Shown in pieces: positions 1-64,000 of a stretch of DNA of 64,000 nt. This stretch comes from Methylotenera oryzisoli. GTDB taxonomy: Bacteria > Pseudomonadota > Gammaproteobacteria > Burkholderiales > Methylophilaceae. The stretch is taken from NCBI GenBank assembly GCA_945881735.1, contig CAMCVF010000001.1:186001-250000 (forward strand), in the 5' to 3' direction. Position 1 is the first letter of the stretch; every line of letters starts with the position of its first letter. The notes under the pieces were generated by a model, which was given only the letters and a program-made list of their open reading frames with translations, made no database searches and was not told where the DNA came from. The translations under genes and the position numbers were made by a program.

Positions 1-2069
1 ACATCTGGGTGCGCTTTTTCCACCTCATCCAGTAAAATTACACTGTAAGGTTTGCGGCGCACCGCTTCTGTCAGCGTGCCACCTTCTTCATAGCCCACAT
101 AGCCAGGCGGCGCACCAATCATGCGAGCCACACTGTGTTTTTCCATAAACTCGCTCATATCAATGCGAATTAAATGTTCTTCTGAATCAAACAAAAAGCC
201 TGCTAATGCTTTGCAAAGTTCCGTTTTACCCACGCCTGTTGGGCCTAAGAACAAAAAGCTGCCATAAGGGCGGTTGGGGTCGCTTAAGCCGCTACGCGAT
301 CTGCGAATCGCATCTGAAACCAAGCGCACTGCTTCATCCTGACCAACCACACGTTCATGAAGTTTGCTTTCCATGGTCAGCAATTTTTCACGCTCACCTG
401 TGAGCATTTTGCTAACTGGAATTCCAGTAGCACGACTGACCACTTCGGCAATTTCATCTGCGCCTACTTCTGTACGTAACATTCTATTTTTGCTTGGCGT
501 TGCGTTAGCATCAGAGCTTGAAGCTTCTTTTAATTGCGATTCTAAAGCCGGTAATTTGCCATATTGTAGCTCAGACACTTTTTGCCATTCGCCCTTACGC
601 GTGGCTTCTTCCATCTCGAACTTTACCTTTTCAATAGCTTCTTTAATATGGCTTGTGCCTTGCACTTGCGCTTTTTCAGAGGTCCAAATATCTTCTAAAT
701 CGGCATATTCTTTCTCAAGCTTTTCAATCTCTTCTTCAATCAAACCAAAACGTTTACGGCTACCTTCATCTTTTTCACGGCGCACGGCTTCACGCTCAAT
801 TTTGAGTTGAATAGTCCTGCGCTCGAGCTTATCCAACTCTTCTGGCTTAGAGTCAATTTCCATTTTGATTCTAGAGGCGGCTTCATCAATCAAATCGATG
901 GCCTTATCAGGCAAAAAACGGTCAGTAATATAGCGGTGTGAAAGTTCTGCCGCTGCCACAATCGCTGGGTCAGTAATCTCTACACCATGATGCAATTCGT
1001 ATTTTTCTTGTAAACCACGCAAAATCGCAATCGTCGCTTCAACCGTTGGTTCATCAACCAATACTTTCTGAAAGCGGCGTTCTAACGCGGCATCTTTTTC
1101 AATGTATTTGCGGTACTCGTTCAATGTGGTCGCACCTACGCAATGCAACTCACCACGTGCTAGGGCGGGTTTGAGCATATTTCCTGCATCCATAGCACCT
1201 TCGGCTTTGCCTGCGCCCACCATGGTGTGTAGCTCATCGATAAACACAATGGTCTGCCCTTCATCTTGCGACAATTCTTTTAGCACCGATTTCAAGCGCT
1301 CTTCAAACTCACCTCGGTATTTAGCGCCAGCCAATAAAGCAGCCATATCCAAACTTAAAACCTTTTTGCCTTTAAGCGAGTCAGGTACTTCTTCATTAAT
1401 AATGCGCTGTGCCAAACCTTCTACAATCGCGGTTTTACCCACACCTGGCTCACCAATCAATACTGGGTTATTTTTGGTGCGGCGCATTAAAACCTGAATC
1501 ACGCGGCGAATTTCATCATCGCGGCCAATCACAGGGTCTAGTTTGCCTAGTTTGGCACGTTCAGTTAAATCTACTGTGTATTTTTTTAACGATTCGCGAT
1601 TGCTTTCGCCTTCTTGGTCGTTTACATGTTCAGCACCACGCACCGCCAATACCGCCGCTTCTAGCGCATTTTTCGTTAAGCCATTTTGTTTTAAAAGCTT
1701 GCCAGTTTCGCCTTTATCTTCAGCAAGCGCTAATAAAAACATTTCACTGGCAATGTAAGCATCGCCGCGTTTTTGCGCCAATTTATCGGTTACGTTTAAT
1801 AGATTATTCAAATCACGTGAAATCGCAATTTCGCCATTATTTGCAGTGGATTTGGATAGATTAGCAATCACGCTATTTAATTGTGTTTTAAGTGGCGTCA
1901 GATTAACGCCAGCACGCGCAAGTAATGACGAAGCGCCGCCGTTATCTTCTTGCAGTAATGCCAATAATAAATGTTGTGGCTCAATTGCCGTATTGTCGGC
2001 GCCCACTGCGATGCTTTGCGCATCGCTTAAGGCTTGTTGAAATTTAGTAGTTAATTTATCAAAACGCAT
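1..2069 (-). CDS. clpB: ATP-dependent disaggregase ClpB, 5' part of the gene (C-terminus beyond window)
   Basis: Hexameric AAA+ chaperone that threads aggregated proteins together with DnaK. The first 689 residues are visible; about 170 residues of the usual ~860 lie outside the window. Order seen: Clp N-domain from [14 protein letters not shown] (about 1-145), first nucleotide-binding domain with Walker A GEPGVGKT near residue 208 and [12 protein letters not shown], the coiled-coil middle domain with many Glu/Lys (about 410-520), then the second domain with Walker A GPTGVGKT near 608 and [14 protein letters not shown]. The start at 2069 is preceded by a GGTGG-type ribosome binding site five bases upstream. 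The gene stands alone behind a heat-shock-type promoter, as expected for clpB. Identification is very secure. Confidence 0.98.
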
Positions 2070-2074
2070 TTTCG

Positions 2075-2106
2075 CCACCTTAAAAGTTTAGTTACTATTA
2101 AGGTGG
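2075..2106 (-). repeat. Inverted repeat overlapping the clpB promoter -10 and ribosome binding site
   Basis: CCACCTTA at 2075-2082 is the exact reverse complement of TAAGGTGG at 2099-2106, with a 16-base loop. In minus-strand RNA the 3' arm contains the clpB Shine-Dalgarno AAGGTGG, so a long transcript could fold it away. A transcript from the sigma-32 promoter would lack most of the 5' arm. The repeat is seen directly; any regulatory role is inferred. Confidence 0.5.
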
Positions 2107-2128
2107 GGCGAATGCTATGATTTTCAAT
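2101..2128 (-). promoter_or_regulatory. Sigma-32 (RpoH) type heat-shock promoter of clpB
   Basis: Read on the minus strand there is ATTGAAA at 2128-2122, a 13-base spacer, then CCCCACCT at 2108-2101. This matches the RpoH consensus CTTGAAA-N13-CCCCATNT in sequence and spacing, and it lies just upstream of clpB, a classical sigma-32 target. The transcript would start near 2095, giving a leader of roughly 25 bases. Confidence 0.8.
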
Positions 2129-2164
2129 ATAGGTGATAATACGTACTAATTAATTGACATGTTG

Positions 2165-3364
2165 CTAATTAAGCGGGACTAACTGATAGCCTTTTAGAGT
2201 GTTCCAAGATAAATAGACTTTCTTACCATTGCTAATTAAAGTAGGGTAATCGGCTTTTTCGCTGGTGCTAGCCAGAATTTTTGCATCACCCCAATTTCTG
2301 CCGCCACTATCTGAGAACATGCCCATAATTTTATAGCTTTTGGCTTCTACCTCGCGCCATACTAGCCATACTAGCTCTTCCTCTTTTTGGCCAGATACGC
2401 TTAAAATAGCAGGATGACCCGCCTGATGATGATCATTACCAAACTTTTTAGCAGTTGATGATGCCCAAGCTACGCCATCCATACGGCTGTAATACAAACC
2501 TGGGTTTGCGTCGTTACCTTCAAAATAGGCCATATGGTAACCCCACCAATCTTTACCAGCCGCTCCTGCTGCCAGCGCAGCGCCATGGTGTGGGCAACCA
2601 TCAATTTTCCAATGTCCAAACGTAGCGCGATGAAGTTCTGGCTTTAAGTCTGCTTTAGGAATCTCGGCAATATTATGATCACGCTCGCTACCTTCAAAGA
2701 CATGGCGCCACATGGCCACTACCGTGCCATCAGGCTTATTAGTGGTCACAATACGGCAGCACTCACAACTGTTATCCGCTAACTTTTTCTCAGGCTGAAA
2801 ACTTAGCCCTTTATCGCTTGAAACCGAGTAATAAATGGCCGCACCATCGTATTTTTTGTTAACCGCTTTCGCAGCTAATAAGTCGCGCTTATCTACCCAA
2901 GTAACAGTGATTTTGCCATCGGGTGCAATATGCAGTGCGTCAAATCGATGGGTAATTTCAGAACGGTCTGTATGCACTATCTGTGGTTTTTCAAAGCTTT
3001 TGCCCGCGTTGATAGACCGCGCAAACCAAATATAGCCAGAAAATGGCGTTTTTAGCGCTTCTGTCCAAGTTAGGTAAATATGGCCTTCTGGACTAATCGC
3101 AATTTTGGGCCGGGCTTCACCATCGGCGCCAATTTTTTGTGGCACTGCATTAACCTTCACGGCAGGCGAAAAACTTTTAGCTAAATCAATGCTGTAATCG
3201 ACCATCACAATTCCATCGCGCACACTCGCACGCCAAAGTTTACCCGCCGCATCCATCGCCACGCTAATGGCCATATTAGATTTTTGCGGCATGGTGTGCT
3301 CTTCATGCGCATAACTGATGATTGTTGTGAAAAGCAAACACAAAGACAACAGTAATTTTTTCAT
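2165..3364 (-). CDS. Exported Asp-box (sialidase-fold) protein with a CECC motif
   Basis: A 399-residue protein with a clear signal peptide (MKKLLLSLC... ending near SYA, residue 18), so it is periplasmic or outer-surface. Asp-box-like repeats are visible (SINAGKSF near 117, SSDKGLSF near 182, SDSGGRNW near 330), the signature of six-bladed BNR/sialidase propellers. A CECC cluster at residues 200-203 is unusual for a sialidase and could bind a metal. The catalytic arginine triad and nucleophile of true sialidases are not evident, so glycosidase activity should not be assumed. It lies 9 bases downstream of the TonB receptor on the same strand and is probably co-transcribed with it and the DUF2946 gene. 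Function unknown; fold assignment likely. Confidence 0.75.
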   Translation of the reverse strand: MKKLLLSLCLLFTTIISYAHEEHTMPQKSNMAISVAMDAAGKLWRASVRDGIVMVDYSIDLAKSFSPAVKVNAVPQKIGADGEARPKIAISPEGHIYLTWTEALKTPFSGYIWFARSINAGKSFEKPQIVHTDRSEITHRFDALHIAPDGKITVTWVDKRDLLAAKAVNKKYDGAAIYYSVSSDKGLSFQPEKKLADNSCECCRIVTTNKPDGTVVAMWRHVFEGSERDHNIAEIPKADLKPELHRATFGHWKIDGCPHHGAALAAGAAGKDWWGYHMAYFEGNDANPGLYYSRMDGVAWASSTAKKFGNDHHQAGHPAILSVSGQKEEELVWLVWREVEAKSYKIMGMFSDSGGRNWGDAKILASTSEKADYPTLISNGKKVYLSWNTLKGYQLVPLN

Positions 3365-3373
3365 TTTTTCACC

Positions 3374-5767
3374 CTAATAATCAAACTGCATCCCAGCAAA
3401 AAACGTACGCTGCGGATACGGGTTTGGGTTCACGTAATATTTGTAGTTGTTCAAGTTATTCACTCCAAACGATGCCGTCCAGTGTTTGTCCACTTTGTAC
3501 AAAAGTTTAGTATCAAACACCGTGTATTTGGTTGCAGTTGTACCGTAAGTATTGGGATTGGTGGTGTTATAAAGCAAATTAATTTCTTGATTGCCACTAT
3601 AACGGCCCGCCAAACTTACCGAGAACTGGTCATTCACATGATACACACCCACAATTGTGGCACGCCAATCAGGAATACGTGGCTGGTCTTTGCCTTCGGT
3701 AAATGGGTTTTTGTTATTCTTAATAATTTCGGAATCCACATAGGTGATGCTGCCATTTAAATCAAAACCATCAAACCATACATCAACCAGTTGAAAAGCA
3801 GTTTCAATGCCTTTGGTGCGGATTTTATCTATGTTTTGAACGCTGCTTATCACAAATCCTGGTATTGAGGTAGTGTCGGTTTGATTAGTTAAAGCATCTC
3901 GCTTGTCTTCAAAAAAGAATGAAGTTCTTAGCAAGCCTTTTGGTAAGATTTTTTCGACGGTAAATTCGCTAGATCTGACGCTCTCTGGTTTTAAATTGGG
4001 ATCATTCGTGACTGCAACGTTGAAAGGCGCAGGAAAACCAGCAATTTGTGGAAGTGTTGGGTTTGTGCCCCCCACTGTTCTAATTCCTACGTTTGCAAAC
4101 AACTCACTCACTGTTGGGTAACGATACGCTTTACCAAACGCACCTCGCAACATCCAATCGTGAGTTGGCTGATACGAGATCGCAAATTTCGGTGAAAAGT
4201 CAATTTGTTTGCGATCATTATAATTAAGCTGCTTAGGACCTCGATTGGCTTCATTAAAATTACTGCCATCAAACGCCTGCCAGCGCTCCCAACGTCCGCC
4301 CGCAGTAGCTTTCCAACCATGCGCAAACCCCCATGCATCTTGTAAGTAAAAGGCTTGCGTACGCGTTGTACCAAAAGAGTTGGTGCGTAAAATGCCGCTG
4401 TTGCTGTTTTTCCATTCAGCGATATTCAGGGTTTCCGATTCTAATTCATATTGGTCATAGTGATAACCAAAACTCACTTGGTGTGCGCTTTTTAAGTCGC
4501 CGTCTGGGCGCCATTCACCACGCAAATCAAGCGTTTTCCAACCTGTGCCATCATTGTTTACCAAGGTTCCCGCAGAATTAACCGCTCCATTACCATCATC
4601 AAACGCATTGGTTTGAACAGCCGTACGCACAAAGTCTTTGTTTTGTTCGTACATACTGGCAATTGCCTCAAAATCCCACTTGCCACCTGTATTCGATTTG
4701 AGTGAAAGCCCATGCATCCAGTGTTCACTTTCGCTTTGGCTAGGGCCAGTTGCTGTCACTGTATAGAAATTAGGGTCACCGGCAAATTGCACACGCTGAG
4801 TGTCACCACCGCTGGTGGTATTAAAAAAATTTTGACCTGTTTCAGTTTTTAAATAGCTCTCTACAGACCCGTTAGACTCATTTTGCCATAAACCTAAACT
4901 GTATTTTGCTTGCAAGGTTGGGGTTATATCGTACGCGATTTTAATTGTCGCGTTATCTTGCACGGTGTGATCAATCCCTGTGGTACTGGTGATAATGCGT
5001 GGCTGTCCTGTAGTATCAATATCGCGAATACCACCTGATACAAGCTTAGAATTGCGCGTGCTGGTGCTGCGCACGGCATTACCAAACGTTTGTGGCTGTC
5101 CGTGGCTATCTAAATGGTCCACATTGATTAAAAAAGAGAGGTCATTATATTTGCTGCCAACAGACGCACTACCGTGCCCACCACTAAATTGGTCATCCGC
5201 CCCGTACAATTTAAAACGTTGCGTAAAGCCGTCTAAGGCGACATGCGCTTCAAACTTTTCTGGCATACGCGTCGTGATATTTAACACGCCACCCATTGAA
5301 TTACCTGGATACAGTGCAGAAAATGGACCGTACATCACATCAATACGTTCTATCTCATTAGGCGAAACCATGGCCCAACGTGGCGGTGTGCTAAAGCTGT
5401 TATTCAGGAAATTAGACAGCAGCAGATTATCGGCATACACTAATGTTTGTGCGCTAGCAATTGAGCTGTTCGCGCGCATCACCAAAATGCCGTTGCGGTC
5501 GCCAATATAACGCTCACGTACGTGCACACTGGGCAAATACTGCAATGCACCAGAGGTGGTGACCGTGTTCACACTTTCTTTAATTTGTTTGGCCGTAACG
5601 CTTTCTACTGTATTCGGCGCATTGTTTGGAATGCCTAGTTTTGCGGCAGTAATTTCAATTTTTTCTAAAGACTGAAAATCTGCAGGCTCTGTATCATGCT
5701 CAGCAAAGGCAACTTGACAGCTTAACAAAGCAATAGAAAATAGGTTGATTTGAATCGTTTTTTTCAT
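3374..5767 (-). CDS. TonB-dependent outer-membrane receptor
   Basis: A 797-residue outer-membrane gated channel. It has an N-terminal signal peptide (MKKTIQINLFSIALLSCQVAFA), then a TonB-box-like segment (KIEITAAK), a plug domain (about 45-170, with IERIDVMYGPFSALYPGNSMGGVLNI), and a long beta-barrel ending in the C-terminal aromatic FFAGMQFDY typical of outer-membrane proteins. The substrate cannot be read from sequence. The flanking DUF2946 gene upstream and Cys-containing Asp-box protein downstream make a metal, possibly copper, more likely than a siderophore, but this is inference. No adjacent FecR/ECF pair is present, so classical surface signalling is not indicated. Confidence 0.93.
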   Translation of the reverse strand: MKKTIQINLFSIALLSCQVAFAEHDTEPADFQSLEKIEITAAKLGIPNNAPNTVESVTAKQIKESVNTVTTSGALQYLPSVHVRERYIGDRNGILVMRANSSIASAQTLVYADNLLLSNFLNNSFSTPPRWAMVSPNEIERIDVMYGPFSALYPGNSMGGVLNITTRMPEKFEAHVALDGFTQRFKLYGADDQFSGGHGSASVGSKYNDLSFLINVDHLDSHGQPQTFGNAVRSTSTRNSKLVSGGIRDIDTTGQPRIITSTTGIDHTVQDNATIKIAYDITPTLQAKYSLGLWQNESNGSVESYLKTETGQNFFNTTSGGDTQRVQFAGDPNFYTVTATGPSQSESEHWMHGLSLKSNTGGKWDFEAIASMYEQNKDFVRTAVQTNAFDDGNGAVNSAGTLVNNDGTGWKTLDLRGEWRPDGDLKSAHQVSFGYHYDQYELESETLNIAEWKNSNSGILRTNSFGTTRTQAFYLQDAWGFAHGWKATAGGRWERWQAFDGSNFNEANRGPKQLNYNDRKQIDFSPKFAISYQPTHDWMLRGAFGKAYRYPTVSELFANVGIRTVGGTNPTLPQIAGFPAPFNVAVTNDPNLKPESVRSSEFTVEKILPKGLLRTSFFFEDKRDALTNQTDTTSIPGFVISSVQNIDKIRTKGIETAFQLVDVWFDGFDLNGSITYVDSEIIKNNKNPFTEGKDQPRIPDWRATIVGVYHVNDQFSVSLAGRYSGNQEINLLYNTTNPNTYGTTATKYTVFDTKLLYKVDKHWTASFGVNNLNNYKYYVNPNPYPQRTFFAGMQFDY

Positions 5768-5863
5768 TGTGTCAACTCCAATTAAACGGTTGCAGTGATG
5801 AAATCAACTGCAATTAAAATCGCTTCGCTAATGCGCGAAACGCCTTAAAAAAATCCAATTTAA

Positions 5864-6289
5864 TTAACGTGCTGGCGGAGCTAGTGCAGGCGGAGGGAGT
5901 ACTGAAAAACGTGGGGAAAAAAGGGTGGTTGTTAAGGTGGTTTGTTGTGCTTGTGCAGCTAACAACGCCACAATTGGCGCATGAGATGCTTTAATGACCG
6001 CATCAGTATTAAAGTTGGCGCAGAAAGGGCAATGTTGTAAATGATGTCCGATTTCAATAGGAGCCTTACCAGTTGCCTTGGTTGTCAGCTCGGTCACAAT
6101 TTGATGGCCTTTTGTAGTTAGCACTTGAATAACCACTTTTTCACCGCTGGTGGTACAGATCTCTTGCGCAAAGCTATTGGTATTGTTTTGCGCCGCTAAT
6201 GCGTGCGAAATACTTGGAGCTACAGACGCAAAAAATATTGCAAATAAAGCAATACTGTGTACAAAACGAAATAATTTTTTCGAAAACAT
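5864..6289 (-). CDS. DUF2946-family exported protein with HCPFC motif
   Basis: A 141-residue protein that starts with a hydrophobic signal or anchor segment (residues about 10-32, ending SISHALA). It carries the family hallmark HCPFC near residues 88-92, preceded by GHH, a plausible soft-metal site. The C-terminus is Pro/Ala-rich (LPPPALAPP). DUF2946 genes are commonly found next to TonB receptors, several assigned to copper, which fits the receptor that follows 96 bases downstream on the same strand. It is the first gene of the putative three-gene unit. On the minus strand a TTGATT...TATAAT-like pair lies upstream in 6330-6360. Biochemical role unknown. Confidence 0.75.
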   Translation of the reverse strand: MFSKKLFRFVHSIALFAIFFASVAPSISHALAAQNNTNSFAQEICTTSGEKVVIQVLTTKGHQIVTELTTKATGKAPIEIGHHLQHCPFCANFNTDAVIKASHAPIVALLAAQAQQTTLTTTLFSPRFSVLPPPALAPPAR

Positions 6290-6414
6290 TCATATAGTTT
6301 ACTTTTGAAATTCGCAAAAAGTCAAGTCAAATTTTATTATATAGATCAAATGCAGGAATCAAACTCTGTATAAATTAGGTTAAAATTTGCCTTAATCTTT
6401 GTAGGAAAATTATC

Positions 6415-7359
6415 ATGGCAGCTGGCAGTTTACTTGCTTTTTTAGACGATATTGCAAGCATTTTGGACGACGTTTCAGTGATGACTAAAGTAGCGGCCAA
6501 AAAAACGGCTGGTGTATTGGGTGATGATTTAGCATTAAACGCTCAACAAGTTTCTGGTGTGGCGGCTGAGCGCGAGTTGCCAGTAGTGTGGGCCGTGGCT
6601 AAAGGCTCTTTTATCAATAAACTCATTTTGGTTCCGGCTGCTTTAGCCGTTAGCTATTTCGCACCTTGGACAATTACCCCATTACTAATGGTTGGTGGCG
6701 CATTTTTATGCTTCGAAGGTTTTGAGAAAGTTGCACAAAAAATTTTGCATGCTGAAGATGTTGCGGCACAGAGTAAAGTGATTGAGCTAGCCGTTGCCGA
6801 CCCAAAAGTAGATTTAGTGGCTTTAGAAAAAGATAAAATTAAGGGAGCGATTAGAACAGATTTTATTTTATCAGCCGAAATTATCGTGATTGCACTGGGC
6901 ACCGTTTCTACCGAAATATTTAGCAAGCAAATCACCGTTGTTTCCGCTATTGCACTGATTATGACAGTAGGAGTTTATGGATTGGTAGCAGGCATTGTTA
7001 AGCTAGATGACTTTGGCTTGCATTTAATGCTTAAAAAAGGCCAAAGCTTCTTCAAACAATTACAGCGAAAAATTGGCCAAAAATTATTATCCTTTGCGCC
7101 TATTTTAATGCGCACTTTAACTATCGTGGGCACGGCTGCCATGTTTATGGTTGGCGGCAGTATTATTGGACATGGGGTTCCTGCGCTGCATCACTTTAGC
7201 GAGAGAGTTTCTGCAAATTTACTGCAATTACCTGCAATTGGCCGCACTTTAGCCTTTATTTCGCCGATTTTAGTGGATGCTTTTATTGGCTTAATTGTAG
7301 GTGCAATATGCGTAGGTGTATTTGAGTTTATTAAGAAATTAATACTTAAAAAGCATTAA
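6415..7359 (+). CDS. DUF808/YedI-family inner-membrane protein
   Basis: A 314-residue protein matching the DUF808 (YedI) family along its whole length. It opens with the conserved MAAGSLLAFLDDIASILDDV and includes VAAKKTAGVLGDDLALNAQQV and GAFLCFEGFEKV. Several hydrophobic stretches (about 70-100, 145-195, 230-260, 275-305) indicate a multi-pass inner-membrane protein. The molecular function of the family is not established. A run TAGGAAAA sits upstream of the start as ribosome binding site. It is monocistronic; the genes after it are decayed. Confidence 0.9.
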   Translation: MAAGSLLAFLDDIASILDDVSVMTKVAAKKTAGVLGDDLALNAQQVSGVAAERELPVVWAVAKGSFINKLILVPAALAVSYFAPWTITPLLMVGGAFLCFEGFEKVAQKILHAEDVAAQSKVIELAVADPKVDLVALEKDKIKGAIRTDFILSAEIIVIALGTVSTEIFSKQITVVSAIALIMTVGVYGLVAGIVKLDDFGLHLMLKKGQSFFKQLQRKIGQKLLSFAPILMRTLTIVGTAAMFMVGGSIIGHGVPALHHFSERVSANLLQLPAIGRTLAFISPILVDAFIGLIVGAICVGVFEFIKKLILKKH

Positions 7360-7378
7360 TGCTCTATAAAAACTAAGC

Positions 7379-7719
7379 ATGGCAATAAGCAAGCTTTTTG
7401 CGCTTTTCGTTATCGCAGTCGTAGCAGAAATTGTCGGCTGCTACCTACCTTATTTGTATCTTAAACAAATGGCTCAGCTTGCTTATTGCTACCCGCCGCA
7501 TTTAGTCTAGGCTTGTTTGCATGGTTGCTTTTACATTTTCACACTTCACCCCACAGCCGCAGGGCATGTCAATGCGGCTTATGGCGTTGTTTATAATGGG
7601 TTGCCATTATGTGGCTATGGCTGGTGGTTTCTGTAAAACCAAGCACATCAGACTTGCTGGGCACTAGCATTTGTTTGGTGGGCGCGGCTGTGATTGTTGC
7701 AGGCGCAAGAGCCAGCTAA
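7379..7719 (+). pseudogene. Decayed YnfA/UPF0060-family small membrane protein
   Basis: The first frame reads MAISKLFALFVIAVVAEIVGCYLPYLYLKQ, the typical start of the ~108-residue YnfA family, then runs off-frame. A second frame continues LLPAAFSLGLFAWLL, a third gives TAAGHVNAAYGVVY, and a fourth ends with WLWLVVSVKPSTSDLLG and GAAVIVAGARAS followed by a stop at 7717-7719. All family landmarks are in order, but at least three frameshifts are needed to join them. No functional protein can be made. Confidence 0.85.
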
Positions 7720-7740
7720 TACAACGGCAGCTTTTAACAA

Positions 7741-8392
7741 CTATTTAATAGCCTTGCTCGTCGGCTGAAAGCACTCTTCTTTAAATGGGTTGGCTTCGTT
7801 ATGGTAGCTACGTACTTCCCAAAACCGCGCATATCATGATCATCCAACTCAATACCTTTTAACCCCTTTGCGCCTTTTCAAGCATGGCGTTTGGGCACAG
7901 TCATGCCTACAGGGTCGGCATTTTCTTTCGTCAGTGGATTACCTAAGTCCTTATACGCAACCATCGCATCGTCATCCAGCAATGCTTTTAGCGGCATTTA
8001 GGTGGTGTAACCAGCATATCCATTCAAGGTCACATAGCGCGAGTTTTCAAGGAGATAGCCATCATCAGCAAATCTTGCGCTTTCCAATCCAGCCAAATCT
8101 ATATCTTAACGTGTCCAGCGCTTTGCATAGTAAAAATCGGAAACATCTGTCGTTTGTGGCAAGGCTTGAAAAGCATCCCTATGTAGGCTCAGCTCATTTG
8201 CAACTAAACCATATTGCACAGCTGCCAATTCTGTTTATCAATATCAGGCAGAATGCCAAAATCGAGAATAGGAAAATTTTTTACTTCTGTCTGAACTGCA
8301 ATTACACGAATATCCACATTAATTTTACCAGCACTATTCCCTTTACTGGCAACAACAATCTTATCTGCAATGAGCTTTTTCCAATCTGGCAC
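7741..8392 (-). pseudogene. Decayed sulfite-oxidase-like molybdopterin oxidoreductase
   Basis: On the minus strand the N-terminal part from a GTG at 8392 reads PDWKKLIADKIVVASKG and LDFGILPDIDKQNWQL, the opening of YuiH-like sulfite-oxidase-family proteins. Further fragments in changing frames follow in order: DVSDFYCAKRWTR (the Mo-ligand Cys region), RYVTLNGYAGYTT, LGNPLTKENADPVGMTVPKRHA (spread over frames), KGAKGLKGIELDDHD, and YHNEANPFKEECF near the end. Several frameshifts and internal stops separate them. The identification comes from conserved order of family motifs recalled from knowledge. Confidence 0.75.
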
Positions 8393-8434
8393 TGCAACCT
8401 AATCGCGTTTAGCGCGCTGCTATTTTTAGCTTTT

Positions 8435-8893
8435 TTATACTGCAGGCTTTTTAAAACTATCAATCAACAAAAGCGCAACACCAACACAAATCGCGCTGTC
8501 GGCCACATTAAAGGCTGGCCAAAACCAATCGTTTACATGAAATGACAAAAAATCCACCACATAACCCAAGGTGAGCCTGTCATATAAATTGCCAATGGCA
8601 CCGCCTAATAATAAGGCCAAGCCTAAGCAAAAAAGTTTTTGACTTTGATGTTTTTTAATCAAATAAGTAATCACCAATATCGCAATCATTGAAATACCGC
8701 TAAAAAACCACCTTTGCCAACCACCAGCATTCGACAAAAAGCTAAAAGCTGCGCCCTCATTGTGATAACGCACTAAATCAAAAAAACTAGTGATTTTTAA
8801 ATGTTCAGCATATTCAAAAGCGTTTTGTATTAAGTGTTTTGTGTATAAATCTAGCCCAAACACAACGGCGCTGACACTCATCCATTTACGCAT
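8435..8893 (-). CDS. lspA: Lipoprotein signal peptidase (signal peptidase II)
   Basis: Inner-membrane aspartic protease that removes the signal peptide from diacylglyceryl-modified prolipoproteins. The 152 residues from the ATG at 8893 have four hydrophobic segments and the two catalytic-Asp motifs: [15 protein letters not shown] (about 105-119) and FNVADSAI (about 128-135). An upstream in-frame start at 8917 would add MVRARRVN, but the 8893 start overlaps the ileS stop by 8 bases, the usual translational coupling for this pair. ileS-lspA is a classical operon, here also preceded by ribF and murJ. Confidence 0.96.
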
Positions 8894-11702
8894 ATTTACG
8901 CGCCTCGCCCGCACCAAACAAATTGCTCACACAACGTCCACAAATAGTTGAGTGCTCAGCATGCACGCCAACATCAGCGCGGTAATGCCAGCAACGGTCG
9001 CATTTTTTATGATTACTCGGGGTGACGTCAATTTGAACACCAGAATCAACTTTTTTATAAACGTTGGCACGCGAAGAAATCATCACAAATCTCAAGTCAT
9101 CTTTTAAGCTAGCCAACGATTCATACAATGGCCCATCAGCATAAATATCAATCTCTGCTTGCAACGACGAACCAACCAAACTTTGCGCACGTTGTTCTTC
9201 AATCGCTTTATTCGTAAGTCCACGTACGCTAATCACATCTTGCCAAGCTAATAGTTGTTTGTCAGTTATTGCATATTTAGGTAGCTGATACCAAACGTCT
9301 TCGAATACAGTTTTTGGATTATTGACTTCTAAAATATGCCACATCTCATCCGCGGTAAAGCTTAAAATAGGAGCGATTAAACGCATAAAGGCATGCGTAA
9401 TATGATGTAAGGTACTTTGCGCAGCACGGCGCGCATGTGAGTTTTCACCGGCGGTATACAACCTGTCTTTCAGTATATCTAAGTAAAAGCCGCCCAAGTC
9501 TTCTGAGCAAAAACTCACGATTTTTTGTACCGCCAAATGGAATTCATAACGGTCATAATCGGCCAATACTTCTGTTTGCAGCTTTTCGGTTAAGTGCAAA
9601 GCATAACGGTCAATTTCCAACCATTCGCTTACTGGCAACAAATCTTTGTTGGCATCAAAATCAGCCAAATTCGCTAGTAAAAACTTCATAGTATTGCGAA
9701 TACGGCGATAACTTTCTGCCACACGCTTCAAAATTTCGTCCGAAATCGTTAGCTCTCCGGAATAATCAGTTGATGCCGTCCATAAGCGCAAAATATCAGC
9801 GCCGTAAGTATCCATCACCATTTGTGGCGCAACCACATTACCTTTAGATTTACTCATTTTATGGCCTGCACCATCAACCACAAAACCATGCGTTAGCAAG
9901 GCTTTGTAAGGCGCCCGGCCGTCAATGGCGCAGCCTGTTAATAAACTGGATTGAAACCAGCCGCGATGCTGATCGGAACCTTCTAGGTACAAATCTGCAG
10001 GGAAATTTAACTCTGGGCGAGTTTTAAGAACAGCGGCATGTGTAGCACCAGAATCAAACCAAACGTCTAACGTGTAAGTGACCTTTTTATACTCAGCCGC
10101 ATTTTCAGGCACATATTGTGACAAGAATGCTGCTCCATCCAAGCTAAACCAAGCTTCAACACCTTTTTTTTCAACTAGCAAGCATGCTTGTTCTAGTAAT
10201 TCGGCTGTTTTTGGATGCGGCTTGCCCGTTTCTTTGTGCACAAAAAACGGCATTGGCACGCCCCAATTACGCTGGCGCGATACGCACCAATCAGGGCGAT
10301 TTTTAATCATAGCCTCTAAACGCGCGCGACCCCAGCTTGGGAAAAATTCGGTTTGATCCACCGCTTTATTCGCATGCTCACGCAAACTTGCACCGGTTAA
10401 ATCTTGTGCGTTCATGCCGATAAACCATTGGTGTGTAGCTAATTGCATCAACGGCGTTTTATGGCGCCAGCAATGTGGAAAGCTATGATTTAAACGCGCA
10501 CTGACCAGCAAATTACGCGTTTCTAGCATTTTAGCCAGAATCACTTTATTGGCATCCTGACGACTTAAGCCACGAATCGCCTCGAATTCGACCAAATCGC
10601 TATTAAAAAACTTACCATCACCGCCCATTAAGATACGCGGTTTTTCATTGGGGAAGTTGGCTTTCATCACCAACCAGTCATCATTACCATGCGCCGCCGC
10701 GGTGTGAACCAAGCCTGTACCTGCCTCGGTAGTGACATGGTCACCACAGATTACAGGCACTTGGCGGTTATCAAACGAATGATGTAATTGCAATGATTTA
10801 AGTGCAATACCTTTGCAGGTGCCGATGACTTTGTAGTTTTCCTCTCCATAGCGGGCAAGCGTACTTTGGGCTAAATCATGCGCAAGGATTAACAAGCCTT
10901 TGCTGGTTTGAATCAAATCATAATCAAACTCTGGGTGAACGCTCACCGCTTGATTTGCAGGCAATGTCCAAGGAGTAGTAGTCCAAATCACAGCATACGC
11001 ATTACCTGTCACTTCTACACCAAATGCTTTACCTAATGCTGAATTATCCACCACCTTAAAACCCACATCAATCGCAGGCGAATTCACGTCTTCATATTCC
11101 ACTTCAGCCTCAGCCAGTGCAGAAGCACAATCAACACACCAATGCACGGGCTTGCTGCCTTGATACAAATAACCATTGGTATAGATTTCACCCAAAGCGC
11201 GCATGATATCGGCTTCGGTTTTGAAATCCATTGTAAGGTATGGATTATCCCAATCACCCAAGACGCCTAAACGAATAAAGTCTTTCTTTTGCTTTTCTAC
11301 CTGCTCAGCCGCATAGGTGCGACATAGCTCACGAAACTTGGCAGGGTCAATATTCTTGCCGTGATTTTTTTCTACCACCAACTCAATCGGCAAGCCGTGA
11401 CAATCCCAGCCTGGCACATAAGGCGCATCAAAACCACTTAAGGTTTTAGATTTAACAATAATATCTTTTAAGATTTTGTTCACCGCATGGCCGATATGAA
11501 TATCACCATTAGCATAGGGAGGACCATCATGCAGAATAAATTTTTTGGCGCCTTTACGCGACGCACGAATGCGCTCATAAAGCCTTTTGTCTGTCCATTG
11601 TTTTAACCAAGCGGGCTCACGTTTGGCCAAATCACCGCGCATAGGGAAAGGGGTTTCTGGTTGATTGATTTTGTATTTTAAATCTTTGGTTTGTTCAGTC
11701 AT
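8886..11702 (-). CDS. ileS: Isoleucyl-tRNA synthetase
   Basis: A class I aminoacyl-tRNA synthetase of 938 residues, the normal bacterial length. The HIGH-type motif is [11 protein letters not shown] near residue 60 and the KMSKS loop is in [12 protein letters not shown] near 605. The editing (CP1) domain lies between them (about 200-400). The C-terminal zinc finger [12 protein letters not shown]... CGRC (about 895-925) is intact. It charges tRNA-Ile in the cytoplasm. It lies between ribF (3-base gap) and lspA (overlap), an arrangement common in proteobacteria. Confidence 0.98.
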
Positions 11703-11705
11703 GGT

Positions 11706-12662
11706 TTAATTCTTAACATCTTGTTCATTAAAATATTCTCTAGCTATAACAATATCTTGAGCAATTTGCGCTTTTAAAGCATCTAATCCGCTGAATTTCA
11801 TTTCATCGCGTATTTTGCGTAAAAATTCCACATTCACATGTCTTCCATATAAATCTTCATTAAAATCAAGTATATGCACTTCTAATGATAGCTTTGGTAC
11901 CCCTGCAATTGTTGGGCGCACACCCAAGTTTGCTACTGCGTTCAAACCATTTAGCTTCTGTACTTGAAATTGAGTTGCACTTAATTTCGTTAAAGTTAAT
12001 TTTACGGCATATACCCCAGTTAAGGCAGGTCGCTCATGCTTGATATGAATATTAGCCGTGGGAAAGCCCAATTCGCGACCCAGTTTAGCGCCATGCACCA
12101 CTTTGCCGCTGATGCTGTAAGCACGACCCAGCAATTGAGACGCTAGCTCTAAATTGCCATAAGATAAAGCATCTCGCACGCGCGTGCTAGATATGCGCTC
12201 ATTGGCAAAATTGACTGGTGCAAAATCAATCAAGTCAAAACCATTGGTTTTAAAATCGGTCACCGTGCCAGAGCGCTTGACACCAAATCTAAAATCTTCG
12301 CCCACCAGAATCGTGTTCACCTGCATTTTTTTGCGCAGCATTTCATTCATAAACGCTTGGGCATTAATAGCTGAAAAAAGTTGATTAAATGAACATATAA
12401 AGGTTTTTTGCACGCCTGCTTCAATAAAATACTCTAGCTTTTCACGCAAATTACATAAGCGGCTTGGCGCGTTTAACGGCGTAAAAAACTCGCGCGGATG
12501 CGGCTCAAACGTCATCACCGCTGGTATTAAGCTTTTAGCATGCGCGACTTCTATCAAACGCTTTAATAAAGATTGATGACCCAAGTGCATGCCATCAAAA
12601 TTGCCAATCGCTAATGCAGTTGGCCTATTATCCGTTGCTGGAATATGCCTAAAAACCTGCAT
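11706..12662 (-). CDS. ribF: Bifunctional riboflavin kinase / FAD synthetase
   Basis: 318 residues, standard for RibF. The N-terminal FAD synthetase (nucleotidyltransferase) half has GNFDGMHLGHQSLL at about 18-31 and the ISSTRVR motif near 157. The C-terminal riboflavin kinase half has GRELGFPTANI near 185 and VEFLRKIRDEMKFSG near 283. It converts riboflavin to FMN and FAD. The last base of murJ overlaps its start at 12662 and ileS follows after 3 bases. No FMN riboswitch is seen upstream, as the gene lies inside an operon. Confidence 0.97.
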   Translation of the reverse strand: MQVFRHIPATDNRPTALAIGNFDGMHLGHQSLLKRLIEVAHAKSLIPAVMTFEPHPREFFTPLNAPSRLCNLREKLEYFIEAGVQKTFICSFNQLFSAINAQAFMNEMLRKKMQVNTILVGEDFRFGVKRSGTVTDFKTNGFDLIDFAPVNFANERISSTRVRDALSYGNLELASQLLGRAYSISGKVVHGAKLGRELGFPTANIHIKHERPALTGVYAVKLTLTKLSATQFQVQKLNGLNAVANLGVRPTIAGVPKLSLEVHILDFNEDLYGRHVNVEFLRKIRDEMKFSGLDALKAQIAQDIVIAREYFNEQDVKN

Positions 12663-14206
12663 TAGTGTTTAACCCTGCGCATATAGTCTTTAGGCCTAAA
12701 ACCCAATATAAACAAGGCAGCGAAGTAGCTAACGCCACCCAACACAACCAACATACTTAGATAAGTTAAGCGCTTCATTAAGCTAAAATCAAGCCATGTA
12801 CTGGCATCACCCATGGCAAAATACAGTACAACGGTCATCACACCCAATGCCAGCAATAATTTCATCAGAAAAATCAGCCAACCAACCTGTGGTTTAAAAA
12901 TTTGCGCTTTTTGCAAATGATAAAACAGCAAAGAAGCGTTAATGCAGGCCCCCAAGCCAATTGCCAGAGCTAAAGCCGCATGGTTTAAATGTAGCCCAAA
13001 AATAAAAATCAGATTCATTAACTGCGTTGCCACCAAGGTGAATACCGCAATTTTTACTGGCGTTTTGACATTTTGCCGTGCGTAAAAACCTGGGGCTAGA
13101 ATCTTCACCAAAATCAAACCCAATAAACCAATGCTATAGGCAATTAGCGCTTGTTGCGTCATGGCAACATCTATCGCGGTAAACTTTCCATAGTGAAACA
13201 AAGTAGCCACCAAAGGCGTTGCCAACACCGACAACGCCACAGCGGCGGGCGCGGCCAAAATAAAGGTTAAACGCAATCCCCAGTCCAGCAATTGTGAGTA
13301 TTCACTATCGTCTCTTCCTGCGTATGCCTTTGATAAGCTTGGCAATAATATGGTACCTAATGCTACACCCAGCACACCTGTTGGGAATTCCATTAAACGG
13401 TCTGCATAATACAACCAACTAACACTACCGGTCGCTAAAAATGAAGCAAAAATAGTATTAATAATCAGGGAAATCTGTGCGACAGAAACTCCTAAAACGG
13501 CTGGGCCCATTAGTTTTAAAATACGATACACACCTTCATCATCGCGCTTCATTTCAAATTTTGGTAGTAATCCAATTTGCTTTAAAAAAGGAATTTGAAA
13601 AATTAACTGTAAAAAACCACCCACAAATACTGCCCAAGCCAGTACTTTGATGGGCTCCCTAAAATGCTCCGCAAAAAACAATACCGCTGCAATCATCGCT
13701 ACATTTAGCCAAACGGGGGTAAATGCAGGGATACTAAATTTGTTGTAGGTATTTAGCACACCGCCCGCCATTGAAACCAGCGAGATAAAGAAAATATAAG
13801 GAAATGTGATGCGCAACAACTCAATAGTGAGTTGCATCTTATCGGGCTCTGCTTTAAAGCCAGGCGCTATTAAGGCGACAATCCAAGGTGCAGCAAGCAT
13901 ACCAAGCAATGTAACACCAACCAGAATTATACCCAGCCAAGTGGCTACTCGGTTAACCAAGCTTCGCGTTTCATCAAATGTGCGCTGGGTTTTGTATTCC
14001 GCCAAAATGGGGACAAACGCCTGACTAAAGGCTCCTTCAGCCGATATACGTCGCAATAAATTAGGAATTTTGAACGCGACAATAAAGGCATCCGTAATCA
14101 TGCCAGCACCAAACACACGAGCAATCAGTGCATCGCGCACAAAACCCAATATGCGCGAGATAAACGTCATACTGCCAACTTTAGCTAAAGCTTTGAGTAA
14201 ATTCAT
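12662..14206 (-). CDS. murJ: Lipid II flippase MurJ (MviN)
   Basis: A 514-residue polytopic inner-membrane protein of the MVF family with about 14 hydrophobic segments. The start [25 protein letters not shown] is the conserved family N-terminus. It flips undecaprenyl-linked lipid II for peptidoglycan synthesis. It is first in the murJ-ribF-ileS-lspA unit and is divergent from rpsT, the usual betaproteobacterial order. The 218-base intergenic region upstream is shared with the rpsT promoter. Confidence 0.97.
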
Positions 14207-14318
14207 TTTTATTTAGAATGGATGACTTAGATAACTCTTGTTGATAGATGCTTTTTTAATAGTAGGCATTTTAACATGGCGGCTTGGCTTTAATTACATG
14301 CTTTTTAGTGATTAGTTC

Positions 14319-14347
14319 TTGCCAAAGAACTTAAAAAACACTATTAT
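14319..14347 (+). promoter_or_regulatory. Sigma-70-type promoter of rpsT
   Basis: TTGCCA at 14319-14324 and TATTAT at 14342-14347 are separated by exactly 17 bases. They lie 78 bases before the rpsT start codon. The predicted start near 14354 places the inverted repeat at 14375-14406 inside the leader RNA. Confidence 0.6.
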
Positions 14348-14374
14348 GCACGGTTTCGTATTAACACTAACTTA

Positions 14375-14406
14375 CTTTAGTCAAAGTATTATTACTTCGA
14401 CTAAAG
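14375..14406 (+). promoter_or_regulatory. Hairpin in the rpsT mRNA leader
   Basis: CTTTAGTC at 14375-14382 pairs with GACTAAAG at 14399-14406. After one A/C mismatch, AAGTA (14384-14388) pairs with TACTT (14393-14397), leaving a TTAT loop. It is a 13-pair stem ending 18 bases before the start codon. It lacks a U-tract, so it is not a terminator. S20 is autoregulated at translation in Escherichia coli, so a control element is plausible but unproven. Confidence 0.5.
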
Positions 14407-14424
14407 CATTGGGATAATGAACAC

Positions 14425-14823
14425 ATGGCAAATACCGCACAAGCACGCAAACGCGCACGTCAATCTGTTAAAGTAAATGCGCATAACTCTGCATTGCGCT
14501 CAACTTTACGTACCGCAATAAAAAAAGTATTAAAAGCAGTAGAAGCTGGAGATAAAGCTGTTGCAATGGCTACTTACCAAGAAAACGTCAGTGTTATTGA
14601 TCGAATTGCCGACAAAAACATTATTCACAAAAATAAAGCAGCACGTCATAAAAGCCGTTTAACTGCTGCTATTAAAGCGCTTTCAACAGATGGTCCTGTG
14701 ATGTTAACTAAAAAAGTAGCTCCTGCTAAAGCTAAAGCAGCACCAAAAGCGAGTGCGGCAGCTCCTACAAAAGCTAAAGTGGCAGCAAAACCTAAAGCAG
14801 CGCCAAAAGCAAAAACTGTTTAA
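14425..14823 (+). CDS. rpsT: 30S ribosomal protein S20 with a long Ala/Lys/Pro tail
   Basis: Residues 1 to about 88 are a standard S20 ([21 protein letters not shown], with [15 protein letters not shown] near 73). S20 binds 16S rRNA helix 44 and the body of the small subunit. The 132-residue length exceeds the usual ~87 because of a C-terminal extension of about 40 residues composed almost only of A, K and P ([16 protein letters not shown]). The start codon at 14425 has only a weak Shine-Dalgarno (GGGATAATG), which in known S20 genes is part of autogenous control. It is monocistronic, with promoter and terminator visible. Confidence 0.97.
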
Positions 14824-14876
14824 CCGAAAATAATTTAATTAAAATTAGGTAATTTAGCTAGTTTTAATTAACCAAT

Positions 14877-14904
14877 AAAAAAGCCTCGCATGCGAGGCTT
14901 TTTT
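14877..14904. terminator. Bidirectional intrinsic terminator between rpsT and purK
   Basis: Perfect palindrome AAGCCTCGCATGCGAGGCTT at 14881-14900, flanked by an A-run before and a T-run after. It works on paper for both the rpsT transcript and the converging purEK transcript. Confidence 0.9.
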
Positions 14905-14973
14905 ATTGTGCGTTCTATTTAAATACCGTCATTTAAATAAAATTAATTAAATCAGCACAATATAAAAATCATT

Positions 14974-16128
14974 TTAACCAATATTTAACTGACTACGAGC
15001 AATTAAAGCGGTATTCAATAGCGCTTGTTTATCTTGCACCTTCAAGCGACCAATGACGGTAAAGTGACCCATTTTTCTAGCTCTGCGTGGCTCTTCTTTA
15101 CTGTATAAATGTAATTTTAGATTATTGTGCGCCATGGCTTTATTCCATGCGGGCTCTTGATTATCAACCCAGCTATCACCCAAAATATTCACCATCACCG
15201 CATTGCTATGCAAACCTGATTCACCCAGTGGCAGGCCAGTCAATGCACGCACTTGCTGTTCAAATTGATTCGTTATGCAGGCATCAATGGTGTAATGGCC
15301 CGAATTATGTGGGCGCGGTGCAATCTCATTTACCAGCAATTGCTTGCCCACCACAAAAAATTCCACTCCTAACACGCCAATATAATCTAGCTTTTCTGCC
15401 AACTTTTTAGCTAGCTCTTGAGCATTGGCTTTAACCACTTCACTACATCGCGCAGGCACAATGCTGATATCGAGTATGCCATTGAGATGACTATTTTCAG
15501 CAGTAGGGAAAGCGGCAATATTACCTTTTGCATCACGCGCCAACACCACAGAAACTTCTAAATCCAGCGGCAGCATTTGCTCTAACACACAAACTTCCTG
15601 CTTAAATTCGGCAAAAGCTTTTTGCGCTTCTACTTGATTTTTAACACGCGCTTGACCTTTACCATCGTAACCAAAGCGCGCCACTTTCAAAATAGCTGGG
15701 TACAAATCGCTGTCATCTGCTGGCAAATCGGCTATTGTATTAATAACTACAAACGGCGCCACTGGCAAACCCGCTTGTTTAATAAAGTTTTTTTCTAATA
15801 CGCGATTTTGCGCAATAGCCACACAAGTAGCACTTGGGCGAACGATTACCGTTTCAGCTAATTTTTCCAAAGTTGTCGCGGGCACATTCTCAAACTCAGT
15901 CGTTACCGCTTGGCAAGTTTCCGCCATTTGTTTTAAGAACTTTGCATCATCATAGCGAGCGCACAGATGTACATCGGCAATTTTGCCTGCTGGGCTATTG
16001 GGGTCAGGGTCTAGAACCGTGACTTTATAACCCAACTCATGCGCGGAAGTCACAAAAAAGCGACCCAACTGGCCGCCGCCTAACATACCCAGCATGGCTG
16101 GCGCATTAATAATGTGGCTGGTTGTCAT
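14974..16128 (-). CDS. purK: N5-carboxyaminoimidazole ribonucleotide synthase
   Basis: 384 residues, an ATP-grasp enzyme of purine synthesis converting AIR, ATP and bicarbonate to N5-CAIR. It opens with the nucleotide-fold motif [14 protein letters not shown] (about 13-26), and has [17 protein letters not shown] and the ATP-grasp metal region GVEFFV...[20 protein letters not shown] (spread over about 245-275). Its start overlaps the purE stop by 4 bases (ATGA), so the two are translationally coupled. No PurR-type operator was recognised. Confidence 0.97.
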
Positions 16129-16619
16129 GGCTTTTCACTTAACTCCATTGCATGCACTTTTCCAGATTGCTTAACTCGAAATTCTGCTAATTTTTTTGCT
16201 AGATCGGCGTCTTGATTCGCCAAAATAGAAACGGCAAATAAACCAGCATTGGCCGCTCCTGCATCGCCAATCGCAAAGGTGGCAACAGGTATGCCTTTTG
16301 GCATTTGCACAATCGATAATAATGAATCTTGACCCTGCAAATACTTGGTAGGCACGGGCACACCCAATACAGGCAAAGTAGTTTTAGCGGCAACCATACC
16401 CGGCAAATGCGCCGCGCCACCTGCGCCTGCAATAATAATTTGGTAGCCATTTTTTTGCGCGTTTTCAGCAAAGCTAAACATTAAATCTGGCGTGCGGTGC
16501 GCAGAAACCACTTTTGCCTCATATGGCACATCAAAATCCGCCAGCATTTGCGCAGCATTTTTCATCACAGGCCAATCACTGTCCGAACCCATGATAATGG
16601 CTACTAAAGGTTTACTCAT
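16125..16619 (-). CDS. purE: N5-carboxyaminoimidazole ribonucleotide mutase
   Basis: The partner of PurK, shifting the carboxyl group from N5-CAIR to CAIR. 164 residues from the ATG at 16619, which begins [19 protein letters not shown]. The family motifs GSDSDW (10-15), [10 protein letters not shown] (about 40-49) and [13 protein letters not shown] (about 69-81) are intact. In-frame ATGs at 16634 and 16628 would add only a few residues, and the chosen start matches the family N-terminus. Operon purE-purK. Confidence 0.96.
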
Positions 16620-16647
16620 TTTAAGCATTCTCACTCAATAATAACTA

Positions 16648-18829
<2,182 letters not shown>

Positions 18830-18885
18830 TCAAAAACCTTTTTAACTCAATCATCAATCACATCGCCCGCAGATTTAACATCATG

Positions 18886-19010
18886 TTGCACAATGCTCGA
18901 AATACTCATGTACTGAATGTACATTCCGATTTTTTGCGCTTCGTGCGGCTTGCGCTGCCTCTTGAATTTTTGAGTTATCAAAAGCTTTTGATGCAGCGAC
19001 AATCATTAAT
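18886..19010. other. Intergenic element before obgE with a GTACAT palindrome (possible dispersed repeat)
   Basis: The block between the rpmA terminator and obgE is richer in G+C than its surroundings in its middle and contains ATGTAC-N5-GTACAT (18909-18925). On the minus strand a short ORF of about 40 codons (MIVAASKAFDNSK..., from an ATG near 19009) runs through it, but there is no good ribosome binding site. I could not assign it to a gene family. It may be an extragenic repeat and may house the obgE promoter. Confidence 0.3.
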
Positions 19011-19034
19011 CATTCTAAATCATTTAATCTAAAA

Positions 19035-19064
19035 ACAAAAAAGCCTCATCAAAAGATGAGGCTT
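19035..19064 (-). terminator. Intrinsic terminator after rpmA
   Basis: AAGCCTCATC at 19041-19050 pairs with GATGAGGCTT at 19055-19064 around an AAAA/TTTT loop. In the minus direction it is followed by TTTTTTGTTTTT. It lies 19 bases beyond the rpmA stop. Confidence 0.9.
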
Positions 19065-19082
19065 TAAAGAAATTACTTAAAC

Positions 19083-19340
19083 TTAAACTGCAACAATACT
19101 TACAGTGTGGCGCTTTAAAGCACCTTTGATTGCAAAGGTTACTTTGCCTTCAATTTTTGCAAACAATGTGTGATCTTTACCCATGCCTACGTTTTCACCA
19201 GCGTGCATTTTTGTGCCGCGTTGACGCACAATGATGCTGCCTGCACTAACAACTGTTTCGCCAAAGGCTTTAACACCTAAGCGTTGTGAGTGTGAATCGC
19301 GACCATTACGTGAACTACCGCCTGCTTTTTTGTGTGCCAT
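19083..19340 (-). CDS. rpmA: 50S ribosomal protein L27
   Basis: 85 residues, full length, beginning [22 protein letters not shown] with the conserved [23 protein letters not shown] in the middle. The N-terminus reaches the peptidyl transferase centre in the ribosome. The protein begins directly with MAHKKAGG; there is no cleavable Firmicutes-type extension. It lies 38 bases after rplU and ends at a strong terminator. Confidence 0.99.
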
Positions 19341-19378
19341 GATTTAATCCTTTAATACTTAAATAAATAAGCGTTTAA

Positions 19379-19756
19379 TTATTCTGCAGCTTTAGCCGCT
19401 TTAGTTTTAGTTGCTTTTGGCGCTGCTTTTGAAGTTGATGCGCCTGCCGCTAAAATTTCACCAATTTGAATCTCTGTGAAGCTTTGGCGATGACCTTGCG
19501 TCTTACGGTAGTGCTTACGACGACGGAATTTAAAAATCATCACTTTATCGGAACGACCATGTGAAAGTACGGTTGCGCTTACTGTGGCGCCAGAAATTAA
19601 AGGGGCTCCGATAGTTGTATTTGCGTTATCAGAAATCATCAACACTTTGTCGATAACCACTGTAGCACCAACATCACCTACGATTTTTTCTACTTTAAGT
19701 CTCTCACCGGCAACTACTTTATATTGTTTGCCACCTGTTTTAATTACTGCATACAT
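19379..19756 (-). CDS. rplU: 50S ribosomal protein L21 with an Ala/Lys tail
   Basis: Residues 1-103 are standard L21 ([47 protein letters not shown] near 78-100). A 22-residue C-terminal extension rich in A, K, T and S ([19 protein letters not shown]) follows, echoing the tail on S20. The first gene of rplU-rpmA, with its own promoter about 40 bases upstream, divergent from ispB as in many proteobacteria. Confidence 0.98.
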
Positions 19757-19795
19757 GGTTTTAACCTTGCTTATACACGTTCAAATGAATCGCGC

Positions 19796-19823
19796 ATTAT
19801 ACTTAAATAAACACACATTGCAA
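19796..19823 (-). promoter_or_regulatory. Sigma-70-type promoter of rplU-rpmA
   Basis: On the minus strand TTGCAA (19823-19818) and TATAAT (19801-19796) are separated by 16 bases and lie 40 bases before the rplU start. The -10 is a perfect consensus. Confidence 0.65.
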
Positions 19824-19927
19824 ACCTTAAATCACAATTATTAAACCATATGAATTGATTGTAAGTCTTGAATAAAGACTGCGGTTGCCTGTGTTAAAAT
19901 AATGTCAATTATATAAGCTTTTTATTA

Positions 19928-20908
19928 TTGGCGCATCGCGTGGCTTTAAACCCTATTCAATCATCCATTTCGCTTGAAATGCAAGCGGTCGACACGGTTA
20001 TCCGTAGCTCTCTTTATTCTGAAGTTAGTTTGATTAATACGATTGGCGAACACATCATCAACGGTGGTGGTAAACGCCTACGTCCGGCTTTAGTGTTGCT
20101 ATCTAGCGGCTTATTTAGCCCTATTCAACCTCCACATCATCAATTAGCGGCAATAGTAGAATTTATTCATACCGCTACCTTGCTGCATGATGATGTAGTG
20201 GATGAATCAGCGATGCGGCGTGGCAAAAGTACCGCGAATCATTTGTTTGGAAATGCAGCCAGCGTTTTGGTTGGTGATTTTTTATATTCGCGCGCCTTTC
20301 AAATGATGGTGCAATTAAAAAACATGCGCGTGATGGAAATTCTATCTGAAGCAACTAATGTGATTGCTGAAGGCGAAGTTTTACAACTACTTAATATTCA
20401 TAATGCCGAGGTTACCGAACAACAATATTTAAAAGTGATTCATTACAAAACGGCTAAATTGTTTGAAGCGGCCATGCGTTTAGGCGCAGTGATTAATCAG
20501 GCATCTAAGCAAGATGAAGACGCTTTGGCATTATATGGCATGAAATTAGGCACGGCTTTTCAATTAGTCGACGACGTGCTGGATTTAAGCGGAGATCACA
20601 ACGCAATCGGCAAAAATTTGGGCGACGACTTAAGTGAAGGCAAACCAACTTTACCGTTACTTTACGCCATCCAAAATAGCTCGCCACAACAAGCCAATGC
20701 CTTACGTAAAGCCATTAAATCGGGTGGTTTGGCAGATTTGGATAGGGTATTGGCAGCCGTAAGAGTAACTCAAGCGAATGAGTACGTGTTGGGCGTTGCT
20801 AAACAGGAATCTTTAGAAGGATGCTCAGCGATTGCGCACTTTCCCGATTCGATTTATAAACAATCCTTACTGGATTTAGCAGATTTCGCGGTGACGCGTT
20901 CTTATTAA
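19928..20908 (+). CDS. ispB: Octaprenyl (polyprenyl) diphosphate synthase
   Basis: Trans-prenyltransferase making the long side chain of ubiquinone. Both aspartate-rich motifs are present: HDDVVDESAMRRG near residue 90 and LVDDVLDLSGDHNAIGKNLGDD near 214. About 326 residues, normal length. The start is uncertain: TTG at 19928 gives MAHRVALNP and GTG at 19940 gives MALNPIQSS. Neither has a strong Shine-Dalgarno. Divergent from rplU-rpmA, the conserved arrangement. Confidence 0.95.
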   Translation: MAHRVALNPIQSSISLEMQAVDTVIRSSLYSEVSLINTIGEHIINGGGKRLRPALVLLSSGLFSPIQPPHHQLAAIVEFIHTATLLHDDVVDESAMRRGKSTANHLFGNAASVLVGDFLYSRAFQMMVQLKNMRVMEILSEATNVIAEGEVLQLLNIHNAEVTEQQYLKVIHYKTAKLFEAAMRLGAVINQASKQDEDALALYGMKLGTAFQLVDDVLDLSGDHNAIGKNLGDDLSEGKPTLPLLYAIQNSSPQQANALRKAIKSGGLADLDRVLAAVRVTQANEYVLGVAKQESLEGCSAIAHFPDSIYKQSLLDLADFAVTRSY

Positions 20909-20925
20909 AACGTAACAATAAAGCC

Positions 20926-21339
20926 TTAATTCAACGTTATTGGCTCGCCGCTTTCCGCATGAAAATAACTTAAATGCGCGCAATCGCTGGTGCCATTGGT
21001 TAAGGTGCCATCAAATAATGCCGTTCCATCCACATCCACCACGGCGTAACCGTTATGATAAAGCGTCACTTCGGCCAGTTTTTCCGCCAACTTAGAAGCG
21101 GTGGCTTTACTTTTCGCGTGCTCTTGCATATTTAATTCACGTAGCGCAAAACTAATACAAGTTTCGGCTTCGTCTTCGCCACACACTTCCCACTGTTTGC
21201 CACCTGTTAATTGTTTTAACCAGCCTGGCAAATCCACTTCTACTCGGCAAATAATCGGCTCATCCCAAGCAGGATGGTCGATATTATTCAACTCAATTAA
21301 TTCTCTGGTATTGATTAATGTTTCTTTTTGATTGGTCAT
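20926..21339 (-). CDS. Uncharacterised acidic cytoplasmic protein
   Basis: 137 residues, no signal peptide or membrane segment. It is acidic with an excess of D/E, contains AWDEPIICRVEVDLPGWL (about 24-41) and four cysteines including ICR, EVCGEDEAETC. I do not recognise the family. The coding call rests on the length, a good start (GGAAACAAT before ATG on the minus strand), and an isolated position between convergent ispB and divergent pilD with no competing frame of family quality. Confidence 0.65.
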   Translation of the reverse strand: MTNQKETLINTRELIELNNIDHPAWDEPIICRVEVDLPGWLKQLTGGKQWEVCGEDEAETCISFALRELNMQEHAKSKATASKLAEKLAEVTLYHNGYAVVDVDGTALFDGTLTNGTSDCAHLSYFHAESGEPITLN

Positions 21340-21527
21340 ATTGTTTCCTAAACGCTTGCATTAACATCTAATCTTTACATGGCGACTAAACGTTTTATTT
21401 CAACCATTTTTATCGCCAATTACACAATGCTTATCAATTAATTACTATTAACCAAGTTGCGCACTTAGTTTAACGATGCGATGATATTAACAGTTTACCT
21501 TAACTTTCAGGCTCAATTGGGGACCCT

Positions 21528-22397
21528 ATGTTTGACTTTTTAACGCCATTTTCTGATTTACTGCGTACAGAACCGACTGTTTTTATTGGCTGCTCAGTCA
21601 TATTAGGGCTTTTAGTGGGTAGCTTTTTAAATGTGGTGATTCACCGCTTACCCAAAATGATGGAACGCGAATGGCATGCAAACTGCCTTGAGTTACAAGG
21701 CAAAGATGTACCTAAACAAACCAAATACACTATTGTGACACCACGCTCTGCCTGTCCCAAATGTGGGCATCAAATCAGCGCGCTAGAAAATATCCCTGTG
21801 TTTAGTTATCTATTTTTAGGTGGAAAATGTAAAGGCTGTAAAACCAAAATTAGCATGCGCTATCCTTTAATTGAAGGACTATCTGGCGCGCTTATTGGCG
21901 CAGCCGCTTATCATTATGGCTACACCTATTTCGCATTATTTGCGTTTATCTTTATATTTGCCTTAATCACACTCACTTTTATTGATTTTGATACACAACT
22001 ATTACCAGACGATATCACCTTGCCCTTGCTTTGGCTGGGTCTATTATTCAATTTAAATGGCGGCTTTACCGATTTAAAATCGGCAGTCATTGGCGCTATG
22101 CTGGGTTATTTAATTTTGTGGAGCGTGTATTGGCTATTTAAGTTAGTCACAGGCAAAGAAGGCATGGGTTATGGCGATTTTAAATTGCTAGGCGCCATTG
22201 GCGCTTGGTTTGGCTGGCAACTATTACCCGCTGTTATTTTGTTAAGTTCAGTGACTGGTGCTTTAATTGGCGTTGGCTTAATACTTTTTAGAAGTGCAGA
22301 CCGTAGCACAGCAATTCCATTTGGGCCGTTTTTAGCACTGGGTGGCATTGCGGCACTATTTTTCGGGCAACAATTAGCCGCGTTTTACTTAGACTAA
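21528..22397 (+). CDS. pilD: Prepilin peptidase / N-methyltransferase
   Basis: 289-residue inner-membrane aspartic peptidase (A24) that cleaves and N-methylates type IV pilins and type II secretion pseudopilins. The N-terminal domain has the four-cysteine zinc motif CPKCGHQ...CKGC (about 76-103). The catalytic aspartates lie in FIDFDTQLLPDD (about 152-163) and GYGDFKLLGAIGAW (about 214-227). Eight hydrophobic segments fit the family. The coaE gene follows 2 bases later. No pilin gene lies in the window. Confidence 0.96.
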   Translation: MFDFLTPFSDLLRTEPTVFIGCSVILGLLVGSFLNVVIHRLPKMMEREWHANCLELQGKDVPKQTKYTIVTPRSACPKCGHQISALENIPVFSYLFLGGKCKGCKTKISMRYPLIEGLSGALIGAAAYHYGYTYFALFAFIFIFALITLTFIDFDTQLLPDDITLPLLWLGLLFNLNGGFTDLKSAVIGAMLGYLILWSVYWLFKLVTGKEGMGYGDFKLLGAIGAWFGWQLLPAVILLSSVTGALIGVGLILFRSADRSTAIPFGPFLALGGIAALFFGQQLAAFYLD

Positions 22398-22399
22398 GC

Positions 22400-23017
22400 A
22401 TGTTTGTTGTTGCGCTAACTGGCGGCATTGGCAGCGGGAAATCAGAAGCCGCAAAGATATTTGCTGAGTTAGGAGTGCCAGTGACTGATGTGGACGTCAT
22501 ATCGCATCAACTTACTGCCGCCAATCAGCGATTGATTAAAAATTTAGAAAATGAATTTGGCAGTAGCTTTATTACGCCAGATGGCGCTTTAAAACGTGCT
22601 GCAATGCGCGATTTGGTGTTTAGCGATAAAACAGCATTAAACAAATTAAACGCTATTTTACACCCCGCCATTTATGCAGAAGCGATTCAACAATTACAAC
22701 ATCATGCCAATGCACCTTACCAAATATTAGTGATTCCATTGCTATTTGAAAATCCAAGTTATTTGCCTCATGTCAATCGTATTTTGTTGATTGATTGCGA
22801 TGAAAAAATACAAATTGAGCGCATCAAACAACGCAGCCAATTAACTGAATCGCAAATTATGTCCATAATCAACATACAAACGCCGCGTAAAAAACGCTTA
22901 GAACAAACAAATGATGTGATTGAAAACAACGAAAATGTGGAAAATTTGCGAAAAAAAATAGTAATGATTCATAAAAATTACATTAATACTTGCGTGCTTA
23001 GCAAAACAATCTCATAA
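22400..23017 (+). CDS. coaE: Dephospho-CoA kinase
   Basis: 205 residues. It catalyses the last step of coenzyme A synthesis. P-loop GGIGSGKSEAAKIF at about 8-21, then DVDVISHQLT near 31-40 and LLFENPSYL near 116, the CoaE substrate lid and core motifs. In the conserved pilD-coaE-zapD-yacG block; 2 bases after pilD, so probably coupled. Confidence 0.96.
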   Translation: MFVVALTGGIGSGKSEAAKIFAELGVPVTDVDVISHQLTAANQRLIKNLENEFGSSFITPDGALKRAAMRDLVFSDKTALNKLNAILHPAIYAEAIQQLQHHANAPYQILVIPLLFENPSYLPHVNRILLIDCDEKIQIERIKQRSQLTESQIMSIINIQTPRKKRLEQTNDVIENNENVENLRKKIVMIHKNYINTCVLSKTIS

Positions 23018-23064
23018 TCTTCATCAATTTAATACTATAAATAAGCAGACTTTAATTTTATAAG

Positions 23065-23823
23065 ATGTCTAGCTACGAATTTCCATTTAACGAACGCATC
23101 CGTACGCTTTTACGATTAGAGGACATCTTTTCAAAAGTGTTGCTTAATGTTGACTCCAAAAATCAACACAGCCATCACAGCGCGCTAATTTCATTGCTAC
23201 AAATGCTGGATATTATTGATCGAGCCGATTTAAAAATGGATTTAGTACAGGAATTAGACCGCCAGCGTTTAGCCATGCAAAATTTTCGTGGCAACCCCAT
23301 TATTGCAGAAGCCGTTTTAGACAAAATTCTCAAACAAATTGGTGCATGCTCTACTACACTAAGAAGTGATAGCGCAAAATTGGGCCAACATTTACGTGAA
23401 AACGAATGGCTAATGAGCATTAAGCAGCGTGCTGGAATTCCAGGTGGCTTATGTCAATTTGATATTCCGTCTTATCACTACTGGCTTAACCTAGATAGTG
23501 CAAAGCGCAAGCAGGATTTTGATGACTGGTTAGCCAAATTAATGCCCATGTACGATGCCATCAAAACTATTTTGCATATTTTGCGTGGAAGCGGTGTGGT
23601 AACGAAACATCATACTGACAGTGGATCTTATCAGCAAATGTTGGGCGGCGCCAAACTAGCCCAGATGCTTATTATTCAATTGGCCGACGATTGCCCCTGT
23701 TTTCCTGAAGTCAGCGCCAATAAATACGCAATCAATCTACGTTTTAATAACCTAGATTTTGTGCAAAAACCTAAGCAATGTGAACATGCGATTGATTTCA
23801 CCATCATACTTTGTAATCTGTAA
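23065..23823 (+). CDS. zapD: Cell division protein ZapD (YacF)
   Basis: 252 residues. ZapD cross-links FtsZ filaments at the division ring. The family opening YEFPFNERIRTLLRLEDIF is at 4-22, with GIPGGLCQFDIPSYHYWL near 129-146 and a C-terminal beta domain (INLRFNNLDF). It lies 47 bases after coaE and before yacG, the expected context. Confidence 0.95.
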   Translation: MSSYEFPFNERIRTLLRLEDIFSKVLLNVDSKNQHSHHSALISLLQMLDIIDRADLKMDLVQELDRQRLAMQNFRGNPIIAEAVLDKILKQIGACSTTLRSDSAKLGQHLRENEWLMSIKQRAGIPGGLCQFDIPSYHYWLNLDSAKRKQDFDDWLAKLMPMYDAIKTILHILRGSGVVTKHHTDSGSYQQMLGGAKLAQMLIIQLADDCPCFPEVSANKYAINLRFNNLDFVQKPKQCEHAIDFTIILCNL

Positions 23824-23900
23824 TTTTTCATACTCGGTAACATTGGCAATCAATAATCCAAGTTATCTATAATACGGCATTCTATTTTAGGAATTAGCAA

Positions 23901-24089
23901 ATGTCACTGGTAAGTACTCGCTTTGTCGCCTGCCCGTATTGCAAAAAGCTCATTGAATATAACTTTGATAACAAATTCCGCCCTTTTTGCTCAGAGCGTT
24001 GTCAATTAATGGACTTGGGCGATTGGGCTAACGAAAACTATAAAATACCTGACAACTCGCCGCCCAATACAGATGATGAATTGAATTAA
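23901..24089 (+). CDS. yacG: DNA gyrase inhibitor YacG
   Basis: 62-residue zinc-finger protein. CPYCKK (12-17) and CSERCQLMDLGDWANE (about 30-45) provide the four zinc ligands and the conserved LGDWA(N)E stretch. Known members bind the GyrB C-terminal region and inhibit gyrase. It ends the pilD-coaE-zapD-yacG block. Start preceded by TTTTAGGAATTAGCAA. Confidence 0.95.
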   Translation: MSLVSTRFVACPYCKKLIEYNFDNKFRPFCSERCQLMDLGDWANENYKIPDNSPPNTDDELN

Positions 24090-24194
24090 AAAACCCTATA
24101 CAATTAAGCTTAATATCACTCATTTAAAATCAAGTATTTGCAATTATATTTTACTTATTTGTCAGAGAATATATAAACATACCGGGCAATCACT

Positions 24195-24626
24195 ATGACA
24201 AACTTATTTAAAACAGCTTTTTTTATCGGCTTACTCACCGCTTTTCAAGCGCATGCTGAAGTAAAAATTAGCGATGCTTGGGTTCGCGCCAACGCTCCAG
24301 GTCAAAAGGTTGGCGCCGCATATATGACTTTTATCAGCCCGCAAGATACTACCTTGGTTTTTATCGAATCGCCTGATGCAGGATCCGTTGAAATTCACAG
24401 CATGAGTATGAGTAACGGCGTGATGAAAATGCGGATGTTAGAAGAATTAGTGCTTAAAGCAGGTAAAGCAGAGAAATTAGTACCGGGTGGATTTCACTTA
24501 ATGTTGTTTGATTTGACTAAACCTTTGAAAGCTGGCGAAAAGGCCACGTTTAAGCTTTGCTTTAAAGACAAATCGGGTAACATGACGCACCAAACTATTA
24601 TGCTACCAATTAAAGAGCTTAATTAG
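24195..24626 (+). CDS. Periplasmic copper chaperone PCuAC (DUF461)
   Basis: 143 residues with a signal peptide (MTNLFKTAFFIGLLTAFQAHA). The mature part begins VKISDAWVRANAPG, a hallmark of PCuAC. The Cu(I) motif H-X10-M-X21-H-X-M is present: EIHSMSMS, the Met pair MRM, then GGFHLML (about 105-111). PCuAC delivers copper to cytochrome oxidase CuA. No Sco or oxidase gene is adjacent; it lies convergent with the Nudix-ThiE gene. The TATA-rich 100 bases upstream may hold its promoter. Confidence 0.92.
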   Translation: MTNLFKTAFFIGLLTAFQAHAEVKISDAWVRANAPGQKVGAAYMTFISPQDTTLVFIESPDAGSVEIHSMSMSNGVMKMRMLEELVLKAGKAEKLVPGGFHLMLFDLTKPLKAGEKATFKLCFKDKSGNMTHQTIMLPIKELN

Positions 24627-24643
24627 GATTTAATTTAAACTAA

Positions 24644-25594
24644 TTATTGCCAAATTGCGCGTTGCATGGCCACTCCACGTGCGCCACATTGCAAGGCTTG
24701 TGGTAAATCTAGTACACACATTCCACCAAGCGCATAAACAGGAATATCGCAGTTTTCAATCATTTGCGCAAAATTCTGCCAGCCCAACGGCATAGTATTA
24801 TCGTGGCTTTTGGTGGCATTAATAGGTGATAGAACCACAAAATCCAGCCCTAATTTTTCCGCATACGCTAATTCTGCCGCATTATGGCAAGAAGCTGACG
24901 CCATTATATTTGCTGGCTTTTGTAGACAACTCATAAGTTGGGCGCTGGTTAAATGCACTCCATCGGCACCCAATTGTCGCGCCAATTCAACGTTACTATT
25001 AATTAAAACTTTTGCCTGATGAGGTTTTGCCAGTGCAATTACTTTGCCTGCAAATCCCACTAAATCTGAAGGGGCAAGTTGCTTTTCACGAATTTGGATT
25101 AACTTTAAACCTTGTTTTAATTGACTTTCAAGCGCGTTCAAAAATGGCTGCTCACCCATCTCATGTAAATTAGTAATGGCATAAATAGTGGGTAATGCCA
25201 GCGAGTGCATAATAAGCGCATTGGCAGGCAAAACGGGCGAGATCGTCATATTGACAGGCGTTTGCCAGCATAATTGTTGGCCTTCTTTTGCCTCTAATGT
25301 GCCTTGCCATTCGGTGACAAAATAAAAATGCAGCTTAACGGTTTTAGCCACAGAATCATGTGTGGCAGGATAATCAAAGCGGCGCGTTAGCCACGCTTGC
25401 ATTTTAGTCGGCGTAATGCCCAACTCTTCTTGCAACTCGCGGCTTAGGCCTTGCTCTGGCGTTTCATTGACCTCAATTTTCCCACCGGGAAACTCCCACC
25501 AGCCAGCCCAGCCTTTGCCAGCAGGGCGGCTTGCCATTAAGAATTGACCACCAGGTTTCTGTAGTATACCAACAGCGACTTGTACAACTTTCAT
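24644..25594 (-). CDS. Fused Nudix hydrolase (MutT-like) and ThiE-like domain
   Basis: 316 residues from the ATG at 25594 (MKVVQVAVGILQ), which fits the Nudix N-terminus; a longer upstream frame to 25735 overlaps the DUF815 gene and is not needed. The Nudix box reads GGKIEVNETPEQGLSREL followed by QEELGI (about 40-62). The C-terminal half (about 130-316) is a thiamine-phosphate-synthase/TenI barrel with LIQIREK and GADGVHLTS. This fusion is widespread in beta- and gammaproteobacteria; the Nudix part presumably clears 8-oxo-dGTP-like nucleotides, the role of the ThiE-like part is unproven. Follows DUF815. Confidence 0.93.
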   Translation of the reverse strand: MKVVQVAVGILQKPGGQFLMASRPAGKGWAGWWEFPGGKIEVNETPEQGLSRELQEELGITPTKMQAWLTRRFDYPATHDSVAKTVKLHFYFVTEWQGTLEAKEGQQLCWQTPVNMTISPVLPANALIMHSLALPTIYAITNLHEMGEQPFLNALESQLKQGLKLIQIREKQLAPSDLVGFAGKVIALAKPHQAKVLINSNVELARQLGADGVHLTSAQLMSCLQKPANIMASASCHNAAELAYAEKLGLDFVVLSPINATKSHDNTMPLGWQNFAQMIENCDIPVYALGGMCVLDLPQALQCGARGVAMQRAIWQ

Positions 25595-25613
25595 GGGTGG
25601 AAAATTATACAAG

Positions 25614-26480
25614 CTATCTTTGCTGATTGAGGCCAATTTTACCGGCATAATCGCGCGCAAATTGATACGCCACACGACCACTGCGGGCGCCTCGAGTATG
25701 CGTAAATTGCAAGGCGGCGCTTTGTGCCGCATCATCGAAATTTAAACCAAAAGTTTGCAGCCAGCTTTTGGCAATAAGCAAATACTCATCTTGGTCAAAT
25801 GCATAAAACGATAGCCACAAACCAAATCGCTCTGCCAGCGCTGTTTTTTCTTCTATCGTATCACTTGGCCTTATTTCTTCATCGGCATGCTTAGTAGCCA
25901 GATTATCCAACATATATTCTGGCATTAAATTTTTGCGGTTAGATGTGGCATACACTAATGCATTATTCGAAATACTCGTAACAGAGCCATCCAGCACTAC
26001 TTTTAGGGCTTTATAACTAGCATCATTGGCCTCAAAGGTTAAATCATCGCAAAAGATAATGAATTTTTCAGAGCGCTCACGAATCTGGCTGACAATTTCG
26101 CCTAAACAAATCAGGTCTTGTTTATCAACCTCAATCAAACGTAAACCATGCTCTGAATATTGCGTTAACAAGGCTTTGATAAGTGACGATTTACCCGTAC
26201 CACGCGCGCCTGTTAGCAATACATTATTAGCAGGAAATCCAGCTAAAAATTGCCGTGTATTACGTATAATCTCAGCTTTTTGTGCATCCACATAATGAAT
26301 ATTAGCCAACTGCATAGTATGCGGGTGCGCAATTGGTATTAAATGGCCTTTACCATTTTGTATCACCCAGCGCCATGCAAGTGCATTCCAATTAATTTGA
26401 GCGTTGCTGGCTGGCAGCAGACTTTCCAGCTTGCTAATTAAGCCTTCTGCGCGAGTGATTAAACTTTCTAAATTATCCAT
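25614..26480 (-). CDS. DUF815-family AAA-type ATPase
   Basis: 288 residues. Walker A GARGTGKSS (about 92-100), Walker B FIIFCDDLTFE (about 139-149), sensor-like ATSNRKNLMPE near 186. N-terminal ~60 residues are helical and specific to the family. DUF815 proteins are predicted AAA+ ATPases of unknown role. It sits between argJ and the Nudix-ThiE gene, its usual place in betaproteobacteria, though an 80-base structured element separates it from argJ here. Confidence 0.9.
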   Translation of the reverse strand: MDNLESLITRAEGLISKLESLLPASNAQINWNALAWRWVIQNGKGHLIPIAHPHTMQLANIHYVDAQKAEIIRNTRQFLAGFPANNVLLTGARGTGKSSLIKALLTQYSEHGLRLIEVDKQDLICLGEIVSQIRERSEKFIIFCDDLTFEANDASYKALKVVLDGSVTSISNNALVYATSNRKNLMPEYMLDNLATKHADEEIRPSDTIEEKTALAERFGLWLSFYAFDQDEYLLIAKSWLQTFGLNFDDAAQSAALQFTHTRGARSGRVAYQFARDYAGKIGLNQQR

Positions 26481-26563
26481 TAATTGGGTTTCTTTTGGGA
26501 CTAGAACTTAAAGTACCGTGGTAATAAAGGTATTATAAAATAAAGAATTTTAGGATTTAGCGC

Positions 26564-26643
26564 TAGGCGCACGGCACACCGAAACCAGAATGTAAGCGAG
26601 TAAATGCGGATTTCGATTACCGCGGAAAAGCGGAGTGCGCCTA
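26564..26643. repeat. 80-base element with a 9-bp terminal stem and inner hairpins
   Basis: TAGGCGCAC at 26564-26572 is the exact reverse complement of GTGCGCCTA at 26635-26643. Inside, CCGCGGAAAAGCGG (26620-26633) forms a small hairpin, and CGAAA (26580-26584) faces TTTCG (26610-26614). It is clearly more GC-rich than the flanks. It lies between argJ and DUF815. It could be a miniature extragenic repeat or a structured RNA; nothing known to me matches exactly. Confidence 0.5.
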
Positions 26644-26659
26644 AAAAATGAATTTTCAT

Positions 26660-27886
26660 TTATGAGCGATAATCAGCGTTGATTTTAACGTAATCGTAGC
26701 TAAAATCACACGTCCAAATCGTGATATTATCATTACCGCGATTTAAAACGACGCGCACTAAAATATCAGATTCTTTCATAATGGCAGCGCCTTGTTCTTC
26801 TATATAACTAGCAGCGCGACCACCTTTCTCGGCCACTAATACATTACCCAAATATAAATCCAGCTTATCTACATCTAAATCGTCAATACCTGCATAACCA
26901 ATAGCGGCCAAAATACGGCCTAAGTTAGGGTCGCTGGCAAAAAAGGCGGTCTTAATTAAGGGTGAATGGGCAATGGCATAAGCTACTTTGCGGCATTCTG
27001 TTTCATCCTTACCGCTCTCAACGGTTACTGTCATAAACTTAGTTGCACCTTCTCCATCGCGAACAATAGCTTGTGCCAGCTCAATCGCCACATCCGTTAA
27101 TGCATTACGTAGGACAATAAAATCATCGCTGCCAATAGCGACTTCTGTATTGCCCGTCAAGTTGGTCGCCATCATCATTAGGCTATCGTTGGTTGAAGTA
27201 TCGCCATCAACCGTAATGCAGTTAAACGATTTTTTGACGGCATACTGAATAATCACCTCAAGCGCCGATTGGCTTACAGCCGCATCAGTGGCGATATAAC
27301 CTAGCATGGTCGCCATATTGGGGTGAATCATGCCACTGCCCTTGCTGATACCTGTAATCGTCACCGTTTTGCCAGCTAGCTGAATCTGACGCGATGTACC
27401 TTTGGGCACGATATCAGTGGTCATAATCGCTTCAGCCGCGTTTAACCAATTATCTTCATTCAAGTTTTCAATGGCCACTGGCATACCCGCAATCACTTTA
27501 TCCACTGGCAAAGGTTCTAAAATCACACCTGTTGAAAACGGTAACACTTGATTTGACGCTATATCTAACAGCATGCTTAACGCATCACAGCTTTGCTTGG
27601 CGCGTTTTATGCCTTCCTCACCCGTGCCTGCATTGGCGCAACCCGTGTTTACCAGTAAAGCGCGAATACCAGCGGTTTCGGCCAAATGCGTTTTACACAA
27701 AATAACAGGCGCAGCGCAAAAACGATTTTGTGTAAAAACGCCCGCCACCGCACTGCCTACTGGCAAGGTAATTACCAACACATCTTTACGGTCTGGCTTG
27801 CGCACATGCGCTTTGGCAAAGCCCAATTTAACGCCCTTAACAGGCAAGAGAGCAGTTGTGATTGGGGCACTTAATTTTACTGGCAT
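26660..27886 (-). CDS. argJ: Bifunctional glutamate N-acetyltransferase / amino-acid acetyltransferase
   Basis: 408 residues. ArgJ recycles the acetyl group in arginine biosynthesis. The autocleavage region [16 protein letters not shown] (about 184-199) contains the conserved Ala-Thr cut site where Thr becomes the nucleophile. [20 protein letters not shown]-type C-terminal sequence is present in slightly altered order, and [10 protein letters not shown] near 82. In many betaproteobacteria argJ follows secA; here secA is 31 kb away. Confidence 0.96.
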
Positions 27887-27978
27887 TGGCAGACCTACAA
27901 ATAAAAGGTTTTTAAATATTATGCGGGTTTTTACTTTATTAAAAATTTATTTACAAACTTATCTTTTATCCGACTTAG

Positions 27979-28272
27979 ACTTTCATCACAATTCTACCCC
28001 ACCATAAGCAATTTAGGCCGATTGCTGAAGAACAAGCTGCGCGAATCGGATTTATCGTTCCAATTGGCGGCGAAGAATTTGCCTCATTGTTACCCAATAT
28101 AACAAGCGACGTGGCTTGTGAAATGGTAGATGAGCTAAAAAATATCATGATGACACCAACCAATTCTTTGGCCGATGAAAACTCACTTTCACTTACCGCC
28201 AGCTTTGGCATTTCGGCGCTCAGTGAAACAATTGAAGATTTATTGAACCATGCTGTCGAGGAAACTTATTAA
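27979..28272 (+). pseudogene. Remnant of a GGDEF (diguanylate cyclase) domain
   Basis: One open stretch reads EEQAARIGFIVPIGGEEFAS, then LLPNITSDVACEMVDELKN, and LTASFGISALSETIEDLL to a stop at 28270-28272. GGEEF and the SFGIS beta-strand are the back half of a GGDEF domain. The upstream metal-binding half survives only as SDLDFHH in another frame (27967-27990), and spacing to GGEEF is too short, so part is deleted. No start, no sensor domain: a dead fragment. Confidence 0.8.
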
Positions 28273-28294
28273 ACCCAAAACGGCGACCATAATC

Positions 28295-28334
28295 ATGTCT
28301 TGATGTCTTGATGTCTTGATGTCTTGATGTCTTG
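28295..28334. repeat. Tandem repeat, ATGTCTTG x5
   Basis: Five perfect, uninterrupted copies of the 8-base unit ATGTCTTG, followed by TATATAAA. It lies between the GGDEF remnant and the 3' end of cysS. Perfect copies suggest recent slippage. Confidence 0.95.
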
Positions 28335-28404
28335 TATATAAAACTTCGCACATTTATTTAATAAGTGTGCCGAATTCAACATAATTGAGACCTTACTTCT
28401 TAGG

Positions 28405-29802
28405 CTAATCCCTGCGCCAAGTAGTGCCTTGTGGTGTATCTTCTAAAATAATGCCCTCATCGGCAAGATGTTTGCGAATGCGGTCGGCTTCGGCAAAGTT
28501 TTTAGACTTTTTAGCTTGAATGCGCTTAGCTAATAATTCCTCAACTTGAATTTCGTAATCCTCGATACTGTTTGATGATGTATGGCTATCTGCTGCACTA
28601 TTGAAGCCTTGCAAAAATGCATTTGGTTCACGTTGCAATAATCCAATCACTTTACCCAAGCGCTTTAGCAAGCTTGCTACGTCAAGTGATTTCGTTTTAT
28701 TCACCTCATTCGCCAAATCAAACAATACCGCCATCGCTTCTGGGGTATTAAAATCATCGTCCATCGCTACTTTAAATCGGGCAGCTTGAGGATGAGTCCA
28801 GTCAATTTCAGAATCTGTTACATCATAATAACGCAAGGCCGTATATAAGCGCTTTAAAGCCGATTTTGCATCATCTAAATGCTGGTCTGAATAGTTAAGT
28901 GGACTACGATAATGCGCACGTAGGATAAAAAATCGCACCACTTCGGCATCGTATTTTTTTAGCACTTCGCGAATAGTAAAAAAGTTTCCCAACGACTTTG
29001 ACATCTTCTCATCGTCTACCCGCACAAACCCATTATGCATCCAGTAATTAGCCATTTGGCAGCTGTGGACGGCTTCTGATTGCGCGATTTCATTTTCATG
29101 ATGCGGAAATTGCAAATCTTGCCCACCGCCATGAATATCAAAGTGTGCCCCCAAATGCGCGGCACTCATCACTGAGCATTCGATATGCCAGCCAGGACGA
29201 CCTGCACCCCAAGGCGAATCCCATTTGGGCTCGTTTGGCTTAACTGATTTCCACAGTACAAAATCCATGGGGTCTTTTTTAAAGGTATCAATTTCCACAC
29301 GCTCACCTGCACGTAAATCCTCTAAACTTTTGCCCGATAATTTTCCGTAATCGGCAAAACTACGAACGCTGTAAAACACATCGCCATTGTCCGCTGCGTA
29401 GGCATGGCCTTTTTCAATTAAAGCTGCAATCATTTTAATCATGCCATTAATATAGGCGGTAGCGCGTGGCTCAATATCTGGACGAATAATGCCTAATTTC
29501 GCTGAGTCATCATCCATCGCATCAATAAAACGTTGCGTTAAATCGCCAATAGACTCTTTGTTTTCATTGGCACGCTTGATGATTTTGTCATCAATATCGG
29601 TGATATTACGCACATAAGTCACCTCATAATTAGAGGTGCGAAACCAGCGCGAAACCATATCAAAAACCACCATCACTCTGGCATGGCCTAAATGGCAAAA
29701 GTCGTACACGGTCATGCCGCAAACGTACATTTGCACTTTGTTTGGCTCAATTGGGGTAAAAGTTTGCTTATCGCGGCTTAGGGTATTGTAGATTTTCAGC
29801 AT
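28405..29802 (-). CDS. cysS: Cysteinyl-tRNA synthetase
   Basis: 465 residues, class I synthetase. The HIGH motif region is [18 protein letters not shown] (about 28-45), with Cys28 as zinc ligand; further zinc ligands lie in HIECSVMS and [11 protein letters not shown] near 206-240. KMSKS is in [14 protein letters not shown] near 265. Normal length, complete. Monocistronic on the minus strand. Confidence 0.98.
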
Positions 29803-29906
29803 GAATTAAAGTTAAAAATTGAGTTTTTACATAAAATTACAAATAATTTACATTAAATAATAGTGAATTGGGCTAGTTGGGTAAATGGGCTATTGGATGT
29901 TAGCTA

Positions 29907-29937
29907 CGCTATTGATAGAATAGCGTTTTAATAACGC
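29907..29937 (+). promoter_or_regulatory. Two overlapping inverted repeats before the TPR gene
   Basis: CGCTATT-GATAG-AATAGCG at 29907-29925 and GCGTT-TTAAT-AACGC at 29923-29937 share three bases, so the two hairpins exclude each other in RNA or offer overlapping operator half-sites in DNA. They end 16 bases before the start codon at 29954. Confidence 0.35.
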
Positions 29938-29953
29938 AATTGAGTATATCACA

Positions 29954-30952
29954 ATGAATATTTGCAACCGTCTGCTATGTATTTTTGCCATTCATTTTTT
30001 ATTTGCATTAAGCCTTGTATCATCTAACGTTTTTGCTGACGAGCTTAAAGACATTTCACAACTGTCCGACCAAGGTCAGCAATCAGCAGCACTTGAGCGT
30101 CTTAATGCTTACTTGGTGGCCAACCCTAAAGATCCGCAAGCCATGTTTATGAAGGGTATTATTCAAGTTGAAAGTGGCAAACGTGATGATGCGATTAAAA
30201 CCTTTACCGATTTAACCAGCAAATATCCAAATCTGCCTGAACCATACAATAACTTAGCGGTGCTTTATGCGGATGCTGGTGAATATGATAAAGCGAAAAA
30301 AGCGCTTGAAACCGCTATAAAAACGCATCCAAGTTACGCAACTGCGCACGAAAATTTGGGCGATATTTATGCGCGCATGGCTTCTGAGGCTTACGATAAA
30401 GCATTACAGTTGGACAATGGCAATTCGCGCGCTCAAAGCAAGTTATCGATGATTAAAGATTTGTTTGGCACGAGCAATAATGTGGTTGCAAAAGCAGAGC
30501 CAGCTAAAAACGCAAAATCGGGTACTATGCCGATTCGCCCAACTGATAAGAAAGAAGAGCCATCAAAAGCGATTGAAACGTTTAAAGCTCCTGTAGACTC
30601 ATCGGCAGATGATGAAAGAAGTGTGGCTGATGCAGTAGGTATTTGGGCAAAAGCTTGGTCAAGCCAAGATGTAGAAAAATATTTAGCCAGTTATGCAGAC
30701 AGCTTTAAAACACCAAAAGGCGAAAGCCGCAAAGCTTGGGAGAAACAACGTCGCGAACGTATTAGCGCACCAAAAAGTATTAGCGTAGAATTGAAAAATC
30801 AAAACGTAACAATAGTAGATAGTAACAACGCAAAGGTGACATTTAAACAATCGTATAAAGGCGCAGGTAAAGCGATTCGAACCGATAAAACATTGTTGTT
30901 GAAAAAAGAAAATGGCAATTGGTTAATTGAACAGGAATTTGGATCAAACTGA
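29954..30952 (+). CDS. Exported TPR protein with a C-terminal NTF2/Cds6-like domain
   Basis: 332 residues with an N-terminal signal sequence (hydrophobic 8-28, VFADE). Residues about 42-150 are tetratricopeptide repeats (PQAMFMKGIIQVESGKRDDA; EPYNNLAVLYADAGEYDKA; ATAHENLGDIYARMASEAY, each partial). A Lys/Pro/Glu-rich linker (165-205) leads to a C-terminal domain of about 115 residues (VGIWAKAWSSQDVEKYLASY... GNWLIEQEF) of the SnoaL/NTF2 type seen in L,D-transpeptidase Cds6. The next gene, an L,D-transpeptidase, ends in a related domain. Probably both act in the periplasm on the cell wall. Exact role unknown. Confidence 0.8.
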   Translation: MNICNRLLCIFAIHFLFALSLVSSNVFADELKDISQLSDQGQQSAALERLNAYLVANPKDPQAMFMKGIIQVESGKRDDAIKTFTDLTSKYPNLPEPYNNLAVLYADAGEYDKAKKALETAIKTHPSYATAHENLGDIYARMASEAYDKALQLDNGNSRAQSKLSMIKDLFGTSNNVVAKAEPAKNAKSGTMPIRPTDKKEEPSKAIETFKAPVDSSADDERSVADAVGIWAKAWSSQDVEKYLASYADSFKTPKGESRKAWEKQRRERISAPKSISVELKNQNVTIVDSNNAKVTFKQSYKGAGKAIRTDKTLLLKKENGNWLIEQEFGSN

Positions 30953-30995
30953 TGTTTGCCGTAGCATGTGAACAGAATTAACAGCAAAAAAGGCA

Positions 30996-32258
30996 ATGCA
31001 AATTAATTTAAAGCTAACAGTAGTTAAAAGCGTCGCTATTTTAAGTTGCGTGCTAATGCCGTGGAACGCAACAGCGGTTAACCATGACAGCATGACGGAT
31101 TTGTTGATGGCGCAAAAATTTGGTCGGTCTATAGTTGAAAGTCTGTTGGTTAAAAGCTTAGTAGAAATCACGAAAGGAAACACTAAACAAGCCTTTACAA
31201 CCGTCAACGAGCTAATCCGTACTGCGCCTAATTTTAAGCTGGCGTATTTAATCCGTGGCGATTTGCTTTCGGCGCAAAGCCGTCAAATAGAGGCGATTGG
31301 TAACGCAAACATCAACTTTTCTAAAGTTAGCAATGAAACGATTGAAGGCTTGCGCGATGAAGCGCGCACGCGTATTAATTACTATTTATCCGATAAAAAA
31401 ATTAATCAGTTACCCAACTTATTAATTAAGCCAACTCCTGAACAAACACATGTTATTGTGGTGGATACGGTTAAATCGCGTTTGTATTTATATAAAAATG
31501 TAGATGGTAATTTGCAATATATGACGGATTATTACGTCACTATTGGCAAAAACGGTGTGGGTAAACAGGTGCAGGGTGACAAACGTACACCGGTCGGTGT
31601 GTATTTTGCCGGCAAAAAACTGACGCAACCATTAGCCGACATGTATGGTGAAGGCGCATACCCACTTAACTATCCCAATGAGTTAGATTCACATCAACAA
31701 AAAAATGGTTATGGCATATGGCTACATGGCACGCCCACCAATACTTACAGCCGCCCACCGCGTGACAGTGATGGCTGTGTGGTGCTGAGTAACCCCGATT
31801 TAAAGTCATTGGCTACAGCATTACAATCGGGCAAAACACCTGTCATTATTTCAGACAATATTGAATGGTTTGATAAAAACAAATCGGACTTTCAATCGGA
31901 AGAACAAAAAACGCTGACTGAAACAATTGACGATTGGCGTAAAGATTGGGTGGCGCAAGATGCAGACAAATACCTAAGCCACTACTCACAACAATTTTTT
32001 TACAATGGGGGTAGCTTCCAAAAATGGGCAAATTACAAACGCGCCATTCAAGCAAGTAAGCCCAAAGTAGCGATTAATATTAACGATATCAGCATGTTCA
32101 GTTACCCAAGCTTGAAGCAAAATGCGCAAGAAGACATAGTAGTGGTGGATTTTGAGCAAGATTTTAGAAGCCAACATTTACAAAACAAAATGCGTAAACG
32201 CCAATACTGGATTAACGAAAACAATCAATGGAAAATTATTTATGAAGGTGCAGCTTAA
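30996..32258 (+). CDS. L,D-transpeptidase (YkuD) with C-terminal NTF2/Cds6-like domain
   Basis: 420 residues with a signal peptide (KSVAILSCVLMPWNATA). The YkuD domain spans about 148-285: HVIVVDTVKSRLYLY, then the catalytic signature HGTPTNTYSRPPRDSDGCVVLSN with Cys near residue 266 (the classic [ST]HGC is SDGC here). An N-terminal TPR-like segment (about 45-95) precedes it. The last ~115 residues (DDWRKDWVAQDADKYLSHYS... NQWKIIYEG) match the C-terminal domain of the preceding TPR protein. It forms 3-3 peptidoglycan cross-links or attaches proteins to the wall. Lies 43 bases after the TPR gene. Confidence 0.88.
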   Translation: MQINLKLTVVKSVAILSCVLMPWNATAVNHDSMTDLLMAQKFGRSIVESLLVKSLVEITKGNTKQAFTTVNELIRTAPNFKLAYLIRGDLLSAQSRQIEAIGNANINFSKVSNETIEGLRDEARTRINYYLSDKKINQLPNLLIKPTPEQTHVIVVDTVKSRLYLYKNVDGNLQYMTDYYVTIGKNGVGKQVQGDKRTPVGVYFAGKKLTQPLADMYGEGAYPLNYPNELDSHQQKNGYGIWLHGTPTNTYSRPPRDSDGCVVLSNPDLKSLATALQSGKTPVIISDNIEWFDKNKSDFQSEEQKTLTETIDDWRKDWVAQDADKYLSHYSQQFFYNGGSFQKWANYKRAIQASKPKVAININDISMFSYPSLKQNAQEDIVVVDFEQDFRSQHLQNKMRKRQYWINENNQWKIIYEGAA

Positions 32259-32868
32259 CGCAATGCAATTATTCACCCAGTTTTTAGCCACAAGCAGTAT
32301 CATTTTAGCATTATCTGGTAGCTTACAAGCAGCACCCAGCGTAGAGTTTCAAACCAGCCAAGGCAGTTTTACAGTAGAACTCTACCCTGAAAAAGCACCT
32401 AAAACGGTAGCAAATTTTGTGCAATATGTAAATGATGGTTTTTACGATAATACCATTTTTCACCGTGTGATAAATCGCTTTATGATTCAAGGTGGAGGCT
32501 TTGAACGTGATTTATCTGAAAAAAATACTCGCTCACCTATAGTGAATGAGTCAAACAATGGCTTGTTAAACGAGCTTGGTACTATCGCCATGGCTCGCAC
32601 AGCGGACCCAGATTCGGCCACTGCTCAATTTTTTGTGAATTTGGGCGATAATCAGTTTTTAAATTACACCAGTCCAGATCCAGAAGCGATTGGCTATTGC
32701 GTATTTGGCAAATTGATCAGCGGCTTGGATGTGGTACAAAAAATTGGCCTTAGCGCAACAGGCAATATGGGCAGACACTCTGATGTGCCGATTAAGCCTA
32801 TCACCATCAAAAGCGCAAAACTAATTTCTGTTAATGCTAAAGCTGAAGCAAAACCAGCAACAAAATAA
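32242..32868 (+). CDS. ppiA: Periplasmic cyclophilin-type peptidyl-prolyl isomerase
   Basis: 208 residues from the ATG at 32242, which overlaps the end of the transpeptidase gene; an ATG at 32263 is also possible. The signal peptide (FLATSSIILALSGSLQAAP) sends it to the periplasm. Cyclophilin core: [31 protein letters not shown] (catalytic Arg in FHRV), GTIAMARTADPDSATAQFF and YCVFGKLISGLDVV. It catalyses cis-trans isomerisation of Xaa-Pro bonds. A tandem cytoplasmic paralogue follows. Confidence 0.92.
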   Translation: MKVQLNAMQLFTQFLATSSIILALSGSLQAAPSVEFQTSQGSFTVELYPEKAPKTVANFVQYVNDGFYDNTIFHRVINRFMIQGGGFERDLSEKNTRSPIVNESNNGLLNELGTIAMARTADPDSATAQFFVNLGDNQFLNYTSPDPEAIGYCVFGKLISGLDVVQKIGLSATGNMGRHSDVPIKPITIKSAKLISVNAKAEAKPATK

Positions 32869-32922
32869 TCAGCTCATAGCTACTTAATCTATTCAATTTA
32901 TTTGTTTTTAAAGGATCTACCA

Positions 32923-33414
32923 GTGGTTAAACTTTCTACCAATTTTGGCGACATTACCCTTGAACTGAATGCGGAAAAAGCACCGATTACGGTTGCTAAC
33001 TTTTTGCAATATGTGGAAAGTGGCTTTTACACAGATGTGATTTTTCATCGTGTAATTGACGGCTTTATGATTCAAGGCGGTGGTTTTGACACAGCCATGA
33101 AACAAAAAAAGACGGTTGCCGAAATTAAAAATGAGGCCAATAACGGCTTGACAAACGATAAATATACCATTGCGATGGCGCGTACTTCTATTCCTGATTC
33201 TGCTAGTAGCCAGTTTTTTATCAATGTTGGCAATAACGACTTTTTAAATCATACTGCGCCAACATCAAGCGGTTGGGGCTACTGTGTATTTGGAAAAGTT
33301 GTTGAAGGTATGGACGTAGTAGACAAGATTAAAGCCGTTAAAACAGGTAGCAAAGGCGGCCATCAAGATGTGCCAGTTGAACTAGTGATTATTAAAAGCG
33401 CGGTTGTTTGCTAA
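32923..33414 (+). CDS. ppiB: Cytoplasmic cyclophilin-type peptidyl-prolyl isomerase
   Basis: 163 residues from the GTG at 32923, with AAGGA eight bases upstream deciding the start; a TTG at 32902 would place residues over the ribosome binding site. No signal peptide. Motifs: [65 protein letters not shown]. Clearly paralogous to the upstream periplasmic enzyme, so the pair came from duplication or is an ancient tandem. lpxH follows 43 bases later. Confidence 0.95.
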
Positions 33415-33457
33415 AGTAGCTTTCTCAAATTAGGCGTTAAGCACACCGCTTTAGCAA

Positions 33458-34195
33458 ATGCAAAACAAGGCATACAGCTTATTTATTTCTGATTTGCATT
33501 TATGTGATTCTAGGCCCAATATAACGCAGGCTTTTATCAGTTTTTTAAAAGAAACTGCTGTAAAAGCGGAAGCACTGTACATTTTAGGTGATTTGTTTGA
33601 GTATTGGGCAGGCGATGACGCAATTAAAGTGGGTCATCAGCAAGCCGTAATTAGCGAACTAAAAACCTTAAACAGCGGCGGTGTGGCGCTTTTTTTTATG
33701 CATGGCAATCGCGATTTTTTATTAGGCGATAGTTTTGCACAAGCCACACTTTGTACAATATTATCTGATCCCAGTTTACTGCATCTTTATGGCAGGCCGG
33801 TTTTAATAAGCCATGGTGATAAACTTTGCACGGATGATATTGACTATCAGCAATTTCGCACTCAAGTACGCAACACCGCTTGGAAGAGCCAATTTTTAAG
33901 TCAACCGCTTGATACACGCATTTCTTATATTGAAAAAATTCGTCTGAAAAGTGAACAAGAAAAAATGCTTAAAAGCATGCGGATTATGGATGTCAATCAG
34001 CAAGCCGTAGAGTCTATTTTGAGAGAATATGCTTACCCGCCTATACTGATTCATGGCCACACTCATAGGCCTAATAAGCATATGATTTCTTTAGACAATC
34101 ATATTTGCGAACGTTGGGTGCTAGGTGATTGGTATGATCATGGTGGTTATCTAAAACTTGATGAAAGTGGTTGCCAGCCGCAAAATTTATCCTGA
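33458..34195 (+). CDS. lpxH: UDP-2,3-diacylglucosamine diphosphatase
   Basis: 245 residues. LpxH makes lipid X in lipid A synthesis. Calcineurin-like metallophosphoesterase motifs: SDLHL (12-16), GDLFEYWAGDD (about 46-56), HGNRDFL (about 81-87), SHGDKLCTDD (near 117) and HGHTHRP (about 196-202). The ppiB-lpxH order is common in proteobacteria. The start at 33458 has little upstream Shine-Dalgarno. Confidence 0.95.
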   Translation: MQNKAYSLFISDLHLCDSRPNITQAFISFLKETAVKAEALYILGDLFEYWAGDDAIKVGHQQAVISELKTLNSGGVALFFMHGNRDFLLGDSFAQATLCTILSDPSLLHLYGRPVLISHGDKLCTDDIDYQQFRTQVRNTAWKSQFLSQPLDTRISYIEKIRLKSEQEKMLKSMRIMDVNQQAVESILREYAYPPILIHGHTHRPNKHMISLDNHICERWVLGDWYDHGGYLKLDESGCQPQNLS

Positions 34196-34549
34196 TAAAT
34201 AGGCAGTTTTAATCATGCTTTAAAACGAATGTAAATGAAAAGTTAGCTATATAAAACTATTAGTGTGTCTAAATTATCACGGTAATTCCAATACTTCTTT
34301 GCGCGCTATGCGCGCCTGCAAATCTATATTTAATGATTTATCTTAATATTTCCAGCACAATCATTTAGAAAAAAATTGAAGAAAGTCCTTGTTTGGGCTT
34401 TTGTAAGATTGACCCCTAATGCCCATTTTTTACCAACTGGTGAATTTTTTCATAGTATTCTGTAAGATGATTTAAGCCAAGTATTGCATCTCCGTAAACG
34501 TTTACAGATGAATAAGCTTAGCTAAAGCTTTAAGAATTCCGCATTCAAA
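34196..34549. other. 354-base intergenic region between convergent genes
   Basis: No gene is recognised. It contains a hairpin GCGCGC-TAT-GCGCGC (34301-34315) and a perfect 12-base palindrome GTAAACGTTTAC (34494-34505). Both neighbours end here, so these may be transcript ends. No convincing U-tract terminator is seen. Confidence 0.6.
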
Positions 34550-36190
34550 TCAAGAATAACTGTTGTAGCCAGGAATTTTCGCCTCAATAACCTCATCGAT
34601 TTGTGTCGCTTCCAAGAATCTCTCTGCATACTTTAAGTAAATTTTTTCGCGTATAAATAAATCAAAAACATCGGGGTCGATATGATTATCTAATTTCATC
34701 ATACCCAAAATATGCAATGTTTCGGATAAAGTTTTGGCTTTTTTGTAAGGTCTATCTTTAGAAGTAAGTGCCTCAAAAATATCAGCAACACCCATCATGC
34801 GTGCAGGTATCGACATTTGTTCGCGCTTTAAGCCCTTCGGGTAGCCCTTGCCATCCATACGCTCATGGTGCCCACCCGCATATTCTGGCACACGACGTAA
34901 ATCTTTTGGATATGGTAACGCTTCAAGCATATTAATAGTAACTACAATATGATTGTTAATAACGGTGCGCTCTTCTGTTGTTAAGGTGCCCCTTACAATC
35001 GTTAAGTTATACACCTCATTTTTACTTAAAAACTTCACAGAATGATCAGCTTCGTTAAGGTATTCATAATTGGCAATATCGCGAACGCGCTGCTGATCTT
35101 CTGGTAACATAAATTCTGTACCAAAATTAATTCTACGAATAAAGCTTTTATCATCCTCTAGTTGCCGCTTAATGGCATTGAGTTCTTGCTCCATTTCCTT
35201 AAAATTCACTATCTTGCCGTTTTGCAAATCATCCATGGCAAGCCGTAAAAGCGCATTTTCACGCTGGATTTTTAATAACTCAAAACGTTGATCAATTAAA
35301 TGAATGCGGTCGAAAGTGGTTTCTAATTTAGTAGCTTTATCCATCACCGATTCTGGCGTTGTTACTTTGCCGCAATCATGCAACCAAGCGGCAATTTTTA
35401 ATTCATACACCTCTTTTTCGGTCATCGTAAAATCACCGAAAGGCCCCGTTTTGCTTTGAATGGCTGCATCAGCCAACATCATAGTTAGCTCTGGCACACG
35501 CTGGCAATGGCCGCCTGTATAAGGAGATTTTTCATCAATGGCATCAGCAATTAATTTAATAAATGACTCGAATAAGTCTTTAAGTCCACTAATTAAATTT
35601 TGATTAGTAATTGCAACGGCTGCCTGAGAAGCCAAGGACTCAACCAAGAACTGATGCGAGTCGGAAAAAGGGATAATCTGTTTAGTGCGTGGGTCGATTG
35701 CATTAATCAATTGCAATACGCCAATAATCTCGTTTTCGTGGTTCATCATAGGAACCGTTAAAAACGATTGTGAACGATAACCCATTTTAGCATCAAATTT
35801 AGCGGTGCCCGAAAAATCAAAGCCTTCGGTTAAATACGCATCTGGAATATTGACAGTTTTGGCATTTGTGGCGCTATAAACCGCCACCATTGTTAAATTT
35901 GGCTTGCCATCATCTAAATAAATTGGCAAAGGTGGGAAAGGAATAGGCTTACCAGTGGTACCGCCCAAGGCAATATCCAGACTTAAGTTGCGCAAAATCT
36001 CAAACTTTAAATGCGCATCCTCTGTCATCAAATACAATGTGCCACCATCGGCACTTGTCAGCTCTTTAGCACCCAACAAAATAATTTCTAATAGACGTTT
36101 ATGATCATGCTCGGCAGAAAGCGCCACGCCAATAGAGTTAAGCCGTTCAAGCTGAATGAGTAACTCTTGTTGAATAGACTCAAGCGACAT
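34550..36190 (-). CDS. GAF and HD-GYP domain c-di-GMP phosphodiesterase
   Basis: 546 residues. A GAF domain occupies about 15-190 (ELTSADGGTLYLMTED, GVLQLINA). The HD part begins near 227 with GGHCQRVPELTMML and WLHDCGKVTTPE (HD pair about 274). The GYP motif HHERMDGKGYPKGL is near 443. The spacing between HD and GYP is about 165 residues, far longer than the ~65 usual in compact HD-GYP domains; the insert has a Glu/Lys/Gln-rich coiled-coil (LLKIQRENALLRLAM...). It likely hydrolyses c-di-GMP in response to a ligand. No membrane segment. Five bases separate it from nusB. Confidence 0.92.
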   Translation of the reverse strand: MSLESIQQELLIQLERLNSIGVALSAEHDHKRLLEIILLGAKELTSADGGTLYLMTEDAHLKFEILRNLSLDIALGGTTGKPIPFPPLPIYLDDGKPNLTMVAVYSATNAKTVNIPDAYLTEGFDFSGTAKFDAKMGYRSQSFLTVPMMNHENEIIGVLQLINAIDPRTKQIIPFSDSHQFLVESLASQAAVAITNQNLISGLKDLFESFIKLIADAIDEKSPYTGGHCQRVPELTMMLADAAIQSKTGPFGDFTMTEKEVYELKIAAWLHDCGKVTTPESVMDKATKLETTFDRIHLIDQRFELLKIQRENALLRLAMDDLQNGKIVNFKEMEQELNAIKRQLEDDKSFIRRINFGTEFMLPEDQQRVRDIANYEYLNEADHSVKFLSKNEVYNLTIVRGTLTTEERTVINNHIVVTINMLEALPYPKDLRRVPEYAGGHHERMDGKGYPKGLKREQMSIPARMMGVADIFEALTSKDRPYKKAKTLSETLHILGMMKLDNHIDPDVFDLFIREKIYLKYAERFLEATQIDEVIEAKIPGYNSYS

Positions 36191-36195
36191 AACTT

Positions 36196-36693
36196 CTAAC
36201 GTCTAAACTCTTGCGGCCTTACCGAGGCTGCTACTCTATCTAACACGCCGTTGATGTACTTATGTCCGTCTGCGCCACCGTATAGTTTAGCTAGCTCAAC
36301 ACCTTCATTAATCGCAACGCGATACGGAATTGTCGAATCAAACATTAGCTCAAATGAAGAAATACGTAATATCGCATGTTCAACTGGGCTTAGCTCTTCG
36401 ATTTTCCGATCAATAAATTCGGCCACTTGGTTGTCTAATTCGCTAATTTTAGCCGTCACACCTTCTAACAAATGCCTAAAATAGGCCTCATCTGCTTTTA
36501 CAAATTCTGGGTCTTCTTTAGCATCTGCAATGATTTGCTTTAATTCTGAGGCATTAATCATGCCACGATAAACGGCTTTTAAAACCAACTCGCGCGATTT
36601 ACGGCGATTTTGGCTGGTTTTAACTCTTTTAGCAGACTTAATTACTGGTACGGTTTTATTTGCCACAATTGCATCAGCTTTTGGGATAATCAT
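36196..36693 (-). CDS. nusB: Transcription antitermination factor NusB
   Basis: 165 residues with the all-helical NusB fold: [17 protein letters not shown] (about 30-46), [17 protein letters not shown] (about 100-116), [17 protein letters not shown] (about 123-139). It binds boxA with S10 in rRNA antitermination. The N-terminus is about 25 residues longer than Escherichia coli NusB, with Lys-rich sequence ([17 protein letters not shown]). Its start overlaps the ribH stop by 4 bases. Confidence 0.95.
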
Positions 36694-37139
36694 AATGCAC
36701 GCACCAAATTCGCCATCTCAATAGCAACTTGTGCTGCTTCGGTACCTTTAATTTGCATACGCGCCAAGGCCTGGTCTTCGTCTTCAGTAGTTAAAACCGC
36801 ATTTACTACTGGTACGCCAGTGTTGAGCTGTACCTCTGAAATACCGCGAGCTGATTCATTTGCAACGACTTCAAAGTGATAGGTTTCACCGCGAATAATA
36901 GCTCCCAAAGCAATCAAGGCATCAAAGCGCTCGCTTAATGCCATGTGTTGCAAAATCAGCGGTATTTCTAATGCGCCCGGTACGGTGGCGATACGAATAT
37001 CCTCTGCCGCCATCCCTAATTTTAAAAGTTCGGCATAACAAGCTTCTAATAAACCATCGCCAATATTGCTATTAAAACGCGACAAAACTATGCCTACTTT
37101 TTTGCCTTTGCCGTTTAAATTGATTTGAATTTTGTCCAA
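36690..37139 (-). CDS. ribH: 6,7-dimethyl-8-ribityllumazine synthase
   Basis: 149 residues, icosahedral or pentameric enzyme making the last intermediate before riboflavin. [15 protein letters not shown] (about 20-34), [11 protein letters not shown] (about 52-62), [19 protein letters not shown] (about 80-98) with the catalytic His, and [17 protein letters not shown] (about 109-125). ribH-nusB is a conserved pair. No FMN riboswitch is seen upstream (37140-37249), and other rib genes are absent from the window. Confidence 0.96.
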
Positions 37140-37249
37140 TTGAGTCTCTATATATATGCCTAAAACGATTATTTTACCCTAAGTTAGGTGGCACAAATCG
37201 TCAGTGTTTTTGTTGCATTCATTTTATTGTGAATTCATTTTTAAAAAAA

Positions 37250-38920
37250 TCAAGAAAACAAAACCCATGCTTTTTGTAATGTGCTCCAAATACCATAGCT
37301 AATCGGTATCAAAACTAGGGCCCATGACATCATAACTAACAATCTATGCTGTTGCTGTTGATTATCAAAGGAGCTTTTTGCGGCGCCGTTTTGCAACGAT
37401 TTTTCATGCACTACTTTTCGTTCTGTTTCTAATTCGGCATCGGACATGAAATAATGATCGGCTACTGGCCTTATCATTAAATTGGCAATAAATCCAACCA
37501 GCAGCATGCAAGCCAATACCATAAAAATAGGAGCGTAAATTTGGTCAAAAGGCACCCCTTCTTCTAAGCGCGTATCGTGCATATAATTCACCACCACCGG
37601 CCCTAAAATCCCTGCTGTAGACCAAGCCGTCAGTAAGCGCCCATGAATTGCACCCACAAATTGCGTACCAAACATATCGGCTAAATAGGCTGGAATTGTT
37701 GCAAAACCACCGCCATACATAGATGCAATCACGCAAAAACTAGCTACAAATAAAGCCAACGATTTTAAGCCTACTAAATAGGTTGCAGTGCAATATAAAA
37801 TTGCGCCCAGCGAAAAAAAGATAAAATAAGTGCGCTTGCGGCCCAACTTATCAGATGAACTAGCCCAGCCAATACGACCAAAAATATTAAACAATGAAAT
37901 CAAGCCAACAAAGCCTGCGCCCTCGGCGGCAGCGGCGGCATTCATAACCTCATCTTTTTTAATTTCAGCAAAGTCAATACTGGCATCACCAATCAAAGCA
38001 CCGCCAAAGGTTTCTTGCAACATTGGTGCGGCAGCACCAATAATGCCTATACCGGCAGACACATTCAAGCACAGCACAAGCCATAGCAACCAAAATTGTG
38101 GCGTTTTATGCGCCTTGTTTAAATGCACATGGCGGCTGGCAATCATGGTGTTTTTTTGCGTGGCAGGTGGAGTCCAGTTGGCCGGTTTCCAGCCAATGGG
38201 TGGCACGCGATAACCCAAGCTTCCGCACAACATAAATACGGTATAAATCGCTGCCAACACCACAAACGTTTGCCAAACACCTGAATTCCCACCATTGGCA
38301 AAATAGGTCATTAATTTGGTAGCCAATGGTGAGCCAATCATTGCACCACCGCCAAAACCCATAATAGCCATGCCAGTTGCCATGCCGCGCCTATCAGGAA
38401 ACCATTTAATTAATGTAGAAACGGGTGAAATATAGCCCAGACCTAAGCCTATGCCGCCAATCACGCCACTACCCAGCCACATTAACCATAATTGATGCGC
38501 ATATACACCATATGCTGATATCAGCAAGCCGCCGCACCAACAAAAGGTAGATAACAGCCCCACTTTGCGCGGCCCTGCACGCTCTAGCCAGCCACCCCAT
38601 AATGCGGCAGAACAGCCTAGCAAGACAAAAAATAGTGTATACATCCAGCCCAAATCAAATTGGGTCCAATTGCAATCGGTGGCAAATAAGGCTTTTGCGG
38701 TGCCTGCTAATTTTTCACTAAAGTTGGCAGCGCCTGCGGCGCAAGTGGCTAAGGGTTTGCCATCACCACCCATCAAGGCATTGCCCAGCGGGTTCCAAAA
38801 CACGCTAAAACCGTATGCCATACCAATCGATAAGTGCAAAGCTAATGCAGCTGGTGGCACTAACCATCGATTAAAATTTGCGTTTGCGGTAATGTGTTCT
38901 TTTGATAAAAAATCTGCCAT
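37250..38920 (-). CDS. MFS transporter of the oxalate/formate antiporter (OFA) family
   Basis: 556 residues from the ATG at 38920 (MADFLSKEHITANANFNRW); an ATG at 38965 would add an unlikely segment. Twelve or so membrane segments. OFA hallmarks: LSIGMAYGFSVFWNPL near the N-terminus, GLGLGYISPVSTLIKWFPDRRGMATG (spread over about 155-180), and NIFGRIGWASSSDKLGRK in the second half. An insertion after TM1 (GGDGKPLATCAAGAANF) is characteristic of a subset. Substrate unknown; small carboxylates are plausible. Divergent from phoB, sharing its Pho-box region. Confidence 0.85.
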   Translation of the reverse strand: MADFLSKEHITANANFNRWLVPPAALALHLSIGMAYGFSVFWNPLGNALMGGDGKPLATCAAGAANFSEKLAGTAKALFATDCNWTQFDLGWMYTLFFVLLGCSAALWGGWLERAGPRKVGLLSTFCWCGGLLISAYGVYAHQLWLMWLGSGVIGGIGLGLGYISPVSTLIKWFPDRRGMATGMAIMGFGGGAMIGSPLATKLMTYFANGGNSGVWQTFVVLAAIYTVFMLCGSLGYRVPPIGWKPANWTPPATQKNTMIASRHVHLNKAHKTPQFWLLWLVLCLNVSAGIGIIGAAAPMLQETFGGALIGDASIDFAEIKKDEVMNAAAAAEGAGFVGLISLFNIFGRIGWASSSDKLGRKRTYFIFFSLGAILYCTATYLVGLKSLALFVASFCVIASMYGGGFATIPAYLADMFGTQFVGAIHGRLLTAWSTAGILGPVVVNYMHDTRLEEGVPFDQIYAPIFMVLACMLLVGFIANLMIRPVADHYFMSDAELETERKVVHEKSLQNGAAKSSFDNQQQQHRLLVMMSWALVLIPISYGIWSTLQKAWVLFS

Positions 38921-39078
38921 GCTGACCCCAAAAAAGATACGTAAAAAATGACAGGCTTTTCGCAAGCATTATTTAACTGGCTGGACTGTCATCTTGCTAG
39001 AAAATTGTAAAAATGGCAATTATTGTTGTGCCTAATTAGCAATATGTAGGGTCACTGCTGTCAAAAAAAATTAAAATT

Positions 39079-39106
39079 TGTCATTAATATGTCATATAAA
39101 AGTCAC
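39079..39106 (+). promoter_or_regulatory. Pho box: three TGTCAT-type repeats at 11-base spacing
   Basis: TGTCAT at 39079-39084, TGTCAT at 39090-39095 and AGTCAC at 39101-39106 are spaced exactly 11 bases apart, matching the direct-repeat PhoB recognition rule (TGTCA repeated each 11 bases with AT-rich spacers). It lies about 62 bases before the phoB start and about 160 from the divergent transporter. It predicts autoregulation of phoBR. Confidence 0.85.
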
Positions 39107-39167
39107 ATGATAACATCGTACTAAATTTATACATCATTAATAAATACAGCGTGATTGGAACTAACGA

Positions 39168-39860
39168 ATGCCAGCAAATATTTTAGTGATAGAAGACGAA
39201 CCAGCGATTCAAGAATTACTGGCGCTGAACATTACCCAAGCCGGGCATAATGCACTGCGCGCACTATCCGTTGAGCACGCACAAGAACTACTTCGCGAAA
39301 CCATGCCTGATTTAATTTTATTAGATTGGATGTTGCCAGGAATGAGCGGTATTGAATATGCGCGTCGCTTAAAATCCGATAATTTAACCAAATCTATCCC
39401 CATTATTATGCTAACGGCGCGTGGTGATGAGTACGATAAAGTTCGTGGCTTAGAAGTAGGTGCCGATGATTACGTAACAAAGCCATTTAGCCCACGCGAG
39501 CTGAATGCCCGTATTAAAGCAGTATTGCGCCGTCGCGCGCCGCAAATGACAGATGACCCGATTGAGATTCAAGGCTTATTGCTAGACCCAACCACTCACC
39601 GCGTAACAGGGAACTCTGCCAATATTGATTTAGGCCCTACCGAATTTAGATTACTGCATTATTTTATGAGCAATTCCGAGCGTGTGCATACGCGCAGCCA
39701 ATTACTGGACAAAGTTTGGGGCGACCGCGTATTTGTTGAAGACCGCACGGTGGATGTGCACATTCGTAGGTTGCGTAACGCCTTGGCGGTTTCTGGCCAC
39801 CAAGATTTAATTCAAACGGTTCGTGGCTCAGGCTACCGCTTATCGGCGCAAATAGATTAA
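39168..39860 (+). CDS. phoB: Phosphate regulon response regulator PhoB
   Basis: 230 residues. Receiver domain 1-120: acidic pocket DEP (10-12), phospho-acceptor Asp in LILLDWMLPGMSG near 54, TARGDEYDKVRGLEVGADDYVTKPFS (spread over about 84-109) with the conserved Thr and Lys. The OmpR-type winged helix follows (GPTEFRLLHYFMSNSERVHTR, VWGDRVFVEDRTVDVHIRRLR, VRGSGYRL). The spelling of the receiver and the neighbouring PhoR support PhoB. A Pho box lies upstream. Confidence 0.95.
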   Translation: MPANILVIEDEPAIQELLALNITQAGHNALRALSVEHAQELLRETMPDLILLDWMLPGMSGIEYARRLKSDNLTKSIPIIMLTARGDEYDKVRGLEVGADDYVTKPFSPRELNARIKAVLRRRAPQMTDDPIEIQGLLLDPTTHRVTGNSANIDLGPTEFRLLHYFMSNSERVHTRSQLLDKVWGDRVFVEDRTVDVHIRRLRNALAVSGHQDLIQTVRGSGYRLSAQID

Positions 39861-39988
39861 GCCACAAAATTAATCCATTTACCACACAACTAAAGTTGCC
39901 AAAATTGTTTCATTATTTTGCGACTTTGTCCGTAAAAGCCTTAAAAAAGCTCGCTATAATAGCGACAGTTAATTGATAGTGAGTAACT

Positions 39989-41377
39989 GTGCAAGATATT
40001 CGCTGGAATGCATTTTGGTTAATTTCATCTCTAAGTTTGCTCAGCTTGGTGTTATGGGCATCTGCTGATGCAGTTAGCGCGCTAATTGTTTTAAGTAGTG
40101 GTTTATTTTTATACCTTATTGGCCATTTATATTGGCTGCATAAGTTGCACGCGTGGTTAAAAAAACCAGTGCTTTATCATATGCCAAATGGTTATGGGGT
40201 ATGGGAAGACGTTTTCGCCTCACTTTACCAATCACATCGTAAAAATTCACGCAGCCAAACCCAATTAAGCTCTACCTTAGAGCGCTTTAAACACGCCGCA
40301 AGCGCCTTGCCAGATGGTGTAGTGGTGCTTAATAGTGGCAATGAAATTGAATGGTGTAACCCCCCCGCCGAAAACCAACTAGGCTTAAATTTAAATCAAG
40401 ACCAAAATCAGCCTATCAGTTACTTGGTGCGTCATAGCGATTTCATGGCGTATTTACAAGCGCAAGAAGCGGGTGAGCCAGCTATAAAAGGTCAAACCAG
40501 TCAGGAGCCAGTTAAATTAGATCCGATTAAATTAGACCCTATTAAATTAAAGTCATGGCGCAACCCAGAAATCACGCTTGAAATCCAACTGATCCCGTTT
40601 GGCGCTAAACAAAAATTACTGATTTGCCGTGATGTGACTGTATTAGAAAAAACCGAAACGGTACGCCGAGATTTTATAGCCAACGTATCGCATGAATTAC
40701 GCACACCATTAACGGTGGTAGGCGGCTTTTTAGAAACGCTGTCCGATATGGACGGCATTGTTCCTACAAGCTCTAAAACCTATTTCGACATGATGTTAGA
40801 CCAAACCGGCCGTATGCGTCGCATTATTGAGGATTTACTAACGTTATCGACAATTGAAAGCAACGCACAAAGCCCAAACGATAATGAAATTGATATGCCA
40901 AAACTACTGAATCAAATTCAGAACGATGCCAAAAATTTGAGCAAAAGCTTACATAAAACCTCACATGCTATTTATTTGGAAATGGATAAAAATCTTAATA
41001 TTAAGGGCGCGCAAGAAGAGTTATATAGTGCACTTAGCAACCTAACTAGTAATGCGGTACGTTACACGCCAGAAGGCGGCGATATATTTATTGCTTGGCA
41101 TTTGCGCGATAATCAAGCGGTATTTAGTGTGCGTGATACGGGTATTGGCATTGAGCAACAACATATTCATAGGCTGACAGAGCGCTTTTATCGAGTGGAC
41201 CGCAGCCGTAGCCGCGAAACAGGCGGTACCGGTTTGGGCCTGGCGATTGTAAAACATATTTTAAGCCGTCATCAAGCTAAACTAGAAATCGAAAGTGAAT
41301 GGGGAGTGGGCAGCACCTTTAGCATTGACTTCCCCATGGCACGTGTTGTGCAGAAACCAGTTGAAATGGCTTTGTGA
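39989..41377 (+). CDS. phoR: Phosphate regulon sensor kinase PhoR
   Basis: 462 residues from a GTG start with GTGAG upstream. Two N-terminal membrane segments (8-50), a PAS domain (about 100-210), HisKA with FIANVSHELRTPLTVVGGFLE (His near 233), N box NLTSNAVRYTPEGG near 350, G boxes DTGIGIEQ and GGTGLGLAIV. The linker carries a 5-residue repeat VKLDP-IKLDP-IKLKS (15-base unit, 40511-40555). It phosphorylates and dephosphorylates PhoB under phosphate control. No pst or phoU genes are in the window. Overlaps the next gene by 4 bases. Confidence 0.94.
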   Translation: MQDIRWNAFWLISSLSLLSLVLWASADAVSALIVLSSGLFLYLIGHLYWLHKLHAWLKKPVLYHMPNGYGVWEDVFASLYQSHRKNSRSQTQLSSTLERFKHAASALPDGVVVLNSGNEIEWCNPPAENQLGLNLNQDQNQPISYLVRHSDFMAYLQAQEAGEPAIKGQTSQEPVKLDPIKLDPIKLKSWRNPEITLEIQLIPFGAKQKLLICRDVTVLEKTETVRRDFIANVSHELRTPLTVVGGFLETLSDMDGIVPTSSKTYFDMMLDQTGRMRRIIEDLLTLSTIESNAQSPNDNEIDMPKLLNQIQNDAKNLSKSLHKTSHAIYLEMDKNLNIKGAQEELYSALSNLTSNAVRYTPEGGDIFIAWHLRDNQAVFSVRDTGIGIEQQHIHRLTERFYRVDRSRSRETGGTGLGLAIVKHILSRHQAKLEIESEWGVGSTFSIDFPMARVVQKPVEMAL

Positions 41378-42090
41378 AATTCGTTTATTGGATCATATTA
41401 TGTGGATTTCTAAGCGCATGCGCGGCTAACTTATCTACCACCGCCAAACAAATTCCACAACTTAGCGATAGAAGCTCTGCCAACCAATTAATTAAAAATG
41501 ATTTTGACCGCATGGCCGATGTGGAATTAGCTGAAAACACGCAAAGCTTGCGTGTGTTAATGACCAAGCTTTACAAACGTAACCCGCAACAGCTTGTCAA
41601 AAGCACAGCTGAACCTGCTGATAAAATGGTGGATTGGGTGTTTGATGGCGAATTGCAGCACCATTACAAATTTAAAGAAATTGATCATAAACAAGGGATT
41701 GATGCAATTTTTTTGGCGTTTGATGTCAATTATCAAGGCGACCGTGTATTGCCTTTTATTGTGGGCTTGCACACCATGTTGTTAAAAGCGCATGGCAACA
41801 AAAAAGATTTTTACCTCACCGACAGCATAGACCCGCAGAACATTTACAACGTAGCGCGCAATATTGAAATTGCCGCATGGAAACTCTCAACCAGTCGCGA
41901 CGCCAACGGCAACTTATTTCTGTTAACAAACGAATTAAGCATCACAGACCGCAACTTAAGTTTTGAGCGCGAATTTGGCAAAATGATTGGCCGCACCGAT
42001 TTATACGCCATTAGTCTAGCCGAAAAATCGCAACGTCTTATTTCACGCATTATGCAAAGCATTGCAACGGCTGCTTTTTTACCATTTTAA
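41374..42090 (+). CDS. Putative lipoprotein coupled to phoR
   Basis: 238 residues starting with GTG at 41374, overlapping the phoR stop (GTGA). The N-terminus MKFVYWIILCGFLSACAANLS carries a lipobox LSAC with Cys16. The rest is soluble and mixed alpha/beta, with WVFDGELQHHYKFKEIDHKQGIDAIFLAFD (spread over about 89-118) as the most distinctive part. I do not recognise the function, but family members of similar sequence are seen as lone lipoproteins in related betaproteobacteria. The tight coupling suggests a role linked to phosphate sensing. Confidence 0.75.
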   Translation: MKFVYWIILCGFLSACAANLSTTAKQIPQLSDRSSANQLIKNDFDRMADVELAENTQSLRVLMTKLYKRNPQQLVKSTAEPADKMVDWVFDGELQHHYKFKEIDHKQGIDAIFLAFDVNYQGDRVLPFIVGLHTMLLKAHGNKKDFYLTDSIDPQNIYNVARNIEIAAWKLSTSRDANGNLFLLTNELSITDRNLSFEREFGKMIGRTDLYAISLAEKSQRLISRIMQSIATAAFLPF

Positions 42091-42232
42091 TTAAAATGAA
42101 GTAAATTAGCTAATCAGTTCATTTTCAGCCTTAATTAATTAAGGAAATAAATAGCATCGCAATTGTTGATTTATTATCATCACAGACACATGAGTTATCC
42201 TATCAATAATGCCATTTATGATCTTAAAACCA

Positions 42233-43378
42233 ATGCACAATCTTGACACTCTTCAACTTTTAAACGGGCTAACGCCTGAGGCTTTTTTGGCTGAATATTG
42301 GCAAAAAAAACCTTTGTTGATTAAAAATGCTATCCCTAACTTTATTGGCCTATTAAGCCCAGAAGAATTGGCTGGCTTGGCTTGCGAGGAGGATGTACAA
42401 GCTAGAATCGTGCAGAAAAAGTCGGATAAATGGTTGGTCAAAAATGGTCCGTTTGATGATGCCGATTTTACAAAGCTACCCGATAGAGATTGGACTTTAC
42501 TAGTGCAAAGCGTGAACCACTATTTGCCAGAGGCGGCTGAATTATTAAATCAATTTGATTTTATACCCAAATCGCGCTTGGATGATTTGATGGTGAGCTA
42601 TGCGCCCGATGGAGGCGGTTTGGGCGCGCATGTCGATAGCTATGATGTGTTTTTATTGCAAGGTAGCGGCTACCGAAACTGGAAAATTAGTAGTCAAACT
42701 GATTTAAGTTTGATTGAAGACGCACCTTTAAAAATTCTTAAAAACTTTGTATCAGAACAAGAGTGGATTTTAGAGGCGGGCGATATGCTTTACTTGCCGC
42801 CACAGATTTCTCATTGGGGTGTGGCAGTGGGCGATAACTGCATGACCTACTCAATTGGTTTTAGGGCACCTAAAACACAAGAGTTAATACATGAATTTTT
42901 AAGCTATTTGCAAGAGAACCTAAATGAAACTGAAAATGGCTTATATAGCGACCCAGATTTGCAATTATCTAATCAGCCCGCCGCTATTAGTGATGCCATG
43001 GTAAATAAGGTTAGCGTCATGCTGCAAAAAATTACTTGGGATAACAATACTATAGCGGATTTTTTAGGGAAATATTTAACAGAACCCAAGCCAGACGTAT
43101 TTTTTGGGCCTGCCAAAAAACTCAGCATGTCTAAATTTATCAGCCAATTGCAGCAAAAGACCATCGTGCTAGATTTAAAATCGAAGATGCTATTTACCGA
43201 TAATGCGTTTTATCTAAACGGTGAAAAACTCACATTATCAGATAATTTGAATGCTTGTATGCAAGATTTGGCTAATCAGCGTTACTTAAATATCAGTCAT
43301 CAGACAAACGATATCCAAGTTCAATTCGCCAGTGTTTTGTATGAAAGTTACTTAGCGGGTTTTATTAGCTTTGAGTAA
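42233..43378 (+). CDS. JmjC-type ribosomal protein oxygenase (YcfD/RoxA-like)
   Basis: 381 residues from the ATG at 42233 (MHNLDTLQLLNGLTPEAF); ATGs at 42209 and 42218 are possible but the chosen one matches the family opening. FLAEYWQKKPLLIKNAIP (about 19-36), then the iron site GAHVDSYDVFLLQ with HxD near 136 and ISHWGVAVGDN with the distal His near 195. The C-terminal dimerisation and winged-helix part (about 230-381) matches YcfD. In Escherichia coli this enzyme hydroxylates Arg81 of L16 using 2-oxoglutarate and iron. Substrate here is inferred. Confidence 0.88.
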   Translation: MHNLDTLQLLNGLTPEAFLAEYWQKKPLLIKNAIPNFIGLLSPEELAGLACEEDVQARIVQKKSDKWLVKNGPFDDADFTKLPDRDWTLLVQSVNHYLPEAAELLNQFDFIPKSRLDDLMVSYAPDGGGLGAHVDSYDVFLLQGSGYRNWKISSQTDLSLIEDAPLKILKNFVSEQEWILEAGDMLYLPPQISHWGVAVGDNCMTYSIGFRAPKTQELIHEFLSYLQENLNETENGLYSDPDLQLSNQPAAISDAMVNKVSVMLQKITWDNNTIADFLGKYLTEPKPDVFFGPAKKLSMSKFISQLQQKTIVLDLKSKMLFTDNAFYLNGEKLTLSDNLNACMQDLANQRYLNISHQTNDIQVQFASVLYESYLAGFISFE

Positions 43379-43383
43379 ATATA

Positions 43384-43878
43384 ATGGATAAAGCAGAACT
43401 GATTCCAGATACTGTAATAGTAGGCGAGCGCGATTATGCGCTGGCGTTGGATATGGTGATTGCTCAAGCCCGTAGTTATTTGTGCATTTTTGACCAAGAT
43501 TTTGAAAAAGGCGACTACACCAGCATTAAACGTTACGATTTATTACAAGCTTTTTTACAAAAAGGTGAGCAGGTAAAACTAACGATTGTTTTACAAAATA
43601 GCCATTTTTTTTGCGCCAACTGTCCGCGATTGGTCGATTTGCTAAGGGTTTACGGCCATAAAATGAGTGTTTATGAAACCAACGATTTTGCAAAAATAGC
43701 CAAAGATTGTTTTGTGATTGCCGATAAAACGCATTACTGCCGCCGCTTTCATATTGATCAAGCGCGTTTTAAATATGCGCTTATGGATATTGAAACCAGC
43801 GCTGGCTTGTTATTGCGTTTTGATGAGCTATTGGCAGAAACTACTAAAGCGATTTCAGTCACTAAACCAGGCCTTTAA
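43384..43878 (+). CDS. Uncharacterised PLD-fold-like protein (DUF7931-type)
   Basis: 164 residues, soluble. Six bases after the oxygenase gene, so probably co-transcribed. The middle part (AFLQKGEQVKLTIVLQNSHFFCANCPRLVDLL, spread over about 55-86) and HYCRRFHIDQARFKYALMDIE recall the degenerate phospholipase-D fold proteins seen near acetyltransferases in betaproteobacteria, but no HKD motif is seen. CANC could bind a metal. Family assignment is tentative. Confidence 0.6.
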   Translation: MDKAELIPDTVIVGERDYALALDMVIAQARSYLCIFDQDFEKGDYTSIKRYDLLQAFLQKGEQVKLTIVLQNSHFFCANCPRLVDLLRVYGHKMSVYETNDFAKIAKDCFVIADKTHYCRRFHIDQARFKYALMDIETSAGLLLRFDELLAETTKAISVTKPGL

Positions 43879-43884
43879 TCCAAG

Positions 43885-44680
43885 ATGAATCAATTAATAT
43901 TTTTTAACGCTAAACCTTACGCTAATGAGCACGCCTATTTGGGCTGAAACCAAATTTAGAATCATTACCTTGCAACACCGCTTTGCTAGCGACTTATTAC
44001 GGACGATTTCACCTATGGTTGGCTTGGGTGGAACAGCTATGGATATTGATAATCAACTAATTTTGCGCGCGCAACCAGAACGCATGCGTGAAATTGAAGC
44101 CATCATAGATAAGTTAGACGCCACCAGTGTGAATCGCAGAATTACGGTTAGCAATAGCCTAACATCAACCACGGAAACCAGTCATAAATTTCGTTCTGGT
44201 AATGCCAATATATCCAACTCTGGGCGCTCGCAAAATAATGGCGGGGGCACAATATTTGAGAGCAACACTAGGAGCAATAGCCAAACGTGCAAGCAGTTAA
44301 TTATTGTAATTAGATAGTGAACGGGGGTTTTTAGTATTGTACAGTTAATACTGTTTACACAAGAGTATGTTTGTATCAGACGCTGTTATGTTCAAATTAA
44401 ACGTATAAGCGATTGGCAGGAAGTCATCACTAGCTTTGCCGTGCAACCACGCGCCATTGGTAATCAAGTAATAGTAGAAATCACGCCGCGTATTTCAAGC
44501 ATCAATCAGCAAGAATTTATTGACTTTAAGGAACTCAGCACTATGCTTACGCTAAATTTAGGCAAGTGGTTAGATATTGGCGTAAAGATTCAAAATAAGG
44601 ATGCAATTAGCAGCAAAATACAGAGTTTACAATCCGTATCAAATACGCTAAAAAGACGTCTATTAATCAAAGTGGACTAA
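43885..44680 (+). pseudogene. Decayed secretin-like protein (short type II/GspD-like)
   Basis: Pieces appear in order but in different frames. An ATG at 43885 opens MNQLIFF and, after a one-base shift in a T-run, a signal peptide ending STPIWA. Then KFRIITLQHRFASDLL...IDNQLILRAQPERMREIEAIIDKLD (N-domain), VNRRITVS to a stop near 44317. A damaged middle follows, then FAVQPRAIGNQVIVEITPRI, LGKWLDIGV and NTLKRRLLIKVD to a stop at 44678-44680. These match the short secretin-domain proteins found alone in betaproteobacteria. Confidence 0.75.
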
Positions 44681-44881
44681 GCATTTATGATCTTTAATGA
44701 GGTTTGAGCGATAAATTGTTGCAAATCAATGGCTTTTTGCTAAAAAAGTTTCTTAAAATCAAAAAATATACTGAAATTTTCTATAATTGCTGGTAACATT
44801 CGATTCATTCGGTTGGGCTAAAAGTGGTCCACCGTACTTGTTTATAACTTTTAGTCTACTCTCTGTTTAAGGAATATAAAA

Positions 44882-45073
44882 ATGACACGTTCTGCCCTAT
44901 TAGCTGCATTATTAGCACTTGCGTTAACTGCTTGTGGCGAAAAACCTGCTGAAGAAGCTCCAGCTGCTGAAGCTGCGCCAATGGAAGCTCCTGCTGAAGC
45001 TGCTCCTGCTGAAGCTGCTCCTGCTGCTGAAGCTGCTCCTGCTGCTGAAGCCGCTCCTGCTGCTGCAAAATAA
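44882..45073 (+). CDS. Small lipoprotein with EAAPA repeats
   Basis: 63 residues. Signal and lipobox MTRSALLAALLALALTAC (Cys18), then a mature part made almost wholly of E, A and P (EAAPAEAAPAAEAAPAAEAAP). A good ribosome binding site TAAGGAATATAAAA precedes the ATG, and a terminator lies 30 bases after the stop, so it is a real, independently expressed gene. A TATAAT at 44782-44787 may be its -10, giving a leader near 95 bases. Likely an outer-membrane tethered spacer; function unknown. Confidence 0.85.
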   Translation: MTRSALLAALLALALTACGEKPAEEAPAAEAAPMEAPAEAAPAEAAPAAEAAPAAEAAPAAAK

Positions 45074-45102
45074 TTAAGTAAGTTTAGTTACTTAATTAAT
45101 AG

Positions 45103-45129
45103 AAAAAGCCGACCTAGTGTCGGCTTTTT
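45103..45129 (+). terminator. Intrinsic terminator of the small lipoprotein gene
   Basis: AAAAAGCCGAC (45103-45113) pairs with GTCGGCTTTTT (45119-45129) around CTAGT, with a T-run. A second AT-rich inverted repeat, AATTAAGTAA...TTACTTAATT, lies just before it (45072-45097). Confidence 0.9.
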
Positions 45130-45207
45130 TGTTGCTTAGATTTAGTCTTTAATTACAAGCTATTACTCGCCCAGAACGCTCAAGCCAGACAGTCTAAGCT
45201 AGACTAT

Positions 45208-45981
45208 TTAACTTAGACTGCGCCAATCAAAACCATCATTTTGCTGCGCAATGCCAATCCAATCTGACGCACAATTTAACGCCGTACTGAGCGAAATTTT
45301 TGCTAAATCTGGCGTATTATTTTTTTCACTTAAATGTGCGGCGATAATATGTTTGAGTTTTGAGTTATCTAAACTCGCCAGCAATCGTGCTGCGCTAGCG
45401 TTATCTAAATGCCCAATGCGACTACCTACACGTTTTTTAAGCGCCCAAGCGTAAGGGCCATTTTCTAGCATATTTAAATCGTGATTACATTCCAGCAGCA
45501 GCGCATCACACTGCGTTAATACCTGCTCGATATATGGCGTTGAAGAACCCGTATCGGTTAAAACACCTAATTTATTTTTGCCATCAAAAAAGCAAAACTG
45601 TGTTGGCTCACGTGCATCATGCGGGACTGGATATGGGGTAATTTGTAAATCTTGAATTTCAAAACTGGTATGGCTATCAATAATATTGAGCTGAATTTGT
45701 GCGTTTTCTGGCACATAGCGCTCGCACATTTTAAAAGTGCCATGCGATAGCCAAACGGGGATATTGTATTTTACCGCCAGTTTAAAGGCACCTTTGGCAT
45801 GGTCGTCATGCTCATGCGTAATCAAAATGCCGCTAATTTTTTCTGGCATTAAATCCAGTTTTTGCAGGCGCATGACAACTTCTTTCAGGCCAAACCCGCA
45901 ATCGAGCAATAACCTTGTCGATTGTTGCTCGATTACTGTGCAATTTCCTGCGCTACCACTACCTATTGAAGCAAATCTCAT
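45208..45981 (-). CDS. MBL-fold metallo-hydrolase (YycJ-like)
   Basis: 257 residues. Metal-binding THEHDDHAKG near residue 57, further ligands in VPHDAREP (near 119), LTDTGSST (near 142), LLECNHDLNML (near 165) and IAAHLSEKNN (near 222). The opening MRFASIGSGSAGNCTVIEQQ matches the YycJ/PhnP-related family, predicted exonucleases or phosphodiesterases. It lies 44 bases from bamC and is likely the third gene of dapA-bamC-mbl, a common betaproteobacterial order. Confidence 0.92.
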   Translation of the reverse strand: MRFASIGSGSAGNCTVIEQQSTRLLLDCGFGLKEVVMRLQKLDLMPEKISGILITHEHDDHAKGAFKLAVKYNIPVWLSHGTFKMCERYVPENAQIQLNIIDSHTSFEIQDLQITPYPVPHDAREPTQFCFFDGKNKLGVLTDTGSSTPYIEQVLTQCDALLLECNHDLNMLENGPYAWALKKRVGSRIGHLDNASAARLLASLDNSKLKHIIAAHLSEKNNTPDLAKISLSTALNCASDWIGIAQQNDGFDWRSLS

Positions 45982-46024
45982 TGCGCATCAAACCTAGCCA
46001 CCTTTACAAAAGATGATTTTGGTT

Positions 46025-47287
46025 TTACTTAAGCTGCTCGTAGAGTAAAGAAATAATGCGATTGGCGGTAGAACTGCGATTGCGCTTGTCTTCACTATCC
46101 ACAACATTCACGCGCGTACCGCCATTTTCCATTTCGACCACTTTAATGCGATATTGTTTAGATGGATCGGTTTTTTCTTCGGTACCTTTCCAAAATTGCA
46201 GTTTATCGACAATGGTTTTCTCTTCTTTTGGTTTAGATTTATTTTCAGCTTCAGGGTCATCTTTCCAAAATGCCAACGTATCCAATAAACCTTTTTTCTT
46301 TTTAGGGCCGTCATCAATATCCACATCTGAATATCGCACAAAAAACGTACCATTTGAGCGATCTTTGTCTTCAATTACAAAGCCAATTCTATCTAAAGCC
46401 AAGCCTACGCGGCGCCAACCGCGATCGAATGGATCATTTAAATTGAGCGTTACGCTGCTATCGGCTTCTTTAAATACTTCTGCACGTTTTTCTGAAACGG
46501 GATTGGCCACAATTTGTTGTGCGCGCTTTTCTTCAACACCCAGCTTTACCATTAAGCGGCGCATTAATTCAGCATCTAAATCGCCATCATTTGCATCAAC
46601 TGTACTTTTAGAGGCGTCCGCGCGATAACCTGTTTCAATTTCACCTAATTGCGTTTGAATTCTAGTTTTACCATCATCTGGCGCACTACTCACCGTGCGA
46701 TGTGTCATGTAAATTTCGGTTGTGCCTTCTTTTTCGCCACGCTCTAAACGTGTACGGAATTTACGTCTATCAGCCAGACCCGATAATTTATCTAGCCATT
46801 TATCAAATTTTTCACCGATATTGCGTTTTTCGTCTTGCGCTTTAATCGCATCTGCTTCAATCCATTCAGTTTCCATCACGCCATTTTCGGGATTTTCTAC
46901 ACGCACCGCAAAACCTTGATCAATCCAAAACTCACGTACCGCAGGCCAAATTTTTTCTGCTGGTGCGTTAACCACTAACCAGCGCTGGGCACCCGCTTTT
47001 TCCATGCGTACGCCTTCTGTGTTAGGTAGAATCACCTCAACACCGACTTCTTGGCCTTCTTGCCCTTGATTATACGTGCTGTAACTGGTGCTACCACCTG
47101 GTACATTGTAAGCATCACTGGTTTTAATGCTGGTTAAATCAGGGGGCACTTCTAAGGGTTTGGCGCGGCCCGCACCTTTGTAATCAGAGGATGTATCGAT
47201 AAACGGAATCGAATCGCAAGCGGTAACGAATGTAGTTACCAGCATTAAAGTTGTTAGTTCTTTAAATAATTTTGTTTCAAATTTCAT
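46025..47287 (-). CDS. bamC: Outer-membrane assembly lipoprotein BamC
   Basis: 420 residues from the ATG at 47287 (MKFETKLFKEL); an in-frame start at 47302 is less likely. Lipobox LVTTFVTAC with Cys near 24. The unstructured N-terminal segment binds BamD (KGAGRAKPLEVPPDLTS). Two helix-grip domains follow: the first around LVVNAPAEKIWPAVREFWIDQGF (about 105-230), the second around LNLNDPFDRGWRRVGLALDRIGF (about 290-420). A Lys/Glu-rich insert (KKKKGLLDTLAFWKDDPEAENKSKPK, spread over about 330-355) lies in the second. Follows dapA. Confidence 0.93.
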   Translation of the reverse strand: MKFETKLFKELTTLMLVTTFVTACDSIPFIDTSSDYKGAGRAKPLEVPPDLTSIKTSDAYNVPGGSTSYSTYNQGQEGQEVGVEVILPNTEGVRMEKAGAQRWLVVNAPAEKIWPAVREFWIDQGFAVRVENPENGVMETEWIEADAIKAQDEKRNIGEKFDKWLDKLSGLADRRKFRTRLERGEKEGTTEIYMTHRTVSSAPDDGKTRIQTQLGEIETGYRADASKSTVDANDGDLDAELMRRLMVKLGVEEKRAQQIVANPVSEKRAEVFKEADSSVTLNLNDPFDRGWRRVGLALDRIGFVIEDKDRSNGTFFVRYSDVDIDDGPKKKKGLLDTLAFWKDDPEAENKSKPKEEKTIVDKLQFWKGTEEKTDPSKQYRIKVVEMENGGTRVNVVDSEDKRNRSSTANRIISLLYEQLK

Positions 47288-47326
47288 TTTTATTACCACC
47301 ATTTATACATTACTAAATACAAAGAT

Positions 47327-48205
47327 TTAGCTAAAAATTTCAGCGCGGCTCATAGCATGCCTTAGCACGTCATGATACTGCACAGACAAATTGACCATCG
47401 GCAATCGAATACCTGTCTTTATTAAACCCATTTGCTGCAATACCCATTTAGCTGGAATTGGATTTGCCTCAACAAAGAGTTTTTGATGCAGTTCAAATAA
47501 TTTAGCATTAATTTCACAGGCTTTTTTTACATTACCCGCTCTAGCAGCCGAACACATTTGATGCATTAGCGCTGGCGCCACATTGGCGGTAACCGATATC
47601 ACGCCATGGGCCCCAAGCAACATCAGCGCCATGCCTGTGGCATCATCACCGCTGTAAACCGCAAAATCGGCTGGTAGGCGCAACAATAAATCTGTGCCGC
47701 GCTCTATACCGCCAGTGGCATCTTTAATGCCCACAATATTATTAATAGCTGACAAGCGTATAACAGTGTCATTGCTAATATCGCAACCGGTGCGGCCTGG
47801 TACGTTATACAAAATCTGCGGAATATCTACCGCACTAGCTACCGCTGCATAATGTTGATACAAGCCTTCTTGTGTTGGCTTATTGTAATACGGCGCCACT
47901 AATAAACAAGCCTCTGCACCTAATTCCTTAGCATTTTGCGTCAGCTCAATCGCTTCGCGTGTAGAATTAGCGCCTGTACCTGCAACTACTGCCACGCGCC
48001 CAGCCACTTGTTCTACTGTTGTTTTAATCAACAAGCAGTGCTCATCCACATCCACCGTTGGTGACTCGCCCGTAGTGCCCACAATCACTATACCATCTGT
48101 ACCGGCTTCTATATGCCAGTCGATTAACTGGCGCAATGCGTCCAAATCCAAACTACCATCGTCAAACATGGGCGTAACGATTGCAACCAAACTACCTTGC
48201 AACAT
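47327..48205 (-). CDS. dapA: 4-hydroxy-tetrahydrodipicolinate synthase
   Basis: 292 residues, TIM barrel. First committed step to lysine and diaminopimelate. [10 protein letters not shown] (about 43-52), [10 protein letters not shown] with the catalytic Tyr (near 133), and VGIKDATGG with the Schiff-base Lys (near 161). Complete and of standard length. First gene of dapA-bamC-MBL and divergent from rsxA. Confidence 0.97.
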
Positions 48206-48502
48206 AGAAAACCTTGCTAAATAAAAATTACCACTATTTTAACCGAAACTCACTACTTAATGCGAATCACTCACCAAATCAAGCTGTTTAAAACGTTTTA
48301 AATTGGCTGGTATCCAACTATTGTTTTCAACAAAGTTAACGCGTTTTATATGGCAGAGGTGCTAATTATTCAAACAACTCTGCATAATGGGTATTGGTTG
48401 AATTTCATGTGATTTTTGCTGACTAAGTTTAGGCTTTGAAACCACTTTAACTTGTATAATAAGGAGTATATTTGTGGCTAACATTTTTAGGTTAAATTGC
48501 CG
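48206..48502. other. 297-base divergent promoter region dapA / rsxA with a 16-bp palindrome
   Basis: A perfect 16-base palindrome TTTAAAACGTTTTAAA lies at 48287-48302, about 80 bases before dapA and 200 before rsxA. A TATAAT at 48455-48460 may be the rsxA -10, though the -35 is weak. No gene is seen. Confidence 0.5.
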
Positions 48503-49087
48503 ATGTCAGAAAGTTATATTTTTATATTAATCAGTACGGTTTTAGTTAATAACATCGTATTGGTTAAAATTCTGGGTTTATGCCCTTTTATGGGGGTTTC
48601 TAAAAAATTAGAAGCCTCTATTGGCATGGCCGCTGCCACGGCGTTTGTGTTAACCATTGGCTCGATGACGAGTTGGGCCATTAATTTTTACCTTTTAGAG
48701 CCAAATGATTTGCAATATTTACGAACTCTGTCGTTTATTGTAGTGATTGCAGGCGTGGTGCAATTTACCGAAATGGTGATGGAAAAAAGCTTTCCACTGT
48801 TGTACCAAATGCTGGGTATTTTCTTACCATTAATTACCACCAACTGCGCTGTGCTTGGCATCCCGCTTTTAAACGCGCAAAACAGCAATGGCTTTATTCA
48901 ATCAGGCTTGTATGGCTTTGGTGGCGCGCTAGGCTTTTCAATGGTGCTTATTTTATTTGCTTCAATGCGCGAACGATTAGAAGCGGCTGATGTACCTGTA
49001 GTATTTAAAGGCTCTGCCATTGCCATGGTAACTGCCGCGCTGATGAGCCTAGCTTTTATGGGCTTTGCTGGCTTAGATAAATACTAG
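48503..49087 (+). CDS. rsxA: Rnf/Rsx electron transport complex subunit A
   Basis: 194-residue inner-membrane protein, six hydrophobic segments, beginning [22 protein letters not shown] with the conserved [11 protein letters not shown] (about 26-36) and TTNCAVLG (near 112), whose cysteines bind an Fe-S centre between RsxA and RsxE. The complex moves electrons between ferredoxin and NADH coupled to ion flow, or keeps SoxR reduced. A TTG at 48497 is dismissed in favour of the ATG. First of six rsx genes. Confidence 0.96.
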
Positions 49088-49127
49088 TTATGTACTAAAA
49101 CGTGAATATTCTGGATTATTTCAAAAA

Positions 49128-49700
49128 GTGTTAACCGCTTTAATTATAATGATTGGCTTGGCGCTTGGTTTGGGTGCTTTACTTGGCTTCGCCGCGCTTA
49201 AATTTAAAGTAGAGGGCGACCCGCTGATTGCGCGCATTGATGCTATTTTGCCGCAAACGCAATGCGGCCAATGCGGTTTCCCTGGCTGCAAACCCTATGC
49301 CACTGCAATTGCAGAGGGGCGAGCTGATATTAACCAATGCCCGCCTGGTGGCGATGCAGGCGTTCGCGCCTTAGCTGATTTAATGGGCGTGGAATACAAG
49401 CCACTTAACGCTGAAAATGGCATAGAAAAACCCAAATCGGTGGCATTTATTGATGAGTCAACTTGCATTGGTTGCACTTTGTGCATACAAGCTTGTCCAG
49501 TAGATGCCATTTTAGGTGCAGCAAAACATATGCATACCATTATTGCCAGCGAATGTACGGGTTGCGAATTGTGCTTAGCACCGTGCCCAGTTGATTGTAT
49601 TAGCATGCAGCCAATTGGCGAAACGCCAGATAACTGGAAGTGGAAATATCCGACTATTCCCATTAAAAGCATTCCAATTAAGCTTGGGCACCCTGCTTAA
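49128..49700 (+). CDS. rsxB: Rnf/Rsx electron transport complex subunit B (ferredoxin-type)
   Basis: 190 residues from a GTG start. N-terminal membrane anchor (1-24), then the CGQCGFPGC cluster motif near 48-56, and two 4Fe-4S ferredoxin motifs [12 protein letters not shown] (about 109-120) and [12 protein letters not shown] (about 139-150). It passes electrons from soluble ferredoxin into the membrane complex. Normal order after rsxA, 40 bases later. Confidence 0.95.
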
Positions 49701-49718
49701 TCAAAATTACTCTAAAAT

Positions 49719-51752
49719 ATGAACGCCATTGTTAATTTAGCCAACTTGTTTAAATCCGCCAAGGATATTTTTCCTTTTCACGGTGGCGTACATCCGCCTG
49801 AAAATAAAGCGCAATCGACTCAATTACCGATTGGACAGTTACCTATTCCAGAAAAAATCGTACTGCCATTGCGCCAGCATGTGGGCAATATTCCTAAAAT
49901 TAAAGTAAAAGTGGGCGACCATGTCTTAAAAGGACAGTTAATTGCAGAGGCAGAAGGATCGATTTCGGCAGCTATTCATGCCAGCACCTCTGGCACCATT
50001 AGCGCAATTGAAGACGCGATTATTCCGCATCCATCTGGCTTACCAGACCGCTGCATCACGATTACGCCTGACGGCAAAGACCAGTGGATTAAGAAAACAC
50101 CTCAAGATTGGCGCAATGCTGAGCGCAAATCGCTAGTTGATAGCCTGCGCTTGTCGGGAATTGTTGGTTTAGGGGGCGCTACATTTCCTACGCATATCAA
50201 ATTACGCGCCGATGGCAAAAGTGGCGTGCACACATTGGTGATTAACGCGGCCGAGTGCGAACCCTATATTACTTGTGACGACATGCTGATGCGCGAACGA
50301 GCCGATGAAATTGTGAAAGGCATTACCATTGCCCAATATTTGCTGGGTGCTGAAAACGTGATTATTGGTATTGAAGACAATAAGCCAGAAGCCGCAAAAG
50401 CCATGCAGGCTACTCTGAGTGAGCACGCAGAAATGCAAATCAAAATTGTGCCAACGCTTTACCCAAGTGGCGATGCTAGAAGGTTGGTACACTTGGTATT
50501 AAATACCGAAATTCCATTTGACAAACGCTCTACCGAAGTGGGCTTGCAAGTGTTTAATGTAGCGACATTAGTAGCATTATACCGTTATTTTGAATTAGGC
50601 GAACCGTCCATTAGCCGCATTGTTTCAATGACGGGCAATGTGCAACAACCCCAAAATTTTGAAGTGATATTTGGCACACCAATGTTGCACTTGGTTAAAA
50701 ACGCCGGTGGCGCCAAAGCCGATACCTCGCATTTTATTATGGGTGGCCCTATGATGGGTTTTAATTTGCCTAGCGCGGATGTGCCGATTACAAAAGCCGC
50801 AAACTGTATCATCGCCGCATCGCCTACTTTATTTGCCCCACCGCCGCCTGCCATGCCCTGTATACGCTGTGCGCGCTGCGCAGACGCTTGCCCCGTTAAT
50901 TTACAGCCACAAGAATTGTATTGGTTTTCCAAATCGGATAATTTTGAAAAAGCCAATGACTACAATATTTTTGACTGCATCGAATGCGGTGCTTGTAGCT
51001 ATGTATGTCCTAGTGATATCCCATTAGTACAATATTATCGCTATGCCAAAAGCGAAATTATTGCGCTGGATAAAGCCAAAGAAGCCGCGGATTTAGCGCG
51101 CGAACGCAACGAATTTAGATTGGCCAGAATTGAGCGCGAAAAACAAGAGCGTGCTAAGAAGCATGCCGAGCGGGCGCAAGCAGGCAAATCCGAAGCGGCG
51201 AAAAATGAGTCTGCAACAAGGCAAGCAACTGACAACCCAACAATAGCAACTAGCGCAGATGATACTAAAAAAGAGGCCATTGCAGCCGCAATTGAGCGCG
51301 CAAAAGCATTAAAAGCAGCTGCGCAAAATTCTGCGTCAGCTGAACAAACTGGTAATCCTGAAAAAAGTGGCGCGGCTGAACAAAAAGCTAAAATCGAAAA
51401 ACCAGCACCACTAGATGATGCGGCCAAAAAAGCACTGATTGCTCTCGCCATTGAGCGGGCAAAAGCACAGAAGGCCGCTGCTTTAGCTAATGGTAGTGAA
51501 CCAAAAAATGTAGCAGATGCAGCTGAGTCTGTAAAAAAAGAAATCGCTGATATTGAAGCGCGGCGCCAAGCAGTTGGTCTTTCAGTAGAAGCTAAATCTA
51601 CAGAAGTATTAAAACTAAACAACACAGATGCTGCTACAGATAAGAAAGCTTTAATAGCCGCCGCTATTACACGTGCAAAAGCACAAAAGGCAGCAGCAGA
51701 TTTAGCCAAGCAAATGCAACTAGATAGTCAATCAGAGTCAACGAAAGAATAA
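49719..51752 (+). CDS. rsxC: Rnf/Rsx electron transport complex subunit C with C-terminal helical repeats
   Basis: 677 residues. Body (about 1-440): GLGGATFPTHIKL flavin/NADH-fold motif near 150, two 4Fe-4S motifs CIRCARCADACPVNLQ (about 384-399) and CIECGACSYVCPSDI (about 424-438). After 450 comes an Ala/Lys/Glu-rich tail with three related units (EAIAAAIERAKALKAAA near 524; ALIALAIERAKAQKAAA near 574; ALIAAAITRAKAQKAAA near 650). Such tails vary greatly in RsxC proteins. It takes electrons to or from NADH. Confidence 0.95.
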   Translation: MNAIVNLANLFKSAKDIFPFHGGVHPPENKAQSTQLPIGQLPIPEKIVLPLRQHVGNIPKIKVKVGDHVLKGQLIAEAEGSISAAIHASTSGTISAIEDAIIPHPSGLPDRCITITPDGKDQWIKKTPQDWRNAERKSLVDSLRLSGIVGLGGATFPTHIKLRADGKSGVHTLVINAAECEPYITCDDMLMRERADEIVKGITIAQYLLGAENVIIGIEDNKPEAAKAMQATLSEHAEMQIKIVPTLYPSGDARRLVHLVLNTEIPFDKRSTEVGLQVFNVATLVALYRYFELGEPSISRIVSMTGNVQQPQNFEVIFGTPMLHLVKNAGGAKADTSHFIMGGPMMGFNLPSADVPITKAANCIIAASPTLFAPPPPAMPCIRCARCADACPVNLQPQELYWFSKSDNFEKANDYNIFDCIECGACSYVCPSDIPLVQYYRYAKSEIIALDKAKEAADLARERNEFRLARIEREKQERAKKHAERAQAGKSEAAKNESATRQATDNPTIATSADDTKKEAIAAAIERAKALKAAAQNSASAEQTGNPEKSGAAEQKAKIEKPAPLDDAAKKALIALAIERAKAQKAAALANGSEPKNVADAAESVKKEIADIEARRQAVGLSVEAKSTEVLKLNNTDAATDKKALIAAAITRAKAQKAAADLAKQMQLDSQSESTKE

Positions 51753-51753
51753 C

Positions 51754-52773
51754 TTGAACCGCTCACCCCATATTTCGAATTCACCAAGTGTTGGCAGCAT
51801 TATGTTTAAAGTCTTGCTGGCACTGGTGCCAGGTATTGCGGCTTATGTTTGGGTTTATGGCAGCGGTATATTAATCACCTTAATACTAGCAACCATTTCA
51901 GCATTATTGGCAGAAACCGTTATGCTAAGGCTGCGCAAACGACCCATTCAGCGGTTTTTAATGGATTACAGCGCAGTGGTTACCGCTTGGTTATTGGCAC
52001 TGGCTATTCCACCAATTGCACCATGGTGGCTGATAGTCGTCGGCACATTTTTCGCAATTGTAATAGCCAAACAACTTTATGGTGGTTTGGGCTATAACCC
52101 GTTTAACCCCGCCATGATTGGCTATGCAGTGTTATTGATTTCGTTTCCAGTCATCATGACTAAATGGCCCGCGGCACTGCAACTGGCACAAACGCCATTA
52201 AGCTTTAGCGACCAATTTCAGTTGATTTTTAGCGGTGCATTGCCGCAAGGAGTGCAAGTTGATGCGGTTACTTCCGCCACCCCGCTGGATTATTTAAAAA
52301 CACAATTAATGCTAAAACATGAAGTCAGCAGCATCACGCAAGCGCCTGTGTTTGGAGTACTAGGTGGAAAAGGCAACGAATGGATTACAGGAGCTTATTT
52401 ACTTGGTGGCTTGTATTTGTGTCAACAAAAAATTATCTCTTGGCATTTACCAACGGCTTTTTTGGCAGCACTTGCATTGATATCCGGTATATTCTGGTTG
52501 GTCAATCCAGAACAGTTTGCCTCACCCCTATTTCATCTATTTACCGGTGCAAGCATGTTATGTGCTTTTTTTATCATCACCGACCCCGTTAGCGGCCCCA
52601 CCACACCAAAAGGTAAATTGTATTTTGCGGCATTCGTGGCGCTGATTGCCTATTTGATTCGCGTATACGGCGGCTACCCAGATGGCATTGCATTTGCTGT
52701 GATTTTTATGAATATTTGTGTGCCGTTGATAGATGCGCATACTCAGCCTCGCGTGTTTGGACACGAAAAATGA
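51754..52773 (+). CDS. rsxD: Rnf/Rsx electron transport complex subunit D
   Basis: 339-residue membrane protein with about ten hydrophobic segments. The FMN attachment motif is DAVTSATPLDYLKT near 170-183, and GYNPFNPAMIGYAVLLIS (about 110-127) is a family hallmark. Begins with TTG (NRSPHISNSPSV) one base after the rsxC stop, so it is translationally coupled. Confidence 0.94.
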   Translation: MNRSPHISNSPSVGSIMFKVLLALVPGIAAYVWVYGSGILITLILATISALLAETVMLRLRKRPIQRFLMDYSAVVTAWLLALAIPPIAPWWLIVVGTFFAIVIAKQLYGGLGYNPFNPAMIGYAVLLISFPVIMTKWPAALQLAQTPLSFSDQFQLIFSGALPQGVQVDAVTSATPLDYLKTQLMLKHEVSSITQAPVFGVLGGKGNEWITGAYLLGGLYLCQQKIISWHLPTAFLAALALISGIFWLVNPEQFASPLFHLFTGASMLCAFFIITDPVSGPTTPKGKLYFAAFVALIAYLIRVYGGYPDGIAFAVIFMNICVPLIDAHTQPRVFGHEK

Positions 52774-52899
52774 AACTAACTTCTCACTTCGGCGTTGCGC
52801 GTAAAAAAATACACATCACAGATTACTCATATGCATCGTCGTGTTTTTTATCGCGCGCCTTGAACTGCTTTGCTAGTTTATTTTTTTCGGATTTTTGTT

Positions 52900-53520
52900 A
52901 TGTCTGAAAGCATTATTAAACACACCTCAAAAACCGCCATCACGTTAATTCTATTTGCTGTGGTGTTTACGGCACTGTTGGTGTTTGTATTTCAAATCAC
53001 TAAAGTGCCAATTGAAAAAAGTGAGGCGTCAGCGCGTTTGAGTTTATTCCGCCAGATTGTGCCGCAAAGGATGCACAATAATGATTTGCTAAAAGACACA
53101 GTGACAATTGCGCCAAGCGATTTGCTAGGTAATAAGCAAGCTACCATTGTAAACCGCGCGCGTATTAATAATGAGCCTGCAGCGGTGATTATTGAAGCAA
53201 TTGCGCATGATGGTTATAGTGGCGATATTAAGCTACTAATTGCGATTAAAGCCAATGGCAGTATTAGCGGCGTGCGCGTACTGGCACACAAAGAAACACC
53301 TGGTCTGGGTGATTACATTGATATTGCCAAAGATAATTGGATTAAACTATTTGATAACGAATCACTCTTAAAGACAGCAGAGTCGCAATGGAAAGTTAAA
53401 AAAGATGGTGGTGGGTTTGACTATATGGCGGGTGCAACCATTACGCCACGTGCAGTGGTAAAAGCGGTGCACAGAGCCTTGCAATATTTTGAGGCCAACA
53501 AACAAGCTCTTTTTGCATAG
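52900..53520 (+). CDS. rsxG: Rnf/Rsx electron transport complex subunit G
   Basis: 206 residues from the ATG at 52900 (MSESIIKHTSKTAITLILF); an earlier in-frame TTG at 52870 is not needed. One N-terminal membrane anchor, then a periplasmic FMN domain. The FMN attachment motif reads DYMAGATITPRAVV near 178-191: the Thr that carries FMN is present, but the first residue of the usual S/T-G-A-T is Ala. 126 bases separate it from rsxD, more than elsewhere in the operon, and contain no recognised gene. Confidence 0.93.
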   Translation: MSESIIKHTSKTAITLILFAVVFTALLVFVFQITKVPIEKSEASARLSLFRQIVPQRMHNNDLLKDTVTIAPSDLLGNKQATIVNRARINNEPAAVIIEAIAHDGYSGDIKLLIAIKANGSISGVRVLAHKETPGLGDYIDIAKDNWIKLFDNESLLKTAESQWKVKKDGGGFDYMAGATITPRAVVKAVHRALQYFEANKQALFA

Positions 53521-53551
53521 ACATCAGTTTGCTTAAGTAATCGGTAAAAAT

Positions 53552-54241
53552 ATGAATCAATTTAACGAAATTGCCCATAACGGGCTATGGAAGCAAAACC
53601 CAGGTGTTGTGCAGCTGCTGGGATTGTGCCCTACGCTGGCGGTGACGACATCCGCCGTAAACGGTTTAAGCTTGGGCTTTGCCACCGCCTTGGTGATGGC
53701 TGCTTCAAACGGTGCAGTTTCACCAGTGCGCCGCCTTGTGCCATCTGAAATTCGCGTACCAGTATTCATTTTAGTCATTGCCGCTTTAGTCACTGTAATC
53801 GATTTAGCTATTCACGGCTTTGCAGAGCCTTTGCATAAAGTATTGGGTATTTTTATTCCCTTAATTGTGGTGAATTGTATAGTGCTGGCGCGTGTCGAAT
53901 CGTTTGCGGCAAAAAACCTGCCTACCCCTGCTGCTTGGGATGGGTTTATGATGGGCATAGGCTTAACTTTGGTTTTGGGTTTATTGGGTGGCATACGCGA
54001 AATTATTGGCAAGGGCACGCTATTCTCTGGCTTAGACTTAGCCTTTGGTGCCAACTTTAATACCTATGTACTTACCATTATTCCAAATTACCAAGGCTTT
54101 TTATTAGCCATTTTGCCGCCCGGTGCATTTTTGGGATTGGCTGGCTTAATTGCTGCACGCAACTGGGCAGAGCTACGTAAAACGGGAGCACCCACTCTGC
54201 CAACTGAGGTATCCTCCAGCGCGTTTAAGTCTGGTAATTAG
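53552..54241 (+). CDS. rsxE: Rnf/Rsx electron transport complex subunit E
   Basis: 229-residue membrane protein paralogous to RsxA. NGLWKQNPGVVQLLGLCPTLAVT (spread over 10-32) contains the Cys of the shared Fe-S centre, and IPLIVVNCIVLARVESFA (about 107-124) the second. Six hydrophobic segments. It precedes nth by 23 bases, the conserved rsxE-nth order. Confidence 0.95.
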   Translation: MNQFNEIAHNGLWKQNPGVVQLLGLCPTLAVTTSAVNGLSLGFATALVMAASNGAVSPVRRLVPSEIRVPVFILVIAALVTVIDLAIHGFAEPLHKVLGIFIPLIVVNCIVLARVESFAAKNLPTPAAWDGFMMGIGLTLVLGLLGGIREIIGKGTLFSGLDLAFGANFNTYVLTIIPNYQGFLLAILPPGAFLGLAGLIAARNWAELRKTGAPTLPTEVSSSAFKSGN

Positions 54242-54264
54242 AGACTACCAGTTATTTTAATTGT

Positions 54265-54942
54265 ATGAATGCTGAAAAACGTGCAGAGATTTTTAGGCGC
54301 TTAAGTATTGCGATTCCCAAGCCGACCACCGAATTAGAGTTTAGCAGTACGTTTGAGTTATTAATCGCGGTGATTTTATCGGCACAAGCCACCGATAAAG
54401 GTGTAAATATTGCCACGCGTAAATTGTTTGCGGTCGCCAATACGCCTCAAGCCATTTTTGATTTAGGGATTAAAGGTTTAGAGTTTTATATTAAAACTAT
54501 TGGCCTGTATCACGCCAAAGCCAAAAATGTTATTGCTTGCTGCCTTCAACTTATCCAATTGCACAATTCACAGGTGCCAAATAGTAGGCATGCACTTGAA
54601 GCCTTGCCAGGAGTAGGCCGCAAAACCGCCAATGTGATTTTAAATACCGCTTTTGGCGAACCGACTATTGCGGTCGATACACATTTATTTAGGCTAGGTA
54701 ATCGCACCAAGCTGGCTGTTGGTAAAAACGTATTGGCTGTTGAACAAAAATATTTAAAAACCATCCCAAAACAATTTATACATGATGCACATCATTTATT
54801 AATATTGCATGGGCGTTATACCTGCACAGCGCGAAGCCCCAAATGCGGTGAATGCTGTATTGTAGATTTGTGCGAATATACGCATAAATTTATTCCATCA
54901 CCGCACTTAATGGCTGGTGAAGCTGATAAATCAAGAGCCTGA
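54265..54942 (+). CDS. nth: Endonuclease III
   Basis: 225 residues. DNA glycosylase/AP lyase for oxidised pyrimidines. Helix-hairpin-helix LPGVGRKTANVILN (about 114-127) with catalytic Lys, catalytic Asp in VDTHLFRLGNR (about 138-148), and the 4Fe-4S loop C-X6-C-X2-C-X5-C (CTARSPKCGECCIVDLC, about 190-206). Last gene of the rsx operon. Confidence 0.97.
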   Translation: MNAEKRAEIFRRLSIAIPKPTTELEFSSTFELLIAVILSAQATDKGVNIATRKLFAVANTPQAIFDLGIKGLEFYIKTIGLYHAKAKNVIACCLQLIQLHNSQVPNSRHALEALPGVGRKTANVILNTAFGEPTIAVDTHLFRLGNRTKLAVGKNVLAVEQKYLKTIPKQFIHDAHHLLILHGRYTCTARSPKCGECCIVDLCEYTHKFIPSPHLMAGEADKSRA

Positions 54943-54952
54943 AATCAAGCTT

Positions 54953-56076
54953 ATGAAAATCGCGACAGGTTTAGCAGTCGGCCTTAAAGCAGAGCCAGAA
55001 CTGGCGGCGGCTGCCGTTTTAAGCGGAATGAGCAAAGGCGAATTAGATGCGTCTGCCTGTGTATTGTTATTTTAAGCTCAGAGTTTGCATCTAGCCCCAG
55101 AATCAGCCATCAAAGCGGCGGCCAAAGCCTCTTGTTGCACCAGCATTATTGGCTGCTCGGCAATTGGCATTTTTACAGAAAAAGATTGGGTCATTGATAG
55201 CCCAGCAGCGGCGGTGATGGTGTTTTCAGACAATAGTTGGTAAAAGCCAGAACAACAAATAAATACCAATTTAAGTGCCACACTACTGTTGACTCTAGCC
55301 GCACCTAATGCCATTAATAGCTCATGGCTTAATGCTAAACAGCAACGTTTAGGCGGCGTGTCGGGCGATGCGATTGGGCAAGGTGCTTTTTCGGTTTAGG
55401 AAAACGCCAAGGGTATTACACAAGGCTATTGTGAAATGCGATTAAATAACGCGGAAAATTCCGTGGGCGCAACTCACAGCTTAAAATTATTAACCAGCCC
55501 GCGTAGGGTTACTACCAGTAAACAGCTGGATTTATTATCCATTGCTAACTTACCTGCATTGGACTCTTTAAAAGCGGTATGCAAGAAAGAGGCTTTTTAG
55601 ATGCAATGGGGGAAATACTTTATCATCAGATGATGGCGGTATATTCAAGCCGCGCATTAAATATTGAACACGGCAATTATCATTTAGCGTCTATAATTGC
55701 TGGGGACGAATCTATAGGCGCTGTGACTTTAGCCAAACCTTTACAAATGGGTGATTGGGTGAGTTCAGCGGTGCGCGATATGGATGCCGCGCAAATTGAC
55801 TTGGTGAAAACCGCCGGTACATTAAGGCGGCAATTAGACACACAAACCAATAACAATGTACCGCAATTTGGGCCGCTATTTTTATGCCTTGGACGTGGAC
55901 TGTATTTGTACAATGGCGTTGACCAAGATTTAGCATTACTTAAATCCTTAATTCCCAATCTGCCGCTGATTGGCTTTTATGGCAATGGCGAAATTGCGCC
56001 AATTAGAGGCAAAAATGAATTGCTACAATATTCAGCCGTGTTAGGGCTATTTGGTAAAAACAATGAGTCTATTTAA
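54953..56076 (+). pseudogene. Decayed FIST-domain sensory protein
   Basis: From the ATG at 54953 one frame reads MKIATGLAVGLKAEPELAAA and keeps family character through three in-frame stops: TAA at 55073, TAA at 55241 and TAG at 55397. The frame then shifts by one base before 55579, after which MQERGFLDAMGEILYHQMM... GPLFLCLGRGLYLY... GFYGNGEIAPI (FIST_C) continues to 56076. FIST proteins are ligand-binding sensors. The end overlaps the DUF1841 start. No full product is possible; residual expression of the last 165 codons would lack a sensor half. Confidence 0.85.
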
Positions 56077-56506
56077 TCCATCGCGTGATGAAGTGCGTAA
56101 ATTCTTTTTTGAGGCTTGGGCCAAGTGGAGAAAAAAAGACGTCCTAACAGATTTAGAAAAGCTTGGCCTGCATATTATGCAAATGCATCCTGAATATCAC
56201 CCGATTTTAGATGCGCCAGAACACTATAAGCAGATAGCGTATTATCCAGAAATGGGCGAGACCAATCCTTTTTTGCACATGAGTTTACATCTATCAGTTT
56301 TAGAACAAATTAGCATTAATCAGCCAATTGGTATAACGCCCATCTATCACAAACTATTATTCAAGTATCAAAATGAGCACGATGCGCAGCATGATATTTT
56401 AGAGTGCTTGGGTGAAACTATCTGGCTGGCGCAACGCAATCAAACAGGATTAGACAGCGAGCATTATTTAACGCTAGTGCAACAAAAAGCTGGCATTGTT
56501 ACTTAA
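56063..56506 (+). CDS. DUF1841-family protein
   Basis: 147 residues from the ATG at 56063 (MSLFNPSRDEVRKFFFEAW), matching the family opening; an earlier in-frame ATG at 56051 is not needed. FLHMSLHLSVLEQISINQP (about 75-93) and HDAQHDILECLGETIWLAQ (about 108-126) are family hallmarks. Soluble, helical, His-rich. Function unknown. It is intact though surrounded by decayed genes, which suggests selection. In betaproteobacteria it often follows the nth/FIST genes. Confidence 0.9.
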   Translation: MSLFNPSRDEVRKFFFEAWAKWRKKDVLTDLEKLGLHIMQMHPEYHPILDAPEHYKQIAYYPEMGETNPFLHMSLHLSVLEQISINQPIGITPIYHKLLFKYQNEHDAQHDILECLGETIWLAQRNQTGLDSEHYLTLVQQKAGIVT

Positions 56507-56534
56507 TTGCAACTTACGTGATTGAATATTCAAT

Positions 56535-57091
56535 ATGACAACTTCACATAATATGCAAGATTGGCTAAACTAGCATAGTGATTTTTTATACCGATTTGCG
56601 TTAGCAAGATTGCGCGATCCGCATTTGGCAGAAGATGTTGTGCAAGAAACCTTTTTGGCGGCGATTAAAAACCAATCATTTGCAGGAAAATCGGCACCGC
56701 GCACTTGTTTAACTGGCATTTTAAAGCATAAAATTATTGATGTGATGCGCAAAAATGTTCGCGAAATTGCGGCATCGGATTTAATGTCAGACAAAGTGCT
56801 AATATGTACGAATTTTTTGATGATGCAGGTCACTAGACTGAAAAGCCTCCTGCGTGGAACATGCCAGAAAACGTACTAGAGCATAAGCAATTTTTAGGCG
56901 TATTGCAAAACTGCATGGACAAGTTACCGGCCAAATTAGCCACGCTTTTTATGATGCGCGATGTGCACAAAACTGACAATGAAGAAATTTGTAAGGAGCT
57001 CAATATCAGCACGATCAATGCTTGGGTGATGATATACAAAGCTCAAATGGGTAATCGAAAGTGTTTGAAAATTAATTGGATAGGAGTTTAG
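56535..57091 (+). pseudogene. Decayed ECF sigma factor
   Basis: From an ATG at 56535 the frame reads MTTSHNMQDWLN, stop (TAG at 56571), then HSDFLYRFALARLRDPHLAEDVVQETFLAA (sigma region 2, spread) in the same frame. It shifts near 56800, where YEFFDDAGH, another TAG, then TEKPPAWNMPENVLEHKQFLG continue. The region-4 part KLPAKLATLFMMRDV...EEICKELNIST (helix-turn-helix) runs to 57091. Two nonsense codons and one frameshift. Upstream of the RiPP cluster, in the place of its usual regulator. Confidence 0.85.
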
Positions 57092-57101
57092 AGGTTTAGC
57101 T

Positions 57102-57351
57102 ATGTTAGACTTTCGACAAGCAGGTCAACTTATTTCAAAATCGCTAGATCATCAATTGTCAAGGCCTGAGCGACTTGCAGTACGTTTACATCTGTAATTT
57201 TAAGTATTGCAAGCGCTTTAGTCCGCCGCTAAACACCATGCGTAAAGCACTCAATCGCCTGTCACAATCGATTGAAAACAACCCAAATATTCGATTACCA
57301 TCTGAAACTAAAAATCGGATTGCAAGCTCAATTGAATCTAGACCAGATTAA
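57102..57351 (+). pseudogene. Decayed zinc-finger (zf-HC2) anti-sigma factor
   Basis: MLDFRQAGQLISKSLDHQLSRPERLAVRLHL is the typical start of the small anti-sigma partner of ECF factors, then a stop at 57195. A shifted frame continues KYCKRFSPPLNTMRKAL, where the zinc-finger C-X2-C has lost its first Cys, and ends ASSIESRPD, stop at 57349-57351. Eleven bases after the sigma remnant. Confidence 0.75.
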
Positions 57352-57435
57352 ATTGTGTATAACTTAGTCAACACTTCATCACACATGTTGTTACTTAAAT
57401 AATTGTTTAACTTAATTTTTAAAAGGAAATAAATC

Positions 57436-57699
57436 ATGAAAACATCAAACAAAACCATCGCTTTAGCATTATCAGGCGCTTTTGCTTTATCAATCGCAGC
57501 CACTCCAATTAACGCAGCAGAGAATCCATTTGCGATCAAAGCATTGTCTAGCGGCTACCAAGTGGCTGATCACCATGAAAAAATGAAAGACGGCAAATGT
57601 GGCGAAGGCAAATGCGGCGCCGAAATGAAAAAAGAAATGGGTGCAAAGGTGCATGACGGCAAATGTGGCGAAGGCAAATGCGGCGACCATAAGAAATAA
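57436..57699 (+). CDS. HvfA/bufferin-like secreted precursor peptide with [DE]GKCG motifs
   Basis: 87 residues with AAGGAAATAAATC before the ATG. Signal peptide 1-27 (MKTSNKTIALALSGAFALSI... INA). The mature start ENPFAIKALSSGYQVA (29-44) is the conserved leader of these precursors. Core: two identical blocks DGKCGEGKCG at 52-61 and 74-83, so all four Cys (55, 60, 77, 82) sit in [DE]GKCG, the motif modified by MNIO enzymes to copper-binding oxazolone/thioamide pairs. The downstream DUF692 and DUF2063 genes complete the set. Exported, proposed to chelate copper in the periplasm. The last residues are GDHKK. Product structure is inferred, not shown. Confidence 0.9.
   Translation: MKTSNKTIALALSGAFALSIAATPINAAENPFAIKALSSGYQVADHHEKMKDGKCGEGKCGAEMKKEMGAKVHDGKCGEGKCGDHKK
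57589..57685 (+). repeat. Perfect 31-base direct repeat inside the precursor gene
   Basis: Positions 57589-57619 and 57655-57685 are identical over 31 bases (starting GACGGCAAATGT and ending AAATGCGGCG), with a 66-base period. They encode the two DGKCGEGKCG blocks. Identity at synonymous positions suggests a recent duplication or gene conversion. Confidence 0.95.
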
Positions 57700-57735
57700 T
57701 TTTAAATCGTCACTAAAGCCACGCATCCTTTCATT

Positions 57736-58644
57736 GTGTCATCTTTAGTTGATATTAATGGCGTAGGTCTGGGGTTAAAGCGCGAGCTAATACCTCAAAT
57801 CCAAACGCTTTATCAAGATCCATCCATTGCCAATATTAACTTTGTTGAAATTGCACCCGAAAACTGGATTGGCGCAGGTGGTAAAGCGCAAGCCGATTTA
57901 GCCTGGTTTGTCGATCGCTATCCGATTGCTTGTCATGGCTTATGTCTATCACTTGGCGGCATCGATCCCTTAAATACGGATTTCTTAAAACAAGTTAAAT
58001 CCTTTTTAAGCTCAAATGCCATTCCACTTTATACCGAACACTTAAGCTATTGCAGTGACTTTTATCATGGCAAAAGCGGCTACTTATACGATTTACTTCC
58101 TATCCCGTTTACAGAAGAAGCGGTTCACTATGTGACCGCCAGAATCAGGCAAACGCAGGATATTTTGGAACAAAAAATAGCCATCGAAAACGCTTCGTTT
58201 TATGCCGCAGCGCCTATTTCTACTCTAAGTGAAATTGATTTTTTAAATGCAGTATTACAAGAAGCCGATTGTTACTTACATTTGGATATCAATAATATTT
58301 ATGTCAACAGCGTCAATTTCGTTAAAACGCATCAAGACCCAGCAAAAATAGCTTCCGATTTTTTACATAATATCCCCAAAGAGCGCATCGTTTACAGCCA
58401 TATTGCGGGGCATTATCAAGAGTCTGCTAATTTATTAATTGATACGCACGGTAAAGATGTTGCTGATCCTGTTTGGGATTTATTGGCGGAGGCATATCAA
58501 TTATTTGGCGTTTTCCCCACATTATTAGAGCGCGATAGCAACATTCCACCTTTGCCCACTTTAATGCGTGAAGTGAATAAAATTGCGGCATATCAAGCCG
58601 ATCACGCACCTAAACTCATCAAAAAAATGCAGTCAGCATGTTAG
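57736..58644 (+). CDS. DUF692 multinuclear non-haem iron oxidase (MNIO, HvfB/MbnB-like)
   Basis: 302 residues from a GTG at 57736 with no strong ribosome binding site, unlike the precursor. TIM-barrel iron enzyme that oxidises Cys in a peptide. Candidate metal ligands are intact: His67 (ACHGLCLS), Glu101 (YTEHLSY), Asn152 (IENASFY), Asp184 (HLDINNIYVNS), His222 and His226 (HIAGHYQ), Asp236/His238 (DTHGKDV) and Glu265 (LLERDSNIPP). 36 bases after the precursor and overlapping the DUF2063 gene by 7 bases. Member of the group acting with HvfC-type partners. Confidence 0.92.
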   Translation: MSSLVDINGVGLGLKRELIPQIQTLYQDPSIANINFVEIAPENWIGAGGKAQADLAWFVDRYPIACHGLCLSLGGIDPLNTDFLKQVKSFLSSNAIPLYTEHLSYCSDFYHGKSGYLYDLLPIPFTEEAVHYVTARIRQTQDILEQKIAIENASFYAAAPISTLSEIDFLNAVLQEADCYLHLDINNIYVNSVNFVKTHQDPAKIASDFLHNIPKERIVYSHIAGHYQESANLLIDTHGKDVADPVWDLLAEAYQLFGVFPTLLERDSNIPPLPTLMREVNKIAAYQADHAPKLIKKMQSAC

Positions 58645-59381
58645 AAAAGCAAAAGCTAGGCTTTCAGCAATATCAAACGCAGTTCACGGCTTGTATTCGC
58701 AACCCCACGCAAAATAAAAAACCACCACAGGTAAAGTCCAGTCGTTTAGCGGTTTATAAAAAAGCGGTTTTTAATAATATTGTAGGGTCGGTTTCAATCT
58801 GTTTTCCTGTATGCCAAGCCTTGATTGGCAAGCGCAAATGGCAAAGATTAATGCGAGAATTTGTGGCGAATTATGCTGCAGGCAGCCCAATATTTAGAGA
58901 AATCCCGGAGCAATTTTTATCGTTTTTAAAACCGCTTGAAAACGTGCCTACTTACTTTAAACAATTGGCACACTATGAATGGGTGGAGTTGGCGATTACC
59001 ATGCAGCAAACCGAGACTATTGCTAAAAGTGAAAAAACGAATTTATTGCATGAAAAACCGATGCTAGCGGCGGCGCATATGCTGCTGGAATATGATTATC
59101 CTGTTCATCAACTATCGGCAAAATTTAAGCAAAAACATCTACAAAAAACAACCTTACTAGTGTTTCGAAACGCAATATTTGAAGTGAAATTTATTGAACT
59201 CAATCCGATTACTTACCGTTTATTGCAAATAATCAATCAACAAGAATTAACCGGTGAGCAAGCATTAACAAAGCTTGCAAATGAGATAGAGCATCCTAGT
59301 GTGAATACGATTATTCAGTTTGGAATGGATATTTTGACGAATTTAGAGAGTCAGCAAGCCATTATTGGTAGTCGCCCATAA
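58638..59381 (+). CDS. DUF2063-family MNIO partner protein (HvfC-like)
   Basis: 247 residues. The N-terminal DUF2063 domain (about 1-100) has the typical RLAVYKKAVFNNIVGSV...CFPVCQALIGKRKWQRLMREFV, spread over about 36-76. The C-terminal half (about 120-247) is variable, as in MbnC/HvfC proteins. It holds the precursor peptide for the DUF692 enzyme. Starts inside the end of that gene (ATG TTA G overlap). The usual next gene, a DoxX-like membrane protein, is missing; a convergent DUF1289 gene lies downstream. Confidence 0.88.
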   Translation: MLEKQKLGFQQYQTQFTACIRNPTQNKKPPQVKSSRLAVYKKAVFNNIVGSVSICFPVCQALIGKRKWQRLMREFVANYAAGSPIFREIPEQFLSFLKPLENVPTYFKQLAHYEWVELAITMQQTETIAKSEKTNLLHEKPMLAAAHMLLEYDYPVHQLSAKFKQKHLQKTTLLVFRNAIFEVKFIELNPITYRLLQIINQQELTGEQALTKLANEIEHPSVNTIIQFGMDILTNLESQQAIIGSRP

Positions 59382-59427
59382 TTGATCAAACAACTTTTAA
59401 TCTAATGTCTTTTAATTAAGAGGCTAG

Positions 59428-59610
59428 TTAATCAAATAACTGGGTTTCACGCTCAGTGGCTTTGTGCAACACTTCTTTTTTCTGATGCGAATCTAAATCC
59501 CACCACTGTTGAATTTCATCCATCGTTCGGTAGCAACCTTGGCATAAGCCAGATAAATCATTCATGCTACAAACACCAATACAAGGAGATTGAATATCTA
59601 AATCGGACAT
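59428..59610 (-). CDS. DUF1289-family small protein
   Basis: 60 residues: SPCIGVCSMNDLSGLCQGCYRT (spread over 8-29) followed by DEIQQWWDL. The four cysteines and W-x-x-L form the DUF1289 signature, often described as an Fe-S or zinc-binding small protein. Function unknown. Convergent with the RiPP cluster, 36 bases before secA in the same direction. Confidence 0.92.
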   Translation of the reverse strand: MSDLDIQSPCIGVCSMNDLSGLCQGCYRTMDEIQQWWDLDSHQKKEVLHKATERETQLFD

Positions 59611-59646
59611 TGAATACTTTCTTTCAAATTTCTATCACTACTAAAC

Positions 59647-62385
59647 TTAGCTTAGAACGCCATGACACTGTTTGTATTTTTTACCTGAGCCACATGGGCA
59701 AGGGTCGTTACGGCCTACCTTTACACCTTCGCGGACAAAAGTTTCACTATTGGCTATTTGCGCTTGTTGCTCATCACTAAAATCACCTGCTGGGTTGGCT
59801 AATGCTTCGTCAAAATCTGCATGTTGATATTGCACATTGGCTAAATCGGCTGGTTTTTCAATCGCTTCAACATCGTCCTGTGTTTTTACTTGCACTAGCA
59901 TGGTGACTTTGGTGACTTCACTTTTTACTGTACTCAATAGACCTTCAAACAACTCAAAGGCCTCACGTTTGTATTCTTGCTTTGGGTTCTTTTGCGCATA
60001 CGACCGCAAATGAATACCTTGACGTAAATGGTCTAATGCAGCCAAATGCTCTCGCCAGTGGGTATCAATGCTTTGCAACATCACGGCACGTTCAAATTGA
60101 CGCATGGTGTCATTACTAGCCAAGGATTCTTTTGCTTTATATGATTCATCAGCTGCTTCAAACACGCGCTCGCGCAATGTTTCTTCGTGCAAATCTGGAT
60201 TAGCTTCTAGCATTTTTTGCAAAGGCAAGTCCAGACCAACTTCTGCAATTAGACTTTTCTCTAAGGCGGGAATATCCCATTGCTCTTCTACGCTTCCCGG
60301 TGGAATATGCGTATTAAAAATACTGCTCAAAACATCATGGCGCATGGCGCTAATTGTTTCACCAATATCGGTAGCTTCTAACAACTCATTACGTTGCTCG
60401 TAAATCACTTTACGTTGGTCGTTTGATACATCATCAAACTCTAAAAGCTGTTTACGAATGTCAAAGTTACGACCTTCTACTTTGCGTTGCGCGTTTTCAA
60501 TCGCACGGCTAACCATGGCATGCTCAATCGCCTCGCCTTCTGGCATTTTCAAACGCTCCATAATCGCCGAAACGCGATCGCCAGAGAATATGCGCAGCAA
60601 TTGGTCATCTAAAGCCAAGTAAAAACGACTTGAACCTGGGTCACCTTGACGGCCTGAACGGCCACGTAATTGGTTATCTACCCGGCGTGATTCATGACGT
60701 TCTGTACCGATAATATGTAAACCGCCTGATGCTAATACTGCATCGTGGCGTTGTTGCCATTCTGCTTTTAATTGCGCCTCTTTGGCTTCTTTTTCGGCAT
60801 CGCTTAAGCTTGCATCGGATTTAACCGCATGAATACTGGCTTCTGGATTACCACCTAATACAATATCCGTACCACGGCCAGCCATATTTGTGGCAATGGT
60901 AATCGCGCCTGGTTGGCCTGCTTCCGCCACAATATGCGCTTCACGCTCATGTTGCTTGGCGTTTAGTACTTCATGTTTTAAGTTGGCTTTTGTTAATAAA
61001 CGCGAAATAATTTCAGAGTTTTCGATGGATGTTGTACCCACCAATACTGGCTGACCAATCGCTTGGCATTGTTTAATATCTTCAAGTACTGCATTATATT
61101 TTTCAGCCGAGGTACGATACACTTTATCCATCGCATCTTTACGCAACATGCCGCGATGAGTTGGAATAACCACCGTTTCCAAGCTATAAATCTGATTAAA
61201 TTCGTATGCTTCAGTGTCCGCCGTACCCGTCATGCCGCTTAATTTTTCATACATGCGGAAATAGTTTTGGAAAGTAATAGACGCCAACGTTTGGTTTTCT
61301 TTTTGAATCGCCACGCCTTCTTTGGCTTCAACCGCTTGATGCAAACCATCTGACCAGCGACGACCCGGCATCATGCGGCCTGAAAACTCATCCACTATTA
61401 CAATTTCCCCATCACGCACCACATAATGCTGGTCTAGATTGAATAAGTTTTGAGCACGCAGAGATGCATATAAATGATGCACTAAAGTGATATTGGAAGG
61501 CTCATACAGGCTTGAGTTTTCGGCCATTAGGCCAGAAGTTGCTAAAATTGCTTCAGCTCGCTCATGACCCGCTTCGCTCATGGTCACTGTTTGTGCTTTT
61601 TCATCTACCCAAAAATCACCTTCGCCATCTTCAACAGTTTGCTTCGTTAATTGTTTAGCTACCGCGTTAATCTGATTATATAAATCAATGCTGTTTTCAG
61701 CCTGGCCAGAAATAATCAATGGTGTGCGCGCTTCATCAATTAAAATCGAATCCACTTCATCCACCAGCGCATAACTTAAACTACGTTGTGTGCGCTCATT
61801 TTTGGTAAACACCATATTGTCGCGCAGATAATCAAAACCAAATTCGTTGTTAGTACCGTACGTAATATCGGCCGCGTAAGCCAATTGTTTGGCATCGTGC
61901 TGCATTTGCGATAAGTTAATACCAACGCTTAAACCTAAAAATTTGTATAACTGGCCCATCCATTCCGCATCACGCTTGGCTAGATAATCATTCACCGTAA
62001 CAACATGTACGCCTTTGCCTGTGATAGCGTTTAGATAAACAGGCAATGTAGCAACTAGCGTTTTACCTTCACCTGTACGCATTTCAGCAATTTTTCCCGC
62101 ATTCAAGACCATGCCGCCAATTAATTGCACATCAAAATGGCGCATGCCTAATGCACGTACACTGCCCTCGCGCACCACGGCAAACGCTTCTGGCAATAAC
62201 TTTTCCAAACTTTCGCCTTGCTGAAAACGCTGTTTAAAACTTTCTGTTTTTGCGCGCAACTCATCATCGGATAAAGCTTGCATAGCTGGCTCTAACGCAT
62301 TGATTTCTTTAACAGTTTGGCCGTATTGCTTTACAAGCCTGTCATTACGACTACCGAAAAATTTTCTAAACAACGTGGATAACAT
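59647..62385 (-). CDS. secA: Preprotein translocase ATPase SecA
   Basis: 912 residues, full length. Walker [15 protein letters not shown] near 103-116, [19 protein letters not shown] near 209-227, second motor domain with [17 protein letters not shown] near 500-516, helical scaffold, and the C-terminal SecB/zinc site [14 protein letters not shown] near 896-909. Drives Sec-dependent export through SecYEG. In related bacteria argJ follows secA directly, but here DUF1289 and the RiPP cluster do. Confidence 0.98.
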
Positions 62386-62520
62386 GAAGGGACACCGCTT
62401 TTCCGAAATTCGGATACCTATAATTGAGATTGGACGAAAAATTGATTATATTGTATGGATATTGGGTAGTTAATGTTTATTTCAATACAAAGCCGTGCAA
62501 ATTCTAATCTTTAATTGGTT

Positions 62521-63423
62521 TTACTTATTTAAATATTTACGTGGATCTAAAGCATTACCATTTAACCTAATTTCATAATGCAAATGGGGACCTGAAGAGC
62601 GGCCTGTGCTGCCCACTTGTGCCACAATTTGGCCTTTTATCACACGCTCACCTGGCTTAACCAACAATTTAGAAGCATGTGCATAACGTGTTTCTAAACC
62701 AGACCCATGGTCAATTTTGACTATATTACCATAGTCCGGTGTGCGTTCTGAGGTAGACACGATACCATCAGCCGCTGCGCGAATAGCCGTGCCTGAGTTT
62801 GCGGTGAAATCTAAACCTTCGTGAAACGCTTTATTGCCATTAAATGGGTCTATACGCCAGCCGTAGCTGGATGAATTAAATGCTGCATAAATAGGACTGC
62901 TATTGGGCAACATATCTTTAAGCACACTTTTTTGTAAAATTTTTGCTTCAATTGAGCTCATGTATTCGTCCCGCCCATTAACCGCTTCGGTTAACTCCAA
63001 AATCGCTGCTTTTAATTCAGCCTCTGACATGGCATGCGATTGAACAAGCGGACCACCGCGGCCATCCAGTTGCAAGCCACCATGCGGTTTTAGATTTGGA
63101 TTGTTAACTATTTTTTTTTCATTTTCGCCAGCCAATTTTGCCAAACGCTGGTTTTGCGCATCAAGGCGCATGATACGGGCTTGCAATTCACCCAACTCTT
63201 TAGCGTAAGCATCCAAATGCACTTGAGAAGAAATAATTGAACTTCTAATTTGCGGCGGCAGTAAAGCGCGCATACCATTTTCTTTAATATTACTTTGCGG
63301 CGTAATAAACAATAAAGTGAGCATCACTGGCACCAACACCAAGCCAGCAACCAGCAAGCCAGCCTGCAAGGCAGACAAACTTTTAGCTTTTGCCATATTG
63401 TTAGAGATTAAAATAATATTCAT
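62521..63423 (-). CDS. M23-family zinc peptidase (murein hydrolase-like)
   Basis: 300 residues. N-terminal membrane anchor (LLVAGLVLVPVMLTLLF, about 24-40), a coiled-coil (ELGELQARIMRLDAQNQRL, about 76-94), and a C-terminal LytM/M23 domain: HEGLDFTANSGT (His and Asp ligands, about 202-213) and HLHYEIRLNG (HxH, about 281-290). Both catalytic motifs are intact, so it likely cuts peptidoglycan cross-links or acts as a regulator. The start MNIILISNNMAKAKSLSAL matches the family; an ATG at 63396 is an alternative. secA/M23/DUF721 is a conserved neighbourhood. Confidence 0.9.
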   Translation of the reverse strand: MNIILISNNMAKAKSLSALQAGLLVAGLVLVPVMLTLLFITPQSNIKENGMRALLPPQIRSSIISSQVHLDAYAKELGELQARIMRLDAQNQRLAKLAGENEKKIVNNPNLKPHGGLQLDGRGGPLVQSHAMSEAELKAAILELTEAVNGRDEYMSSIEAKILQKSVLKDMLPNSSPIYAAFNSSSYGWRIDPFNGNKAFHEGLDFTANSGTAIRAAADGIVSTSERTPDYGNIVKIDHGSGLETRYAHASKLLVKPGERVIKGQIVAQVGSTGRSSGPHLHYEIRLNGNALDPRKYLNK

Positions 63424-63558
63424 TTAATTATTGTCAATAATCCATATTGTTTATGTTATGAGTTGTGTAGTAAGTTATCAACTTCGTAAAGCCATCAAAA
63501 AGCGATGTTTGAGTCTTATTAAGCCAATTTTTATTAAAATCGCAGTAAAATCGTCAGC

Positions 63559-64000
63559 ATGCGCAAAATTGATAATTTACTAAATCCCAAAAGCCTACAA
63601 AATAGTCAGCTTGGTGCTTTAACGCAACAATTGCAATCTCACCAGTTATTACAAAAACTTTGGGTGAGCGCATGCCCAGAATTGCTTGCTCAATTAAGCA
63701 CTGTCGGCAACTTAACAAATGGGCTTTTAACCATTTTTGCTCACAGTGCAATTGTTGCCAATAAAATCAAACTAGACCAAGCTAAGCTTTTGACTCAATT
63801 ACAAGATTTGCAAAGTACCAACCTTTTATTTCGGGATTGTAAAGTTACTGTAATTAGTGTCAAAGTGCAAGTTAAATCTCAGCCTAGGGTCATCGTGCCA
63901 CCACCAAGAAAACTATCTAAACAAGCGGCAGTTAGCTTAAAAAAGCTGGCGCAAGATTTAGGTGATTCTCCACTTGCTACAAAACTCAATTCTCTCGCCA
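63559..64000 (+). CDS. DUF721 (DciA-like) protein, 3' end beyond window
   Basis: 147 codons are open from the ATG at 63559 to the window edge (MRKIDNLLNPKSLQNSQLGAL). LWVSACPELLAQLSTVGNL and GLLTIFAHSAIVANKIKLDQAKLL match the DUF721/DciA fold, whose members recruit the replicative helicase DnaB in many bacteria. Divergent from the M23 gene, as in related betaproteobacteria. Partial, so length cannot be judged. Confidence 0.8.
   Translation, partial: MRKIDNLLNPKSLQNSQLGALTQQLQSHQLLQKLWVSACPELLAQLSTVGNLTNGLLTIFAHSAIVANKIKLDQAKLLTQLQDLQSTNLLFRDCKVTVISVKVQVKSQPRVIVPPPRKLSKQAAVSLKKLAQDLGDSPLATKLNSLA

Follow-up and report, generated by a model that had tools for sequence, protein, structure and literature searches.

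The genes hvfA, hvfB and hvfC of Methylotenera oryzisoli, found in a 64,000-nucleotide stretch of DNA that was analyzed as a whole (the window), are on the strength of their sequences an intact HvfABC ("oxazolin"/Lys-Cys captophorin) cluster, while the sigma and anti-sigma genes directly before them are relics. The reading that we favor, and regard as probable, is that of a working captophorin cluster making a copper peptide, whose sigma pair died only recently and which is now expressed from another promoter. An HvfA/HvfB/HvfC-type MNIO RiPP cluster had already been proposed for this place by a reading made from the sequence alone, and the assignment holds, as the NCBIfam cut-offs for HvfB, HvfC and the HvfA-family domain NF050137 are exceeded, with scores for hvfABC that lie far beyond chance.

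The first gene of the trio, hvfA (57436-57699, + strand), was identified from the list of open reading frames and its translation and encodes a precursor of 87 amino acids, which scored 42.2 bits with the HvfA-family domain NF050137 (NCBIfam; cut-off 19.5) and gave no match in a Pfam scan. The sequence-only reading had described a secreted peptide of this length, and the open reading frame and the NF050137 score bear out the peptide; residues 1-27 (57436-57516, +), which end in ATPINA before AE, look like a Sec signal peptide, which we take them to be by eye and by the AxA rule. The peptide contains four cysteines (residues 55, 60, 77 and 82), each of which indeed lies within a DGKCG or EGKCG motif, and the translation and NF050137 place these motifs in two DGKCGEGKCG pairs at residues 52-61 (57589-57618, +) and 74-83 (57655-57684, +). 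In contrast, HvfA stayed below the equivalog model NF050188 (32.1 versus a cut-off of 95), as did the HvfA of the sister locus L034 (70.2), and the window HvfA is therefore HvfA-like by domain and not an HvfA equivalog by NF050188. The profile check suggested earlier was thus positive for HvfB, HvfC and the HvfA-family domain, but not for the HvfA equivalog.

The second gene, hvfB (57736-58644, +), has a GTG start that lies 36 nt beyond the hvfA stop codon, and it overlaps hvfC (58638-59381, +) by 7 nt, in agreement with the tight packing noted before, and the trio is syntenic in relatives. HvfB, the predicted MNIO enzyme (PF05114), reached 376.4 bits with NF003818 (NCBIfam; cut-off 360), and HvfC, the predicted PME1/RRE partner protein, reached 243.7 bits with NF050145 (NCBIfam; cut-off 142). 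The DUF2063 partner claimed earlier was recovered as well, since HvfC carries DUF2063 (PF09836) and a C-terminal RRE-type domain (PF22106) in Pfam. Among solved structures, HvfB is closest in sequence to 3BWW (E 3.6e-67) and HvfC to 3DEE (E 1.9e-12), and HvfB scored below the cut-offs of the BufB equivalog NF050167 (244 versus 310) and the MbnB equivalog TIGR04159 (24.4 versus 325). When 59 hvf-type rows (57 loci and the window, entered twice) were aligned with 33 other MNIO rows, H67, H102, E151, D184, N186, N187, H222, D236, H238, E265 and D267 of HvfB were among the nearly invariant acidic, Asn and His positions, most of which are covered by the 3BWW alignment; the claim of a DUF692 enzyme with all metal ligands is supported by this conservation. 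Residues N175, D242 and H244, reported to be essential in the HvfB of Haemophilus influenzae (PMC13419390), and D249, the proposed base of FonB (PMC13097082), correspond in a sequence alignment to NN186-187, D236, H238 and D267 of the window HvfB. The start codon of hvfB is TTG in sister L034, and 19 of the 77 family rows examined have an hvfB without an ATG start, which might hold the enzyme below the level of the precursor. MNIO open reading frames of 547-583 amino acids in family loci L021-L031 look like natural MNIO-DUF2063 fusions, resembling the artificial HvfBC fusion of PMC13419390, and L023:1468-3114, the sole candidate scanned, combines PF05114 and PF09836 in one protein.

The chemistry proposed for such clusters in the sequence-only reading, the formation of oxazolone/thioamide pairs, has to be replaced, since the oxazolin product formerly described in this way is now assigned in print as a 5-thiooxazole (PMC13097082; PMC13419390); the predicted shift of about -4 Da per cysteine still holds under the new assignment. 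By analogy with these systems, from which we infer enzyme activity, modification, export, copper binding and sigma-free expression, HvfC as the RRE partner would present the HvfA precursor to HvfB, and HvfB as a mixed-valent di-iron MNIO would oxidize each of the four cysteines by four electrons, converting each into a 5-thiooxazole (about -16 Da in total). HvfA would then be exported by Sec and bind Cu(I) in the periplasm, a property that is expected from its family, as copper binding has been seen for fontiphorin and gonophorin (PMC13097082). Whether the motifs that begin with D are modified had been left as an open point. However, FonBC modified a DGKCG substrate completely in vitro (PMC13097082), and DGKCG is the commonest motif in our family sample (76 occurrences versus 61 of EGKCG), so that by analogy the D-first motif should pose no obstacle to modification.

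Three relics upstream of hvfA had found no mention in the earlier reading. In relatives the gene order is nth-FIST-DUF1841-sigma-antisigma-hvfA-hvfB-hvfC, and in the window the DUF1841 gene (56051-56506, +; PF08897 and synteny) forms an intact flank of this conserved site. The FIST-domain gene (54953-56076, +), of which an open piece still contains a FIST_C domain (Pfam), carries three in-frame stops and a frameshift compared with the intact gene of the sister; the TIGR02943-type ECF sigma gene (56535-57091, +) carries two in-frame stops and one frameshift; and the ZAS-type anti-sigma gene (57102-57351, +) has a 2-bp deletion, which shifts the frame, and a change of Cys4 to Phe. In sister L034, which groups with the window with full support on the HvfB+HvfC tree (quick method), both regulators are intact, with 199.7 bits for the sigma gene (TIGR02943; cut-off 162.2) and 72.7 bits for the anti-sigma gene (NF052368; cut-off 50), and by our own count the latter has Cys/His at places 4, 30, 34 and 37, as reported for MseR (PMC2893595). 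The window, in which both are relics, thus falls outside a Sigma-E/MseR type defined by an intact TIGR02943 sigma gene and a ZAS anti-sigma gene beside hvfA, and this comparison indicates that its sigma and anti-sigma genes became pseudogenes after the split from the nearest sampled relative. In most relatives, hvfA follows an ECF sigma gene and its ZAS anti-sigma gene, as in the Neisseria rpoE operon. No lesions were seen in hvfA, hvfB, hvfC, DUF1841, nth, DUF1289 and secA. Together the relics of sigma, anti-sigma and FIST contain eight disabling lesions and hvfABC none, while about eight would be expected in hvfABC (approximately 1.9 kb) if it had decayed equally with the relics (also approximately 1.9 kb), assuming equal onset and rate.

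The state of the sigma gene was followed through a sample of 150 genomes of the Methylophilaceae, 93 of which contain an MNIO gene and 84 an hvf-type locus (82 fetched loci with at least 55% identity to the window HvfB, the window itself, and G047, judged from coordinates); a number of genomes carry an additional MNIO gene whose identity to HvfB is lower. Sigma was intact in 70 of the 84 loci and out of view in two (G095 and G039), and it was not intact in 12, being broken in four (G000, the genome of the window, G083, G007 and G042) and absent in eight (G070, with a deletion scar, G126, G067, G094, G076, G082, G024 and G110); for G042 and G061, the sigma region came from a different contig, which breaks off within hvfA, and was treated as part of the same locus. 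On an HvfB+HvfC tree of 83 loci (12 not intact, 69 intact) this distribution corresponds to nine changes of sigma state, for which the tree gives no direction, so that gain and loss are not told apart by it. The relics and the deletion scar, however, indicate loss in at least the window, G083, G007, G042 and G070. Moreover, outgroup loci L258, L259, L262 and L271 have a sigma match of 47-52% identity before hvfB together with an anti-sigma match, suggesting that the arrangement predates the family. Where intact sigma is missing, genome size is lower (median 1.81 versus 2.62 Mb, scaled by completeness), a difference between 12 and 70 genomes with p 4e-5, or p 0.001 with one value per event, both uncorrected for relatedness. 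The one hvf-type locus of the 84 off the usual site is G145:C92 (L087), which has its own sigma gene and a DoxX-like gene; the same genome also bears a broken hvfB at the usual site on another contig (L128, G145:C154). In Methylophilus rhizosphaerae CBMB127 (L112:4689-6648; G110; L245), an hvf locus without the sigma pair, the HvfA motifs have drifted (NGNCG, EGDCS, DGGCH), and hvfB and hvfC are open.

Other explanations for a dead regulator pair beside intact hvfABC have to be weighed. With 34 contigs totaling 2.02 Mb and a completeness of 92.7%, the genome is at draft stage, and the lesions might be assembly errors with both regulators alive, but this is very improbable, given that the lesions, which are of several kinds (the Cys4 change and stop substitutions among them), affect only three neighboring genes while seven other genes compared are clean, and that independent lesions or deletions occur in other genomes. 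It would also be conceivable, though we think it unlikely, that the cluster as a whole is being lost, the loss of sigma having silenced an operon in which hvfABC is intact only because this loss is recent. Between the window and L034, dN/dS is 0.07-0.11 for hvfABC and as low (0.04-0.07) for the sigma pieces, which suggests that sigma was lost recently and that hvfABC of the window may not have had time to decay. Such a fate is in line with the situation in G001, G077 and G129, where sigma and anti-sigma are retained and hvf is missing at the site, and in G145, where they are retained beside the broken hvfB; moreover, 57 of the 150 family genomes, among them at least four of the g21 clade (G020, G037, G049 and G058), have no MNIO gene at all, and no promoter stands out before hvfA. 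In contrast, a decaying cluster fits poorly with the finding that all eight disabling lesions lie in the relics and hvfABC has none, and with nine separate changes of sigma state in which hvf was retained. In the g21 clade, none of the four hvf-bearing loci read retains the sigma/anti-sigma pair, and yet hvfA, hvfB and hvfC have dN/dS values of 0.05-0.12 at dS 0.4-1.9 (four loci, three for hvfC), which shows that hvfABC is under purifying selection in this sigma-less clade.

As both regulators are pseudogenes and hvfABC is intact, expression of the peptide probably relies on another promoter, with the old stress switch gone, although no candidate for this promoter stands out. To our knowledge, oxidants or metal stress switch on those clusters of the hvf kind that have been studied to date. 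In Neisseria (NMB2140-2145; PMC2893595) and in H. influenzae (RpoE2; PMC7907618) the equivalent operon is reported to be driven by an ECF sigma factor that a zinc-type anti-sigma factor restrains, and the H. influenzae operon responds to HOCl. In an ECF promoter search of 59 rows (57 loci, with the window twice), the ECF-like motif GGAAC-N15-18-GTC was found five times up to 2.6 kb before hvfA, with eight expected; the matches just before hvfA in the sigma-less g21 loci L058 and L059 are suggestive only. Likewise, sigma-70-like sites in 56400-59500 were not above chance (8 versus 9.3 expected). That the switch was instead replaced, so that hvfABC is now driven by a copper regulator of the genome or by a different ECF sigma factor, seems rather doubtful. 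The genome does have two other sigma-like genes, on C7 and C10, with 29 and 22% identity to the sigma of the sister, but they fall short of the TIGR02943 cut-off (57.6 and 33.6 bits versus 162.2), a whole-genome search gave no intact orthologue of the sigma gene elsewhere, and the ECF-like motif before hvfA offers nothing beyond chance. We give a similarly low probability to a role of the HvfA peptide in handling another metal or in oxidant defense rather than as a copper buffer. The response of the Haemophilus operon to HOCl through RpoE2 (PMC7907618) would agree with such a role, and the physiological role and metal specificity of these peptides are said to need further study in the source in which fontiphorin and gonophorin were seen to bind copper (PMC13097082), the latter observation speaking for a copper peptide. 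A working captophorin cluster with a recently dead sigma pair therefore remains our preferred reading.

The family also differs from characterized enzymes in the pocket of HvfB. In FonB, Arg15, Arg16 and Phe250 are described as shaping the choice of motif (PMC13097082), and Phe250 contacts the residue after the cysteine. The equivalent of position 15 is Lys in all 83 family HvfB proteins, and that of Phe250 is Phe in one of 82 and Ser in the window. In a search across the class, 77 places beside the window were over the cut-off, of which 70 were read, 50 of them with a usable precursor (simple search); among these 70 loci outside the family, Arg15 is present in 66 and Phe250 in 65. Precursors in which Cys is followed by neither Gly nor Ala were found at 54 of 80 family loci, amounting to 205 of 448 motifs (80 of the 83 family rows, limited to motifs with Gly or Ala two before Cys), while the sole family locus with Phe has none among its five motifs; at class loci such residues follow Cys in one of 328 motifs with Phe (n=45) and in one of 18 without it (n=5). 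The four HvfA motifs of the window are all Cys-Gly. The coupling of non-Gly/Ala residues after Cys with the loss of Phe thus stands as a pattern across these sequences that comprises few independent events, since a test on the tree had three supported independent pairs and was not significant (on average 1.9 pairs with coupling, 0.0 against and 1.1 without difference). A corresponding coupling of D-first motifs with the loss of Phe250 was considered as well, as none of the 45 class loci with Phe has a D-first motif, yet it was rejected because the Phe-bearing outgroup loci L258, L259, L262, L271 and L277 have DGKCG. More tentatively, and with less than even confidence, we propose that in the Methylophilaceae the sigma pair has been lost or broken repeatedly while selection kept the peptide-making genes, so that a metallophore once induced by stress became a copper buffer that is always present, chiefly in the smaller genomes, and that the loss of Phe together with Lys in place of the gatekeeper Arg in HvfB opens Cys-Ser and Cys-His sites, now found in many precursors of the relatives, to modification.

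The lack of a DoxX gene had been read earlier as a departure from typical hvf operons. DoxX is indeed absent after hvfC in the window, where a DUF1289 gene and secA on the other strand come next, but this is ordinary in the Methylophilaceae, in which a DoxX-like gene follows hvfC at only seven of 83 hvf-type loci (counting open reading frames of at least 90 amino acids whose start lies no more than 450 bp beyond the hvfC match; at 79 of the 83 loci the visible sequence past hvfC exceeds 1 kb, and G047 is outside the count). One of the seven genes was scanned with Pfam and the other six were grouped with it by BLAST. The core genes of the hvf type are described as occurring "in various combinations" (PMC12452194). 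The genome holds one DoxX-family gene over the cut-off, elsewhere than hvf (L133, around G000:C6:33233-33487); the longest open reading frame there looks metallo-hydrolase-like by eye, and hvf genes are not near. No MNIO gene other than hvfB was found in the genome, and the best named relatives of the HvfB protein come from Methylotenera sp. D2_Bin_10, at 87% identity, and from Methylotenera versatilis 7, at 79%. Together with two hexulose-6-phosphate synthase matches over the cut-off, these Methylophilaceae relatives leave the earlier view of the host as a methylotroph well supported; the PQQ alcohol/methanol dehydrogenase model TIGR03075 gave matches below the cut-off only. Elsewhere in the window, a PCu(A)C copper chaperone gene (24195-24626, +) bears on copper handling, and a TonB-dependent receptor, a 399-amino-acid protein without a family match and a DUF2946 protein (2165-6289, -) possibly form a metal-uptake set. 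A lone Secretin_N domain in a 130-amino-acid open reading frame (43925-44317, +) is possibly a remnant of a larger secretin gene.

While the HvfABC cluster type is already known, the repeated loss of its regulator pair and the changed pocket appear to be undescribed in the searchable literature: in a search that left most subscription papers outside, no published account was found of Methylotenera with DUF692, of Methylophil- with multinuclear non-heme enzymes, or, among the papers listed, of captophorin genes with sigma pseudogenes next to them. That the cognate sigma/anti-sigma pair was lost again and again with hvfABC kept represents a natural test of the role of the peptide without its switch. 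In addition, the family provides a natural series of HvfB enzymes changed at positions of motif choice, with matching precursors, that would be useful for engineering thiooxazole peptides.

Among known systems, the window cluster resembles the oxazolin cluster hvfABC(X) of H. influenzae in its signal-peptide precursor with EGKCG-type repeats, its MNIO enzyme HvfB and its PME1 protein HvfC. It differs in having four motifs, two of them D-first, compared with six modified cysteines in H. influenzae, in lacking a neighboring DoxX/HvfX gene (frequent in the class, although not universal), in the Lys and Ser of HvfB at the positions of FonB Arg15 and Phe250, and in having no living sigma gene beside hvfA. 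The Neisseria rpoE operon NMB2140-2145 (gonococcal NGO1943-1948) keeps ECF sigma, ZAS anti-sigma and hvf-type genes together (PMC2893595); sister L034 shares sigma and anti-sigma genes of this kind, whereas in the window both are relics and DoxX is absent. Bufferins (BufABC) are likewise copper-linked RiPPs made with an MNIO enzyme and a partner protein, but the window HvfB is below the BufB cut-off, and the window precursor carries EGKCG-type repeats. The fontiphorin cluster fon of Fontimonas thermophila is similar in its combination of an EGKCG precursor, an MNIO enzyme and a PME1 protein and in its acceptance of DGKCG (PMC13097082), and differs in its seven thiooxazoles and in the Arg15 and Phe250 of FonB, both of which are changed in the family to which the window belongs.
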